Part shown: piece after piece, positions 1 to 53,632 of the stretch
Position numbering within the stretch: the stretch's first letter is position 1
Layout of the letters: every line of letters begins with the position of its first letter
NCBI GenBank assembly: GCA_945897825.1
Contig: CAMDGX010000024.1
Location: forward strand, 1-53,632
DNA from: Asaia bogorensis
Lineage (GTDB): Bacteria > Pseudomonadota > Alphaproteobacteria > Acetobacterales > Acetobacteraceae
Direction of reading: 5' to 3'
Length of the DNA: 53,632 nucleotides
Made by a program: the position numbers and the translations under genes
The notes under the pieces: model-generated
Seen by the model: only the letters and a program-made list of their open reading frames with translations
Database searches by the model: none
What the model was told of the DNA's origin: nothing

Positions 1-170
1 GCGCGCTTGGAATAGCGCAGCGCGCCATCCACCGTGATCTCGAACACGCCGCCGCCGGATTTGCGCAGCGTCACGTTCGCGTCGGGCCGGCGCGAGGCAA
101 TCAGGGTGCGGGCCACACGGGCGCGCGCCTCATAGCCTCACATGCCGCAGTATTCGATCTCGACCTGCAT
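1..170 (-). CDS. Rdx (SelW/SelT/SelH-like) thioredoxin-fold protein with in-frame UGA, probable selenoprotein; C-terminus cut by window edge
   Basis: Reading the minus strand from ATG at 170-168, ten codons end in ...EYCGM and then meet TGA at 140-138. Beyond it the same frame stays open to the window edge and reads GYEARARVARTLIASRR, later GGGVFEITVDG and LRYSKR, which is the body of the Rdx family (CxxU/CxxC near the N-terminus, then a G.FE..V.G....YSK segment). The TGA falls exactly at the second redox position of C-G-M-U, so selenocysteine insertion is the simplest reading; Rdx proteins with Sec at this site are known. An AGAAGGG Shine-Dalgarno lies 8 bases before the ATG. A SECIS-like hairpin follows the UGA. 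The family is inferred to have a thiol/selenol redox role; substrate unknown. The alternative is a sequencing error in a Cys codon. selA/selB/selC are not in the window. Confidence 0.85.
94..131 (-). promoter_or_regulatory. SECIS-like stem-loop downstream of the in-frame UGA
   Basis: Starting 20 bases after the UGA, GTGTG (118-114) can pair with CGCAC (110-106), leaving a three-base apical loop GCC. An outer GAGGC (131-127) can pair with GCCTC (98-94). Bacterial SECIS hairpins sit within the coding region shortly after the UGA and usually carry a G in the first two apical-loop positions; both hold here. The pairing was found by eye, the short stem includes one G-U pair, and the large internal loop is not modelled, so this is a candidate only. 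Confidence 0.45.
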
Positions 171-299
171 GTGTTCATCCCTTCTTGATCGGAAGTCGAT
201 CATATGTGCGCCGCCGCGGCGCCGCCGCAACCCCCCTGAAACTGGACATCCCCGCACCCCGCGACCTAGAACGCCGCATTGGATCGTCAGGAAGCCGAT

Positions 300-1736
300 A
301 TGACCGCCAGCCCCATTGTCCCCGTGATCCTGTCCGGCGGCTCCGGCACGCGCCTGTGGCCGGTGTCGCGCGAGAGCTTCCCCAAGCAGTTCTGGCCGCT
401 GGTCTCCAACCTCAGCATGATCCAGGAAACTGCCGCCCGCGCCCAGCGCCCCGGCTTCGCCGCGCCCATCGTCGTCTGCAACCATGAGCACCGCTTCGTC
501 GTCGCCGAACAGCTCCGCGCCCTCGGCATCCAGGGCGCCCGCATCCTGCTGGAGCCCGTCGGCCGCAACTCGGCGCCGGCCATCCTCGCCGCCGCCCTGG
601 TCGTCGCCGAAACCGACCCCGACGCCGTGCTCTGGATGATGGCCGCCGACGCCGCCATCACCGACGTCGAGGCCCTCCACCAGGCCCTGGCCGCCGCCGC
701 CGCCGCCGCTTCCGCCGGCCATGTCGCCACCTTCGGCATGAAGCCCACCGCCCCCGAAACCGGCTTCGGCTACATCGAGCGCGGCCCCGCCCTGCCCGGG
801 ATCGAAGGCGCCTACGCCGTCGGCCAGTTCCTCGAAAAGCCCGACGCCGCCCGCGCCGCGGAGTTCGTCGCCACCGGCCGGCACCTGTGGAACTCCGGCA
901 TGTTCGTTTTCACCGCCGCCACCCTGATCGCCGAGATGGAAACCCACGCACCGGACGTCGTCGCTGCCGTCCGCACCGCGCTCTCCGAAAGCGTCTCCGA
1001 CCTCGATTTCGTCCGCCTCGACCCGGTGGCCTTCGGCGCCTGTCCCTCCATCAGCCTCGACTACGCGGTCGCCGAACGCACCAGCCGCGCCGCCGTGATC
1101 CCCGCCGACATCGGCTGGTCCGACGTCGGCAGCTGGGGCGCCCTGTGGGACCTCGGCGCCAAGGACGGCGCCGGCAACGTCGCGGCCGCCAGCGGCAGCG
1201 GCGCGGTGCTGTTCGAGGACGCGGCCAACTCCTACGCCCGAACCGACGGCGCGGTCGTCGCCATCCTCGGCCTGGAAGATGTCGTCGTCGTCGCGACGGA
1301 AGACGCCGTGCTCGCCATGCACCGCGACCGCGCGCAGGACGTGAAGAAGGTCGTCGACCGCCTCAAGGCCATGAAGCGCCCGGAGGCCACCACCCATAAC
1401 CGCGTCTATCGCCCCTGGGGCTTCTACGAGAGCCTCATCCAGGGCGAGCGCTTCCAGGTGAAGCGCATCGTGGTGAACCCCGGCCAGAAACTGTCGCTCC
1501 AGAAGCACTTCCACCGCGCCGAACACTGGGTCGTGGTCAACGGCACCGCACTGGTCACCCGCGACGCCGAGGTGCTGATGGTGCGCGAGAACGAGAGCAT
1601 CTACCTCCCGCTCGGCTGCGTGCACCGCCTCGACAACCCGGGCCGCATCCCGCTCACCCTGATCGAGGTCCAATCCGGCAGCTACCTCGGCGAAGACGAT
1701 ATCGTGCGCATCGAGGATACCTACGGGCGGAGCTAG
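300..1736 (+). CDS. manC: mannose-1-phosphate guanylyltransferase / mannose-6-phosphate isomerase (bifunctional)
   Basis: A 478-residue protein of the type II sugar-nucleotide enzyme family. The N-terminal nucleotidyltransferase carries the pyrophosphorylase signature GGSGTRLWP near residues 13-21 and a FLEKP motif. The C-terminal cupin (about residues 365-478, from YRPWGFYESL through the metal-site segment QKHFHRAEHW) is the isomerase domain. It makes GDP-mannose from mannose-1-P and interconverts fructose-6-P and mannose-6-P, feeding exopolysaccharide, O-antigen or GDP-fucose synthesis in the cytosol. The ATG at 300 is preferred over an upstream TTG (279) because AGGAAG (289-294) sits at good spacing. 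It is divergent from the Rdx gene, so the 171-299 gap should hold both promoters. A hairpin repeat follows the stop. Confidence 0.95.
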   Translation: MTASPIVPVILSGGSGTRLWPVSRESFPKQFWPLVSNLSMIQETAARAQRPGFAAPIVVCNHEHRFVVAEQLRALGIQGARILLEPVGRNSAPAILAAALVVAETDPDAVLWMMAADAAITDVEALHQALAAAAAAASAGHVATFGMKPTAPETGFGYIERGPALPGIEGAYAVGQFLEKPDAARAAEFVATGRHLWNSGMFVFTAATLIAEMETHAPDVVAAVRTALSESVSDLDFVRLDPVAFGACPSISLDYAVAERTSRAAVIPADIGWSDVGSWGALWDLGAKDGAGNVAAASGSGAVLFEDAANSYARTDGAVVAILGLEDVVVVATEDAVLAMHRDRAQDVKKVVDRLKAMKRPEATTHNRVYRPWGFYESLIQGERFQVKRIVVNPGQKLSLQKHFHRAEHWVVVNGTALVTRDAEVLMVRENESIYLPLGCVHRLDNPGRIPLTLIEVQSGSYLGEDDIVRIEDTYGRS

Positions 1737-1744
1737 AATAAGCC

Positions 1745-1886
1745 AGGAAAGCAAGCGCGTTCTTTTTTGAAAAAAAGAACCAAAAAACTTTCACCCCTTT
1801 AGCCCGGGCCTCAGGTCACTGGCCCGAGCCTAATGGATAAAGTCTTTTTGCTTCTTTTTCTTCAGAAAAAGAAGGCCTTCCTTCCT
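1745..1886. repeat. quasi-palindromic intergenic element, copy 1 of 5
   Basis: Left unit: AGGAAAGCAAG, then a hairpin with arms GTTCTTTTTT and AAAAAAGAAC (1759-1780), then CAAAAAACTTT. Right unit: AAAGTCTTTTTG, then a hairpin with arms CTTCTTTTTCT and AGAAAAAGAAG (1851-1874), then CCTTCCTTCCT. The right unit is the approximate reverse complement of the left, so the whole element is one large imperfect inverted repeat. The core between them contains a GC stem, CGGGCC (1805-1810) with GGCCCG. It lies just after the manC stop and before the ATPase gene. Confidence 0.9.
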
Positions 1887-1936
1887 GATGCGTCAGATCA
1901 ATGCCCACGCATTGATCCGTATGATACACGACCGGC

Positions 1937-4219
1937 ATGAGCCCTCTGCCGCACCGTCTCCTGCTGTTGCTCGTCGTCTTCACCCTGCTCGTGGCCGGCA
2001 TCGGCCTCTGGCTCCTGCCATTCAACGAAGGCGCCCGCGCCGCCTGGATCCTCGCCGCCCTGCCGGTCGCCGCCCTGGTCGCGCGCGACACCTGGCGGGC
2101 CTTGCGCGGCGGTTCGGCGGGTGTGGACATCATCGCCCTGCTGGCCATCGCCGGCGCCATCCTGCTCGACGAGACCTTCACCGCCGCCCTCGTCGGCCTC
2201 ATGGTCGCCGGCGGCGGCGCGCTGGAGGAGTTCGCACAGGGCCGTGCCCGCGGCGAGATCTCCGCCCTTCTCGCCCGCGTCCCGCGCATCGCCCACCGCG
2301 TCGACGGCGAGGCCCTGCACGATATCGCGGTCGATGACGTGCGTCCCGCCCACGAATTGCTGGTCAAGCCCGGCGAACTCGTCCCGGTCGACGGCACCGT
2401 GCTGTCGGAGGCGGCGTTGCTCGACGAATCCGCCCTCACCGGCGAGCCCCTGCCCGTCATGCGTCCGCCGGGCGAGACGGCGCGCAGCGGCGCCGTCAAC
2501 GCCGGCGGCCCCCTGCGCCTGCTCGCCACCGCCACCGCCGCCAACAGCACCTACGCCGCCATCGTCCGCCTCGTCCATGCCGCGGAAGGCGAACGCGCCC
2601 CCCTGGTCCGCCTGGCCGACCGCTGGGCGCTGTGGTTCCTGCCGCTCACCCTGGCCGTCGCCGGCTTCGCCTGGCTGTTCCACGGCAAGGCGGAACACGC
2701 GCTCGCCGTGCTGGTCGTCGCGACGCCCTGCCCGCTGATCCTCGCCGCCCCCGTCGCCCTGGTCTGCGGCGTCTCGCGCGCCGCCCGCCACGGCATCATC
2801 GTCAAGGGCGGTGCCGCCCTTGAGCGCCTCGCCCGCGTCGCCACCGTCCTGTTCGACAAGACCGGCACCCTGACCACCGGCACCCCCACCGTGGAGGCCA
2901 TCGAGCCGCTGCCCGGCTTCGCGCCCGACGAGGTGCTGGCGCTGGCCGCCTCGCTCGACCAGGCGTCCCAGCACGCCGTCGCCGCCGCCATCGTCGCAGC
3001 GGCGCACGCCCACGGCCTGGCCCTCACCCTTCCCGACGAGGTGCGCGAAATCCCGGGCGGCGGCATCGCCGGCCGCGTCGCGGGCCGGGAGGTGGCCGTC
3101 GGTGGTGCCACCACGCTCGCCACGTTCGGATTGCCCGTGCCGACCGAGGGCATCGCCGCCCGCCTTGCCGCCGCCGCCCCGGCCGCCGCCTGGGTGGCGG
3201 TGGATGGCCGCATCGCCGGCGTCCTGCTGCTGGCCGACCGCATCCGCCCGGAGGCGCCGCGTGCCCTTCGTGCCCTGCGCGCGGCCGGCATCGACCGCAT
3301 CGTGATGGTCACCGGCGATCGCGCCGGCCCCGCCGCAGCGGTCGGACAGGTGCTCGGCCTCGATGCCGTCCATGCCGACCAGACGCCCGAGGGCAAGATC
3401 GCCGCGGTGCGCGAGGAACGCGCTACGGCGCCCCCGGTGATGATGATCGGCGACGGCATCAACGACGCCCCCGCCCTGGCGGTCGCCGATATCGGCGTCG
3501 CCATGGGCGCGCGCGGTGCCGCCGCCGCGGCCCAGGCGGCCGATGTCGTCCTGCTGGTCGACCGGATCGACCGCGTCGCCACCGCCGTCACCATCGCCCG
3601 CGACGCCCACCGCATCGCCCGCCAGTCAATCGCCGTCGGAATGGGCCTCTCGCTCGTCGCCATGGCCGTCGCCGCCAGCGGCCACCTCCCGCCCGCCCTC
3701 GGCGCGGTGCTGCAGGAAGGGATCGACGTCGCCGTCATCCTCAATGCCCTGCGCGCCCTCGGCCCCCGCCGGGCCACCTCATTGCCGCCGCACGCCGGCG
3801 TGACCCAGGTGCTGGACGACCATGTCCGGCTGCGCGCCCTGCTCGCCCGCATGCGCCGCACCGCCGATTCGATGCACACCGGGATCCCCTCCGACCTCGC
3901 CGCCCTGCGCGATATCGACTCGGCGCTGGCCGGCCTGCTGCTGCCGCACCAGCGCGCGGAGGAGGATACGACCTTCCCCGAACTCGCCCGCCGCCTTGGC
4001 GGCGCCGACCCGATGGGCGCAATGACCCGCATGCATGAGGCCATCGCCGAGCTGGCGGGCCGCTACGCCGCGCTGGTGGCCGGAATCGACGGCACGGCGA
4101 GCGACGCCGAAGCGCGCGAACTCCGCCGCCTGCTGCATGTCATGGAAGCGGTGATCGCCCTGCATCTCGCCGCGGAGGAGGACCTCCTGGCCCGCGCCGA
4201 GGATACCCCTGCCCGCTGA
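1937..4219 (+). CDS. heavy-metal P1B-type ATPase with C-terminal hemerythrin-like domain (P1B-5/Nia-like)
   Basis: A 760-residue membrane ATPase. N-terminal transmembrane helices lack a cysteine metal-binding domain. The ion-site helix has TPCP at residues 263-266 in place of the CPC of Cu/Zn pumps. The phosphorylation motif DKTGT starts at Asp307, TGE lies in the actuator domain, and GDGINDAPAL marks the P-domain. After the last helices (about residue 615) comes a helical module with His/Glu-rich helices (HVRL, LPHQRAEEDTTFPE, LHVMEAVIALHLAAEEDLL), matching a hemerythrin cation-binding domain. TPCP plus a C-terminal hemerythrin domain is the described layout of P1B-5 ATPases, one of which (Nia) exports Ni and Fe; the metal here is inferred. 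Preceded by repeat copy 1; no regulator adjacent. Confidence 0.9.
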   Translation: MSPLPHRLLLLLVVFTLLVAGIGLWLLPFNEGARAAWILAALPVAALVARDTWRALRGGSAGVDIIALLAIAGAILLDETFTAALVGLMVAGGGALEEFAQGRARGEISALLARVPRIAHRVDGEALHDIAVDDVRPAHELLVKPGELVPVDGTVLSEAALLDESALTGEPLPVMRPPGETARSGAVNAGGPLRLLATATAANSTYAAIVRLVHAAEGERAPLVRLADRWALWFLPLTLAVAGFAWLFHGKAEHALAVLVVATPCPLILAAPVALVCGVSRAARHGIIVKGGAALERLARVATVLFDKTGTLTTGTPTVEAIEPLPGFAPDEVLALAASLDQASQHAVAAAIVAAAHAHGLALTLPDEVREIPGGGIAGRVAGREVAVGGATTLATFGLPVPTEGIAARLAAAAPAAAWVAVDGRIAGVLLLADRIRPEAPRALRALRAAGIDRIVMVTGDRAGPAAAVGQVLGLDAVHADQTPEGKIAAVREERATAPPVMMIGDGINDAPALAVADIGVAMGARGAAAAAQAADVVLLVDRIDRVATAVTIARDAHRIARQSIAVGMGLSLVAMAVAASGHLPPALGAVLQEGIDVAVILNALRALGPRRATSLPPHAGVTQVLDDHVRLRALLARMRRTADSMHTGIPSDLAALRDIDSALAGLLLPHQRAEEDTTFPELARRLGGADPMGAMTRMHEAIAELAGRYAALVAGIDGTASDAEARELRRLLHVMEAVIALHLAAEEDLLARAEDTPAR

Positions 4220-4266
4220 CGCCCCGGAACGCTGACACCCCGGAACGCTGACAGGCACCCTGCCGC

Positions 4267-4491
4267 TCAGCCCGCGGGGTGGCGCGCCTCGTCCCGGCCC
4301 GCGCCCGGCACGGGAGCGATCTCCAACAGGGCGACGGCCGCAGCGGCGATCAGGCGCGCGGCCAGCGGCTGGTCCAGTGCCACCGCCTCCTGTTCCAGCG
4401 CCATCAGGCAAGTCGCGAGCCCGCGCACCGATGGCTGCGGGGCCGGTGAAGGCCGGTGTGGGGGTGAAGGCATGTGCGGACCCGGCGCCAT
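4267..4491 (-). CDS. small hypothetical protein
   Basis: A 74-codon frame with a proline-rich start and an alanine/leucine-rich helix (ALEQEAVALDQPLAARLIAA). No domain is recognised. It starts 14 bases after the stop of the upstream minus-strand gene (4506-4841), so it could be translated as the second gene of a pair, but its Shine-Dalgarno is weak (GAGG about 12 bases upstream). In GC-rich DNA a frame this short may be chance. Confidence 0.4.
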   Translation of the reverse strand: MAPGPHMPSPPHRPSPAPQPSVRGLATCLMALEQEAVALDQPLAARLIAAAAVALLEIAPVPGAGRDEARHPAG

Positions 4492-4505
4492 CGCCAGCGC
4501 CCGCC

Positions 4506-4841
4506 TCAGGCGACCACCCGCGGCCGGGCCACCATTGTCCCGAGATAGGCGAGGATGCGATCTACCGGCCCTTCGGCAACCAGGTCGAGATACGACTCGT
4601 CCACCATCGCCTCCAGCCGCAACCGGCCATCGGGCGCGGTGGTCAGCACCCAGGTTGTGTCACCGCCGGCGCGAGCGGTCTCCACCACGAGGATCGCCGC
4701 CCCATCGCAGCTTGCATGGGCGGCATAGTCCATGTCGGCAAACCCGTCCCATGCCGCAATCCGGTCAACGACCATCCGAAGGTCCGCCAGCGCGGCGACA
4801 GGGCAGGAACGGGGCAGGGGGCTGGGCGCGATCCAAGTCAT
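4506..4841 (-). CDS. hypothetical protein, 111 aa
   Basis: Unrecognised soluble protein with alternating strands and a helix (ALADLRMVVDRIAAW, then GAAILVVETARAGGDTTWVLTTAPDGRLRLEAM). The start is placed at the internal ATG (4841-4839) because GGGAG lies 8-9 bases upstream; the longer frame to 4889 has no such signal. The 247 bases upstream, to the 3' end of rlmN, hold no other gene and are less GC-rich; on the minus strand they include a TTGACA hexamer around 5030-5035 without a convincing -10. Confidence 0.65.
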   Translation of the reverse strand: MTWIAPSPLPRSCPVAALADLRMVVDRIAAWDGFADMDYAAHASCDGAAILVVETARAGGDTTWVLTTAPDGRLRLEAMVDESYLDLVAEGPVDRILAYLGTMVARPRVVA

Positions 4842-5088
4842 TTGGGGTATCTCCCTATGTGCAGGTAGCGGGCCTGGTCCATGCAGCAATCCGGCGGGCT
4901 GAGAGCTTTACCAACCGTTAGGGAAGATATGTCGGCGACTGCTAAGAAATGGTTAATGCCGGGAATCGGTGACCGCGTGATTCAAGGATGTTGGGGCGCC
5001 TTCTTCAACCCGAATCGGCATTGCGCGGGTGTCAAGATTTACCTTTGCGGCGACGAGATAATGACTCTGTGCTTGCCCAGCCCCGCCT

Positions 5089-6273
5089 TCAGCCGCCGCC
5101 CGCGCGCTCCCGCCGGCTCTCCGTCTTCAGCTGCCCGCACGCCGCCAGGATGTCCCGCCCCCGCGGCGTGCGCACCGGCGAGGAGAACCCCGCATCCATC
5201 ACGATTCGCGAAAAACGGTCGATCGCCGATTGCGTGCTGGTCTCATACGGGCTGCCCGGCCACGGGTTGAACGGAATCAGGTTCACCTTCGCCGGCAACC
5301 CCGCGATCAGTCGCACCAGCTCCCTGGCGTCGGCCTCGCTGTCGTTCACGCCCTTCAGCATCACGTATTCGAAGGTGATCCGCCGCGCATTGCTCGCCGC
5401 CGGATAGCGCCGGCAGGCTGCCATCAGCTCGGCGATCGGATATTTCCGGTTCAGCGGCACGATCTCGTCGCGCAGCTCGTCGCGCACCGCATGCAGCGAC
5501 ACGGCCAGGTTCACCCCGAGCTCCGCCCCGACCCGGTCCATCATCGGCACCACGCCCGAGGTCGACAGCGTGATCCGCCGCCGCGACAGCGCGATCCCTT
5601 CGTGGTCCATCACGATGGTAATCGCCTTGGCCACGTTCTCGTAGTTGTAGAGCGGCTCGCCCATGCCCATCAGCACGATGGTCGACAGCAGCCGTGGCGT
5701 CTCCCCTTTCGGACTCGGCCATTCGCCGTAGGAATCCCGCGCCGCCATGAACTGGCCGACGATCTCGGCAGCACCCAGGTTGCGCGCCAGCCCCTGCGTT
5801 CCGGTGTGGCAGAACTTGCACGACAGCGTGCAGCCCACCTGCGACGAGATGCACACCGCGCCGCGATCCTCGTGCCGGTCGGGGATGTAGACCGTCTCGG
5901 CCTCCTGCCCGTCGCGGAAGCGGAACAGCCATTTGCGCGTCTCGTCGGTGCTGGTCTGCACCACCGCCGCCTCCGGCCGGCCGACCACGAAATGCTCGGC
6001 CAGTTTCGCCTGCATCGGCTTGGCGATGGTGGACATGCGGGCGAAGTCGGTGGCGCCCTGGTGGTAGATCCAGTGCCACACCTGCTTCGCGCGGAACGGC
6101 TTCTCGCCGATCCGGGCCAGCTCGGCCGCCAGCTCCTCGCGCGACAGGCCGACCAGCTCCACCCGCCCATCCGCGGTGCGCGCCGGCGGCGGGGCGAAGC
6201 GCGCGGTCTTGGCGAGGATGCGCGCGCGGTCGATCTCGTTGAGGTCGGGAATAGCGTTCACTTGGCGGGGCAT
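5089..6273 (-). CDS. rlmN: dual-specificity 23S rRNA A2503 / tRNA A37 C2-methyltransferase (radical SAM)
   Basis: A 394-residue radical-SAM enzyme. The cluster motif CxxxCxxC is at Cys148, Cys152 and Cys155 (CTLSCKFC). The SAM-binding [10 protein letters not shown] follows, and the C-terminal methyl-carrying cysteine is Cys379 (ILAACGQL). Family members transfer a methyl group to C2 of A2503 in 23S rRNA and of A37 in some tRNAs by a ping-pong mechanism using two cysteines. The start codon (6273-6271) lies inside the 3' end of the upstream ialB-like gene, a 16-base overlap suggesting translational coupling. Confidence 0.96.
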
Positions 6274-6794
6274 GCCTTGTTGATGGCGGCGTAGGCGGCG
6301 GAGAAGCCCTTGAGGCTGAAGCTGTCCACCACCTCGCCGCGTGGACCGGGAGATTTCGCCACCGCCTGCGCGGCGCGGGCGAAGCTGCCCACCACCTGCC
6401 CGCCATTGCGGGCGAAGGCGGCGCGCTGGGCGGTATAGAAATCGAACTTCGCCGGTCCGACTTCAACCTTCACCTCGGCATTCGCGGCATAGGCGAACCC
6501 GGCCCCGACCGAAACCGCATCGCGCAGGTTGCTCCGGTGCGTCACCGTCAGCAGCACATCGCCCCGCCCGGCGACTGCCGGGGCGGAGCTTTTGGCCCGC
6601 GTGACGGCATAGCAGACCAATTGCGCCCCCTCGCCATGCGTCGCCGCCTGCCAGTCCTGGAACGTGCCGATCGATTTCGGCCCGCCGGCGGCGGCGGCCG
6701 CCGCCCGCTGCTGTGCCAGCGCCGGAGCGCCTGCAAGAACCAGGGACAGCGCCAGCACGGCGCACGAAAACGGAAGGGCAGGGTGGGTCAGCAT
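6258..6794 (-). CDS. IalB-family (invasion-associated locus B-like) secreted protein
   Basis: Using ATG at 6794 the product is 178 residues. It opens with a signal peptide ([20 protein letters not shown] ending near APALAQ), then a low-complexity Ala/Gly linker and an IalB-like beta domain ([21 protein letters not shown], later [20 protein letters not shown]). It is probably periplasmic or outer-surface. In pathogens the family is tied to invasion, but it is common in free-living alphaproteobacteria where its job is unclear. The upstream ATG (6845) would place residues before the signal peptide, so it was not used. The gene overlaps rlmN at its 3' end. Confidence 0.8.
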
Positions 6795-6841
6795 GGCGCG
6801 TTGATAGTCAGTCCGCCCGTCCCGGAACAAGCGCCGCGTGC

Positions 6842-7432
6842 TCATGTCTCCTGCTCGGGGGCCACGTCGGGCGCCAGCCAGTCCGGCCGATGGCGCCGGA
6901 ACACCGGGTTGCCATGGCCCCGGGCCGTCGGCGCGCCCCCCTTCGCCCCGCCGCTCGCCACCGGCCGCTCGGCGAACCGCCCATGCTGCAAAAGCCGGTC
7001 ATACAGCACCAGGGCGCCGGCCACGGCCAGGTTCAGCGAGAACCGCGTCGGAATTCGCACCAGGTGATCGCACCGCGCCAGCAATCCCGGCGACAGGCTC
7101 GACCGCTCCGGCCCCAGCACATAGGCGGCACTCAACGGATGGCGAAAGCTCGGCAGCTCCGCCGCGTCCTCGTGCAGCTCCACCCCGACCAGCTGGCACC
7201 CCTTCGGCAGGATCATCCCGGCCGCATCGTCGAACCGCCACAGTGGCACGTGCGCCGGCGTATCGGCGGTATCCGCGCTGCGCCCGGCCCGCGCGTCGAA
7301 CCCCGTCCCCAGCGTGAAGCAGAAGCTGGCCCCAAAGGCATGCGCCGTGCGCAGCAGCGCGCCCACATTGGCCGATTTCGACACACCCTCGGCGCCGATG
7401 CCGAAATACCCACGCGTCCTGGCGGTTTGCAT
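6842..7432 (-). CDS. SpoU/TrmH-family RNA 2'-O-methyltransferase
   Basis: A 196-residue SPOUT-fold protein. Motif 1 is at KSANVGALLRTAHAFGA, motif 2 at AYVLGPERSSLSPGLLARCD, motif 3 at VRIPTRFSLNLAVAGALVLYD; together these form the trefoil knot binding SAM in the TrmH class. The RNA target cannot be told from sequence. About 40 extra C-terminal residues (RHRPDWLAPDVAPEQE) follow the catalytic fold. The ATG at 7432-7430 starts the conserved region directly and has no clear Shine-Dalgarno. It is head-to-head with the ydcF-like gene, only 12 bases away. Confidence 0.88.
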   Translation of the reverse strand: MQTARTRGYFGIGAEGVSKSANVGALLRTAHAFGASFCFTLGTGFDARAGRSADTADTPAHVPLWRFDDAAGMILPKGCQLVGVELHEDAAELPSFRHPLSAAYVLGPERSSLSPGLLARCDHLVRIPTRFSLNLAVAGALVLYDRLLQHGRFAERPVASGGAKGGAPTARGHGNPVFRRHRPDWLAPDVAPEQET

Positions 7433-7444
7433 GCCCGATGGTCT

Positions 7445-7972
7445 ATGCCGCCCGCCATGCCGAATGCAATGCAGCGCCCCGCAATCATCATCTTCGGCGC
7501 CGCCGTCCGCCCCGACGGCCAGCCCAGCCGAACCTTGCGCGTGCGCGTCGAAGCCGCCCACGCCCTCGGCCAGCGCCTGGCGAACCCCATCTACCTGCCC
7601 ACCGGCGGCATCGGCCGCTTCGGCCCCGCCGAGGCCGAGGTCATGGCCCGTATCCTGCGCGACGCCGGCGTGGCGGACGCCGACATCCGGCCGGAACCCA
7701 CCGCCCACGACACCGTCAGCTCCGTGCGCGCCGTCCGCCGCATGCTGGAGGGCCACCAGGGCGACATCTACGCCGCCACCAGCGCCTACCACCTGCCGCG
7801 CTGCGTGCTCCTGCTGCGCCTGGCCGGCCTGCCGGCGCGCGCCTGCCCGCCGCCGCCGGCACTGGCGGCGGCGCACTGGCGCAAGCGCTGGTGGTGGCGG
7901 CTGCGCGAACTGCCGGCGATCCCGTGGGATGCGGCTTTCGTGCTGCTGTTGCGGGTGAGTGGAAGGCTATAG
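7445..7972 (+). CDS. YdcF-like DUF218 protein
   Basis: A 175-residue protein with the DUF218 pattern: IIIFGAAV at the N-terminus, PIYLPTGGIGRFGPAEAEVMARILRDAGV in the middle, TVSSVRAVRR, then a Rossmann strand ATSAYHLPRCVLLLRLAGL. DUF218 proteins (YdcF, SanA, ElyC) are linked to cell-envelope metabolism; the reaction is undefined. In-frame ATGs at 7445, 7457 and 7469 are all possible. Its stop codon lies inside the left end of repeat copy 2. Confidence 0.8.
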   Translation: MPPAMPNAMQRPAIIIFGAAVRPDGQPSRTLRVRVEAAHALGQRLANPIYLPTGGIGRFGPAEAEVMARILRDAGVADADIRPEPTAHDTVSSVRAVRRMLEGHQGDIYAATSAYHLPRCVLLLRLAGLPARACPPPPALAAAHWRKRWWWRLRELPAIPWDAAFVLLLRVSGRL

Positions 7973-8111
7973 GAAAGCATGTTCTTTTTTGAAAAAAAGA
8001 ACCAAAAAACTTTTGTCCATTTGCGCGCGGGCTCAACGATCAGCCGCGGCGCAAATGGATGAAAAGTCTTTTTGCTTCTTTTTCTTCAGAAAAAGAAGAG
8101 TCTTGCTTCCT
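7971..8111. repeat. quasi-palindromic intergenic element, copy 2 of 5
   Basis: Same plan as copy 1: AGGAAAGCA, left hairpin 7981-8002, core, right hairpin 8075-8098, CTTGCTTCCT. The core is the best paired of the five: TCCATTTGCGC matches GCGCAAATGGA perfectly, enclosing a further GGCT/AGCC stem. It sits between the convergent 3' ends of the ydcF-like and FYDLN genes. Confidence 0.92.
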
Positions 8112-8131
8112 GCAGGTGCGGCGAAGAGCGC

Positions 8132-8461
8132 TTAGCGCTCTTCCTCGCCCGTCTCCTGCTCCACCTCGACGATGGCGTCGGTGTCGTCCTCGAGGTCGGA
8201 GGTGTCTTCCAGCACATCCTCCTCCACGTCGTCGTCCGCCACTTCCACCTCGACATCGGCGGTATCCAGCCCCGGCACCGGGGCGATCTTGGCGCGGCGC
8301 TTCTCGTCCATCACGTTGCCCGCGGCGCGGCGCACGCGCGGCTGCTCGGCCGGCTGCTCGGTGCTGCACTTGGGGCAAACGGCCGGCTGGCGGGTCAGGT
8401 CGTAGAAGCGCGCACCGCAGGAGACGCAGACGCGCTTGGTGCCGAGTTCGGGCTTGGCCAT
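8132..8461 (-). CDS. FYDLN acid domain protein (TIGR02300-type)
   Basis: A 109-residue protein with an N-terminal Zn-ribbon-like half (KRVCVSCGARFYDLTRQPAVCPKC, two CxxC pairs) containing the namesake FYDL, and a very acidic tail (VEVADDDVEEDVLEDTSDLEDDTD...EEER). The family is almost confined to alphaproteobacteria and its function is unknown. The start (8461-8459) is set by GAGG 6 bases upstream; the longer frame to 8560 is not supported. It is transcribed away from aroA, whose start is 113 bases off. Confidence 0.9.
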   Translation of the reverse strand: MAKPELGTKRVCVSCGARFYDLTRQPAVCPKCSTEQPAEQPRVRRAAGNVMDEKRRAKIAPVPGLDTADVEVEVADDDVEEDVLEDTSDLEDDTDAIVEVEQETGEEER

Positions 8462-8574
8462 CGATCGCCTCACACAGGAAATGTGCGCCGCAAAGCAGGC
8501 GTCGCAGAGGGCGCGCCCCATGCCACCCTCCGGCCCGCCTGTCAAACAACAATCCGCCATGCTAAGGGCCGGGC

Positions 8575-9924
8575 ATGCACAGCCTCGTCCCGCGCCCCCT
8601 CGTCGCCCGCCGTCCGGCAGCCCCTCTGACGGGCACCATCCGCGTCCCCGGCGACAAGTCGATCAGCCATCGCGCGCTGATGTTCGGCGCGTTGGCGGTC
8701 GGCGAAACCCGCATCCAGGGCCTGCTGGAGGGCGAGGACGTCCTGCGCACCGCCGCCGCCATGCGCGCCCTCGGCGCCGAGGTCATCCAGGACGGGCCCG
8801 GCGCCTGGCGCGTCGCCGGGCGCGGCATCGGCGGGCTGACCGAACCGGCCGACGTGCTCGACATGGGCAATTCCGGCACCGCCGCCCGCCTGCTTGCCGG
8901 CATTCTCGCCAGCCACCCGATGTTCGCGGTCATGACCGGCGACGCCAGCCTGCGCCGCCGCCCGATGCGCCGCGTCACCGACCCGCTGGGCCAATGCGGC
9001 GCCCGCTTCGCCAGCCGCGAGGGCGGCCGCCTGCCGCTGGCCATCGAGGGCGCGCACGAGGCGCTGCCGATCGACTACATCGTCCCCGTTCCGTCCGCGC
9101 AGGTGAAGTCCGCCCTGCTGCTCTGCGGCCTCAATGCCCCGGGCATCACCCGGGTGGAGGAACGCGAGGCCACGCGCGACCACAGCGAGAACATGCTGCG
9201 CCATTTCGGCGCCACCGTCCGCGTCGAAACCGCCGGGCACGGCCGCGTCATCGAACTGCAGGGCCAGCCCGAACTGCGCGCCGCCGACGTCACCGTCCCC
9301 GGCGATCCGTCCTCCGCCGCCTTCCCGATTGCCGCCGCCCTGCTCGTCCCCGGCTCGCGCCTGCGCATTGAGGGCATCGGCCTCAATCCCCTGCGCACCG
9401 GCCTGTTCACGACCCTGCGCGAGATGGGCGCGGCGCTGACCATCGAGAACCCCCGCACCGAGGGCGGCGAACCCGTCGGCGACCTCATCGCTGAGTACAC
9501 CACTCTGCGCGCCATCGACGTGCCGCCGGAGCGCGCGCCCAGCATGATTGACGAATACCCCATCCTCGCCGTCGTCGCCGCCGCCACCCAGGGCACCACC
9601 CGCATGCGCGGCCTCAGGGAACTGCGCGTCAAGGAAAGCGACCGCCTTTCCGCCACCGCCGCCATGCTCGCCGCCAACGGCGTGCGCGTCACGATCGAGG
9701 GCGACGACCTGATCGTCGAGGGCGGCGCCATCCAAGGCGGCGGCACCGTCGAGACCCACATGGACCACCGCCTGGCGATGAGCGCCCTTGTCATGGGCCT
9801 CGCCAGCCGGGATGGCGTGGCGGTCGACGACGCCAGCTTCATCGACACCAGCTTCCCCGGCTTCGTCGACCTGATGAACCGCGCGATCGGCAACGGCGGC
9901 GCGCCCTCCCTCACCGCCCCCTGA
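8575..9924 (+). CDS. aroA: 3-phosphoshikimate 1-carboxyvinyltransferase (EPSP synthase), class II-like
   Basis: A 449-residue EPSP synthase, the sixth step of the shikimate pathway. The substrate loop [10 protein letters not shown] is at residues 25-34 (Lys28), followed by [13 protein letters not shown] (95-107), [32 protein letters not shown] and LRVKESDRL. The overall sequence looks like the class II (CP4-like) enzymes. However, the position equivalent to CP4 Ala100 is Gly101 here (NSGT against NAAT), the residue found in glyphosate-sensitive enzymes. The stop overlaps the cmk start (TGATG), so the two genes are coupled. Confidence 0.97.
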
Positions 9925-10589
9925 TGCCGAAGCTCGTCATCGCCCCCCTTGTCATCGCGATCGACGGGCCTGCCGCCGCCGGCAAGGGCACGCTCGCCCG
10001 CCGGCTGGCCGCCCATTTCGGCCTGCCCTATCTTGACACCGGCCTGCTCTACCGCGCCGTCGCCCGGCGCGTGCTCGACGCCGGCCACAGCCCCGCCGAT
10101 GCCGACGCCGCCACCCAGGCCGCGCGCACCCTCCAGCCGCACGACACCCAGCGCACCGACCTGCGCGGCCCGCCGGTCGACGAAGCCGCCAGCCTCGTCG
10201 CCTCCGTCCCCGCCGTCCGCGCCGCCCTGCTCGACTTCCAGCGCAGCTTCGGCGCGGCGAACGGCGCCGTGCTCGACGGTCGGGACATCGGCACCGTGAT
10301 CTTCCCCGACGCCCCGGCCAAGCTGTTCGTGACCGCCAGCCCCGAGGAACGCGGCCGCCGCCGCTGGGCCGAACTGCGCGCCCGCGGGGTGGCCGCCGAC
10401 CAGGCCGCCATCACCGCCGAGGTCCATGCCCGCGACGCCGCCGACCGTGCCCGCGCCGCCGCGCCGATGAAGCCGGCCGCGGACGCGATGCTGCTGGACA
10501 CCACCACGCTGGACGCCGACGCCGCCTTCGCCCGCGCCCTGGCGCTGATCGGCGAACGCCTGGCGGAGCACGGCCGCCACCGCTCTTGA
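9924..10589 (+). CDS. cmk: cytidylate kinase
   Basis: A 221-residue (d)CMP kinase. The P-loop [15 protein letters not shown] is at residues 15-29, the CMP-binding region [12 protein letters not shown] follows, and [23 protein letters not shown] and [10 protein letters not shown] are typical of the family. It phosphorylates CMP/dCMP with ATP. The ATG overlaps the aroA stop. aroA-cmk-rpsA is a classic bacterial order. The gap to rpsA (10590-10771) holds only the leader described separately. Confidence 0.96.
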
Positions 10590-10734
10590 CTCGCGCCCCG
10601 CTCCGGCGCTTTTCTGCGCGCGACCGCGCATCCTGCGCGGCCTCCGCAACCCGGCCTGCGTCACCCGATCGAGGGAACGCGGGCACGCCGTGCTTTCGCC
10701 GCCATCCGCGCGGCCAGAGCGCGCAGTCGCACAA

Positions 10735-10750
10735 GGCCCGCAAGCGGGCC
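10735..10750 (+). promoter_or_regulatory. hairpin in the rpsA leader
   Basis: GGCCCGC and GCGGGCC are separated by AA, 21 bases before the rpsA ATG and just upstream of AAGGA. S1 mRNAs in other bacteria fold into leader hairpins used for autoregulation; a similar role is only inferred. The two-base loop means the real stem is shorter than seven pairs. Confidence 0.3.
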
Positions 10751-10771
10751 GCGCAAGGATAGATCCACCGC

Positions 10772-12469
10772 ATGGCTTCCGCAGCCCCGGCTGAAGACTT
10801 CGCCTCCCTCCTCGACGAGACCCTCGGCCGCGATACCGGCTTCGATGGCTCCGTCGTCACCGGACGCGTCATCCGCCTCACCGACGAGTTCGCCATCGTC
10901 GATGTCGGCCTCAAGAGCGAGGGCCGCGTTGCCCTCAAGGAATTCGGCCCCCCCGGCGCCAAGCCCGAGGTGAAGCCCGGCGACACCGTCGAGCTGTATG
11001 TCGAGCGCTACGAGGACCGCGACGGCTCGATCGTCCTGTCCCGCGAGAAGGCACGACGGGAAGAGGCCTGGACGAACCTGGAAAAGGCGTTCGAGGCTCA
11101 GCAGCGCGTCAATGGCACCATCTACGGCCGGGTCAAGGGCGGCTTCACCGTCGATCTCGGCGGAGCCGTGGCCTTCCTGCCCGGCAGCCAGGTCGATATC
11201 CGCCCGGTGCGCGACGTCGGCCCGCTCATGGGCATGCCGCAGCCCTTCCAGATCCTCAAGATGGACCGCGCCCGCGGCAACATCGTGGTCTCGCGCCGCG
11301 CCGTGCTCGAGGAAACCCGTGCGGAGCAGCGCAGCGAGCTGATCCAGGGCCTCAAGGAAGGCATGATCCTCGACGGCGTGGTCAAGAACATCACCGACTA
11401 CGGCGCCTTCGTCGACCTCGGCGGCGTCGACGGCCTGCTGCACGTCACCGACATCGCCTGGCGCCGCATCAACCACCCCAGCGAGGCCCTGACCATCGGC
11501 CAGCAGGTCAAGGTGCAGGTCATCCGCTTCAACCCGGACACCCAGCGCATCAGCCTCGGCATGAAGCAGCTCGAGGCCGACCCGTGGGATGGCGTGGCGG
11601 CGAAGTATCCGCCCGGCGCCAAGTACACCGGCCGCGTCACCAACATCACCGACTACGGCGCCTTCGTGGAGCTGGAGCCGGGCGTCGAGGGCCTGGTGCA
11701 CGTCTCCGAGATGAGCTGGACCAAGAAGAATGTCCACCCCGGCAAGATCGTCGCCACCTCGCAGGAAGTGGACGTGATGGTGCTGGATGTCGACAGCTCC
11801 AAGCGCCGCATCTCGCTCGGCCTCAAGCAGGTCCAGCGCAACCCGTGGGAGCAGTTCGTCGACGAACACCCCATCGGCACGGTGGTCGAGGGCGAGATCC
11901 GCAACATGACCGAGTTCGGCCTGTTCATCGGCCTGACCGCGGACATCGACGGCATGGTCCACATGTCCGACCTGTCGTGGGACGAGCCCGGCGAGCTGGC
12001 CATGGCCAAGTTCGAGAAGGGCGCCATCGTCAAGGCCAAGGTGCTCGATGTGGATGTCGAGAAGGAGCGCATCTCCCTCGGCGTCAAGCAGATGGCCGAC
12101 GACCCCGCCGCCGGCGTGCTCGACCGCGTGAAGAAGGGCGACATCGTCACCTGCGTCGTCACCGCGGTGCAGTCCAACGGCATCGAGGTCAAGGTGGACG
12201 AGGTCCTCACCGGCTTCATCCGTCGCGCCGAACTGGCCCGCGACAAGGGCGACCAGCGCCCCGACCGCTTCGCCATCGGCGAGAAGGTCGATGCCCGCAT
12301 CACCGCCGTCGACCGCGCCGCCCGCAAGCTCCAGCTCACCATCAAGGGCAAGGAGATCGAGGAGGACAAGCAGGCCATTGCCGAATACGGTACCTCTGAC
12401 AGCGGCGCCTCGCTCGGCGACATCCTGGGTGCGGCCATCCGCCGCCGCAACCAGATGACCTCCGAGTGA
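10772..12469 (+). CDS. rpsA: 30S ribosomal protein S1
   Basis: A 565-residue protein with six consecutive S1 (OB-fold) domains: about residues 28-95, 113-180, 197-267, 284-355, 371-441 and 458-527. Repeats such as ITDYGAFVDLGGVDGLLHVTD and ITDYGAFVELEPGVEGLVHVSE are diagnostic. S1 binds mRNA on the 30S platform and unfolds structured leaders. Repeat-to-repeat spacing is regular with no frameshift. A short stem, GATCC-TTCG-GGATC, overlaps the stop codon (12468-12481) but has no U-tract. Confidence 0.98.
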   Translation: MASAAPAEDFASLLDETLGRDTGFDGSVVTGRVIRLTDEFAIVDVGLKSEGRVALKEFGPPGAKPEVKPGDTVELYVERYEDRDGSIVLSREKARREEAWTNLEKAFEAQQRVNGTIYGRVKGGFTVDLGGAVAFLPGSQVDIRPVRDVGPLMGMPQPFQILKMDRARGNIVVSRRAVLEETRAEQRSELIQGLKEGMILDGVVKNITDYGAFVDLGGVDGLLHVTDIAWRRINHPSEALTIGQQVKVQVIRFNPDTQRISLGMKQLEADPWDGVAAKYPPGAKYTGRVTNITDYGAFVELEPGVEGLVHVSEMSWTKKNVHPGKIVATSQEVDVMVLDVDSSKRRISLGLKQVQRNPWEQFVDEHPIGTVVEGEIRNMTEFGLFIGLTADIDGMVHMSDLSWDEPGELAMAKFEKGAIVKAKVLDVDVEKERISLGVKQMADDPAAGVLDRVKKGDIVTCVVTAVQSNGIEVKVDEVLTGFIRRAELARDKGDQRPDRFAIGEKVDARITAVDRAARKLQLTIKGKEIEEDKQAIAEYGTSDSGASLGDILGAAIRRRNQMTSE

Positions 12470-12508
12470 TCCTTCGGGATCGATCCATCGGTCCCGGGTG
12501 ATCGGGCG

Positions 12509-13441
12509 TTGAGCCTGGAAACCGACCTCCTGCTGGACAGGCGGCGCCTCAAGCGCCGCCTGTTCCTTTGGCGCATGGTCGCCGTGCTGGCCGTCATCGG
12601 CGCGGGCCTGCTCGCGGCGCGCGACGACGCGGCAACCATGCTGACGCGCGATCATGTCGCCCGCCTCACCATCGCCGGTATGATCACCGACGACCGCAAG
12701 ACGACCGAGGCGCTCGACGCTGTTGCGCTCGACACCACCGCCCGCGCCCTGCTGGTCATCATCGACAGCCCCGGCGGCACCATGGCCGGCGGCGAATCGC
12801 TCCACCGCGCCATCGCCCGCATCGCCGAGCGCAAGCCGGTCGTCGCCGTCATGGGCGCCACCGCCGCCTCCGCCGGCTACATGGTGGCGCTGCCCGCCGA
12901 GCGCGTCTTCGCGCGCGATTCCACACTCACCGGCTCCATCGGCGTCAAGCTGATGCTCCCCGAGTTCTCCGGCCTGCTCGACATGCTCGGCATCGGCGAC
13001 AACTCCATCGCCTCCGGTCCGCTCAAGGACGAGCCCAGCCTCGCCCGCCCCCTCTCCCGCCCCGGCCGGGAAGTGATGCAGGCCATCGTGAACGACATGC
13101 ACGACCAGTTCGTCGCCATGGTCGCGACCGGCCGCAAGATGGACACCGCCCGCGTGCGCGAGCTCGCCGACGGCCGCGCCTATACCGGCCGCCAGGCCCT
13201 GCGCCTCGGCCTCGTCGATGCGATCGGCGGCGAGCGTGAGGCCCGCGCCTGGCTCGCCGAGGCCAAGCAACTCGCCACAACCCTGCCCGCACGCGACGTC
13301 GGCAAGCGCGGCTGGGCCGACCGCGCCCTCGGCGAATCCAGCCTCTGGCCGGCGCTCCTCCAACTCCTCACGAAAACTGTTCTCTCTCAAAGGCTTGACG
13401 GTGCATGGGCCATCTGGCAGCCTGCAGCCGAGGCCGAATAG
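12509..13441 (+). CDS. sppA: signal peptide peptidase SppA (S49 serine protease)
   Basis: A 310-residue single-domain S49 peptidase with one N-terminal membrane anchor ([19 protein letters not shown], residues 18-36). Catalytic Ser121 is in [12 protein letters not shown] and the general-base lysine is Lys173 (SGPLKD), 52 residues later, as in other short SppA proteins. It degrades cleaved signal peptides in the inner membrane. TTG at 12509 is the only suitable start; its Shine-Dalgarno is weak. It lies 39 bases after rpsA and before ihfB, the usual alphaproteobacterial context. Confidence 0.93.
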
Positions 13442-13469
13442 GCCAGGCGAACAGGTCCAGGGACGCAAG

Positions 13470-13769
13470 ATGACCAAGTCGGAACTTATCGCCGAGCTGG
13501 CCGCCGCCAATCCGCACCTGCTCAGCCGCGACGTCGAAACCATCGTCGCCACCATCTTCAACGAGATCACCGCCGCCCTCTCGCGCGGCGAACGCGTCGA
13601 ACTGCGCGGCTTCGGCGCCTTCACCATCAAGAAGCGCGACGCCCGCACCGGCCGCAACCCACGCACCGGCGAGGCCGTTCCCGTCGATGAAAAGGTCGTC
13701 CCGTTCTTCAAGGCCGGCAAGGAACTGCGCGACCGTGTCAACCGTGGCAAGAAGCCTGACGGTACCTAG
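13470..13769 (+). CDS. ihfB: integration host factor subunit beta
   Basis: A 99-residue HU/IHF-family DNA-bending protein: [17 protein letters not shown], then [26 protein letters not shown] including the RNPRTGE beta-arm tip that inserts its proline into the minor groove. The start (13470) is supported by AGGGA 6 bases upstream and by the family N-terminus; the longer frame to 13218 overlaps sppA and is rejected. The partner ihfA is elsewhere. Repeat copy 3 begins right at the stop. Confidence 0.97.
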
Positions 13770-13770
13770 C

Positions 13771-13896
13771 AAGGAAGTCGTTCTTTTTTGAAAAAAAGAA
13801 CCAAAAAACTTTCATACTCAAAGCCCACCACCTCCTGGCTCAAAGTGACAAAAGTCTTTTTGCTTCTTTTTCTTCAGAAAAAGAAGATTCTTCCTT
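13771..13896. repeat. quasi-palindromic intergenic element, copy 3 of 5
   Basis: AAGGAAG, left hairpin 13780-13801, core, right hairpin 13863-13886, CTTCCTT. The core keeps only partial pairing (AGCC with GGCT, ACT with AGT). It sits between the ihfB stop and the lapA start. Confidence 0.9.
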
Positions 13897-13928
13897 AGCC
13901 TCTCGACCTCACCATTAGGCAGGTCCCC

Positions 13929-14282
13929 ATGCGTACGCTTCTCTGGCGCCTGATCCTCCTCAGCCCCCTCCTGCTCCTGGTCATCCTGTTCGCCCTGTCG
14001 AACACCGAGAGCGTGCGCCTCGGCCTCTGGCCGACCGACCTGCTCATCGAGGCCCCGCTGTCGCTGCTGATGCTGATGGCCATGGCGTTCGCCTTCCTGG
14101 TCGGCGCCCTCTCCACCTGGGTTGTCGGGATCGGCGCCCGCCTGCGCGCCCGCCGCGCGGAGCAGGCCGCGACTGCGCTGCGCACCGAGCTCGAAACCCT
14201 GCGTGCCCGCCTCGCCCGCGCCGAGGCCCCGCCCAGCGCCACCGTCCTGCCTCCCGCCACCCGCGCCCTCGCCCGCACGTGA
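13929..14282 (+). CDS. LapA-domain (DUF1049) inner-membrane protein
   Basis: A 117-residue protein with two transmembrane helices (about residues 5-25 and 42-67) separated by a short loop SNTESVRLGLWP, then a charged helix (ARLRARRAEQAATALRTELETLRARLARAEA) likely to form a coiled coil. This is the LapA/DUF1049 layout; in enteric bacteria LapA joins LapB in controlling LpxC and LPS supply. No lapB is adjacent. ihfB-lapA-trpF is a conserved alphaproteobacterial order. The stop overlaps the trpF ATG (TGATG). Confidence 0.88.
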   Translation: MRTLLWRLILLSPLLLLVILFALSNTESVRLGLWPTDLLIEAPLSLLMLMAMAFAFLVGALSTWVVGIGARLRARRAEQAATALRTELETLRARLARAEAPPSATVLPPATRALART

Positions 14283-14905
14283 TGACGGTCCGCATCAAGA
14301 TCTGCGGCATCACCACCGAAGCCGGCATCGACGCCGCCATCGCCGCCCATGCCGACTGGATCGGCCTGAACTTCTTCCCCGCCTCCCCGCGCCACGTCAC
14401 CCCGGCCCGCGCCGCTGAACTCGCCGCCCGCCCCGGCGTCCCGCCCACCGTCGGCCTGTTCGTCAACCCCACCGACGCCGAGATCGAGGCCGTCCTGGCC
14501 GCCGTCCCGCTCGACATCCTCCAGCTCTACACCGACGCCCCCCGTGCCGCCGCCATCCGCGTCCGCTTCGCCCGCCCGGTCTGGCGCGCCATCGGCGTCG
14601 CCTCCCACGCCGATCTCCCCACCGAAGCCGAGCCCGTCGATGGCTGGGTCATCGAGGCCAAGCCCCCGCCCGGCGCCACCCGCCCCGGCGGCAACGCCGC
14701 GACCTTCGACTGGACCATCCTCGCCGGCTGGCGCGCTCCGCTCCCCTGGCTCCTCGCCGGCGGACTGAGCCCCGGCAACGTCGCCGCCGCCATCCGGGCC
14801 ACCCATGCGCCCGCCGTGGACGTCGCCTCGGGCGTCGAGCGCGAGAAGGGCATCAAGGACCCCGCCTTGGTCGCCGCCTTCGCCGCGGCCGCCCGCGCGG
14901 CATGA
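14282..14905 (+). CDS. trpF: phosphoribosylanthranilate isomerase
   Basis: A 207-residue TIM-barrel enzyme of tryptophan synthesis. The N-terminal KICGIT contains the catalytic cysteine (Cys8); LAGGLSPGNV and VDVASGVE (catalytic Asp and phosphate-binding loops) lie at the C-terminus. It converts N-(5-phosphoribosyl)anthranilate to CdRP by Amadori rearrangement. In many relatives trpB and trpA follow; here a GNAT gene does, overlapping by four bases (ATGA). Confidence 0.96.
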   Translation: MTVRIKICGITTEAGIDAAIAAHADWIGLNFFPASPRHVTPARAAELAARPGVPPTVGLFVNPTDAEIEAVLAAVPLDILQLYTDAPRAAAIRVRFARPVWRAIGVASHADLPTEAEPVDGWVIEAKPPPGATRPGGNAATFDWTILAGWRAPLPWLLAGGLSPGNVAAAIRATHAPAVDVASGVEREKGIKDPALVAAFAAAARAA

Positions 14906-15420
14906 TCCGCCCGGCCACCCCGGACGACGCCGACGCAATTGGCCGCGTCCACGTCCAGGCCTGGCGCGAAACCTACCCCGGCATCGTGCCCGACGCCGTG
15001 ATCGCCGCCCGCGACCCCCTGGAGCGTGCAGCACTGTGGCGCCGCGTCATCGCCGCCGGAGAGATCGTCCTGCTCGCCCACGACGACACCGGCGCCCTGC
15101 TCGGCTTCGCCAATGCCGGCAAGCAGCGTGAACCCGAAATCCTGCCCTTCGCCGGCGAAATCAACGCCATCTACCTGCTCCAGGCCGCCAAGCGCCGGGG
15201 CCTCGGCCGCGCCCTGATGCGATCCGCCGCCCAGGCCCTCCTCGCCCGCGGCCTGGCCTCCGCGAGCCTCTGGGTGCTCGACGGCAACGCGACCGCGCAC
15301 GCCTTCTACACCAGCCTCGGCGGTCGCCCGGTCCTGCACCGCGCTTTCCCCGAGCCGGCGGAATGGCCGGGAACCGAAACCGCCTACGCCTGGAGCGACC
15401 TCGCCCCCCTTGCCGCCTGA
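14902..15420 (+). CDS. GNAT-family N-acetyltransferase
   Basis: A 172-residue acetyltransferase. The N-terminus IRPATPDDADAIGRVHVQAWRETYPG is typical of the RimI-like/aminoglycoside-related group; motif A AIYLLQAAKRRGLGRALMRSA binds acetyl-CoA (R-x-x-G-x-G/A pattern), and NATAHAFYTSLGGRPV is motif B. The acceptor substrate is unknown. The start overlaps the trpF stop, so it is probably cotranscribed with trpF. Confidence 0.88.
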   Translation: MIRPATPDDADAIGRVHVQAWRETYPGIVPDAVIAARDPLERAALWRRVIAAGEIVLLAHDDTGALLGFANAGKQREPEILPFAGEINAIYLLQAAKRRGLGRALMRSAAQALLARGLASASLWVLDGNATAHAFYTSLGGRPVLHRAFPEPAEWPGTETAYAWSDLAPLAA

Positions 15421-15503
15421 CGCCACCCCGCCATGCCGACACGGCAGGCCAGCCGCGCCCCCGTGCCCGTATGATGCCCACCTCCCCACCACCAGGGCCG
15501 CTC

Positions 15504-16436
15504 ATGGCGTTCTCCCCCGTCGCGATCCAGCGCGGCCTGTTCCTCTTCCTCTGCCTCGTCTGGGGCACCAACTGGCTGGCGATGAAGGCCGGCACCGCCG
15601 AGGTGCCGCCCGGCATCTTCTCCGGCCTGCGCTGGAGCGTTGCCGGCGCCGTGCTGCTCGCCTTCCTCGCCCTGCGCGGCGACCCCGTCCGCGTGCCGCC
15701 CCGCCTGTGGGGCCGCATCATCGGGGTCAGCATCATGATGATCCCGCTCAACGCCGTGGTGATGCTCTACGGCCTGCGCTACGTCGGCAGCGGCCTCGCC
15801 GCCGTGCTCAACTCCGCCCTCACCCCCATCGCTATGGTCGGATTCGCCGCCATGCTGGGCCAGGAGCGCTTCAGCCGCCGCCATCTCGGCGCGCTGGCCG
15901 TCGGCGTGGTCGGCGTGATGGTGCTGTTCGGCCCGAAGGCCGCGGTCGGCGCGCTCGACACGCTGGAGATTCTCGGCGCCGCCGGCGTCGTGCTGGGCAA
16001 CCTCGCCTATTGCTACTCCTCGGTCGCCGCCCGCCCGCTGATGCGTTCCCTGCCGCCGGTCCACCTGGTGGCGATCACCAACTTCATCGGCGGCATGGTG
16101 CTTCTGGTCCTGGCGCTCGCCTTCGAGCCCGGCGCATGGCAGGCCGCGCGGCTGGACTGGGGCATCGTCGCCTGGGCCTCGTGGTGGTACCTGCTGCTGC
16201 CCGCCTCGCTCGGCGCCACGATCATCTATTTCCGCCTGATGCGCGACTGGGGGGCGGGCCGCGTCGGCACCTACGCCTTCATCTCCCCCATCGTCGCCGT
16301 CCTGCTCGGCATCCTGGTCGCCGGGGAGCGCGTGGGCGCGATCGATGCCCTGGGCATGGCCCTGATGCTCGCCGCCGCCGGTCTCGCGCTCTATACGCCC
16401 GCGCCGCGCGCGCAGCCGACGGAAAAGACCACCTGA
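15504..16436 (+). CDS. EamA-family (DMT superfamily) transporter
   Basis: A 310-residue membrane protein with ten predicted helices arranged as two EamA repeats. The first repeat starts FLCLVWGTNWLAMKAG and contains YVGSGLAAVLNSALTPIAMV; the second contains WYLLLPASLGATIIYFRLM and RVGTYAFISPIVAVLLGILVAGERV. It probably exports small metabolites or amino acids. The ATG at 15504 has AGGG 7 bases upstream; an in-frame ATG at 15471 would add 11 residues. Terminator-like hairpins follow. Confidence 0.88.
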   Translation: MAFSPVAIQRGLFLFLCLVWGTNWLAMKAGTAEVPPGIFSGLRWSVAGAVLLAFLALRGDPVRVPPRLWGRIIGVSIMMIPLNAVVMLYGLRYVGSGLAAVLNSALTPIAMVGFAAMLGQERFSRRHLGALAVGVVGVMVLFGPKAAVGALDTLEILGAAGVVLGNLAYCYSSVAARPLMRSLPPVHLVAITNFIGGMVLLVLALAFEPGAWQAARLDWGIVAWASWWYLLLPASLGATIIYFRLMRDWGAGRVGTYAFISPIVAVLLGILVAGERVGAIDALGMALMLAAAGLALYTPAPRAQPTEKTT

Positions 16437-16444
16437 AACAGGAC

Positions 16445-16470
16445 CCGGCCGGATGTCCCCACCCGGCCGG
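16445..16470 (+). terminator. GC hairpin after the EamA gene
   Basis: CCGGCCGG at 16445-16452 and again at 16463-16470 form an eight-pair stem with a ten-base loop, eight bases after the EamA stop. Only a short T-containing run (AAGATTTGAG) follows, so it is a weak intrinsic terminator. Confidence 0.5.
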
Positions 16471-16494
16471 AAGATTTGAGTTCCCTATCAGAAC

Positions 16495-16538
16495 CTAGAG
16501 TAGAAGCCGACCGTCTATCAGGTCGGCTTCTGCTCTAG
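16495..16538. terminator. bidirectional hairpin between convergent genes
   Basis: An 18-base arm ending in AGAAGCCGACC (16495-16512) pairs with GGTCGGCTTCT... (16521-16538) with one G-T wobble and an eight-base loop. The response-regulator stop codon lies within the right arm. The near-perfect stem at a convergent junction fits a shared terminator, although U-tracts are short on both sides. Confidence 0.65.
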
Positions 16539-17254
16539 GCGATCACCGGCTTGACCCCAACCGGATCCAGCCGATAGCCGCCGCCCTCGGTGATCAGCAG
16601 CCGCGAATTGGACGGGTCGGGCTCGATCTTCTGCCGCAGCCGATAGATGTGCGTCTCCAGCGTATGCGTCGTCACCGCCGCGTTGTAGCCCCACACCTCG
16701 TTCAGCAGCACCTGCCGCGGCACCGGCCGGCTGCCCGCCCGGTACAGGAACTTCAGGATCGCCGCTTCCTTCTCGGTCAGGCGGATCTTGCGGTTGCGCG
16801 CCAAATCCTGCAGCAGCTTCGCCGAAGGCCGGAACGTGTAGGGCCCGATGGTGAAAACCGCGTCCTCGCTGTTCTCGAACGTCCGCAGCTGTGCCCGCAG
16901 CCGCGCCAGCAACTCGGCCAGGCGGAACGGCTTGGCGATGTAGTCGTTCGCCCCCGCATCCAGCCCGCGCACCACGTCGGCTTCCTCGTCCGAGCCGGTG
17001 AGCATGATGATCGGAACCTTGATGCCCTGTCGCCGTAGCCGGGCGCACAGGTCGCGCCCGTCGCCATCCGGCAACCCGACGTCCAGGATCAGCGCATCGT
17101 AGCGTTCGTTGCCCGACACCAGCCTCCCTTCGGCCTCAGCTGCGGAGCCGGCTTCATGCGCCGTGAACTCGCCATCGAAGGCAAGCTGCTCCATGAGGAC
17201 CTGTCGCAGGGCCTGGTCGTCGTCAACGATCAGGATGGGCCGTTCGCCCGCCAT
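16535..17254 (-). CDS. OmpR/PhoB-family response regulator (orphan)
   Basis: A 239-residue two-domain regulator. The receiver has acidic residues Asp11-Asp13, phospho-acceptor Asp58 (LILDVGLPDGDG), a switch Thr in MLTGSD and Lys in AKPF. The C-terminal winged helix contains RLTEKEAAILKFLYRAG and TTHTLETHIYRLRQKIEP, ending ITEGGGYRLDP. No histidine kinase is next to it; the hybrid kinase at 39.7-43.2 kb has its own receiver and is not an obvious partner. It is divergent from ribA across 267 bases. Confidence 0.94.
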   Translation of the reverse strand: MAGERPILIVDDDQALRQVLMEQLAFDGEFTAHEAGSAAEAEGRLVSGNERYDALILDVGLPDGDGRDLCARLRRQGIKVPIIMLTGSDEEADVVRGLDAGANDYIAKPFRLAELLARLRAQLRTFENSEDAVFTIGPYTFRPSAKLLQDLARNRKIRLTEKEAAILKFLYRAGSRPVPRQVLLNEVWGYNAAVTTHTLETHIYRLRQKIEPDPSNSRLLITEGGGYRLDPVGVKPVIA

Positions 17255-17473
17255 GCACTCGCTCCTTCTCCCGGTTGCTCTACCTACCCTGGCCACCGCA
17301 GACGGCTCGCGCAACACTAACCAACACAGACCGTCGCAATCGAGTCGCCGCAAGCCTGCATTGAACGTGCCTGCTGGCAAAGGGATGCACAAGACCGTCA
17401 CGTTTTCGTGCCCGGTGTGCCTCTCTCCGCTGCATCCACGCGCAACCGCCCCCTGTATAGGCGCTATGCGAGC

Positions 17474-17491
17474 CGCCTGACTAGGCAGGCG
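17474..17491 (+). promoter_or_regulatory. hairpin in the ribA leader
   Basis: CGCCTG-ACTAGG-CAGGCG is a perfect six-pair stem 30 bases before the ribA start, followed by CCGTTTTGG. It could act as a weak attenuator or be chance in GC-rich DNA. No FMN riboswitch motif was recognised here. Confidence 0.25.
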
Positions 17492-17521
17492 CCGTTTTGG
17501 CCACAAATGAAAGGCATGATA

Positions 17522-18724
17522 ATGCCAGCCACACATGCCGGGGCACCGATGAAACCTGCCGACCGCCGCCCGCCGGGGCCAGAGCTTGCCGTGGCCGCCA
17601 TCGCCGCCGCACGCCTGCGCGCCGTGCACCGCGCGGCTGGCGACATGCGCCGCGGGACGCCCGTGCTGCTGATGGGCCCGGTCCCCCTGGTGGTGCTCCC
17701 CGCCGAAACCGCCGGTGCCGCCGGCCTCGCCGAGTTCCACGCCCTCGCCGCCGCCCCGCCGGTCCTGCTCCTCGCCCCCGCCCGCGCCGCCGCGATCCTG
17801 CGCCGCCCGGTCGAACACGCCGGTGCCGAGGAAGCCGTGGCCCTGCGCACCGCCCCGGCCCTGCTCTCCCCCGCCGTCCTGCAGGGGCTGGCCGACCCCA
17901 CCGCCGAGCAGATGCTGCCGGAGGAGCCCACCCGCGCCGAGTGCCCCCGCCTCGCCGGCACCGCCCTGGCCCTGGTCAAGCTCGCCCGCCTGCTGCCCGC
18001 CGCCCTGGTTGCCCCCGCCGGCCCCGATGCCGCCGCCAACGCCGCCAGCCTGGGCCTCATCGCCGTGGAGGCCGAGGCCGTGCAGTCGTACCGCATGGCC
18101 GCCGCCCTCGGCCTGCGCCGCGTCGCCGAGGTCCCCGTCCCGCTCGACGGCGCGCCCGACGCGCGCATCGTCGCCTTCCGCGCGCCGGACGAGGGCATCG
18201 AGCACATGGCCATCCTCGTTGGCCGCCCCGAGGCGATCGCCGCCGCCGGCGGCGCCCCGCTCGTGCGCATCCACTCCGAATGCTTCACCGGCGACCTCCT
18301 CGGCAGCCTGCGCTGCGACTGCGGCCCCCAGCTGCGCGGCGCGATCGCCCGCATGGCGGCCGACGGCGGCGGCGTCCTGCTGTATCTCGCCCAGGAGGGC
18401 CGCGGCATCGGCCTGATGAACAAGCTGCGCGCCTACACCATGCAGGACCGCGGCCTCGACACGCTGGACGCCAACCGCGCCCTCGGCTGGGGTGCGGATG
18501 AGCGCAACTTCCTCGTCGCCGCCACCATGCTGCGCGAACTCGGCATCGATGCCATCCGCCTGCTCACCAACAACCCCAACAAGATCGCCGCCATGCAGCA
18601 ATGCGGCCTGCGCAGCGTCACCCGCGAGGCGCACGAGATCGCCGCCAACGGCGTCAACGACGACTACCTCGCCACCAAGGCCCGCCGCTTCGGCCACCTC
18701 CTCGACCTGCCGATCCGCGGCTGA
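17522..18724 (+). CDS. ribA: GTP cyclohydrolase II with degenerate N-terminal extension
   Basis: A 400-residue protein. The C-terminal half is a complete GTP cyclohydrolase II: zinc ligands Cys254, Cys265 and Cys267 with E. coli-like spacing (HSECFTGDLLGSLRCDCGPQL region), then LYLAQEGRGIGLMNKLRAYTMQDRGLDT and RLLTNNPNKI. It opens the imidazole ring of GTP to start riboflavin synthesis. The first 190 or so residues are Ala/Leu-rich and resemble a DHBP-synthase-like domain without recognisable catalytic acidic residues, as in RibBA-derived proteins of other alphaproteobacteria. Start 17522 is chosen for GAAAGG 7 bases upstream; ATGs at 17507 and 17516 are alternatives. Confidence 0.92.
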   Translation: MPATHAGAPMKPADRRPPGPELAVAAIAAARLRAVHRAAGDMRRGTPVLLMGPVPLVVLPAETAGAAGLAEFHALAAAPPVLLLAPARAAAILRRPVEHAGAEEAVALRTAPALLSPAVLQGLADPTAEQMLPEEPTRAECPRLAGTALALVKLARLLPAALVAPAGPDAAANAASLGLIAVEAEAVQSYRMAAALGLRRVAEVPVPLDGAPDARIVAFRAPDEGIEHMAILVGRPEAIAAAGGAPLVRIHSECFTGDLLGSLRCDCGPQLRGAIARMAADGGGVLLYLAQEGRGIGLMNKLRAYTMQDRGLDTLDANRALGWGADERNFLVAATMLRELGIDAIRLLTNNPNKIAAMQQCGLRSVTREAHEIAANGVNDDYLATKARRFGHLLDLPIRG

Positions 18725-18726
18725 GC

Positions 18727-19245
18727 ATGAGCGCCGCTCCTACGGAAGCCTTCGTCCACGCCGACGGCCGCCTGGTCTTCCAGGGCCAGGTCTTCCGCTG
18801 CGCCCTCGGCCGCGCCGGCGTGGTCGACGCCGCCCGCAAGCACGAGGGCGACGGCGCCACCCCCACCGGCCTGCTTCCGCTGCGCCGCCTGCACTACCGC
18901 GCCGACCGCCTCGCCATCCCCCAGGCCGCCGTGCCCCGCACCCCGATCGCGCCCGACGATCTCTGGTGCGACGACCCCACCCACCAACACTACAACCGCC
19001 CGGTCCGCCGCCCGTTCGACGCCAGCCACGAGGAAATGTGGCGCAGCGACGCGCTCTACGACATCGTGGGCGAATTGGGCTGGAACGACGCCCCCGTCGT
19101 CGCGCATCGCGGCTCGGCGATCTTCCTGCACCTCGCCAGCCCCGGCTACGGCCCCACCGCCGGCTGCGTTGCCCTCTTGCTGCCCGACCTGCTGGCCGTG
19201 CTGCGAAGCGGCATGACCGCATTGCGTGTCCTGCCGCCAAGCTGA
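18727..19245 (+). CDS. YkuD-type L,D-transpeptidase family protein
   Basis: A 172-residue protein with the L,D-transpeptidase catalytic block: VVAHRGSAIFLHLASPGYGPTAGCVAL, with the nucleophile at Cys147 and His135 upstream. The start region carries ALGRAGVVDAARKHEGDGATPTGLLPL, the substrate-loop pattern of the YkuD domain. There is no signal peptide or LysM domain, so the product looks cytoplasmic as called, which is common in this small subfamily. It begins two bases after ribA. A 30-codon copy of its C-terminus lies at 20552-20644. Confidence 0.88.
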   Translation: MSAAPTEAFVHADGRLVFQGQVFRCALGRAGVVDAARKHEGDGATPTGLLPLRRLHYRADRLAIPQAAVPRTPIAPDDLWCDDPTHQHYNRPVRRPFDASHEEMWRSDALYDIVGELGWNDAPVVAHRGSAIFLHLASPGYGPTAGCVALLLPDLLAVLRSGMTALRVLPPS

Positions 19246-19313
19246 CCTGAACCTCTCCGGGGCAAGTCATACTTCACGCCTTCGTTAGGCGCCGTCGATC
19301 CGTGCTGCAGTGC

Positions 19314-19370
19314 TTGACCGCGACCAAACGGTCTCGCTAGGCTCTGGACCGATCGGTCTAGATCGGTCTA
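19314..19370 (+). promoter_or_regulatory. cupin promoter with two TetR-type operators
   Basis: TTGACC (19314-19319), an 18-base spacer and TAGGCT (19338-19343) form a -35/-10 pair. GACCAAACGGTC (19322-19333) lies between them and GACCGATCGGTC (19347-19358) lies at the expected start site; both are GACC-N4-GGTC palindromes 25 bases apart. A further half-site GGTCTA ends at 19370. The pattern resembles TAGACC-N4-GGTCTA operators of NemR/AcuR-like TetR regulators, one of which is encoded two genes downstream. Confidence 0.75.
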
Positions 19371-19397
19371 TCAAATAGCAGCAAGGAGGAACTTGCA

Positions 19398-19784
19398 ATG
19401 AAGGTCGCAAAGGACCAAGTCGAGATCAAGCTGCAGGCCCCCGGCGTGGTGATGCGCCAGCGCATGAACTTCGGGGACGTGAGTGGTTACGGAAAGATCA
19501 GTGCCGAGTGCTTCTCCCTGTCTGCCGGCGTCAGCACCACCGAACTTTTCGTCGGCCTGGACGGCGACATGTGCCAGTGTCCCCATTGGGGCTACGTGCT
19601 GCGCGGCTACATCGTCACGACCGATGGCGAGGGCCGGGAAGAGACGGTGGAGCCCGGCGACCTCTTCTACTGGCCACCGGGCCACAATGTCTGCGTCGAG
19701 GAGGATGCCGAGATCATCCTGTTCAGTCCGCAGCACGAGCACAACGTCGTCTTTGACCATATGCAGGCCAAGATGAGCGCCTGA
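19398..19784 (+). CDS. small cupin-domain protein
   Basis: A 128-residue single-domain cupin. The fold is visible in CQCPHWGYVLRGYIVTTDGEG (motif 1 region) and VEPGDLFYWPPGHNVCVEEDAEIILFSP (motif 2 region). Possible metal ligands include His63 and the PGHN histidine. A strong AAGGAGG (19383-19389) precedes the ATG. With the TetR gene downstream and an operator-overlapped promoter upstream, this looks like an inducible small-molecule response or detoxification gene; the substrate is unknown. Confidence 0.85.
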   Translation: MKVAKDQVEIKLQAPGVVMRQRMNFGDVSGYGKISAECFSLSAGVSTTELFVGLDGDMCQCPHWGYVLRGYIVTTDGEGREETVEPGDLFYWPPGHNVCVEEDAEIILFSPQHEHNVVFDHMQAKMSA

Positions 19785-19791
19785 TCGTTCC

Positions 19792-19821
19792 AAGGCGGGT
19801 GCCCCGAGGGGCGCCCGCCTT
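19792..19821 (+). terminator. terminator-like hairpin between cupin and tetR
   Basis: AAGGCGGGTGCCCC pairs with GGGGCGCCCGCCTT with one wobble, seven bases after the cupin stop. Only TTCCC follows, so it may be a partial terminator that lowers tetR expression relative to the cupin gene. Confidence 0.6.
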
Positions 19822-19856
19822 CCCATCGCTGGACCGCAGGGCAAACCCAGGCGAGA

Positions 19857-20534
19857 ATGCCTCTCATCCGCCCCGCCCGCCTCACGGAGACCAGTTTGGA
19901 CGAACACGACGGCCGAGCGCCGACTCACGTCACCAAGCGCCGGCTAATCGATGCCGGGCTGCGGCTACTGCTGGAGCGCGGCTACAGCAACCTCGGCATC
20001 CAGGCAATCCTGGAGGCCACCGGCACGCCCAAGGGATCCTTCTACCACCATTTCCGTGACAAGGAGGACTTCGCCTTCCAGGTCGTGGACGCCTACATGG
20101 AAGAAGTCCACGCCGGCCTCGATTTCTGCCTGGGTGACCTCGAGCGCGCGCCGCTCGACCGCGTGCGCCACTTCTTCGAGCTGACGCAGGAAAAATACCG
20201 GCAGGAGGGTTACATGGGCTGCCTGCTCGGTGGCCTCGGCCAGGAATTGGCCGCCGTCAGTGAGGCTTTCCGAAATCGTATCGATAAATGCCTCACCTAT
20301 ATCTCCGAGCGCATGGCCATCTGTCTGGCAGAGGCTCGCCAGCGCGGCGACATACCCGCCGCCTGCGACACCGCCGCGCTGGCCGACCGTCTGGTCGACT
20401 GCTGGGAGGGAGCCGCTCTGCGCAGCCGCCTGCGCCGCGACCCGGACTGCCTCGGCGCCATGCTCGATTTCTACCTGTGCTCGGTCGCCGCGGGCGTGTC
20501 TCCGCGCACGCAAGGACAGGGCGCGTGCCCCTGA
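19857..20534 (+). CDS. TetR-family transcriptional regulator (NemR/AcuR-like)
   Basis: A 225-residue regulator. The N-terminal helix-turn-helix is RLIDAGLRLLLERGYSNLGIQAILEATGTPKGSFYHHFRDKEDF. The ligand domain includes GYMGCLLGGLGQELAAVSEAFR, a Gly-rich helix with a cysteine that recalls NemR/AcuR-type repressors of electrophile and acrylate responses. It is expected to bind the GACC-N4-GGTC sites upstream of the cupin gene and so control both genes. ATG 19857 is used; a TTG 39 bases later would remove the unconserved N-terminus. Confidence 0.88.
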   Translation: MPLIRPARLTETSLDEHDGRAPTHVTKRRLIDAGLRLLLERGYSNLGIQAILEATGTPKGSFYHHFRDKEDFAFQVVDAYMEEVHAGLDFCLGDLERAPLDRVRHFFELTQEKYRQEGYMGCLLGGLGQELAAVSEAFRNRIDKCLTYISERMAICLAEARQRGDIPAACDTAALADRLVDCWEGAALRSRLRRDPDCLGAMLDFYLCSVAAGVSPRTQGQGACP

Positions 20535-20551
20535 GTCGTCGCCCCGCCTAA

Positions 20552-20644
20552 GGACCCACCGCCGGCTGCGTCGCCCTCACCCTGCCCGACACCCTGGCCC
20601 TCCTAAACGGCCGCCTCACCGCGTTCCGCGTCCCGCCCGCCTGA
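20552..20644 (+). pseudogene. 3' remnant of a duplicated L,D-transpeptidase gene
   Basis: The 30 codons to the TGA at 20642 read GPTAGCVALTLPD...LTAFRVPPA, closely matching the last residues of the transpeptidase at 18727-19245 (GPTAGCVALLLPDL...MTALRVLPPS), including the active-site Cys. No start codon or upstream domain remains. It begins 17 bases after the tetR stop and is evidently a truncated paralog. Confidence 0.85.
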
Positions 20645-20651
20645 GCCCCGA

Positions 20652-23576
20652 TCAGCCGAACTGCAACACCCCAACCCCGCTCACCTGCATCGGCCCCGAC
20701 GCCGGCAACTCCACCATGCTCCGTGCCGCCCAGGTGATCGCCGTCTCCACCAGGCCATTGCCATCGATATCGGCGAAGAACGTCGCGCCCTTGTAGCCCT
20801 CCAGCCCGTCATTCTCCGCCCACGCCCCGACGCTGACCCCCGGCGTCCAGCCCCACAGCGTCAGCGTCTCCCCCACCTCCCAGTCGGTGATGCACGACCA
20901 CACCGGAACCGCGAACCGCCCGTCGAGGAAGAACGCATCCCGCCCCGCCCCGCCGGTCAGGAAGTTGTTCCCCCCGCCGCCATCGACCACATCGTCGCCC
21001 GCCCCCATGCTCGCCGCGTCGTTGCCGCCCGCCAGGTTCATGAAGTCGTTGCGCGACGTCCCCGCCACCACGTCGTCAAGCTCGGTGCCCGGATACACGT
21101 AGTCGAGCGCCAGCGGCCCCGCGTAGGCCAGGGGCAGCGCGAACACCAACTGCGTCCCCCCGGGCCCCGTCGTCAGGAACCGCATCAGCTCGTCCGTCCC
21201 AGGTTGCCCGCGCAGCGTCTCCAGCGTAACCGCCGTCTCGTCGCCGAACTTCACCCACTCCACGTCGACCAGCTCGTCCTTCCCGTCCGGCCCCTCCACC
21301 CGCACCCGGTTCTCCAGCACCCCCACGCGATACCCCGCCCGCCCCGCCGAGAACCGCACCAAATCCGCGCCATCCCCCATGGCGAAGCTCTCATCGGCCG
21401 AAGTGCTGTCCGCCACCGCCGCCGCCCCGCCATCGTCGTTGACGATCAGCCCGGTCGCCATCCCCGTCGCCGTCCCCTGGGGCATCGCCCCGCCCGCATC
21501 GTCCAGCAGCACCAGCGCGAACCCCTCATGCGCCTCGGCCTCGCCATCGCCGGCCACCGCCACCGTGACCGCAGCGCCCGCCTGCCCCGGCAGGAACGTC
21601 ACCACTCCAGACGGCAACGCCGCGCCCACGAAATCCGACGCCTGCGCCGGGGCCGCCCCGTGCCCCTCCACCCGCCAGCCCAGGCTCGCCCCCGCCGCCG
21701 TGCTGCCGCCCCGACTGACCGCGAAGGTGAACGCCGTGCTGTCTCCCGCCGCCCCCTCGGCCCGGTCGGCCGCCAGCGGCGTCACCGTCGCCACCACCGC
21801 CGCCAAGCCGATCCGCCCGTCGCCGTTGAGGTCCTGCGCCAACACGGGCTCCAGCGCGACCAGCGCCGGATCGGCCCCCGGCACCACGGCGGTGGCATTG
21901 CCGGTGTGGTTGCCCGATGCGTCAGTCGCCCACACCACGAACTGGTCGGCGCCCGCCACCTTCCACGCCACACGATAGCCGCCCGCCACCGCCTCCGCGC
22001 CGATCGGTGCCGCCGCGCCGAACTGCCCCGCCACCACCTCCGCGCCGTTGTAGCGCAAGGCCGGCCCGGCGCCCGTCCCGTCGCGCAGCTGGAAACGATC
22101 GCCCACCTGCACCAGGCGTGTCGCGCCGAGCGCCTCGATCTCCGTCACCTTCGGGCCGAGCGCCCCATCGCCGTTGAGATCCTGGCCGAACTCCAGCTCC
22201 ATGGCCTGCAGCGCCGGGCTTGTCCCGGGCACGGTCGGCGTGGTGGTCGCGACATAGCTGCCATCGGCCGCCACGCTCCACGCCACATACGAATCCGCCC
22301 CCGTCACCTTGAAGGCGACGCGATACCCCCCCGCGACCGCCTCGGCCGCGATCGGCAAGGCCCCGCCGAACAGCCCCGCCCACACCAGGCGCCCCTCATG
22401 GCTCAGCCAGGGGCCGACCCCCGTGCCATCCTTCAGGGCATACCATCCCCCCACCTCGACCAGCCGCGTCGCGCCAACCGCCTCCACCACGGTCTCGAGC
22501 GCCTGCGCCAACGTCTCCGTGCCGAGATCGCCATCCGCGAAGGACACCGTCTCGATCCCCGTCAGCCGGTCGGTGGCGGCGCCTTGCCGGATCAGGATCT
22601 CGTCCCCCATGCGCGCCAGCACGGCCCCGGAACGCGGGGTCGCATACACCACCGTATCGCTGCCGGCGCCGCCATGCACGGCGTCGGGTCCCGCGCCGGG
22701 ATGGAACACGTCGCTCCCAGCCCCACCGGTCAGGATGTTCCCCGCATCGTTGCCGTAGATCAGGCTGCCGGAATGCCCGCCGACCGCGTCATGGATCACC
22801 GTCCCGGGCGCGATCGCCACCTGGTACGAAATCGTCCCGAAGTTCGGCGTCTGCGAGAACGCGCTGAAATGCCCGGCGCGCAGGTCGATCAACGGATTGG
22901 CCAGCGCCGAGAAGTCGAAGCCGTTGCGCCCGCCGGTGTCGTAGACGGTGGCATTGTCGCTCGCCGACACGCCACCCGCGCCGCCGAACACATGCACCGT
23001 GTCGCCCGGAAGATGCGACGGGTTCGCGCCGTACAACTGCTGGACCGCCAAAATGTCCAGCACCATCGGCGTTACGGCCCGCCCCGTGCGGATGTAAGAC
23101 ATCGCCGTATAGTCGGTGCTGTCCATCATCCCCGTCAGCAGCGGTGCCTCGTGCGGGTGCTTCAGCCCAAGCGCATGGCCGATCTCGTGGATGAAGGTGT
23201 GCGCGTCCGGCGACTTCGCCGGATCGAAGATCATGTCGCCGCCACTCCCCTCTCCCGGGTAGTAGGCATAGGCGGCCCAGTAATCGATGTTCGCCATGCC
23301 CACGCGCAGGTCGCCGCCCGCGCCGGTGTCGGCAACCTCGGTGAACTTGATCCGCGCCACCGCGGCCCATGTCGCAAGGGCGTCCCGAACGCCCGCCTTC
23401 ACCGCCTCCGAAGGCAACTGGAAGTTCGTGCCGCCATACGACAGACCGTAGGAGGGTGCGACCGTCATGAAGCTGTAGGTCAGCGCGAGCGGCTGACCCA
23501 ACGTGTAAGGCCAGCGGTAGTCCGACAGCAGCAGATTGGCCGCGGCCGCCAGAGCGGCAGAGTCGTCGTCGCGCAT
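20652..23576 (-). CDS. serralysin-like metalloprotease with RTX repeats (probable type I secretion substrate)
   Basis: A 974-residue protein. The protease domain (about 20-200) has the metzincin motif HEIGHALGLKH at 130-140 and a Met-turn YTAMSY. RTX nonapeptides follow (GGAGSDVFHPGAGPDAVHGGAGSDTVVY). Next come two W-rich C-type repeats, each ending in a DLNGDG calcium loop (FGQDLNGDGALG, LAQDLNGDGRIG), a Calx-beta-like segment, and a second RTX block (GGNDAASMGAGDDVVDGGGGNNFLTGGAGRDAF). There is no Sec signal; RTX and a C-terminal hydrophobic end point to export by a type I system, none of which is nearby. It is probably a calcium-stabilised extracellular protease. It converges on the transpeptidase remnant. 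Confidence 0.92.
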   Translation of the reverse strand: MRDDDSAALAAAANLLLSDYRWPYTLGQPLALTYSFMTVAPSYGLSYGGTNFQLPSEAVKAGVRDALATWAAVARIKFTEVADTGAGGDLRVGMANIDYWAAYAYYPGEGSGGDMIFDPAKSPDAHTFIHEIGHALGLKHPHEAPLLTGMMDSTDYTAMSYIRTGRAVTPMVLDILAVQQLYGANPSHLPGDTVHVFGGAGGVSASDNATVYDTGGRNGFDFSALANPLIDLRAGHFSAFSQTPNFGTISYQVAIAPGTVIHDAVGGHSGSLIYGNDAGNILTGGAGSDVFHPGAGPDAVHGGAGSDTVVYATPRSGAVLARMGDEILIRQGAATDRLTGIETVSFADGDLGTETLAQALETVVEAVGATRLVEVGGWYALKDGTGVGPWLSHEGRLVWAGLFGGALPIAAEAVAGGYRVAFKVTGADSYVAWSVAADGSYVATTTPTVPGTSPALQAMELEFGQDLNGDGALGPKVTEIEALGATRLVQVGDRFQLRDGTGAGPALRYNGAEVVAGQFGAAAPIGAEAVAGGYRVAWKVAGADQFVVWATDASGNHTGNATAVVPGADPALVALEPVLAQDLNGDGRIGLAAVVATVTPLAADRAEGAAGDSTAFTFAVSRGGSTAAGASLGWRVEGHGAAPAQASDFVGAALPSGVVTFLPGQAGAAVTVAVAGDGEAEAHEGFALVLLDDAGGAMPQGTATGMATGLIVNDDGGAAAVADSTSADESFAMGDGADLVRFSAGRAGYRVGVLENRVRVEGPDGKDELVDVEWVKFGDETAVTLETLRGQPGTDELMRFLTTGPGGTQLVFALPLAYAGPLALDYVYPGTELDDVVAGTSRNDFMNLAGGNDAASMGAGDDVVDGGGGNNFLTGGAGRDAFFLDGRFAVPVWSCITDWEVGETLTLWGWTPGVSVGAWAENDGLEGYKGATFFADIDGNGLVETAITWAARSMVELPASGPMQVSGVGVLQFG

Positions 23577-23673
23577 CGTTGAACTCCGCGCATCCGGGCC
23601 AGTGTCGGCCGCGGCGTCATTGCGCGGAATCTATGACGTCACAAGACGCCAGGCAATCATTCTCGAAGCGTGC

Positions 23674-24033
23674 CTATTTCGGATCCCGGCTCATCTTCCC
23701 CGCCCGCAGCGCCGCGAGATACGCCTCCCACTTGCCGCCCCGGTCGCGCCCCAGCGCATACAGGTAGTCCCAGGAGAAGATGCCGGTGTCGTGCCCGTCG
23801 TCGAACAGCAGTCGCACGGCATAGTTGCCCACCGGCTCCACGCCCACCACCGCCACCTGCCGCTTGCCCGCCACGGTCCGCCGCTCGCCCGGCCCATGCC
23901 CCTGCACCTCGGCACTCGGGCTCTCCACCCGCAGGTATTCCGCCGGGAGGCTGAAATGCGCCCCGTCGTCGAAATCGACTTCCAGCAGCCGCTCGGCGCG
24001 ACGCAGCCGGATTTCCAGCGGCGTCGGCATCAT
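23674..24033 (-). CDS. DUF971 protein (gamma-butyrobetaine hydroxylase-like N-terminal domain)
   Basis: A 119-residue protein containing [42 protein letters not shown] and [25 protein letters not shown], the DUF971 signature. In eukaryotes this domain precedes gamma-butyrobetaine hydroxylase; stand-alone bacterial forms are linked with iron-sulfur or Mrp genes, but function is not settled. The ATG overlaps the Trm112 stop (ATGA), indicating an operon with it. Confidence 0.9.
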
Positions 24034-24230
24034 TCGTCGTCCAGCACTCGCGCCTCGTCCGGCAGCATGATCGGGATGCCATCGCGGATCGGATAGGCCC
24101 GCCGTCCCGCCCGGCTCACCAGCTCGTTGCGCGCACGATCATACTCCAGCGGACCCTTGGTCACCGGGCACACCAGGATCTCCAGCAACCGCGGATCCAC
24201 CGGAACCGGTGGGGCAGGCGTGTCGGACAT
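24030..24230 (-). CDS. Trm112-family small zinc-ribbon-like protein
   Basis: A 66-residue protein, [50 protein letters not shown], the YcaR/Trm112 pattern. It keeps only the CPVT cysteine of the zinc site; many bacterial members lack the full set. Eukaryotic Trm112 activates methyltransferases; the bacterial role is unclear. It starts 14 bases after the Lon-domain gene and overlaps the DUF971 gene, so three or four genes form one unit. Confidence 0.92.
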
Positions 24231-24244
24231 GCGTTCTCTCCGCC

Positions 24245-24919
24245 TCAGCTCGCCCGCACCGGGCCGTCAGGCCCCGGCTCGGCCGGCTGATGGGTATCGA
24301 TCTCGAGCAGCGTGCGCAATGTCTGCGCTCGCTCGCACTCGTCCCCCGCCTCCAGCAGCGCCTGCTTCTCCGCCGGATCGAACGGGCACACCATCGCCAG
24401 CGTCACCACCAGCTGGTCGTCCGGCATCTTGCCGATCGCGTCCCAGTTGGCATCGAAGCCCCGCCGCACGAAATACCCGCGCAGCGACGCCAGCAACCCC
24501 GCCCGGTCGAACCCGGACACCTCCGGCGCCGCGTCCAGGTCGGCGGCGAAGGCGGAGAAATCCCCCCGCACCCGCCGATACCCCCGCCGCATCGGCCCTT
24601 CCTCGACCACCGCGAACCGCACCAGCCCGCTCAGCGTGATCAGGTAGCGCCCGTCATCGGTCTCGCTGAACGAGGAAAGCCGCCCCAGGCACCCGATCCG
24701 GTACAGCCCCGGCCCGCTCGGCCCGGCCGGCTTCTGCGGATCGGGCTGGATCATCCCCAGCACCCGCCCCGCCCCCAGCGCATCCTCGACCATCGCCAGG
24801 TAGCGCGGCTCGAAGATGTTCAGCGGCAACTTCCCGCGCGGCAACAGCAGCGCGCCGGTGAGCGGAAACACCGGAAACTCCGCGGGCAGCTCGTCCAGCC
24901 GTACCGGGCGCGGGTCCAT
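24245..24919 (-). CDS. Lon protease N-terminal (LAN/substrate-binding) domain protein
   Basis: A 224-residue stand-alone Lon N-domain: [38 protein letters not shown], then [39 protein letters not shown] and a helical tail. There is no ATPase or protease domain and the length is normal for this family. It may bind unfolded or specific client proteins. Downstream of the thioredoxin-TPR gene (38-base gap) on the same strand, suggesting a protein-quality-control operon. Confidence 0.93.
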
Positions 24920-24957
24920 CTGCCCTCCAAACCTCTCTGTCGCGATCCTGGGCGCGA

Positions 24958-25917
24958 TCAGCTGAACAGGATCGCCGACAGCTTGCGCCGCGCGCTCATC
25001 GTCACCGCATCGTCGAAGCCCCAGGCCTCGAAGAACTTCAGCAGCTGCAGCCGCGCCGCCTCCTCGTTCCAGCCGCGCTGGCGCCGGATGATCTCCAGCA
25101 GCGCATCTGCCGCCTCCTCGCGCCGCTCCATCGCGTTCAGCGCGGTCGCCAGGTCATAGCGCGCCTGATGGTCCGCCGGATCAGCCGCCAGCGCCGCCTC
25201 GAACACCCCCAGCTTCTCCCGCGCCGCGCGGCCCTCCTCCGCCAGCGCCAACGCACTGCGCGCGCCCGAAACCTCGGCATGCTCGCTGATCTTCGTGGGA
25301 ACCTGCGACAGCGTCTCGCGCGCCTGCTCCTCCTCGCCCATCGCCAGCAGCGCCCGCACCAGCCCGCCCCACGCCTCGGGGTTCTCGGCCTCCTGCTCCA
25401 GCACTTCGCTGAACAGCCCGGCCGCCTCCTGCGGCTGGCCCTCCTCCATCGCCTTCTTCGCCTCGGCGATCAGGTCCGCCGCCGGCATCGACCCCCCGGC
25501 CCCCTTCAGCAGCGTCTCGACGAACCGCTTCACCTCGGATTCCGGCACCGCCCCCTGGAACAGGTCCGCGATCTGCCCCTGCCAGAACGCCGCCACCGTC
25601 GGCACCGACTGCAACGGCAACCCCAGGCGCGAAAGCTGCTGCACCAGCTGCTGGTTCTTGTCGATGTCGATCTTCACCAGCTTCACCCGCCCGCCCGCCG
25701 CGCGCACCACGCGCTCCAGCGTCGGCGTCAGCTGCTTGCACGGCCCGCACCACGTCGCCCAGAAATCCACCAGCACGGGCATGGTGCGCGACGCCTCGAT
25801 CACGTCCTTCATGAACGTGGTCTGGTCGCCATCGATGATCATGTTCGCCCCCGGCGAGGGCTCGCCGCCCGGGCCGGGCGCCTGTCCGATGATGTGATCC
25901 ATGCTTGGCCGTCCCAT
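24958..25917 (-). CDS. thioredoxin-TPR protein (CnoX/YbbN-like co-chaperone)
   Basis: A 319-residue protein. The N-terminal thioredoxin domain has VLVDFWATWCGPCKQLTP with active cysteines at 57 and 60; SVPTVAAFWQGQ is the cis-Pro loop. The C-terminal 170 residues form TPR-like helical hairpins (EEGQPQEAAGLFSEVLEQEAENPEAWGGLVRALLAMGEEEQA and later repeats). CnoX proteins hold oxidised clients for GroEL/DnaK. Unlike E. coli YbbN this one keeps CGPC and should be redox-active. ATG 25902 is an alternative start. Confidence 0.93.
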   Translation of the reverse strand: MGRPSMDHIIGQAPGPGGEPSPGANMIIDGDQTTFMKDVIEASRTMPVLVDFWATWCGPCKQLTPTLERVVRAAGGRVKLVKIDIDKNQQLVQQLSRLGLPLQSVPTVAAFWQGQIADLFQGAVPESEVKRFVETLLKGAGGSMPAADLIAEAKKAMEEGQPQEAAGLFSEVLEQEAENPEAWGGLVRALLAMGEEEQARETLSQVPTKISEHAEVSGARSALALAEEGRAAREKLGVFEAALAADPADHQARYDLATALNAMERREEAADALLEIIRRQRGWNEEAARLQLLKFFEAWGFDDAVTMSARRKLSAILFS

Positions 25918-26024
25918 GCTAGGTCGTCCGCGTCGCGGCTGACGTGAGCCTTACATGTAGCCTGCCGCGCCATGTGCAAGCCAGAGCCCCGGCGGAACCC
26001 AGCCATCGCCCGCCCGTCGCATCC

Positions 26025-26363
26025 TCAGATCGGCGGGCAATACAGCTCGTGCAGAACCTCGACCAGCCGCTCCACCTTCGGGTCGGCCACGCGATACCAG
26101 ATCGTCTGCGCCTCCCGCCGCGTCGCCACCAGCCCCTCGGCCCGCATCTGCGCCAGATGCTGGGAAAGCGCCGGCTGAGACAGCTTCACCGCCTCCGCCA
26201 GCGCCCCCACCGACATCTCGCCGCGCACCAGCAGGTGGCAAAGCACCAGCAGCCGCCGCTCATTGGCCAGAAGACGCAGCATGCGCGCCGCCTCGCCCAC
26301 CCGCTCCTCCAGCACCTCCATGCCCCCGGTGCCGTCGACAATCACCGTGCCCGTTCCTTCCAT
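26025..26363 (-). CDS. ArsR-family transcriptional regulator
   Basis: A 112-residue winged-helix repressor: AARMLRLLANERRLLVLCHLLVRGEMSVGALAEAVKLSQPALSQHLAQMRAEGLVATRREAQTIWYRVADPKVERLVEVLHELY. There is no ELCVCD metal motif, though a lone Cys lies in the LVLCHL helix and another near the C-terminus. It may be a thiol- or sulfur-sensing type (BigR/SqrR-like) or a metal sensor with another site. It is 77 bases downstream of the copper-storage gene on the same strand, which suggests joint regulation. The start (26363) lacks a clear Shine-Dalgarno. Confidence 0.88.
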   Translation of the reverse strand: MEGTGTVIVDGTGGMEVLEERVGEAARMLRLLANERRLLVLCHLLVRGEMSVGALAEAVKLSQPALSQHLAQMRAEGLVATRREAQTIWYRVADPKVERLVEVLHELYCPPI

Positions 26364-26440
26364 GCGTTCGCGGGAAATTAAGCGCACACTTACCCAGTAC
26401 GCAAGATTGGTCCCGCGCAACATCGCCAGGATCGCGGGTT

Positions 26441-26842
26441 TCAGTGAATCGTCGCCGCCGCGTCCCGGCACGCCTGCTCGCACGCCCGGCACGCCTCGGC
26501 GCAGATCCGGCAATGCTCGTGATGCCCCGCATGCCGCGCGCACTCGTCGCCGCACATCCGGCAGGCCGCCTCGCACACCAGTAGCATTTCGCGGATCAGC
26601 GTCTCGTTGCTCCCGCTCCGCCGCGTCGCCAACTGCCCCGAAACCGCGCACACATCCGCGCAATCCAGGCACAGCCGGATGCACTGCGTCAGTTGCTGAA
26701 CCATGTCCTCGCCGATGCACGCATCCGCGCAGGAGGTGCACGCCACCGCGCAGTCATGGCACGCCTCGATGCAGCGGATCAGCGTGTCGTTGGTGCTGCC
26801 GCGAACGTCCGGATGGGCTGCGATCATCGCTCGGGTATGCAT
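26441..26842 (-). CDS. cysteine-rich four-helix-bundle copper storage protein (Csp/DUF326-like)
   Basis: A 133-residue protein with 19 cysteines, mostly spaced CxxxC or CxxC along four amphipathic helices: CIEACHDCAVACTSC, QCIRLCLDCADVC, CEAACRMCGDEC, HCRICAEACRACEQAC. Csp proteins line the bundle core with Cys and hold many Cu(I) ions. No Tat or Sec signal is present, matching cytosolic Csp3-type members. GGGAG 8 bases upstream fixes the ATG at 26842. The ArsR gene follows. Confidence 0.93.
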   Translation of the reverse strand: MHTRAMIAAHPDVRGSTNDTLIRCIEACHDCAVACTSCADACIGEDMVQQLTQCIRLCLDCADVCAVSGQLATRRSGSNETLIREMLLVCEAACRMCGDECARHAGHHEHCRICAEACRACEQACRDAAATIH

Positions 26843-26908
26843 GGCCGGTCTCCCTCTTGCTGAAAGGATACCGCCCCAACGCCCGCCGCCCGCCCGGGTT
26901 GCCCCCTG

Positions 26909-27691
26909 TTACACGCCGTCAAGCGCGGCCTTTGCCACCGCCCCGATCGCCGCCTCCCCCGCATTCGGATCATCGATCTCGCAGAACACCGACAGCACCA
27001 GCGGCCCCTTCGCGGTCATGATGAACCCCACGTCGTTCACCACCCCCGGCAGGCTCCCCGTCTTGCTCCCCCACCGCGGCCTGGCCGCCCCCCGCGGCAG
27101 ATGCCGCGCGATCCGCCGGTCATTGGTCTGCTTCTCCAGCATCCCCACCATCGCCGCGCACGAAGCCGCCGACGCCGCCCGCTCCCCGAACAACGCCGCG
27201 ATCAGCCCGGCATACTCGTCCGGCACCGCCCAGTTCTCCGTCTCGCCTTCCACCGGCGGCCGCCCCCGCACCTTCCGCCCCAGGCAACTCCCCGCCATGC
27301 CCAGCGCCTTCATCAGCGCATTCACCTCCGCCATCCCCACCCGGTCGATCAGGATGTTCGTCGTCGAATTGTCGCTGATCGCCATCATCAGGTAGCAGAG
27401 GTCGCGCACCGTGAACGTGAGCCCCGCATGCAGCTCCTTCACCACGCCCCCGCCCGTGGCCTTGTCCTCCTCGCGCAGCACATGGATCTGCTCCAGCGAA
27501 TCCCGCCCCGCGTCGATCCGCCGGAACAGCTCCACCATCACCGGAATCTTCATCGTGCTCGCCGCCACGAACGCCCGCCCGCCATTGTGCGAAAACCGCG
27601 CCCCATCCGGCCCGATCGAGCTCACCCCCAGCACACAGCCCCGCGCCTCCTCGGCGGCAATGGCGGCGGCAAGCCCGGTCCAGTCGGTCAT
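26909..27691 (-). CDS. class A beta-lactamase-fold serine hydrolase without the usual Glu166
   Basis: A 260-residue protein with the penicilloyl-serine-transferase triad of motifs: S45-T-M-K48, S105-D-N107 and K209-T-G211. Their spacing (60 and 164) equals that of class A enzymes. The residue at the Glu166 position is Arg141, and the omega loop reads GRKVRGRPPVEGETENW, so the normal deacylating base is missing. There is also no signal peptide. It may be a DD-peptidase or esterase, or may use Glu147/Glu149. The start is set by GAGG 8 bases upstream; the longer frame to 27715 is less likely. Confidence 0.85.
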   Translation of the reverse strand: MTDWTGLAAAIAAEEARGCVLGVSSIGPDGARFSHNGGRAFVAASTMKIPVMVELFRRIDAGRDSLEQIHVLREEDKATGGGVVKELHAGLTFTVRDLCYLMMAISDNSTTNILIDRVGMAEVNALMKALGMAGSCLGRKVRGRPPVEGETENWAVPDEYAGLIAALFGERAASAASCAAMVGMLEKQTNDRRIARHLPRGAARPRWGSKTGSLPGVVNDVGFIMTAKGPLVLSVFCEIDDPNAGEAAIGAVAKAALDGV

Positions 27692-27750
27692 GATGCTATC
27701 CTCGTTGCGATCCACGCCAGCACAGCGCCGAAGCGCCGGCGCGTCAACTC

Positions 27751-27885
27751 GGAAGGCAAGAAAGCAGTTCTTTTTTGAAAAAAAGAACCAAAAAACTTTC
27801 CCCCTTCAGCCGAGGCAACCCACGACCCAATGGAAAAAAGTCTTTTTGCTTCTTTTTCTTCAGAAAAAGAAGACGCTTCCTTCCT
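27751..27885. repeat. quasi-palindromic intergenic element, copy 4 of 5
   Basis: GGAAGGCAAGAAAGC, left hairpin 27767-27788, core, right hairpin 27849-27872, GCTTCCTTCC. The core shows the least internal pairing of the five. Its right end touches the stop codon of the M20 hydrolase (minus strand), so again it lies at a gene 3' end. Confidence 0.9.
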
Positions 27886-29131
27886 ACCCCGCCGCCGCCA
27901 GCACCGCATCCGCCAAGACCAGCATCCCCGCCTCCGCCCACTCCGGCGTAATGCTCTCCGCCTCGTTGTGCGAAACACCCCCATGGCACGGGCAGAACAG
28001 CATCACGCTCGGCACGTGCCGCGCCACATAGACGGCGTCGTGCCCGATCGCCGTCGGCATGTCGCGGAACCGATACCCCCGCCCCTGCGCCGCCGTCCGC
28101 AGATGCTCCGCCAGCCCGGCGTCGAACGGCGTCATCGGCGAATGCCAGAAATCCACCACCTCCACCGCCACGCCGCGCGCAGCAGCGATCGCCGCCGCCC
28201 GCGCCTTGATCTGCGCCCCCATCCACGCCAAGCGCTCCGGGTCGCCATGCCGCGTGTCGATGCTGAACCAGACCCGCCCCGGCGCCACGTTCCGGCTCGA
28301 TGGCTGAACATCCACCACCCCCACCGTCCCGCGCCCCACCTCCCCCGTCGGCGAAACCGCCGCCAGCGCGATCTCCTCCACCGCCGAGATCAGCTGTGCC
28401 GCCGCCATCAGCGCGTCCTTGCGCCCCGCCATCCGGCTGCCGCCATGCGCGTCCTCGCCCAGCACCGTCACCTCGTACCAGCTCTGCGCCAGCGCATGCG
28501 TCACCACGCCGAGATCGAGCCCCTCATCCTCCAGCACCTTCCCCTGCTCGATATGCAGCTCGAAATACGCCCCCAGCCCCCGCATCGCCGCCGGGTCCGC
28601 ATCGCCCTGCCAGCCGATCCGCGCCAGTTCCTCCCCGAACACCGCGCCCGCCGCATCGCGCTTGGCCAGCACCTCCGCCTCCGGGAAAATCCCCATCGCC
28701 GCCCCGCTGCCCATCATCGGTGGCGAGAACCTGGCCCCTTCCTCGTTGGTCCAGTTGATCAGCACCAGTGGAGCTTCCGTCTCCACGCCCGCCTCATGCA
28801 GCGCCCGCATCAGCTCCAGCCCGGCCAGAACCCCCAGGATGCCGTCGAACTTCCCCCCGGTCGGCTGCGTGTCCAGATGGCTGCCGATCGCCACTGCCTT
28901 GCGCGAAGGGTCCCGCCCCGGCCGCGTGAACACCATGTTCCCCACCCGGTCGACCGACAGCGACAGCCCCACCGCCTCCCCCCAGCGCCGGAACAGATCC
29001 CGCCCCTCCGCATCCAGATCGGTCAGCGTCTGCCGGTTGCACCCGCCCTTCGCCGTCCCGCCGATCCGGGCGATCTCCATCAGGCTGTCCCACAGCCTGG
29101 CCCCGGACAGCGGCAGGTTGGCCCCGCTCAA
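27884..29131 (-). CDS. M20-family zinc hydrolase (allantoate amidohydrolase / N-carbamoyl-L-amino-acid hydrolase type)
   Basis: A 415-residue metallo-hydrolase. Metal-site segments are GSHLDTQPTGGKFDGILGVLAGLE, NEEGARF and FELHIEQG; GHDAVYVA and MLFCPCHGGVSHNEAE complete the C-terminal site. The family cleaves ureido or carbamoyl groups in allantoate, beta-ureidopropionate or N-carbamoyl amino acids. With HyuA and DUF917 genes 2 kb away, the last fits hydantoin use. A TTG start at 29131 overlaps the stop of the NIPSNAP gene (TTGA), so the two are coupled. The longer frame to 29284 overlaps that gene and was rejected. Confidence 0.9.
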   Translation of the reverse strand: MSGANLPLSGARLWDSLMEIARIGGTAKGGCNRQTLTDLDAEGRDLFRRWGEAVGLSLSVDRVGNMVFTRPGRDPSRKAVAIGSHLDTQPTGGKFDGILGVLAGLELMRALHEAGVETEAPLVLINWTNEEGARFSPPMMGSGAAMGIFPEAEVLAKRDAAGAVFGEELARIGWQGDADPAAMRGLGAYFELHIEQGKVLEDEGLDLGVVTHALAQSWYEVTVLGEDAHGGSRMAGRKDALMAAAQLISAVEEIALAAVSPTGEVGRGTVGVVDVQPSSRNVAPGRVWFSIDTRHGDPERLAWMGAQIKARAAAIAAARGVAVEVVDFWHSPMTPFDAGLAEHLRTAAQGRGYRFRDMPTAIGHDAVYVARHVPSVMLFCPCHGGVSHNEAESITPEWAEAGMLVLADAVLAAAG

Positions 29132-29454
29132 GGATGCGGACCCCAGGGTGCCGCCGTCAGCAGCTTCACCTCCTGGCTCAGCACCAGCGGCCGGAACTTC
29201 GCCGCGAACCCCTCGATGAAGTCGACATTGGCGAACACCGCCTTCCAGTGATCCCGCCGCCCCTGGTCGTCCGCGAACTTCCACAGATGCACCAGCTGGT
29301 TGATCATCCCCGTGTCGGCTACGAAATACCCGATCAGATTGGCGTCATGCCCGCCCTTCTTCAGCGCCGGAAACCCGAACTCCTGGTACAGCCGCGTCGC
29401 CTCGGCCATCTTCCCCACCTGCAGCGTGTAGGTCCGCATCTCGTAGATCGCCAT
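29128..29454 (-). CDS. NIPSNAP-family protein
   Basis: A 108-residue ferredoxin-like alpha/beta-barrel protein: MAIYEMRTYTLQVGKMAEATRLYQEFGFPAL, then LIGYFVADTGMINQLVHLWKFADDQGRRDHWKAVFAN. It is commonly found beside catabolic hydrolases; the role is unknown. The ATG at 29454 has AGGAGG 7 bases upstream. First gene of a two-gene unit with the M20 hydrolase. The 164 bases upstream hold an inverted-repeat operator but no gene. Confidence 0.92.
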   Translation of the reverse strand: MAIYEMRTYTLQVGKMAEATRLYQEFGFPALKKGGHDANLIGYFVADTGMINQLVHLWKFADDQGRRDHWKAVFANVDFIEGFAAKFRPLVLSQEVKLLTAAPWGPHP

Positions 29455-29600
29455 CGAACATCCTCCTGATACCGAACCCAACCGCAGGCCGGAGGGAAAG
29501 GCAAGGCGAGGGCTCCGCCCTCAAACCCGCCGGGGGCGTCGTCCCCGGTCCCCCATCCATCAAGAAAAAATTCCAAAATGCCATTGCAGCGGTCCGACGG

Positions 29601-29625
29601 GTTAGTTATAACACTAACGTGTTAG
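29601..29625. promoter_or_regulatory. overlapping GTTAG inverted repeats (putative operator/promoter)
   Basis: GTTAGT-N6-ACTAAC (29601-29618) is followed by CTAAC-GT-GTTAG (29614-29625), giving three alternating GTTAG half-sites. TATAAC-like hexamers occur on both strands within it. It lies 147 bases before the NIPSNAP-M20 operon and at the start of the plus-strand ORF 29619-30125, so it could control either. Confidence 0.5.
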
Positions 29626-30125
29626 ATCATCCCGCCCCCTCCCTGGCCGTGCACGTCGCCGCCCTGCGCGCCGACCTCCGCACCGAAGCCGCCCTCTCCG
29701 CAGCCCAATCGGGGCTGGTCGCGGCTCTGCACGCCCTGATTCTGGCCCTCCTCGTCCGCATCCTCGGCCGCCTCGAAAACCTCGTCGAACTCTGGCAGGC
29801 CGGCCAACTTCCCCAGCCCCGAACCCCCGCCCGCGCGACCCGATCGAACAAGGAAGCAAACCCGGCCCAGCCCCGCCACGACTCCGCCCAGCGCAAGGCG
29901 GCGAGGCGCCGGAGCGCGCCCCCGCTCCCCGCCTCGCTGTCGCCATGTGAGAATCCCTTGCCGGCTGGCGACGTCCCCACCGCCCCGCGCACGTGCCCCC
30001 GCACGCCCCGGCTGCGCCTTCCCGCCCAGCGCGCCCGCACCCGCGCACCGCCATCCCGATTTTTTTGCCCCCTCGGCGCCATCGCCAACGCACGCCCTAA
30101 ATGTTCCGAAATCAAAACAAAATAG
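29619..30125 (+). CDS. hypothetical protein with one hydrophobic helix and a basic Pro/Arg-rich tail
   Basis: A 168-codon frame from GTG. The first 65 residues form a plausible helical segment (LAVHVAALRADLRTEAALSAAQSGLVAALHALILALLVRILGRLENLVELWQAGQLP). The remainder is Pro/Arg/Ala-rich and low-complexity. I recall similar short proteins in Acetobacteraceae, but could not check. There is no leader if transcription starts at the palindrome. The upstream half seems real; the tail may be poorly constrained. Confidence 0.45.
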   Translation: MLDHPAPSLAVHVAALRADLRTEAALSAAQSGLVAALHALILALLVRILGRLENLVELWQAGQLPQPRTPARATRSNKEANPAQPRHDSAQRKAARRRSAPPLPASLSPCENPLPAGDVPTAPRTCPRTPRLRLPAQRARTRAPPSRFFCPLGAIANARPKCSEIKTK

Positions 30126-30201
30126 GAAAATCCACCCCTTGGTCGAGGTCCGGAATGGGTCTAGCGTCCCGCCCCTGGCTCACCGAGAGGAAACGAAACC
30201 A

Positions 30202-31062
30202 ATGCCCACCGCTCCCGAACGCATGCGCGCGCTCCTGGCCCAGCCCGGCCACATCACCATGCCCGCCGTATGGGACGGCCTGACCGCCCGCCTCGCCGCC
30301 GAGGCCGGCTTCGAAACCGCCTTCCTCTCCGGCTCCTGCTGTGCGGCCTCCCGCCTCGGCGGCCCCGACCTCGACCTCATCTCCTTCGCCGAGATGTTCG
30401 ACAGCTTCAACATGGTCCGCGGCGCCGCCCCGCAAACCCTGGTCCTCGCCGACGGCGACCACGGCTACGGCAACGCCATGAACGTCCAGCGCACCGTCCG
30501 CGCCTATGGCCGCGCGGGTGCGGCCGCCATCCTGATCGAAGACAAGATCACCCCCCGCGCGCTGACCTCCGCCGGCAAGCCCTGCATCAGCCGCGACGAA
30601 GCCCGCATGAAGATCCGCGCCGCCATCGACGCGGCGAAGGACTCCGGCATCCTCATCCTCGCCCGCACCGATTGCCGCCCCACCCAGGGCATCGACGAGG
30701 CCCTGGCCCGCATCGAGATGTACGCCAAGGAAGGGGCCGACATCCTGTTCCTCGACAGCCCCGCCTCCCACGACGAATACCGCATGGGCGTCGAGGCCGC
30801 CGGCGGCAAGCCCTGCTTCAACGTCCTCTCCCCCGGCCCGGGCCCGATCCCCTCGCGCGACGAAGCCATCAAGCTCGGCATCAAGATCGGCACCTACCCG
30901 ACCATCATGCTCTCCCCCGCCGCCAATGCCATGCTCCAGGGCCTCGCCGCCCTGAAGGCCGGCGCCAACACAAGCGACCTCGCCCTCCCCGGCGCCCAGC
31001 ACCGCGACCTCATGGGCTACCCGGCCTACGACGAACAGGCCGCCCCCTACCGCCTCGGCTGA
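30202..31062 (+). CDS. isocitrate lyase/PEP mutase-superfamily protein (oxaloacetate decarboxylase-like)
   Basis: A 286-residue TIM-barrel enzyme. MPAVWDGLTARLAAEAGFETAFLSGSCCAASRLGGPD, LVLADGDHGYGNAMNVQRTVRAYGRAGAAAILIEDKITPR and LILARTDCRPTQGIDEALARIEMYAKEGADILFLDSP mark the superfamily (Mg-binding Asp residues, IEDK). The KKCGH-type catalytic loop of isocitrate lyase is absent, favouring a decarboxylase or C-C lyase acting on an alpha-keto or hydroxy acid. GAGAGGAAA lies upstream of the ATG. It converges with the hyuA-like gene across 21 bases. Confidence 0.88.
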   Translation: MPTAPERMRALLAQPGHITMPAVWDGLTARLAAEAGFETAFLSGSCCAASRLGGPDLDLISFAEMFDSFNMVRGAAPQTLVLADGDHGYGNAMNVQRTVRAYGRAGAAAILIEDKITPRALTSAGKPCISRDEARMKIRAAIDAAKDSGILILARTDCRPTQGIDEALARIEMYAKEGADILFLDSPASHDEYRMGVEAAGGKPCFNVLSPGPGPIPSRDEAIKLGIKIGTYPTIMLSPAANAMLQGLAALKAGANTSDLALPGAQHRDLMGYPAYDEQAAPYRLG

Positions 31063-31083
31063 CCCAACAACGTGCGGGGCCGC

Positions 31084-32616
31084 TCAGCCCCGCACGTCTC
31101 CCACCACCCGCGCCCGAACCCGCAGCGAATCCCCCGGCAGATAGGCGATCGGGATATCCTCCTGGTCCACCAGCACGATGCTGCCCGGATCGGCCCCCGC
31201 CCGAATGGCCCGCTCCGCCGCGATCTCCCTGGCGCGCGCCATCGCCGCCTCCCGCCCCATCCCCTGGAACACCTGGTCCACCTCCCCGCTCACCTGCGCG
31301 ATCGCCGCCCCCAGCGCATTCGCCACTCCCTCATTCGCCACCCGCACCACCCGCGACACCCCCGGCAGGGCATCCGGCACCAGGAACGCCCCACCCCCCC
31401 CCGCCACCAGCGGCCGCGCCACCGCATCGGCCCGCATCCGGTCCACGGCGTCCCCGACGATCGCATGGATGCGCGCCACCGCCGCCGCCACGAACCCCCG
31501 GTCCAACCCGGCCACACGCGCCGGATCCCCCAACCGAACCAACCCCGCCGCGACGGCCACATCGGTGCAGGTCAGATCCGGCCCCCCGAACACAAGCGCC
31601 CGCTCCCGCAACCGATACCCCACGCTCACCGGCCCGATCCGCTCCGGGTCCACGGGGTCAACCAGCGTCCCACCCCCCAACCCCACCGAAACCAGATCCG
31701 GCATCCGGAACAGCGTCCGAACCCCGCCCACCTCCACCACGTTGTTCGCCTCGCGCGGAAACCCCGCGACAAGACTGCCCACATCCGCCGTCGTCCCCCC
31801 GACATCCACCACCATGGCGTCGGTCAGTCCCGAGAGGAACGCCGCCCCCCGCAACGAATTCGTCGGCCCCGAGGCGAACGACCGCACCGGATAGGAAGCC
31901 GCTTCGTCCGCCCCCACCACCGTCCCGTCGTTCTGCGTGATGAACAGCGGCGCATCGATGCCCGACCCCGCCAACGCCGCCCGGAACCCATCGACCGTCC
32001 GCCGCGCCAGCGGCAGCAACGCCGCGTTCAGCAGGCACACATTCTCCCGCGCCAGCAGCCCGATCCGCCCCAACTCATGCGACCGCGTCACCGCCACCCA
32101 AGGCGCCAGCTCCGCCAGCACGGCCTCCGCCGCAAGCTCCCCGTCCGCATTCAGCGGCGAGAACACCCCGCACACTCCGACCGCCGCCACCCCCGCCATC
32201 TCGACCGCCGCCGCCCGCATCGCGTCGGCGTCGAACGGCACCAACTCGCGCCCGTCCACCTCATGCCCACCCCGGATCATCGCGACCGGGCCTTCCACCA
32301 CCGCCCGCAACGCCGCCGGCCAGTCGACAAACGGCGGCAACGTCGCCGCCGCCGGCAGCCCGACCCGAACCGCCCCGATCCGCGCCAGCCCCCGCCGCTG
32401 CACCACCGCATTGGTGAAATGCGTCGTCCCGATCATCACCGCACCGACGCGGGACGCCCCGATCCCCGCCCCGTCCAGCACGGCCCGCAGCGCCGCGAGA
32501 ATCCCGCCGGTCACATCCTCGGTCGTCGCCGTCTTGACGACATGCACCACGTTCCGCCCGTCGAGCAGAACGGCGTCGGTGTTGGTGCCGCCGACATCGA
32601 TGCCGATCCTGATCAT
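31084..32616 (-). CDS. hydantoinase A / oxoprolinase-family protein (HyuA-like)
   Basis: A 510-residue ASKHA-fold protein: IRIGIDVGGTNTDAVLLDG (phosphate 1), MIGTTHFTNAVVQR, ITQNDGTVVGADEAASYPVRSFASGPTNSLRGAAFLSG, MVVDVGGTTADVGSL and GGGTLVDP. HyuA subunits carry out ATP-dependent opening of hydantoin or 5-oxoproline-like rings, usually with a HyuB partner. No hyuB is present; the partner is instead the DUF917 gene, whose stop overlaps this start (ATGA), as in a known HyuA-DUF917 pairing. Confidence 0.9.
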   Translation of the reverse strand: MIRIGIDVGGTNTDAVLLDGRNVVHVVKTATTEDVTGGILAALRAVLDGAGIGASRVGAVMIGTTHFTNAVVQRRGLARIGAVRVGLPAAATLPPFVDWPAALRAVVEGPVAMIRGGHEVDGRELVPFDADAMRAAAVEMAGVAAVGVCGVFSPLNADGELAAEAVLAELAPWVAVTRSHELGRIGLLARENVCLLNAALLPLARRTVDGFRAALAGSGIDAPLFITQNDGTVVGADEAASYPVRSFASGPTNSLRGAAFLSGLTDAMVVDVGGTTADVGSLVAGFPREANNVVEVGGVRTLFRMPDLVSVGLGGGTLVDPVDPERIGPVSVGYRLRERALVFGGPDLTCTDVAVAAGLVRLGDPARVAGLDRGFVAAAVARIHAIVGDAVDRMRADAVARPLVAGGGGAFLVPDALPGVSRVVRVANEGVANALGAAIAQVSGEVDQVFQGMGREAAMARAREIAAERAIRAGADPGSIVLVDQEDIPIAYLPGDSLRVRARVVGDVRG

Positions 32617-33707
32617 CGCGAGAACACCGGTGCGTAATCGATATCGTAGCCGAACGCCCTGGGCCCGACATGCGCCAGCCCCTTCGGCGTCGTCAGCAAC
32701 GCCGGTGCGGCCAGCGCGATCACCGTCACCCGCTGCCCGAACCGCACCGTCTCGGTCCCGATCGCCTCGCCCGAGACGCTGTCCATCACGATCACCAGAT
32801 CCGGCACCGTCGCGGCCACCGCGTCGTCCTTCCAGGCGATCGACCACTCGTTCTGGAAGTCGATCCGCATCGCATGCCCCTCATCCTCGTCGAGCCCCTC
32901 GATCCGCACCGTCCCGCGCAGCCACCCCTCGGTCGCCCGTCGCATCACATCGGCCACCTTGCCGCGGAACAGCACCATGCCACCCTCGCTCGCCACCACC
33001 GCCGCCACCGGATCGACATGCGCCGTCCGCGCCGCGCGCACCGCCCGCCCGATCCGCAGCGCCCAGGACAGCGTATGCAGGCAGCTCGCCCGCTTCACCT
33101 CCGCCCCGGTGCGCGGCGCCTTGCAGGTGGCCGCCGTGGACCCGAGCACCACGCACATCCGCCGCGTCATCCGCTCCATCCACGCCCAATCCACCGCGTC
33201 GGCGAAGATGATGCTGTTGGCGCGGACATCGACCATCGTCCAGGGTGCGGCGGAGAGGTCGCAGATCGCGAAGCTGGTCATGTCCGCCTGCGGAAACGCG
33301 CGGCCCATCGCGTCGCAATCCACCACCGGCAGGCCGAGGATCTGCGCCGCGAGCACCGACTGGAACGCGTTGTTGCCGCCGATCTCCCACAGCATCAGCG
33401 CATCGAACTTCCGCCCGAGATGCGCCTCCATCATCGTGACCGTGTGCGCGATCACCGGCCCGTCGCACATGCGCTCCTGCATCGCCAGCGGCGCGCCCAT
33501 CTGGCCGACGCAGCCGATGAGCGCGTCGTCGTCCAACGCCAGCGGATCGACCACGCGCACGCCCTTGCCCGAAGCGAGGTGCAGCTTGGCCTCCAGCAGC
33601 GAGAAATACGGATCGCCGCCGCCGCCGGTGCCGAGAATCCAGGCGCCGGTGGCGAGGTCCTCGAGGTCGGTCATCGTGAGGTCGAAGGGGGCGTAGGGCA
33701 TGGGCAT
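32613..33707 (-). CDS. DUF917 protein (S-methyl-thiohydantoin desulfurase-like domain)
   Basis: A 364-residue protein: DLEDLATGAWILGTGGGGDPYFSLLEAKLHL, LWEIGGNNAFQSVLAAQILGLPVVDCDAMGRAFPQADMTSF and GYDIDYAPVF. The family is paired with HyuA-like proteins and annotated as S-methyl thiohydantoin desulfurase-related; the reaction in this organism is unknown. Upstream (33708-33864) is a 157-base spacer divergent from the PEP-CTERM gene, containing a GTAAA/TTTAC palindrome. Confidence 0.9.
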   Translation of the reverse strand: MPMPYAPFDLTMTDLEDLATGAWILGTGGGGDPYFSLLEAKLHLASGKGVRVVDPLALDDDALIGCVGQMGAPLAMQERMCDGPVIAHTVTMMEAHLGRKFDALMLWEIGGNNAFQSVLAAQILGLPVVDCDAMGRAFPQADMTSFAICDLSAAPWTMVDVRANSIIFADAVDWAWMERMTRRMCVVLGSTAATCKAPRTGAEVKRASCLHTLSWALRIGRAVRAARTAHVDPVAAVVASEGGMVLFRGKVADVMRRATEGWLRGTVRIEGLDEDEGHAMRIDFQNEWSIAWKDDAVAATVPDLVIVMDSVSGEAIGTETVRFGQRVTVIALAAPALLTTPKGLAHVGPRAFGYDIDYAPVFSR

Positions 33708-33746
33708 CAGGCTGGCGCCGGAGCGGGGAGGCTGTCCAGGGGGGGT

Positions 33747-33762
33747 GTAAACAACGCTTTAC
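33747..33762. promoter_or_regulatory. GTAAA-N6-TTTAC palindrome (putative operator)
   Basis: GTAAACAACGCTTTAC lies 40 bases upstream of the DUF917-hyuA operon start and 103 bases upstream of the divergent PEP-CTERM gene. The GTAAA/TTTAC arms resemble LacI-family half-sites. No regulator gene is adjacent. Confidence 0.4.
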
Positions 33763-33864
33763 GTGCTCGCTGGCGCGCGAGGACAACGCATTGATATCAT
33801 ACGATGGAATGGTTCATGCTTAACCGAGCGGCAACAGGCAACGCGGCAGCAGGGCGGGACGGCG

Positions 33865-34563
33865 ATGGACATGCGGTGGATTGGGGCGACGGCAGGGGCC
33901 GCGGCGGTGGCCGGCGGGCTCCTGGCGGCGCCGGCGCAGGCGGCGCTGCTCGACGGCGGGTCGCGGGGGATCGCCCTGGCGCGCACGGCCCAAGGCATTT
34001 CGACCCAGGACCTGTCGTTCGGCCAGTTCAACCCGGCGCTGGGCACGCTGACCGGGGTGAGCCTGGATTTCGTCCTCGGCCAGAGCGGCCTGTCGGTGAC
34101 CGCCGGCTTCCAGGATAGCCTCCTGGCCACCGTGTCGGCGCAGGGCTTCGCGGCGATGACGCTGTCCGTCGGCGCCCAGGCGGTGCTGCAGGGCGGCTAT
34201 GCGGCCGCGGCGCAGTGCGCCACCGTGGTGCCGGAGATCCTGTTCTGCAGCGAGACCGTCGATCAGCTCACGCCGCTGGGCGGCAGCTTCGGGCCCACGC
34301 CGCTGCCGCTGCCCGACACGCTCTGGGCGCCGTTCATCGGCTCCGATACCGTGGCGCTGACGGCGGCGATGGACGTTTCGCTCACCACCCAGTTCCAGGG
34401 CTTCCTGCTCGGGACCAATGCCAGCACCGTGATGGCGGGGTGGGGTGGGATCGCCACGATCACCTACAGCTACACCGAGGCGGCCACGACGCCGGAGCCG
34501 GCGAGCCTGGCGCTGCTGGGCATCGGGCTCGGGCTGCTCGGGCTGGCGCGCCGCCGGGGCTGA
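33865..34563 (+). CDS. PEP-CTERM sorting-domain exported protein
   Basis: A 232-residue protein with a Sec signal peptide (MRWIGATAGAAAVAGGLLAAPAQAA), a beta-rich body with low charge, and a C-terminal sorting signal TPEPASLALLGIGLGLLGLARRRG: PEP motif, hydrophobic helix, basic end. Such proteins are processed by exosortase/EpsH and tied to exopolysaccharide production; the body resembles choice-of-anchor-type proteins. No exosortase is in the window. GGGAC precedes the ATG; codon 3 is also ATG. It converges with soxZ over three bases. Confidence 0.88.
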   Translation: MDMRWIGATAGAAAVAGGLLAAPAQAALLDGGSRGIALARTAQGISTQDLSFGQFNPALGTLTGVSLDFVLGQSGLSVTAGFQDSLLATVSAQGFAAMTLSVGAQAVLQGGYAAAAQCATVVPEILFCSETVDQLTPLGGSFGPTPLPLPDTLWAPFIGSDTVALTAAMDVSLTTQFQGFLLGTNASTVMAGWGGIATITYSYTEAATTPEPASLALLGIGLGLLGLARRRG

Positions 34564-34566
34564 GGG

Positions 34567-34884
34567 TCAGCCGACCGCCACGCGGGCCGATGCGCGGGCG
34601 CTGCGCCCTCTCGCGTCGGTCCAGGTGACGGTGAATTCGGCGCTGCGCTCCATGCGCACGAAGATCACGTGGTAGGGGTTGGCCGCCGTGCCGTTGCGCA
34701 GGTCGGCGGCGAAGAGCAGGTCGCCGTCGCGGCGGATTTCCAGCCGCTCGACCAGGTCGCGCGCGGCGCCGCCGTGCAGGCCGGTTTCCATCGGATGGTC
34801 GATCAGCGTGCGGATCTCGATCACCTCGCCGGGGCGGGCGCGGGACGGGATGCGCAGGCGCGGCGTGCCGGGCAGTGTGCTCAC
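34567..34884 (-). CDS. soxZ: thiosulfate-oxidation carrier subunit SoxZ-like
   Basis: A 105-residue Ig-like protein: RLRIPSRARPGEVIEIRTLIDHPMETGL, then PYHVIFVRMERSAEFTVTWTDARGRSARASARVAVG. SoxZ pairs with SoxY, which carries sulfur intermediates on a C-terminal cysteine. It starts at GTG with AGGAGG upstream, 10 bases after the soxY stop. Last gene of the five-gene minus-strand sulfur operon. Confidence 0.9.
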   Translation of the reverse strand: MSTLPGTPRLRIPSRARPGEVIEIRTLIDHPMETGLHGGAARDLVERLEIRRDGDLLFAADLRNGTAANPYHVIFVRMERSAEFTVTWTDARGRSARASARVAVG

Positions 34885-34894
34885 GCCCCCCTCC

Positions 34895-35329
34895 TCATGA
34901 AAGGCACCCCCCGCGGGTGACCTTCAGCGTGGCGCTGGCGCGGCGGACCGTGCCGTTGGCGTGCACGGCCAGGGCGATGATCGCCTGCTCCTCGGCCACG
35001 CGGATGCGCGTCTGCACCTCGGCGCGGGCCAGGCCCGGGAACAGGTGGAAGCTGGCGACGCCTGGGGTCGGGTTGCGGGTGGCGAAGACATGGATGGCGG
35101 CGACGTGGTCGCCCTCGGTCATCGGGCTGTCGACCAATACGGTCAGCGGCACCTGGGCGCCGTTCTCGGCCACGGCGGGGACGCGCAGCTCGATGCCGCC
35201 CTCGACGGGGTTCGCGTCGCCCACCGCCTCGCGGATCGCTGCTTCCAGGGCGCTATCGTCGGCCGTGGCATGGCGCGGCAGCAGCGCGAGGGCGGCGGCG
35301 CCGGCGAGGACGAAGCGGCGCGGGGTCAT
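34895..35329 (-). CDS. soxY: SoxY-like sulfur carrier protein with atypical C-terminus
   Basis: A 144-residue exported protein: signal peptide MTPRRFVLAGAAALALLP, then an SoxY Ig-like domain (ELRVPAVAENGAQVPLTVLVDSPMTEGDHVAAIHVFATRNP). It ends VTRGGCLS instead of the usual GGCGG. The sulfur-binding Cys after GG is kept but the last two residues differ. A GGGGGG run precedes the Cys codon, yet the frame with GGC-stop is the one that keeps the family signature. The ATG overlaps the FCSD stop (ATGA). Confidence 0.87.
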   Translation of the reverse strand: MTPRRFVLAGAAALALLPRHATADDSALEAAIREAVGDANPVEGGIELRVPAVAENGAQVPLTVLVDSPMTEGDHVAAIHVFATRNPTPGVASFHLFPGLARAEVQTRIRVAEEQAIIALAVHANGTVRRASATLKVTRGGCLS

Positions 35330-36615
35330 CCGAAGGTGTCCTCGGTGATGCTGCGGTACCAGGCATCGGCGTAGACCGCCTCGAAGCGCCGCTGGTCCGG
35401 CAGGTCGCCGCGCGGGGAGACACCGCCGGAATTGGGCACCTCGGCGATGCCCGTTGCCGTCGGGCGGAACACGCCGACGATCGAGATGCCGTACTCCGGT
35501 CCGACATGGCTGTAGCAGGTGTTGAAATACACCGCCTCGGGCGGCGCCTCGCCGCGCAGCAGGGCGGCGGCGCTGGCGACGGCCTGCTTGGCGGTGTTGT
35601 TGGCGACGAAGCCGCTTTTGGGCATCGGCGCGCCGTTGTTGGCGTCGCCGACCACATGGATGCCGGGGGCGGCCTTGGCCTCGAAGGTGCGCGGGTCGAC
35701 CGGCACCCAGCCGGCGGCATCGGCCAGGCCCGCGTCGATGGCCAGGCGGGCGGCGGATTGCGGCGGGATGACGTTGGCGACGGCCACCTGGTGCTTCACG
35801 CCGAACTCGGTCTCCAGCGTGCGGGTGGCGGCATCGACGCGGACGACCTTGCCATCCTTCGAGAGCGGCACCCATTCGATCATGTCGCCATACAGCTGCT
35901 TCCAGCCGTCCTGGAACAGGGCCTGCTTGCTGAAGGCGTCCTTGGCGTCCAGTGCGAGGATCTTGGCGCGCGGCTTATGCTTCTTGAGGTATTCGGCGAT
36001 CATGCCGATGCGCTCGTAGGGGCCGGGTGGGCAGCGGAACGGGTTGCCGGGGATGGCGATGCCGACGACGCCGCCATCGTCCATGGCTTCGAGCTGGCGG
36101 CGCAGCAGGCTTGTCTGGCGGCCGTCGGCGGGGATCCAGGCATGGGGGAGCAACTGGCTGGCGGCTTCGTCGTAGCCCTCGATGGCACCCCAGCGCAGCG
36201 CGATGCCCGGGGAGAGGATGGCGCGGTCGTAGCCGAGCGTCGCGCCGCCGCGCAGGCGCATGGTTTTCGCGACGGGGTCGATGCCGTCCACCCAGTCCTG
36301 CACCACCTTGACGCCGCGGGCGCGCAGGGCGTCGTAGGAATGGGTGATGTCGTCCATGCCGAGGCGGCCGGCAAGGACGAGGTTGCCGTAAGGGCAGGTG
36401 ACGAAACGGGCCTGGGGTTCGACCAGCGTGACGTCGAGCCAGGGGTAGGCGAGGCGGGCGAAGCGGGCGGCCGAGGCGCCGCCGAAGCCGCCGCCGACGA
36501 CGACGAGTCGGGCGGCCCCCTGGGCGCGGGCGATGGAAGGGCGGGCGAGGGTGGCGGCGGTGGCGGCCGCCCCAGCTGCGGCAAGGAAACCACGACGCGA
36601 GAGTGTGGAAATCAT
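35326..36615 (-). CDS. flavocytochrome c sulfide dehydrogenase flavoprotein subunit (FccB/SoxF-like)
   Basis: A 429-residue FAD protein. Tat signal LSRRGFLAAAG with cleavage near ARAQG; dinucleotide fold RLVVVGGGFGGASAARF. Redox/FAD cysteines lie in VTCPYGN, FRCPPGPYERIGMI and FNTCYSHV. The second nucleotide motif is GIHVVGDANNGAPMPKSGFVANNTAKQ. It oxidises sulfide (or polysulfide) in the periplasm and passes electrons to a c-type cytochrome, here the gene just upstream. Both ends overlap neighbours by four bases. Confidence 0.94.
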   Translation of the reverse strand: MISTLSRRGFLAAAGAAATAATLARPSIARAQGAARLVVVGGGFGGASAARFARLAYPWLDVTLVEPQARFVTCPYGNLVLAGRLGMDDITHSYDALRARGVKVVQDWVDGIDPVAKTMRLRGGATLGYDRAILSPGIALRWGAIEGYDEAASQLLPHAWIPADGRQTSLLRRQLEAMDDGGVVGIAIPGNPFRCPPGPYERIGMIAEYLKKHKPRAKILALDAKDAFSKQALFQDGWKQLYGDMIEWVPLSKDGKVVRVDAATRTLETEFGVKHQVAVANVIPPQSAARLAIDAGLADAAGWVPVDPRTFEAKAAPGIHVVGDANNGAPMPKSGFVANNTAKQAVASAAALLRGEAPPEAVYFNTCYSHVGPEYGISIVGVFRPTATGIAEVPNSGGVSPRGDLPDQRRFEAVYADAWYRSITEDTFG

Positions 36616-36911
36616 CGGGCGCCTCCGGCGGGCAGGGCGGCGAAATGCGCGGCGATGGCGGCGATCTCGGCGTCGGTGTAGCCGCGGGCGATGCGGCCCA
36701 TGATGGTGGCGGGGCGTTCATTGGCGCGGAAGGCGGTCATGGCGGCGACAAGCTCGGTTGCTGGCCGTCCGGCGAGGCCGGGCACGGGGGTGATGCCGCC
36801 GCCGGCCGTGCCATGGCAGCCGAGACATCCCTGGGCCGCCAAGGGGGCCTGGGCCATGGCGGCGGCCGGGACGAGCAGCAGGGTGAGTCCGAGGGCGGCT
36901 TCGCGGCGCAT
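36612..36911 (-). CDS. small c-type cytochrome (FccA/SoxE-like partner of FCSD)
   Basis: A 99-residue exported cytochrome: signal MRREAALGLTLLLVPAAAMA, heme motif CLGCH, and the probable distal Met in PATIMGRIARGYTD. GGAGG lies 5 bases before the ATG; the longer frame to 36986 has no such signal and would precede the signal peptide. It is a single-heme protein, shorter than diheme FccA. Coupled to the FCSD gene by an ATGA overlap. Confidence 0.92.
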   Translation of the reverse strand: MRREAALGLTLLLVPAAAMAQAPLAAQGCLGCHGTAGGGITPVPGLAGRPATELVAAMTAFRANERPATIMGRIARGYTDAEIAAIAAHFAALPAGGAR

Positions 36912-36973
36912 CGTGGCCTCCGGTATTACGTAAAAAAATCGTATATCATGGGTGTAATAGGACACGAACGATC

Positions 36974-36992
36974 GGGGAATTGTCAATTCCCC
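36974..36992. promoter_or_regulatory. perfect 19-base palindrome containing a TTGACA -35 element
   Basis: GGGGAATTGTCAATTCCCC has nine-base arms around one central base. Read on the minus strand it contains TTGACA; downstream toward the cytochrome gene are TATTAC (21-base spacing) and TATACG. It lies between the yeeE stop and the cytochrome start. It may be an operator overlapping the promoter of the cytochrome-FCSD-soxYZ genes, or a compact terminator for yeeE; the first is favoured because the following 60 bases are AT-rich. Confidence 0.6.
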
Positions 36993-36996
36993 TGGA

Positions 36997-38136
36997 TCAG
37001 GCGTCCCGAATGCCGAAGCCGGGGCGCAGGGCGAGACCTATCCGGTTGCCGAGCAGGGCTGGGAGGATCCATAGCCAGCCATGCAGGCTGCCCGAGGCGA
37101 TGCCCGAGACATAGGCGCTGATGTTGCAGCCGGCGGCCAGCATGGCGCCGATGCCGAGCAGCAGGCCACCGAGCACCGAGGCGGCGGCCTCGCCGGGAGA
37201 GAGGCGAAGGGCGCGGGCGAAGCGGCCGGCCAGGGCGGCGGCGAGGAAGGCGCCGGCGATCATGCCGGCATCCATCGCCGTGGTACGGTCGGCGGCGAGC
37301 GGGCGGAGCAGGGCCTCGATGCGGGTCGGGTCTTCCCAGAACGGCCAGAAGGCCGGCTCGTCCCAGCCGAGGGACGCGACCGCCTTCGAGCCCCAGAGCG
37401 GGAAGGCGGCGGTGATTGCCCAGGGGCGGCCGATCAGCAGCAGGGTGAGGACGTTCAGCCCGGCGAGCGCCAGCCCGGCCCAGGCGAGGGGCCATGGTCC
37501 GCGCAGCCAGGCGCCGCCGCGCCAGCGCAAGGGGGCGGCGCTGCCGTGGCGGGCGCGTTCGAGGCGGGTGGTGATCCAGGCGGCGGCGGCCAGCACCGCG
37601 AGCGTGGCACCGATGGCGGGAAAGGGGCCGAGCAGGTCGGCCAGTCCGAGCGCCGGCGGGGCGGGCCAGAAGGTCCACCAGTCGGATTGCCAGGCGGCCA
37701 GCGTGGCGCCGGCGACGAAGAACAGCAGGGTGAGCAGCAGGCGCGGGCTGCCGCCGCCGGCGCCGAACAGCGCGCCGCTGGCGCAGCCGCCGCCGAGCTG
37801 CATGCCGATGCCGAACAGGAAGGCACCGACCACCACAGCCAGGCCCGGCGCGAACACCAGGCCGCGCACCTCCTGGCCCAGCACGGTGCCGGCCTGGGTG
37901 GCCGGCAGGATCAGCAGAGTGGCGGCGGCGATCATCAGCAGCTGGGCGCGCATCTCCGCCCCGCGCCGCTCGGCGAGGAAGCGGCGGAAGGCGCCGGCGA
38001 AGCTGAAGGTGGCGTGCAGCATCACCCAGCCGAAGCCGGCGCCCAGCGTCCAGGCGGCGGGCTGGCGCCAGTCCGGCCCGGCGGCGAGCCACGCCGCGCC
38101 GCCGAGCAGCAGCGCCAGCGCGACGGCGATCGTCAC
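36997..38136 (-). CDS. YeeE/YedE-family sulfur transporter
   Basis: A 379-residue polytopic membrane protein of about nine to ten helices, two homologous halves. Signature cysteine loops are GMQLGGGCASGALFGAGGGSPRL and MLAAGCNISAYVSGIASGSLHGW. Family members import thiosulfate or other small sulfur (and possibly selenium) species. Upstream of the cytochrome-FCSD-soxYZ genes, it should supply or remove their substrates. GTG start without an obvious Shine-Dalgarno, 13 bases after the amidase stop. Confidence 0.92.
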   Translation of the reverse strand: MTIAVALALLLGGAAWLAAGPDWRQPAAWTLGAGFGWVMLHATFSFAGAFRRFLAERRGAEMRAQLLMIAAATLLILPATQAGTVLGQEVRGLVFAPGLAVVVGAFLFGIGMQLGGGCASGALFGAGGGSPRLLLTLLFFVAGATLAAWQSDWWTFWPAPPALGLADLLGPFPAIGATLAVLAAAAWITTRLERARHGSAAPLRWRGGAWLRGPWPLAWAGLALAGLNVLTLLLIGRPWAITAAFPLWGSKAVASLGWDEPAFWPFWEDPTRIEALLRPLAADRTTAMDAGMIAGAFLAAALAGRFARALRLSPGEAAASVLGGLLLGIGAMLAAGCNISAYVSGIASGSLHGWLWILPALLGNRIGLALRPGFGIRDA

Positions 38137-38149
38137 GACGGGGAAGGGC

Positions 38150-39646
38150 TCAGGCGGCGACGTGGATCGGGGCGCGGGCGGCGAACCACTCCGGCTTCGC
38201 GCGCTCGACCTGGGCGGCGAGCTGGATCAGCACGTCCTCGCAGGCGAAGTTGCCGTGCAGCTGCACGCCGATCGGCAGGCCTTCGCTGTCCAGGCCGGCA
38301 GGCAGCGAGATGCCGGGCATGCCGGTCTCGTTGCCGGGCATGGTGTAGCGGCAGGCATCGGCGAGGCGGTTCACCCAGGGGTCGATCTCCTCCTCGGCCA
38401 GCAGCGAGTAGGGGCCGTTGGCCTGGGGCACGCGCACGGCGAGGGTGGGGGTGAGCAGCACGTCGTGGCGTTCCATCAGGCGGCCGAAGCTGCGGGTGGT
38501 GGCGTTGTTGGCGGCCATCATCGCGAAGATGTCGAACTTGTCGTAGCGGGAATGGGCGAGGAAGTGGCGGTAGGTCATGGTGCAGAGGTGGCGGTTCAGC
38601 TCCTGCACCTCCACGCCGCGCTCGCGCGCCATGGCGACGAAGGCGGCGCGGCTGCCGATCCATTGGGTGATGTAGCCGCGCCACATCGTCTCCCAGTCGC
38701 AGATGGTGCGGTCGTCGACCTCCTCGACGTGGTGGCCGAGCGATTGCAGCAGCCTGCCGGCCTCCTGCACGCGGGCGGCGACCTGCGGATCGGTGGGCGT
38801 GGTGCGGCCCCACAGGCCGGTGGACAGGCCGACGCGCAGGCGGCCGGGCTCGATGGTCAGCGATTCGACGAAGCCGTGCTTCGTCGCGCGCAGCGGCATG
38901 AAGGTGCCGCCGTTGGGCATTCTGGAAAGGGTTTCGTAGGCGGCGGCGGTGTCGCGCACGCTGCGGGTGACCACGCCGTCGATGGCGATGCGGCCCATGT
39001 ATTCGTTCTGGTTCAGCGGGCGGGGCACGCGGCCGCGGCTGGCCTTGAGGCCGACGAGGCCGCAGAAGCTGGCGGGGATGCGCGTCGATCCGCCGCCGTC
39101 CGACGACAGGCTGATCGGGGTGACGCCGGCGGCGACGGCCGCCGCCGAGCCGCCGGAGGAGCCGCCCGGGGTGTGGGCGAGGTTCCACGGGTTGCGCGTG
39201 ACCTTCACGGCGCCGAGGTATTGCGTGGCGGTGTCGAAGGTCATGCCGAATTCGGGCGAGGTGGAGCGGCCGATCGGCACCAGGCCGGCGGCGAGCGTGT
39301 TGTCGATCAGCGGGTCGTTGGCGGTGGGCACGAAGCCGCGCCACAGGGCGGAGCCGCTTTCCTGCATGCGCCCGGCCATCGCCTGGCCGAGGTCCTTGAC
39401 GAAGACTGGCACGCCGTAGAGCAGGCCGGATTTGTCGGGCCGGTCGGTGTCTGGGTTGGCGACGACGTCGTCGTAGAGGCCGAGCACGGCGGCGATCTTC
39501 GGGTCCACGCGGGCGACGCCCTCGGCGACCTGGGCGGCGATCTCGCGGGGCGTGACCTGGCCGCCGCGCACCGGGGCGGCGAGCGAGGTTGCGTCGTGGC
39601 GGGCCCATTCGTCCCATGCCATCGCCGGTCCGCGTGCGTTCGCCAT
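38150..39646 (-). CDS. amidase signature-family protein
   Basis: A 498-residue amidase. The Ser-cisSer-Lys triad is visible: Lys84 (PVFVKDLG), the GGSSGGSAAAVAAG loop (161-174, cis-Ser at 163/164) and nucleophile Ser187 (SSDGGGSTRIPASFCG). Substrate unknown; sequence is closer to catabolic amidases than to GatA. It may be translated from ATG 39646 (GGGGGAT upstream) or 39622. A hairpin can cover its ribosome-binding site. Same strand as yeeE with a 13-base gap. Confidence 0.93.
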   Translation of the reverse strand: MANARGPAMAWDEWARHDATSLAAPVRGGQVTPREIAAQVAEGVARVDPKIAAVLGLYDDVVANPDTDRPDKSGLLYGVPVFVKDLGQAMAGRMQESGSALWRGFVPTANDPLIDNTLAAGLVPIGRSTSPEFGMTFDTATQYLGAVKVTRNPWNLAHTPGGSSGGSAAAVAAGVTPISLSSDGGGSTRIPASFCGLVGLKASRGRVPRPLNQNEYMGRIAIDGVVTRSVRDTAAAYETLSRMPNGGTFMPLRATKHGFVESLTIEPGRLRVGLSTGLWGRTTPTDPQVAARVQEAGRLLQSLGHHVEEVDDRTICDWETMWRGYITQWIGSRAAFVAMARERGVEVQELNRHLCTMTYRHFLAHSRYDKFDIFAMMAANNATTRSFGRLMERHDVLLTPTLAVRVPQANGPYSLLAEEEIDPWVNRLADACRYTMPGNETGMPGISLPAGLDSEGLPIGVQLHGNFACEDVLIQLAAQVERAKPEWFAARAPIHVAA

Positions 39647-39652
39647 TGCCCG

Positions 39653-39676
39653 ATCCCCCTGATTGCGCCGGGGGAT
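39653..39676 (-). promoter_or_regulatory. hairpin able to mask the amidase ribosome-binding site
   Basis: On the minus strand ATCCCCC (39676-39670) can pair with GGGGGAT (39659-39653), with a ten-base loop. The second arm is the Shine-Dalgarno region 7-13 bases before the amidase ATG. This could reduce translation initiation; no ligand domain is seen. Confidence 0.4.
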
Positions 39677-39714
39677 GCTGCTTGCCGGCGGGGCGGGATG
39701 TCAACGAAGCGGGG

Positions 39715-42700
39715 TCAGGCGGAGGCGAGGCGCTTCGGCTCGAGGGGCGGCGGTTCGACGCGGGCGAGGGCGCGGTCGAGGGCGGCGGCCAGCTCGACCA
39801 GCTGGTAGGGCTTGCCCAGTGTTTCCACCCCGGGGGGCGGGGCGACGCTGCTGGCCTGGCCGCCGTAGCCGGTGGCGAGCACGACGGCGATGTGCGGGTA
39901 GCGGCGGCGCAGGGTGGCGGCGAGTTCGTTGCCGGTCATGCCGCCGGGCAGCACGACGTCGGAGAACACCGCGTCGAACTGCTCGCCGGCGGACAGGGCC
40001 GCCATCGCGGCGGTGGCGCTGGTGATGGTGCGGGCCCGGTAGCCGAGTTCCTCCAGCAGGGAAGCGGCGAATTCGCCGGCGGCCTCGTTGTCCTCCACCA
40101 CCAGCACCGACTTGCCCTTGGGCGCGCGCATCGCGCCCAGGGTGGCGGCGGTGCCGTCGGGCACCGCGCCGGCGGCGGCGCGGGGCAGCAGGATCGAGAC
40201 GGTCGTGCCGGTGCCTGGCGTGCTGTCGACATGCAGGTCGCCGCCGGACTGGCGGGCGAAGCCGAAGGCCTGGGGCAGGCCAAGCCCGGTGCCGCGGCCG
40301 GGCTCCTTGGTGGTGAAGAAGGGCTCCATGGCGCGGGTGAGCACGGCCGGGGCCATGCCGATGCCGGTGTCGGCGACCTCCAGGCAGACATAGTCCCCAC
40401 CCTTTCTGCCAGTGTCGGGGCGCTCGCCGTCCGCCGGCAGGATGGCGTTGCGGGTGCGCAATGTCAGCCTGCCGCCCTGCGGCATCGCGTCGCGCGCGTT
40501 GACCGCGAGGTTGAGCACCGCGAGCTCCAGCTGGCCGGGGTCGGCGTGCACCGGCCAGAGGTCGGGGGCGAGGGCGGTTTCGACCTGCACGCCGCGGCCG
40601 AGCGTTTGGCGCAGCAGGGCGGACATGGCGAGCAGGCGGGCGTTGAGGTTGAAGGTCTCGGGCGTGAGCGGCTGCTGGCGGGCGAAGGCGAGCAGGCGGC
40701 CGGTGAGTTCGCGGGCGGTGTCCCCGGCGCGCTCCATGCCTTCCAGCACGGCGAGGCGGCGGGCATCGGTGAGGCCGGGGCGGCGCAGCAGGGCGGCGCC
40801 GCTGCCGACCACCTGCAGCAGGTTGTTGAAGTCGTGCGCCACGCCGCCGACCAACTGGCCGAGGGCGGCGAGCTTTTCCGACTGGCGGGCGGCCTCCTCG
40901 GCGCGGCGCTTCTCGTCGGCGGCGCGCAGCAGGGCGGCGGTGCGCGCCTCCACCAGCGCCTCCAGCTCGGCATGGCTGCGCGCGAGGGTTTCGCGCGCCT
41001 CGCGCTCCGCGGTCATGTCCTGGAGCGACATGGCCAGGCGGTCGTCCTCCAGGCGGATGGCGGCGTTGCGGAACCAGCCGCGGAAGCGCGGGGTGCGCAG
41101 CTCGATCTCCACCTCGCCGCCCGGCTCCTCGCCGGCCAGGATGCGCCGGAAGCGGGGGAACATGTTCGGCTCGTCGCGCGCCTCCGGCACCTGCTGCAGC
41201 AGGCGGCCGCCGACCAGGCTGCCCGGGGCGGCGCCGACCAGGCGGTGTGCGGCGGGGTTGGCGTATTCGACCTCGAAATCGACCACCTCGCCCGCGGCGT
41301 CGCGCACCGCGCGGTGGATCGCGAAGCCCACGGGCGAGAGGTCCTGGAAGGCGCGGAAGCGGGCCTCGCTGTCGCGGCGCGCCGCGTCGGCCCGGCGTTC
41401 GGCGGTGATGTCGACCAGGACGCCGGCGGAGCGCACCGGGACGCCGTTCCGGTCGCGTTCGACCCGCCCGCGTGCCATCAGCCAGCGCGGGCCGCCATCC
41501 TCGGCCGGGGCCGCGGTGCGGAAGACGACTTCGTACAGGCCGGTTTGGCTGGCACGCTGCGATGCCGCGCGCACGCCGGGCCGGTCGTCCGGGTGGGTCA
41601 GGGCAATCGATTCCTCCCAGGTATAGTCCTCGCCTTTCGCACCCATCATCGCCATCGCCCTGGCCGACTGCCGGCCGCGCCGGGTGCGTGGATCCGTCTC
41701 CCACACGCCGACGCCGGCGGCCTCGGTGGCCAGGCGCAGGCGGGCCTCGCTGTCGGCCAGCGCGATCTCGGCGCGGCGCTGGGCGGTGACGTCGAGCATC
41801 ACGCCGGCGGCGCGGACGGCGGTGCCGTCGGCATCGAACTCCACCCGCCCGCGCGCCAGCACCCAGCGGGGCCCGCCATCGGGCGCCGGTTGCCGGGCGC
41901 GGAAGGAGACGGTGTATTCGCCGTCCTGCTGCGCCGAGGCCTGGGTTGCCTTCACTGCCGCGAGGTCGTCGGGGTGGACCAGCGCCAGGGTTTCCTGCGC
42001 GGTGAAGTGCGTGGTTGTCCCGCCGAGGATGCCCATCGCCTCCAGCGAGCGCACGCCCGTGCCGGTGCGCAGGTCGACCTCCCAGGTGCCGACGCCGGCG
42101 CCTTCGGTGGCCAGGCGCAACCGGGCCTCGCTGTGGCGCAGCGCGGTGGTGCGTTCGGCCACGCGGCGTTCCAGCATGGCGTTGGCCTCGGCCAGCCGGC
42201 GCTGGCCGCCCTGCACCATCAGGCCCAGCACCGACAGCGCCAGCACCGCCGGCAGGGCGAAGGCCAGGTGGGTCACCGCCTCGCGCCGCCAGCGCGCCAC
42301 GATGGCCGCGCGGGTTCGCCCGGTGCCGATGAACAGCCCGGGCCATCCGTCGATCGCGCGGAAGGCGATCAGGCGGACCGTGCCGTCGATGCGCGACGAT
42401 GCCTCCAGCACGCCGCGGGTTCCGCTGACGAGTGCCGCGGCGATCGGCCCTTCTGGCTGGAGCGGGGGCGGGGGGGCGTTGAAGGAGGGAAAGCGCGCGA
42501 GCACGTGGCCGTCGGCGCGGATCAGGGTGACGCTGTCGCTCTCGCCCTGCAGCAGCCGCCGGAGCCCGGTGGAGATCTCGCGCGGATCGATCGAGACATT
42601 GGCCTGGCCGTCGTAGGTGCCGGCGGGCAGACCGTTGCCGGTGTCGCGGCGCGGGCGGGAGACGGCGAAGAACAGGTTGCGCTCCGCCCGGCCCTCATAG

Positions 42701-43191
42701 ACGCGCGTGACGACGGTGGGAGGCGGATCGGGGCGCAGGAAATGGGTGTGGAACTCGCGGTCGGCGAGGTCCACGTCGGGCACCGGATAGACGCTGGCGC
42801 TGACCAGCAGGCGGGCGTTGCGGTCGGTGACATAGGCGGTGGTGACCTGGGGCAGGCTCGGGACCATCGCGCGCAGCGCCTCGTGCAGGTCCTTCTCGCG
42901 GGCGCGGATCTCGGCGTCGGACAGGCCGCGCAGCAGGTCGTTCACGCGGTCGGCGGCAGCCTTGTGGCCATCGAGCAGGCGGCGGGCATATTCGGCGGAG
43001 GCGTCGCTGGCATGGACCAGTTCGGTCTCGGCGGCGTTCCATGTGCTGCGCCACGACATCCACGCCCCGGCGCCGGCGACGAGCAGCGGCAGCACGATCG
43101 CACCGGCCAGCAGCCAGGCCAGCGGCGCGCCGCGCCGGGCGGCGGTGCGCTCGGCCGGTCGGGATGGAAGCGTCTCGGCAACGGGGCTCAT
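39715..43191 (-). CDS. hybrid sensor histidine kinase with periplasmic sensor, three PAS domains and C-terminal receiver
   Basis: A 1158-residue protein. TM1 is at about 22-44, a periplasmic cache-like domain to about 290 (YVTDRNARLLVSASVYPVPDVDLADREFHTHF), TM2 near 295-320. Three PAS/PAC units follow (two start SEARLRLATEGAGVG / SEARLRLATEAAGVG, evidence of internal duplication). The kinase core has the phospho-His in GGVAHDFNNLLQVVG (about 784), N-box NLAVNARDAMPQGG, DTGIGM and GRGTGLGL. The receiver has VLVVEDNEAAGEF and phospho-acceptor Asp in FSDVVLPGG (about 1076). The HDFNN type acts through phosphorelay or its own receiver. No output-domain gene is adjacent. Confidence 0.94.
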   Translation of the reverse strand: MSPVAETLPSRPAERTAARRGAPLAWLLAGAIVLPLLVAGAGAWMSWRSTWNAAETELVHASDASAEYARRLLDGHKAAADRVNDLLRGLSDAEIRAREKDLHEALRAMVPSLPQVTTAYVTDRNARLLVSASVYPVPDVDLADREFHTHFLRPDPPPTVVTRVYEGRAERNLFFAVSRPRRDTGNGLPAGTYDGQANVSIDPREISTGLRRLLQGESDSVTLIRADGHVLARFPSFNAPPPPLQPEGPIAAALVSGTRGVLEASSRIDGTVRLIAFRAIDGWPGLFIGTGRTRAAIVARWRREAVTHLAFALPAVLALSVLGLMVQGGQRRLAEANAMLERRVAERTTALRHSEARLRLATEGAGVGTWEVDLRTGTGVRSLEAMGILGGTTTHFTAQETLALVHPDDLAAVKATQASAQQDGEYTVSFRARQPAPDGGPRWVLARGRVEFDADGTAVRAAGVMLDVTAQRRAEIALADSEARLRLATEAAGVGVWETDPRTRRGRQSARAMAMMGAKGEDYTWEESIALTHPDDRPGVRAASQRASQTGLYEVVFRTAAPAEDGGPRWLMARGRVERDRNGVPVRSAGVLVDITAERRADAARRDSEARFRAFQDLSPVGFAIHRAVRDAAGEVVDFEVEYANPAAHRLVGAAPGSLVGGRLLQQVPEARDEPNMFPRFRRILAGEEPGGEVEIELRTPRFRGWFRNAAIRLEDDRLAMSLQDMTAEREARETLARSHAELEALVEARTAALLRAADEKRRAEEAARQSEKLAALGQLVGGVAHDFNNLLQVVGSGAALLRRPGLTDARRLAVLEGMERAGDTARELTGRLLAFARQQPLTPETFNLNARLLAMSALLRQTLGRGVQVETALAPDLWPVHADPGQLELAVLNLAVNARDAMPQGGRLTLRTRNAILPADGERPDTGRKGGDYVCLEVADTGIGMAPAVLTRAMEPFFTTKEPGRGTGLGLPQAFGFARQSGGDLHVDSTPGTGTTVSILLPRAAAGAVPDGTAATLGAMRAPKGKSVLVVEDNEAAGEFAASLLEELGYRARTITSATAAMAALSAGEQFDAVFSDVVLPGGMTGNELAATLRRRYPHIAVVLATGYGGQASSVAPPPGVETLGKPYQLVELAAALDRALARVEPPPLEPKRLASA

Positions 43192-43586
43192 CCGGTGGCT
43201 CTTCACTGCTGCGGTTCGGTGCGGTGCGGCGCCGGCTGGAGCGTGCTGGCGTTGCGGATCCGGGCCGGATCGCTGCCGGTGTTCGGGGTTCTTCGAAGGA
43301 CCGTGTCGCCGCCGCCATCTTTCGGCGCGCGGGGAAAGGCCTGTCAAGCAAACGTCCGCGTGCGGCGGGGTCCATCCATTCGGGAGGCAGATTCAGAATT
43401 CGGCGCGCATGGCGCGGGATGCGGCGGGAATCCGCGCCGTTCCCGACCTTGCCGGCCGTGGCCGCGGGAGGGGCGCGTGCCATGCATCCGCGTTCACATT
43501 CCTGCGAGGCGCGGCAAGTGCGCGGGGTGCTGGCACGGCGGGTTCGCGCCGCCTACGATTGCGCCGGCAGCAGGAGAGGCGCCCCC
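43192..43586. other. 395-base intergenic region between divergent kinase and amidase genes
   Basis: Both flanking genes point away from it, so it should hold two promoters. No clear -35/-10 pair was found on either strand. GAAGAG (minus) and AGGAGAGG (plus) are the start-proximal ribosome-binding sites. No conserved reading frame was recognised. Confidence 0.5.
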
Positions 43587-44909
43587 ATGACCACCTTCGC
43601 CACGCTCAGCCGCGGCTTCGCCGAGGGGCTCGGCTCGCCGCGTGACCTGCTGGAATCCTGCCTGGCCCGTATTGCCGAGCGCGAGCCCGTGGTGCGGGCC
43701 TTCGCGGCCCTCGATCCCGACGCGGCGCGGCGCGCGGCCGATGCGGCGACGGCGCGCTGGCGGGCAGGCACGCCGCTTTCGGCGATCGACGGGATGCCGG
43801 TGGCGCTGAAGGACATCCTCGAGACCGCCGACCTGCCGACCGGGTTCGGCTCGCCGGTGTTCGCGGGCATGCGCGGCGGGCGGGATTCGGCGGCGGCCTA
43901 CGCGCTGCGCCGGGCCGGGGCGGTGATCGTGGGCAAGGCGGTGACGACCGAGTTCGCCGACATGGTGGCGGGGCCGACGACCAACCCGCACGATGCGGCG
44001 CGCACGCCGGGCGGGTCCTCCAGCGGCTCGGCGGCGGCGGTGGCGGCGGGGATGGTGCCGGTGGCGCTGGGCAGCCAGGTGGGCGGGTCGATCCTGCGGC
44101 CGGCGAGCTTCTGCGGGGTGGTGGGGTTCAAGCCGAGCTTCGGGGCGCTGAACCGCGGCGGGATCAGCGACCAGTTCAGCCAGAACGTGCTCGGCACGCT
44201 GTCGGCCACGCTGGAGGATGGCTGGGCGGTATGCCATGCGATCGCATCGATCGTCGGCGGCGATCCCGGCCATCCGCCGTTCGTGGGCGGGCCGGCGCCG
44301 CTGCCGCCGCGCAAGCCGGGGACGCTGGCCGTGCTGCAGACCGCCGGCTGGGCCGTGGCGGAGCCCGGGGCGATCGATGCGTTCCAGGATTTCCTGCGGC
44401 TGCTGGCGCGCGAGGGCGTGCATCTGATCGACCGCAGCACCTCGCCGCGCGTGGCGCTGCTGGAGGAGGCGATCGCCGAGGCCGGCGCGGTTTCGATGGG
44501 GATCAACAACTGGGAGAAGGCCTGGCCGCTGGGCGAGTTGGAGACGCGGCACGGCGAGGGGATCAGCGCGCATCTGCGCGAGGGCATCGCGGCGGGGCGG
44601 CGGATGACGATGGAGGAATACCGCGTGCTGCTGCACCGGCGCGACATGATGCGCGCGCGGCTGGCGCTGCTGGCTGACGAGGCGGATGCCTGCATCACGC
44701 TCTCGGCGCCGGGGGCCGCGCCGGTGGGGATCGCGCATACCGGGAACTCGATCTTCAACGTGCCGGCCTCGGCGCTGCGCTGCCCGGCGATCTCGCTGCC
44801 GCTGCTGTCGCTGGGCGGGATGCCGCTGGGGGTGCAGTTGCTGGGGCAGCCGCAGGGGGAGCGGGCGCTGTCGGGGGTGGCTGGGTATGTGGCGGCGCTC
44901 AGGAAGTGA
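43587..44909 (+). CDS. amidase signature-family protein (second amidase)
   Basis: A 440-residue amidase: Lys75 (PVALKDILETADLPTGFGSPVF), GGSSSGSAAAVAAG (142-155) and nucleophile Ser168 (LGSQVGGSILRPASFCGVVGFKPSFG). It belongs to a different subgroup from the 38150-39646 amidase and is shorter. It likely hydrolyses a small amide. AGGAGAGG lies 7 bases before the ATG. Its stop codon lies inside the left end of repeat copy 5. Confidence 0.93.
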   Translation: MTTFATLSRGFAEGLGSPRDLLESCLARIAEREPVVRAFAALDPDAARRAADAATARWRAGTPLSAIDGMPVALKDILETADLPTGFGSPVFAGMRGGRDSAAAYALRRAGAVIVGKAVTTEFADMVAGPTTNPHDAARTPGGSSSGSAAAVAAGMVPVALGSQVGGSILRPASFCGVVGFKPSFGALNRGGISDQFSQNVLGTLSATLEDGWAVCHAIASIVGGDPGHPPFVGGPAPLPPRKPGTLAVLQTAGWAVAEPGAIDAFQDFLRLLAREGVHLIDRSTSPRVALLEEAIAEAGAVSMGINNWEKAWPLGELETRHGEGISAHLREGIAAGRRMTMEEYRVLLHRRDMMRARLALLADEADACITLSAPGAAPVGIAHTGNSIFNVPASALRCPAISLPLLSLGGMPLGVQLLGQPQGERALSGVAGYVAALRK

Positions 44910-45045
44910 AGCGGTTCTTTTTTGAAAAAAAGAACCAAAAAACTTTTGTCCATTGCATGGGAGCTGAACGGTTGAGCGCGGTGCAAAGGGTGAAAAGTCT
45001 TTTTGCTTCTTTTTCTTCAGAAAAAGAAGACTCTTGCTTGCTTCC
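44901..45045. repeat. quasi-palindromic intergenic element, copy 5 of 5
   Basis: AGGAAGTGAAGC (covering the amidase stop), left hairpin 44914-44935, core, right hairpin 45006-45029, CTTGCTTGCTTCC. The core begins GTCCATTGCA and ends TGCAAAGGGTG, partly paired and similar to copy 2. It separates the amidase from the EstB-like gene. Confidence 0.92.
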
Positions 45046-45102
45046 GCTTACCGGTGCGTCGGCCCCGGGCTATCGTAGTGTTCGTTTCAGGAGGGCGTGG
45101 GC

Positions 45103-46254
45103 ATGACCGGCGAGGCGATGGTTTCAGGCTGGGTGGCCCCTGGCTTCGATGGTGTGCACGACGCGTTCGTGGCCAATTTCCGGCGCGACGAGGCGGACTG
45201 CGAGCTGGGCGCGTCGCTTGCGGTTTATCTTGATGGGCGCTGCGTGGTTGACCTGTGGGGCGGGTTCACCGATCCGGCGCGGACCAAGCCGTGGGCGCGG
45301 GACACGCTGGTCAATGTGTGGTCGGCCAGCAAGGGGATCGTGGCGATAGCCGTGGCGATGCTGGTGGACCAGGGGCGGGCCGCGTACGACGATCCGGTGG
45401 CGAAGCACTGGCCGGAATTCGCGGCGGCGGGGAAGGGGGCGATCACGCTGGGGCAGATCCTGTCGCACCAGTCCGGGTTGAACGGGTGGGAGGTGCAGAC
45501 CGGGTTCGACGATTTGTATGACTGGCCGACGGCCACGGCGCGGCTGGCGGCGCAGGCGCCGTTCTGGCCGCCTGGGACAGCGGCGTCGTATCACGCTCTG
45601 ACGCATGGGTTCCTGGCGGGCGAGGTGGTCCGGCGCATCACCGGGCAGGACGTGGGCGGGTTCGTGCGCGACGCGATCGCGGGGCCGCTGGGGGCGGATT
45701 TTCATATCGGCCTCGCGGCGGCGCTGGACTGGCGGGTGGCGGAGCTGGTGCCGCCGCCGCCAGCCAATGCGATTCCAGGCGGGCCGGGGCTGGCGGAGAT
45801 TCCGCGTCGCGCCGTCACCAACCCGACGCCGGACGCGGCGCTGGCCAATACGCGGGCCTGGCGCGGGGCGCAGATTCCGGCGGCGAACGGGCATGGGTCG
45901 GCGCAGGGGCTGGCGCGGATCTATGGCGCGCTGGCCAATGGCGGGGTGCTGGACGGGGTGCGGCTGCTGTCGCCCGAGGGGATCGGGCGCCTGGCGGCGC
46001 CGCGCCATCCGGGGCCGGACCTGATGCTGGGGCCGCGCGTGTGGGGGGCGGGGGTGTCGATGGGCGTGGTGCCGGCGTTCGGCCCGCATGCCGATACGTT
46101 CGGGCACACCGGCTGGGGCGGGGCGTTCGGCTGCGCCAACCCGCGCCGGCGGGTGGCGATCGGCTATGTCATGAACCGGATGGGCGGGCAGGTGGCGGCC
46201 AATCCGCGCGCCACCAGCCTTGCGGCCGCGGTGTTCGCCGCGCTGGGGGATTGA
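45103..46254 (+). CDS. class C beta-lactamase-fold serine hydrolase (EstB/family VIII esterase-like)
   Basis: A 383-residue protein with the SxxK motif at Ser74-Lys77 (VWSASKG), Tyr163 in the YxN-equivalent ASYHALTHGF, and a HTGWGG block near the C-terminus replacing KTG. The N-terminus (GFDGVHDAFVANF...ELGASLAVYLDGRCVVDLWGGFTD) is typical of EstB-like esterases. There is no signal peptide, so it is probably an intracellular carboxylesterase. AGGAGG 8 bases before the ATG fixes the start. Confidence 0.92.
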   Translation: MTGEAMVSGWVAPGFDGVHDAFVANFRRDEADCELGASLAVYLDGRCVVDLWGGFTDPARTKPWARDTLVNVWSASKGIVAIAVAMLVDQGRAAYDDPVAKHWPEFAAAGKGAITLGQILSHQSGLNGWEVQTGFDDLYDWPTATARLAAQAPFWPPGTAASYHALTHGFLAGEVVRRITGQDVGGFVRDAIAGPLGADFHIGLAAALDWRVAELVPPPPANAIPGGPGLAEIPRRAVTNPTPDAALANTRAWRGAQIPAANGHGSAQGLARIYGALANGGVLDGVRLLSPEGIGRLAAPRHPGPDLMLGPRVWGAGVSMGVVPAFGPHADTFGHTGWGGAFGCANPRRRVAIGYVMNRMGGQVAANPRATSLAAAVFAALGD

Positions 46255-46288
46255 GGCCGGGGCGGATACCCCGGCGCCTCAGGACCCG

Positions 46289-46555
46289 TCAGTTGGGCCG
46301 CCCGGTTCGCCACGCGGTTTCGGCGGCGCGGGAGAGCGCGGCGGCGATCGACTTGGATTTGTCGTGCAGGTAGTGGTAGCGCGCCTTGCACTCGGGGAAC
46401 TGCTTGAGGTGCTGGCGGGTGATCGCGAGGTATTCGAGCGATTCCTCCAGCGACAGGCCGCACAGCACTTCGTTGCCGCGGCGGTCCACGGCGATCGAGT
46501 GGACCTCGGAGAAATAGAGCCGGTCGGGGCCGGCGAGGGGCAGGCGGTTCACCAT
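46289..46555 (-). CDS. conserved-looking hypothetical protein, 88 aa
   Basis: An 88-residue soluble protein: MVNRLPLAGPDRLYFSEVHSI, then helices LEESLEYLAITRQHLKQFPECKARYHYLHDKSKSIAAALSRA. No domain recognised. Composition is balanced and not a reflection of another gene. GGAG lies 9-10 bases before the ATG. It converges with the EstB-like gene. Confidence 0.7.
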   Translation of the reverse strand: MVNRLPLAGPDRLYFSEVHSIAVDRRGNEVLCGLSLEESLEYLAITRQHLKQFPECKARYHYLHDKSKSIAAALSRAAETAWRTGRPN

Positions 46556-46976
46556 GGATCAACACTCCGTGAGACTGGATCGCAATTGCGCTATCGCGCG
46601 GCTGGATGCAAGCGTGGATTTTCGATGTTTGCAGTCCGCAGCGATAGAGTTGCGCATGGAACGCATACAGAATTCGTTTCCGCAGGCTGGTCGCGGGCCT
46701 CTGCGAAGCTCGATGCCTCCTCGTACCGGACGAAAGCTCCGCGCGACCGGGCAAAATGCACACGATGAAAAGTAATTAGAACGAATTCGCAATTAAAGAC
46801 TTGCTTTTGTTGCATATCGGGCTTGCGAGGGCCGCCCGCCCCTGGTCGGGCCTGGGGCTGAACGGGCAGCCGGAGCGGTGCGGACGTTGCAGGCGCGGCA
46901 AGTCCACCCATGTGAGCGAAGTTGCCTCGCGGCCGGCCTTGGCCCGGGGACTGCCTGGGGGATCGTCCAGGGGAAG
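46556..46976. other. 421-base intergenic region, partly AT-rich
   Basis: Divergent promoters for the small unknown gene and folE are expected here. The 46740-46830 part is much less GC-rich than the surroundings (GAAAAGTAATTAG, CAATTAAAGAC, TTGCTTTTGTTGCATATC). Short frames on both strands were not convincing. No RNA gene or terminator was recognised. Confidence 0.5.
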
Positions 46977-47720
46977 ATGAGGGAAGCCACCAAGATGCCG
47001 CCACCGCCCGCCGACGCCGACGATGCTCCCGCTCCCGCCTCGATCCAGCCCGTCTCCGCGCGCATCCGCAACCGCATCCGCGAGGCCCGCAAGCGCTTCC
47101 ATGCCAATGACAACATCAGCGACTTCCTGCTGCCCGGCGACCTCGAGGCGCTGCTGGACGAGGTGGCCGGCAAGATGCAGGGCGTGCTGGAAAGCCTGGT
47201 GATCGACACCGAGAGCGACCACAACACGCAGGATACCGCGCGCCGCGTGGCCAAAATGTACCTGAACGAGGTGTTCCGCGGCCGCTATGCCGCCCCGCCG
47301 CCGGTGACCGAGTTCCCCAACGCCGAGAACCTCAACGAGCTGATGATCGTGGGGCCGATCACGGTGCGCAGCGCCTGCAGCCACCATTTCTGCCCGATCA
47401 TGGGGCGGCTGTGGATCGGGCTGATGCCCAATGAACATTCCAACCTGATCGGGCTTTCCAAATATGCCCGGCTGGCCGACTGGGTGATGAGCCGGCCGCA
47501 GATCCAGGAGGAGGCGATCGCCCAGATCGCGGACCTGCTGATGTCCAAGGTGACGCCCGACGGGCTGGCCGTGGTGATGGAGGCCGACCATTTCTGCATG
47601 CACTGGCGCGGCGTGAAGGACAGCCAGACCAAGATGATCAACAGCGTCATGCGCGGCTCGTTCCTCAAGGACCCGGCGCTGCGCCGGGAGTTCCTCTCGC
47701 TGATCAACCTCAAGGGCTGA
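46977..47720 (+). CDS. folE: GTP cyclohydrolase I
   Basis: A 247-residue enzyme, longer than usual because of about 45 N-terminal residues rich in Pro and Ala. Zinc ligands are Cys134 and His137 (SACSHHFCPI) and Cys207 (DHFCMHWRG); ESDHNTQDTARRVAKMYLNEVF and NLIGLSKYARLADWVMSRPQIQE are family blocks. It makes 7,8-dihydroneopterin triphosphate for folate/pterins. Starts at 46977 or 46995 are possible. The BLUF gene follows by 8 bases. Confidence 0.94.
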   Translation: MREATKMPPPPADADDAPAPASIQPVSARIRNRIREARKRFHANDNISDFLLPGDLEALLDEVAGKMQGVLESLVIDTESDHNTQDTARRVAKMYLNEVFRGRYAAPPPVTEFPNAENLNELMIVGPITVRSACSHHFCPIMGRLWIGLMPNEHSNLIGLSKYARLADWVMSRPQIQEEAIAQIADLLMSKVTPDGLAVVMEADHFCMHWRGVKDSQTKMINSVMRGSFLKDPALRREFLSLINLKG

Positions 47721-47728
47721 CCCTGAAG

Positions 47729-48157
47729 ATGCTTGTCCGCTGCCTCTATGCGAGCCGCGCCCGCCAGCCCCTGGTGCCCGCGACCACCGATGCCATCCTG
47801 GAGCAGTCGCGCCGCAACAACCCGGCGCGCGGCATCACCGGGTTGCTGTGCTACGTCGACGACGTGTTCGTGCAGGTGCTGGAGGGCGGGCGCGACCCGG
47901 TGTGCGACCTGTTCGCCACCATCGTGCGCGACGACCGCCATCACTCCGTGCGCCTTCTCGCCTACGAGGAGATCGGCGAGCGGCGGTTCGGGCACTGGAA
48001 CATGGGCCAGGTGAACATCGCCCGCGTGAACACGGCGCTGCTGCTGAAATACTCGGAGAAGCCGGTGCTGGATCCCTTCGCCGCCTCGGGGGCGGCCACG
48101 CTGGCGCTGCTGCACGAGCTCGTGGACACTGCCCAGATCGCCACCCGCGGCGCCTGA
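47729..48157 (+). CDS. BLUF-domain blue-light photoreceptor (short, single domain)
   Basis: A 142-residue BLUF protein. Flavin-contact residues are Tyr7, Asn31, Gln49, Trp90 and Met92, with spacing identical to AppA Tyr21, Asn45, Gln63, Trp104 and Met106. Family text includes CLYASRA, NPARGITGLLCY, FVQVLEGGRD and FGHWNMG. A 40-residue helical C-terminus takes the place of an output domain, so signalling should be by protein-protein contact. It lies between folE and a GST gene on the same strand. Confidence 0.94.
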   Translation: MLVRCLYASRARQPLVPATTDAILEQSRRNNPARGITGLLCYVDDVFVQVLEGGRDPVCDLFATIVRDDRHHSVRLLAYEEIGERRFGHWNMGQVNIARVNTALLLKYSEKPVLDPFAASGAATLALLHELVDTAQIATRGA

Positions 48158-48175
48158 CCCCAGGGAGGATCCCCG

Positions 48176-48934
48176 ATGTACGACGTCCACTACTGGCCCA
48201 CCCCGAACGGCAAGAAGGTGACGATCCTGCTGGAGGAGCTGGGCGTTCCCTACCGTGTCGTGCCGGTGAACATCGGGCGCGGCGACCAGTTCACGGCCGA
48301 GTTCCTGCGCATGAATCCCAATCACCGCATGCCGGTGCTGGTCGATACCGCGCCGGCCGATCGCAGCGGTGGGGGCGGTGCGCCGATCGCCATCTTCGAA
48401 TCCGGCGCCATCATGCAGTACCTGGCCGAGAAGCACGGGCGGTTCCTGCCGGCCGACACGCGCGGGCGCACCGAGGTGATGCAGTGGGTGTTCTGGCAGA
48501 TGGCGAACCAGGGGCCGAAGCTGGGCGAGTGCGGTCATTTCCGGCGGCTGGGGGACAGCAAGGGCGACCAGTCCTACGCAGTGCGCCGCTTCACCGACGA
48601 GGCCAACCGGCTGTACGGCGTGCTGAACAACGCGCTGCACAGCCGCCGCTACCTGGCGGGCGACACCTATACCATCGCCGACATGATCTGCTTTCCCTGG
48701 ACGGTGAACTGGAAGGGGCAGGGGCAGGACATCGCCGAGTTCCCCTATTTCGCGCGCTGGCATAACGAGCTGGCCGCGCGCCCGGCGGTGCAGCGGGGCC
48801 TGGCGGTCGGAGCGGACCTGCCGGACGATCCGAATTCGCTCTCCCAGGAGGAGAAGGACCGGCGGGCGGCCATGCTCTACAACCAGCGCGCCCGCCCGGC
48901 GCCCGAAGGCGGGATGCTGACCATCCCCGGCTAA
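48176..48934 (+). CDS. glutathione S-transferase (Nu-class, YghU/YfcG-like)
   Basis: A 252-residue GST. The N-terminal thioredoxin fold has WPTPNGKKVTILLEELGVPY with the Thr-Pro-Asn of Nu-class enzymes; MNPNHRMPVLVD and IFESGAIMQYLAEK form the glutathione site. The C-terminal helical domain contains YLAGDTYTIADMICFPW. Such enzymes show disulfide-bond reductase activity on GSSG-type substrates. GGGAGG precedes the ATG; a strong terminator follows. Confidence 0.93.
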   Translation: MYDVHYWPTPNGKKVTILLEELGVPYRVVPVNIGRGDQFTAEFLRMNPNHRMPVLVDTAPADRSGGGGAPIAIFESGAIMQYLAEKHGRFLPADTRGRTEVMQWVFWQMANQGPKLGECGHFRRLGDSKGDQSYAVRRFTDEANRLYGVLNNALHSRRYLAGDTYTIADMICFPWTVNWKGQGQDIAEFPYFARWHNELAARPAVQRGLAVGADLPDDPNSLSQEEKDRRAAMLYNQRARPAPEGGMLTIPG

Positions 48935-48994
48935 GCGATTAACGCCGGGTCCTTGGCGGCCCGGCTCAGCCCACTGCAACCTTGTGCCTGCCCG

Positions 48995-49022
48995 CGCCGC
49001 CCGGCTTTCCCGCCGGGCGGCG
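48995..49022 (+). terminator. intrinsic terminator after the folE-BLUF-GST unit
   Basis: CGCCGCCCGGC (48995-49005) pairs perfectly with GCCGGGCGGCG (49012-49022); loop TTTCCC; then TTGTTGTGTGCAGTTTTG. Eleven GC-rich pairs and a T-rich tail. Confidence 0.85.
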
Positions 49023-49254
49023 TTGTTGTGTGCAGTTTTGTAAATTCCTTACCGGATTGGCGCCCAATCCCTACCGGAGTGTTGCTTTCTGCCCGCTCCA
49101 TGGCATAAAGTCCGGTTAATTAGACGTTTCTTTCAGAGCTCTTTCCGTCCTGCCGGACGGGGCGGATTTCTGGAAGGGACTGGAAGGCGGCAAAACTTTC
49201 GGCTGCACCCCGTTTCGTCAACGCCGTGAACAAGCTGTTTCCCGGAGTGGTGTC
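49023..49254. other. 232-base intergenic region with inverted and direct repeats
   Basis: Between the terminator and the next gene. It contains TACCGGA twice (about 49049 and 49072) flanking GATTGG-CGC-CCAATC, a six-pair palindrome, then ATAAAGTCCGG and TTAATTAGACG. This is probably a promoter with an operator for the tandem membrane-protein genes. Confidence 0.45.
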
Positions 49255-49689
49255 TTGATCGTCCATCGCGCCATCTGGCTCACATTCTTCGCCATCGGGG
49301 CCGCTGCCCTGATTGCCGTACTGGGCGCGTTCGACGCCTGGGCCACCGCCTATGCCTTTCCGGGCACCGAGGCCTATTGCCGCGGCACGCTGGTCGGCAA
49401 TGTCCCGGTGTCGCGTGCGCCGTTATGTGCGGCCCTGTGGTTCAACGAGGCCAAGACGTGGGTGTTCTACGCCCGCGACATCGTGGCGCAGGGCGGCCAG
49501 GGCGCCTACCTGCGCGAGTTGCTGCGCACGGCTGATATTGGGCTCTGCGTTGTCGGCGGGACGGCGATCGGCGTGGCGCTGAACTGGCTGTGGGCCACGG
49601 CGATGACCCAGGTGACGCAGGCGAGCATCGCCGGGTCCTATTCGCTGCTGCACGGGCTGGCGCACATGCTGGGGCGTCGTACCGCCTGA
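49255..49689 (+). CDS. two-helix membrane protein of unknown function, tandem paralog A
   Basis: A 144-residue protein with TTG start (GGAG 7 bases upstream). TM1 is at about 6-32 (IWLTFFAIGAAALIAVLGAF), then an extracytoplasmic loop with Cys42 and Cys58, TM2 at about 95-118, and a C-terminal helix ATAMTQVTQASIAGSYSLLHGLAHML. It is clearly related to the next gene in length, topology, cysteine placement and the WLWA.AMT...S..G.Y.L pattern. No known domain. Confidence 0.8.
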   Translation: MIVHRAIWLTFFAIGAAALIAVLGAFDAWATAYAFPGTEAYCRGTLVGNVPVSRAPLCAALWFNEAKTWVFYARDIVAQGGQGAYLRELLRTADIGLCVVGGTAIGVALNWLWATAMTQVTQASIAGSYSLLHGLAHMLGRRTA

Positions 49690-49830
49690 GCGCTTAAATG
49701 GGCGGGCCGCCGCGCCACCAGGCGTCCTTCTTCATCGTTCCTTCATGTGCATCGGGCCTACTGAGGTTCGGCGCTGTCCCGCTCGTTCGGGCCGCCAGGA
49801 TCAGTCCCACCGCCAAAAAATGGCCCGCAC

Positions 49831-50262
49831 ATGTATCGCTCCATCTGGCTGTACTATTTCGTCAGCGGCGCACTCGGCCTGGGGGCCGGGCTGCCTGCCA
49901 TCGATGTGTGGGTTGCGGGCGTGTTGCCGTCCGCCACAACGCAGGCCTGCCTGATGGCCGACCCGCTCGCCGGGATCAGCCGCGCGGACATTGCCCTGTG
50001 CCTCGCCAGTTGGCTTCTCCAGGGCCGCGACCTCGCTTTCCATGGCATCGACATCCTGACCGGCGCCCATGTCGGCATGCGCATGGCCGGCTGGCTGCGC
50101 GTGGTCGATACCGCCGTGATCTTCGCTGGCTGCCTCGCCGTCGCGCTCGCGCTGCTGTGGCTGTGGGCGAGCGCCATGACGCGGTTCGCCGCCCTGTCCC
50201 TCTCCGGCACCTACACCCTGATGCGCGCCATCGCGATGCTGCTGGCACCCCGCCGGGCGTGA
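49831..50262 (+). CDS. two-helix membrane protein of unknown function, tandem paralog B
   Basis: A 143-residue protein: MYRSIWLYYFVSGALGLGAGLPAIDVWVAG, loop cysteines at 40 and 57, TM2 near VVDTAVIFAGCLAVALALLWLWA, then SAMTRFAALSLSGTYTLMRAIAMLLAPRRA. It matches paralog A along its whole length with moderate identity. No clear Shine-Dalgarno. The pair of loop cysteines may form a periplasmic disulfide. Confidence 0.8.
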   Translation: MYRSIWLYYFVSGALGLGAGLPAIDVWVAGVLPSATTQACLMADPLAGISRADIALCLASWLLQGRDLAFHGIDILTGAHVGMRMAGWLRVVDTAVIFAGCLAVALALLWLWASAMTRFAALSLSGTYTLMRAIAMLLAPRRA

Positions 50263-50277
50263 GCGCTGCGGATCGGC

Positions 50278-50739
50278 TCAGCGCAACGCCGCGAAGAACG
50301 CCCGCAGCAGGGCGGCCGCCTCGCTCTCGCGCACGCCGCCCACCACCTCCGGTCGGTGCTGCGCGGCCGGTGCGTCGTAGATGCGTGCGCCATGCTCCAC
50401 GCCACCGCCCTTCGGGTCATAGGCGCCGAACACCACGCGGCGGATGCGGAACAGCCCGGCCGCCGCGGCGCACATCGCGCAGGGTTCCAGCGTCACCACC
50501 AGGTCGCAACCGACCAGCCGGGGCGAGCCCAGCGCCCGCGCCGCCGCCCGCAGCGCGATCATCTCGGCATGGGCGGCCGCGTCGTGGTCCGATTCCACCC
50601 GGTTGCCGGCGCGCGCCAGGATGCGCCCGTCCGGCCCCAGCACCACGGCACCGACCGGCACCTCGCCGCGCGCGGCCGCCGCCCGGGCCTCGTCCAGCGC
50701 GGCCTGCATCCCATCCGCTCGCGCATCCATCACCGGCAT
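50278..50739 (-). CDS. tadA: tRNA-specific adenosine deaminase
   Basis: A 153-residue cytidine-deaminase-fold enzyme. Zinc and catalytic residues: His57 and Glu59 (HAEMIAL), Cys87 and Cys90 (TLEPCAMCAAA). GEVPVGAVVL is the family N-terminal block. It converts A34 to inosine in tRNA-Arg(ACG). ATG 50739 is preferred for GAGG 5 bases upstream; 50730 and 50709 are alternatives. Divergent from the next gene by 38 bases. Confidence 0.95.
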   Translation of the reverse strand: MPVMDARADGMQAALDEARAAAARGEVPVGAVVLGPDGRILARAGNRVESDHDAAAHAEMIALRAAARALGSPRLVGCDLVVTLEPCAMCAAAAGLFRIRRVVFGAYDPKGGGVEHGARIYDAPAAQHRPEVVGGVRESEAAALLRAFFAALR

Positions 50740-50777
50740 CCTTGCCTCAGCCTCGCCCCGGGGGGTAGCAACGCGCC

Positions 50778-51500
50778 ATGAACACACGCAGGCCACCGAC
50801 CATCGGCGTCACCCTCGACAGCGAGAAGCCCGGCGGCTACTCGAAATACCCCTGGTATGCGCTGCGCACCAACTACATGGATGCCGTCGCCGCCACCGGC
50901 GGGCTGCCCATGGCGCTGCCGCACCATGCCGACCTCGCCGAGGCGATGCTCGACCGCATCGATGGGCTGATCGTCACCGGCGGGGCCTTCGATGTCGACC
51001 CGTCGCTGTATGGCGACGGCGCCCGGCACGACACCGTGGTGCTGAAGGAGGGGCGGACCGCGGCCGAGCTGGCGCTGGTGCGCGGCGCATTGGCGCGCAA
51101 CATGCCGGTGCTGGGCATTTGCGGCGGCGAGCAGTTGCTGGCCGTGGCACTCGGCGGCAAGCTGATCCAGCACATCCCCGATGCCATCCCCGGCGCGCTC
51201 GACCATGAGCAGAAGAACCCCCGCGACGAGCCTGGCCATGCCGTCGCCGTCGTGCCTGGCACGCTGCTGCACCGCATTGTCGGCAGCGCGTCGATGAACG
51301 TGAACACCTCCCACCACCAGGCGGTGCGCGCGCCCGGCCCGCAAGCGATCGTCAACGCCACGACCGAGGACGGGGTGATCGAGGGGATCGAGCAGGGCGG
51401 CTACCGCTTCTGCCTCGGCGTGCAGTGGCATCCGGAATTCTTCATCGACCCTGGCGACCGGCGCATCTTCGACGCCCTGGTCGCGGCATCACGCGGGTGA
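50778..51500 (+). CDS. peptidase C26 / gamma-glutamyl-GABA hydrolase-like protein
   Basis: A 240-residue class-I glutamine-amidotransferase-fold hydrolase. The nucleophile is Cys115 in GICGGEQLL; the His-Glu pair lies in GVQWHPEF. IGVTLDSEKPGGYSKYPWYALRTNYMDAV is the PuuD-like N-terminus. Possible substrates are gamma-glutamyl-GABA or other gamma-glutamyl amides. The stop overlaps the rluB GTG start (GTGA). Confidence 0.92.
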   Translation: MNTRRPPTIGVTLDSEKPGGYSKYPWYALRTNYMDAVAATGGLPMALPHHADLAEAMLDRIDGLIVTGGAFDVDPSLYGDGARHDTVVLKEGRTAAELALVRGALARNMPVLGICGGEQLLAVALGGKLIQHIPDAIPGALDHEQKNPRDEPGHAVAVVPGTLLHRIVGSASMNVNTSHHQAVRAPGPQAIVNATTEDGVIEGIEQGGYRFCLGVQWHPEFFIDPGDRRIFDALVAASRG

Positions 51501-52279
51501 GCGACGAGCCCGAGGCCCCTCCCGACCTGCCTCCCGCCGAAGCCCCGGCGGACACGACCCCGCGCGGCGAGCGCATCGCCAAGTGGCTGGCCCGCGCCGG
51601 CGTCGCCAGCCGGCGCGATGCCGAGAAGCTGCTGGCCGAGGGCCGGGTGAAGCTCAACAACGTGGTCGTCACCCACCCCGCCACCTTCGTGGACACGAAC
51701 GACCTCGTGGTGGTCAACGGCAAGCTGGTGGACCCGCCGGCGCGCACGCGGCTGTGGCGCTACCACAAGCCGGTCGGGCTGGTGACGACGCACCGCGACC
51801 CGCAGGACCGCCCCACCGTGTTCCAGCAGCTTCCGCCCACCCTGCCACGGGTGGTCAGCATCGGGCGGCTCGACCTCAACTCCGAGGGCCTGCTGCTGCT
51901 GACCAACGACGGCACGCTGGCCCGCCGGCTCGAACTTCCCAGCAACGCTTGGGTGCGGCGCTACCGCGTGCGCGTGTTCGGCCATCCGACGCCGGAGATG
52001 TTGGCCTCCCTGGCCAAGGGCGTCACTGTCGCCGGCGAACGCTATGGCCCGATCGAGGCCGGGCTGGACAGCCGCAAGGGCGACAATTGCTGGCTGACCA
52101 TCGCGCTGAAGGAGGGCCGCAACCGCGAGGTGCGCCGGGTGATGGCGCATCTGGGGCTGGAGGTCAGCCGGCTGATCCGCGTGGCCTATGGGCCGTTCCA
52201 GCTCGGCAACCTGGCGCGCGGCGAGGTGGCGGAAGTGCCGGCCAAGGTGCTGCGCGAACAGGTGCCGCAGGAGTCCTGA
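51497..52279 (+). CDS. rluB: 23S rRNA pseudouridine synthase RluB/RsuA family
   Basis: A 260-residue enzyme. N-terminal S4 domain (ERIAKWLARAGVASRRDAEKLLAEGRVKLN), then the catalytic block SIGRLDLNSEGLLLLTNDG with Asp126, and LKEGRNREVRRVMAHLGLEVSRLIRVAYGPF. It isomerises U to pseudouridine in rRNA (position 2605 for RluB; site here inferred). GTG start in a GTGA overlap with the upstream gene. Confidence 0.93.
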   Translation: MSDEPEAPPDLPPAEAPADTTPRGERIAKWLARAGVASRRDAEKLLAEGRVKLNNVVVTHPATFVDTNDLVVVNGKLVDPPARTRLWRYHKPVGLVTTHRDPQDRPTVFQQLPPTLPRVVSIGRLDLNSEGLLLLTNDGTLARRLELPSNAWVRRYRVRVFGHPTPEMLASLAKGVTVAGERYGPIEAGLDSRKGDNCWLTIALKEGRNREVRRVMAHLGLEVSRLIRVAYGPFQLGNLARGEVAEVPAKVLREQVPQES

Positions 52280-52281
52280 CG

Positions 52282-52926
52282 GTGCCGGCCGGCTCGCTCT
52301 TCTCCCGGCTGGTGGCGCGCGTCGACGGGCTGTTCGGCCAGGAGGACATCGTGCTGCGCCTGGCGGTAGGCGCGCTGGAGCCTGGCTTCGTGGCGGACGA
52401 ATCCACCTGGCGCGGCTGGCGCATCCGCCGCGAGGGCGCGCATGTGACGATCCGGCGAACCTACCCCTGGTGGGAGCGGCTGTTCCGCGGCAGCGAGGTG
52501 AACCCGCATGGCGGGCCGCTGCGGTTCCTCCGCGCCATGATCTACGGCCGCTACGCGTTCGAATACCGGCTGGAGGCGGAACTCGACGGGGCGCTGCTGC
52601 GCGGGCGCATCATGGTGGGCGACCTGCACCGGGCAATGATGGTCGCCTTTTTCTGGATGGTGGGCGTCGTGTTCCCTGCCCTCGCCCTGCTGGTGGTGGC
52701 CCAGGGCACGGTGACGGAACTGGAAGCGGCATGGCCGGACCCCGAGGCGCTCCTCTGGGCGATGCTGCGGGCGCTGGGCGCGCTTCTGGTGATGGGCGCG
52801 GTGGCGGCGGTGTTCCTCGGGATGGTCGTGGGGATGGTGGGGCTGATGCGCAGCCATGGCGAGCCCAACCGCGCCGCGCTGCTGGCTTTCCTTGGGCAGA
52901 TTGGCGAGAGGGTGCGCGCGCCATGA
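52282..52926 (+). CDS. hypothetical membrane protein, 214 aa
   Basis: GTG start with AGGAG 9 bases upstream, two bases after rluB. The N-terminal 110 residues are soluble (RGWRIRREGAHVTIRRTYPWWERLFRG); two helices follow (about 113-139 and 153-186) rich in Gly, Val and Met. No domain recognised. Its stop overlaps the rsmD start (ATGA), so rluB, this gene and rsmD form one unit. Confidence 0.8.
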   Translation: MPAGSLFSRLVARVDGLFGQEDIVLRLAVGALEPGFVADESTWRGWRIRREGAHVTIRRTYPWWERLFRGSEVNPHGGPLRFLRAMIYGRYAFEYRLEAELDGALLRGRIMVGDLHRAMMVAFFWMVGVVFPALALLVVAQGTVTELEAAWPDPEALLWAMLRALGALLVMGAVAAVFLGMVVGMVGLMRSHGEPNRAALLAFLGQIGERVRAP

Positions 52927-53465
52927 GGATCGTCGCCGGATCGTGGCGCGGCCGGGCGCTGGCCGCCCCGAAAGGCGAGGCCACCCGCCCCACCGCCGAT
53001 CGCGTGCGCCAGGCGCTGTTCGACATGCTGCTGCACGCGCCCTGGGGTGGCTACGATCGCGTCGTCGGCGCCACCGTGCTCGACGCCTTTGCCGGCACCG
53101 GAGCGCTGGGGCTGGAGGCGCTGTCGCGCGGTGCCGCCCATGCCCATTTCATCGAGCGCGACCGCGCCGCCCTGGCCGTGCTGCGCGCCAACATTGCCAC
53201 GCTGGGGGCTGCGGCCTCGGTGTATCCGGGCGACGCCACCCGCCCGCCGCCGGGCGTTCCCTGCGGACTGGTGTTCCTCGACCCGCCCTATGGGCAGGGG
53301 CTGGTGGAAAAGGCCCTGGATGCCCTGTCCCTGGCCGGATGGCTGGCGCCCGGCGCGCTTGTCGTCGCCGAGACGGGGCGGGAGGAGGCGCTGGCGCCCT
53401 GGGGCGAGGTGCTCGCCGAGCGAGGGCATGGCGCGGCGCGGGTGACGGTGATGCGGAGCAATTAA
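52923..53465 (+). CDS. rsmD: 16S rRNA (guanine966-N2)-methyltransferase
   Basis: A 180-residue Rossmann methyltransferase. MRIVAGSWRGRALAAPKGEATRPTADRVRQALFDML is the RsmD N-terminus; SAM motif VLDAFAGTGALGLEALSRGAAHAHFIE and catalytic LVFLDPPYGQGL. It methylates G966 in helix 31 during 30S assembly. Complete; the IS66-type fragment begins 51 bases later on the other strand. Confidence 0.95.
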   Translation: MRIVAGSWRGRALAAPKGEATRPTADRVRQALFDMLLHAPWGGYDRVVGATVLDAFAGTGALGLEALSRGAAHAHFIERDRAALAVLRANIATLGAAASVYPGDATRPPPGVPCGLVFLDPPYGQGLVEKALDALSLAGWLAPGALVVAETGREEALAPWGEVLAERGHGAARVTVMRSN

Positions 53466-53516
53466 GGCAGGACTTCTTTTTCTGTATCCATCCGGCGGGC
53501 ACCGCGGGTGACATGA

Positions 53517-53632
53517 TCAAGCTGCGGGTTTTGTCCGGGCGGCCTTCCAGTTCCAGGGCAGGAGGTCACCGAGGCGTGCTGCGGGATGGTCATTGATGCG
53601 GGCCAGGACATCGGCGAGCCAGGCACGTGGGT
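53517..53632 (-). mobile_element. IS66-type transposase (TnpC-like), C-terminal fragment running off the window
   Basis: The minus-strand frame reading into the stop at 53519-53517 gives PRAWLADVLARINDHPAA, then RLGDLLPWNWKAARTKPAA. The AWLADVLARI.DHPA.RL..LLPWNW pattern is the C-terminus of IS66-family transposases. The frame is open to the window edge. The inverted repeat marking the element end would be expected in 53466-53516 but was not identified. Confidence 0.8.

What the first reader, a model, noticed from the sequence alone, without database searches (positions are those of the whole stretch)
1..170. In-frame UGA in an Rdx-family gene: probable selenoprotein
Ten codons end in YCGM, TGA follows at 140-138, and the same frame then encodes a recognisable Rdx body (FEITVDG, LRYSKR). 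The UGA sits exactly at the CxxU position, and a small hairpin with a G-first apical loop starts 20 bases later. Gene callers will break or miss this gene, leaving a short antisense open frame instead.
Basis: partly seen in the sequence, partly recalled or inferred. Interest (0 to 1): 0.85.

Follow-up and report, generated by a model that had tools for sequence, protein, structure and literature searches.

The report
SelW-like bacterial selenoprotein gene
The UGA codon in this small redox gene is very probably read as selenocysteine, in a bacterium that has all the machinery for it; the protein belongs to an already known selenoprotein family, so this is a sound but ordinary find.

Summary
On the minus strand ATG is at 170-168, ten codons lead to TGA at 140-138, and the frame runs on through an Rdx body. 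The gene finishes on another contig of the same genome (C33, 149-base identical overlap): 72 residues with YCGMUGY at the CxxU site. The genome has selA, selB, selC (anticodon TCA) and selD above curated cut-offs. In the same family-level group 35 other genomes have the gene with TGA at this codon; 31 of these 36 have selA, against 0 of 65 with a stop-free Rdx gene. This gene's hairpin alone is not beyond chance; across relatives its position is, clearly in one subgroup and modestly in the query's own, and the loop arginine codon is CGT in 21 of 27 cases against 16 of 158 elsewhere. Verdict: a genuine SelW-like (Rdx, PF10262) selenoprotein, a family in print since at least 2006 (PMC1794560). 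New member of a known kind. A second UGA gene, ResA-like WASWUGC, lies in the same genome.

The parts
1..170 (-). 5' part (56 of 72 codons) of a SelW-like (Rdx family) selenoprotein gene; the rest lies on contig C33 (stop codon ends at base 198 there)
168..170 (-). ATG start codon
   Evidence: ATG at the same place in all 19 relatives aligned
178..183 (-). Shine-Dalgarno-like AAGGGA, 7 bases before the ATG (by eye)
   Evidence: read by eye, not tested
138..140 (-). in-frame TGA read as selenocysteine (Sec11, CxxU)
92..141 (-). predicted bacterial SECIS hairpin (interrupted stem; fold of 63 bases from codon 10: -27.4 kcal/mol)
115..119 (-). apical loop CGUGU of the SECIS, 18 bases after the UGA, made with the uncommon Arg codon CGT
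279..1736 (+). divergent neighbour: mannose-1-phosphate guanylyltransferase/mannose-6-phosphate isomerase (probable start ATG 301); not part of the selenoprotein system but beside it in 7 other genomes of the genus

Best explanation
This is a 72-residue SelW-like selenoprotein of the Rdx (SelT/SelW/SelH) family in an alphaproteobacterium, probably of the Acetobacteraceae (of 17 named contigs that equal contigs of its family-level group in length, 10 are titled Acetobacteraceae). The UGA at codon 11 is decoded as selenocysteine by SelB carrying Sec-tRNA(Sec), guided by a hairpin in the coding sequence just downstream whose apical loop shows GU. The product has a Cys8-Sec11 pair at the redox site; by homology it is a small thioredoxin-like thiol/selenol oxidoreductase. 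Shown here: frame, TGA, sel genes, conservation, co-occurrence, loop codon bias. Inferred: the actual Sec insertion, SelB binding and the redox role; substrate unknown.
For: Profile matches PF10262 47 bits (cut-off 22.6) and TIGR02174 CXXU_selWTH 42.3 bits (cut-off 34.2). selA 577 bits, selB 338 bits with SelB barrel and winged helix, selC 78.9 bits (ARAGORN tRNA-SeC, anticodon tca), selD 286 bits, all over cut-off in the same genome. TGA at the same codon in 35 of 35 further TGA-bearing family genomes fetched and 37 of 38 named loci; the two sets overlap. selA over cut-off in 31 of 36 TGA-Rdx genomes (query included), 98 of 397 overall, 0 of 65 stop-free Rdx genomes; Fisher p 3.3e-16 for TGA-Rdx against the rest of the 397, relatedness not corrected; of the 5 without selA, 4 have selB over cut-off and the fifth is 75% complete. 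Hairpin at fixed offset: 71% of 17 UNY-type sequences with a stem of 4 or more pairs against 14% (max 29%) in the null; 50% of 26 UGY-type against 22% (max 42%). Loop Arg codon CGT 21 of 27 against 16 of 158. dN below dS after the TGA in 10 of 10 comparisons.
Against: The hairpin of this gene alone is no better than synonymous draws (59% of 200 draws reach its score; -11.8 against mean -12.4 kcal/mol), and its apical helix is only 3 unbroken pairs. [quoted passage not shown]). No Rfam SECIS match. No experiment.
Confidence: 0.96

Rival explanations
1. The TGA is a true stop or a decay mutation, and the gene is a pseudogene or a 10-residue fragment.
For: Table 11 reads it as a stop; a 10-codon frame would be the product.
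Against: TGA at this codon in the 35 related genomes fetched and 37 of 38 named loci; protein below the TGA under purifying selection; sel machinery present and tied to the TGA form across 397 genomes.
Confidence: 0.02
2. Sequencing or assembly error at the contig end (the TGA should be TGC or TGT).
For: The codon is about 140 bases from a contig end, where errors gather.
Against: Both overlapping contig ends read TGA (they may rest on the same reads), and independent assemblies of relatives have it.
Confidence: 0.005
3. UGA is read as tryptophan or cysteine by a genome-wide code change rather than as Sec.
For: Any reading of UGA opens the frame.
Against: Of 38 places matched by the selB, selA, selD, PF00384, PF02627 and PF00578 searches in this genome, 36 have no stop inside, one has a TAG and one a TGA, the latter at a known Sec motif; a dedicated tRNA-Sec is present.
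Confidence: 0.005

Closest known systems
SelW-like (SELENOW-like) bacterial selenoproteins, PF10262, CxxU (PMC1794560, PMC2398784, PMC13188914 Table 1; passages read)
   Same: Rdx domain, CxxU, single Sec, UGA followed by an in-frame hairpin, hardly any Cys homologues in the same subfamily (as PMC1794560 says of SelW-like)
   Different: Host group: the 2006 survey gives Alphaproteobacteria one selenoprotein family, with fdhA as the only selenoprotein (passages); here the gene is in an alphaproteobacterial group, probably Acetobacteraceae
NCBIfam NF041051 SelTWH_Campy
   Same: Match over nearly the whole profile, 53.8 bits
   Different: Below its cut-off of 88 bits (the query lacked its first 7 residues), so not filed as that equivalog
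Cys-type Rdx proteins (YCTxC) of genomes in the same family-level group; PDB 2fa8, 2obk, 2oka
   Same: Same Pfam family and CxxC/U site
   Different: Another subfamily: TGC or TGT with a CTxC motif in the 30 of 65 stop-free cases read; selA over cut-off in 0 of 65 of their hosts
Protein C17orf37 (PDB 2ljk; human by recall)
   Same: Best solved-structure match by sequence, E 9.6e-6
   Different: Cys in place of Sec

Membership tests
SelW-like / Rdx (PF10262, TIGR02174) | Profile match above curated cut-off | tested here: met
   47 bits vs 22.6 and 42.3 bits vs 34.2
SelW-like / Rdx (PF10262, TIGR02174) | CxxU (or CxxC) redox motif near the N-terminus | tested here: met
   C8-G-M-U11
SelW-like / Rdx (PF10262, TIGR02174) | Thioredoxin-like fold | not tested
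Bacterial selenoprotein | selA, selB, selC, selD in the genome | tested here: met
Bacterial selenoprotein | UGA conserved in orthologues | tested here: met
   35 of 35 fetched TGA-bearing genomes at the same codon, and 37 of 38 named loci
bSECIS model (PMC13188914, section 5 read) | Apical loop 3-9 nt, G in its first two positions, usually followed by G or U | tested here: met
   CGUGU
bSECIS model (PMC13188914, section 5 read) | 16-37 nt between UGA and apical loop | tested here: met
   18 nt
bSECIS model (PMC13188914, section 5 read) | Minimum free energy -7.5 kcal/mol or lower | tested here: met
   -23.5 kcal/mol for 51 bases from the UGA, though GC-rich coding sequence gives this easily
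bSECIS model (PMC13188914, section 5 read) | Upper stem of 4-16 pairs | tested here: inconclusive
   3 unbroken pairs, then further pairs across mismatches; at the fixed offset 50% of 26 UGY and 71% of 17 UNY representatives have 4 or more
Bacterial selenoprotein | Selenium present in the protein | not testable with these tools
   needs 75Se labelling or mass spectrometry

The most novel reading that the evidence does not exclude
In this lineage the selenocysteine machinery may be kept for SelW-like and ResA-like redox selenoproteins rather than for formate dehydrogenase: no TGA was found inside any of 7 molybdopterin-domain matches of the genome (genome 96.7% complete, and only the stretch matched by the profile was checked), the four sel genes lie on four contigs, each at least 6 kb from either contig end, and tRNA-Sec is not nested in selB as reported for other Alphaproteobacteria (PMC8124441, passages).
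Probability: 0.5. Interest if true: 0.4.

Novelty: new member of a known kind. Interest (0 to 1): 0.3.

Why it matters
It is a well-supported selenoprotein gene that a caller using table 11 would break, and a reminder that the Sec trait in this family-level group (98 of 397 genomes with selA over cut-off) is not only about formate dehydrogenase. The GU loop, often held by an uncommon arginine codon across relatives, gives an extra cue for recognising bacterial SECIS elements in GC-rich coding sequence where folding energy is uninformative.

Tried and rejected
Rfam scan of the gene region for a SECIS family: no match (only tRNA-Sec and two hits far below their gathering scores in L003). Hairpin energy of the single gene against synonymous draws: not significant. 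RNAalifold gave no consensus structure for 36 UGY sequences and a 5-pair hairpin for 19 UNY sequences. Stem position in the 26 UGY representatives: besides centre 20 (50% against 22%, max 42%), centre 17.5 also exceeds the null (54% against 18%, max 38%), and centres 15.5 and 16.5 are frequent but within the null's range (58% against 37%, max 65%; 46% against 30%, max 54%). Pair counts: UNY 80% paired, above all six slides and reached by 0 of 1000 column shuffles, but its counts of double changes and of pair types were reached by 63 and 78 of 1000; UGY 85% paired, above the slides but reached by 267 of 1000 shuffles, so there is no covariation evidence in the query's own group. The CGT test was made after seeing the codon table, so its p-value (8.6e-13) is post hoc, and related sequences were not corrected for beyond clustering. 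selC decoy: a second tRNA-Sec model hit over cut-off at C50 (51.1 bits) is tRNA-Ser by ARAGORN. mnmH/ybbB, another use of selenophosphate: no match at E 0.001. L090 (one of 38 named loci) has its frame broken near the motif and is counted as the one miss; L080 was dropped from the SECIS set because it lies too near its locus start; G165 was left out of both Rdx classes because its copy begins after the CxxU site. The 43 SECIS representatives came from 55 distinct sequences (72 rows) by clustering at 88% identity; the query is not among the 43 under its own name and is stood for by a relative.

Full report
What is there. On the minus strand the window starts a gene at ATG 170-168; ten codons (MQVEIEYCGM) are followed by TGA at 140-138 and the frame then reads GYEARARVARTLIASRRPDANVTLRKSGGGVFEITVDGALRYSKR to the window's edge. 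The window is a whole contig (C24) of a 4.93-Mb, 208-contig genome, 96.7% complete. The same Rdx profile also matches base 1 of contig C33; the two contig ends share 149 identical bases, and reading across them gives a 72-residue protein ending ...AAGAFPSDAEVLASIG. In 7 other genomes of the same genus the gene lies beside the same divergent guanylyltransferase gene on one contig (blastn of the window and C33 pieces against 13 loci, which by equal contig lengths stand for those 7 genomes); this supports the join. An eighth same-genus genome, 68% complete, has no Rdx match.

What family. The C33 piece matches Pfam Rdx with 47 bits (cut-off 22.6) and NCBIfam TIGR02174 CXXU_selWTH with 42.3 (cut-off 34.2); it stays below the cut-off of the narrower NF041051. 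The best solved relatives by sequence are C17orf37 (2ljk) and the Rdx proteins 2fa8, 2obk and 2oka.

Is the machinery present. Yes: selA on C50 (577 bits), selB on C13 (338 bits, with SelB barrel and winged-helix domains), selC on C33 some 17 kb from the gene (78.9 bits; ARAGORN calls tRNA-SeC, anticodon tca) and selD on C19 (286 bits), each over its curated cut-off.

Relatives. Of 397 genomes searched in the same family-level group (the query included), 102 have an Rdx match: 36 (the query included) with one TGA inside, 65 with no stop, and one partial copy that begins after the motif. The 35 other TGA cases were all fetched and have TGA at the CxxU codon; 30 of the 65 stop-free cases were read and have TGC or TGT in a CTxC motif of a different subfamily. 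A scan of named genomes gave 38 loci, from Acetobacteraceae and other Alphaproteobacteria for the most part, and from Marinimicrobia, SAR324, Desulfobulbaceae and a Planctomycetota bin; 37 of 38 have TGA at the site and one (L090) is frame-broken. No intact Cys form of this subfamily was met in these sets, which agrees with the remark in PMC1794560 that SelW-like and a few others have very few or no Cys homologues in Sec-containing organisms (passages read).

Co-occurrence. selA is over cut-off in 98 of 397 genomes: 31 of the 36 with TGA-Rdx, 0 of the 65 with stop-free Rdx (Fisher p 3.3e-16 for TGA-Rdx against all others, relatedness not corrected). The other 67 selA genomes have no TGA-Rdx match, so selA does not imply this gene. 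Of the 5 TGA-Rdx genomes without selA, 4 have selB over cut-off; the fifth is 75% complete.

SECIS. The RNA downstream folds into an interrupted hairpin with loop CGUGU 18 bases after the UGA. That meets the published bacterial model on loop size, G position, spacing and energy, but the upper stem is only 3 unbroken pairs (model read in PMC13188914 section 5). For this gene alone such a hairpin is no more than GC-rich codons give. Across 43 representatives the position does matter: in the 17 sequences with UNY a stem of 4 or more pairs centred at offset 23 occurs in 71% against 14% (max 29%) in synonymous draws; in the 26 with UGY, centred at offset 20, 50% against 22% (max 42%), though there a stem centred at 17.5 is as frequent (54% against 18%, max 38%). 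All 17 UNY and 19 of 26 UGY representatives have a G in the first two loop bases at those offsets. Where the loop codon is arginine it is CGT in 21 of 27 cases but 16 of 158 elsewhere in the same genes, and 7 of 149 in three window genes; this test was chosen after seeing the codon table. Covariation proper is supported only in part in the UNY group and not in the UGY group. A role of the loop G and U in SelB binding is recalled from work on E. coli fdhF; one search for such papers found none in the library.

Selection below the UGA. In 10 of 10 comparisons dN is below dS over the 39 codons after the TGA, for example 0.093 against 0.475 for L056 (short sequences, rough values).

What is known. 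SelW-like is in the 2006 table of bacterial families (first number 10; PMC1794560), heads the Global Ocean Sampling table (427 sequences, PMC2398784 Table 2), and is 'predicted with high confidence' in the 2026 catalogue (PMC13188914 Table 1) (passages read). Two searches joining Acetobacteraceae or Rhodospirillales with selenoprotein terms returned no paper in the held library, so the host group may be unreported, but the kind is known. The 2006 statement that fdhA is the only selenoprotein of Sec-decoding Alphaproteobacteria does not hold for this group: here no TGA was found in 7 molybdopterin-domain matches, while a second UGA gene, with WASWUGC and a 197.6-bit match (below the cut-off of 300) to NF041054 WAxxUGC_long, sits on C4.

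Mechanism. SelA/SelD make Sec-tRNA(Sec), SelB binds it and the downstream hairpin and delivers it at the UGA (as reviewed in PMC13188914, passages); the Cys8-Sec11 pair then serves thiol/selenol redox chemistry. The genes and the conserved signal are shown; insertion, binding and the redox partner are inferred. The finding is correct, and ordinary in kind.

Noticed in passing
L144 (G000:C4:52561-52905, minus): Second probable selenoprotein of the same genome: AhpC/TSA-type protein with WASWUGC, matching NF041054 (ResA-like WAxxUGC) below its cut-off; a UGC-containing TlpA-type selenoprotein is listed in PMC13188914.
   Followed up: partly
G000:C13 (selB), C33 (selC), C50 (selA), C19 (selD): The sel genes lie on four contigs, each at least 6 kb from either end, and selC is not inside selB, unlike the nested arrangement reported in PMC8124441 for other Alphaproteobacteria.
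   Followed up: partly
window 1749-1793: A 45-base stretch after the guanylyltransferase gene matches, at 96-98%, sequence just downstream of the selenoprotein gene in three related genomes (L057, L058, L059): perhaps a dispersed repeat.
   Followed up: no
L090, about 1500-1712: A Marinimicrobia copy of the gene has its frame broken near the CxxU site, by deletion or assembly error.
   Followed up: no
65 genomes of the same family-level group: Genomes with a stop-free Rdx gene (Cys-type in the 30 read) do not have selA over cut-off (0 of 65).
   Followed up: partly
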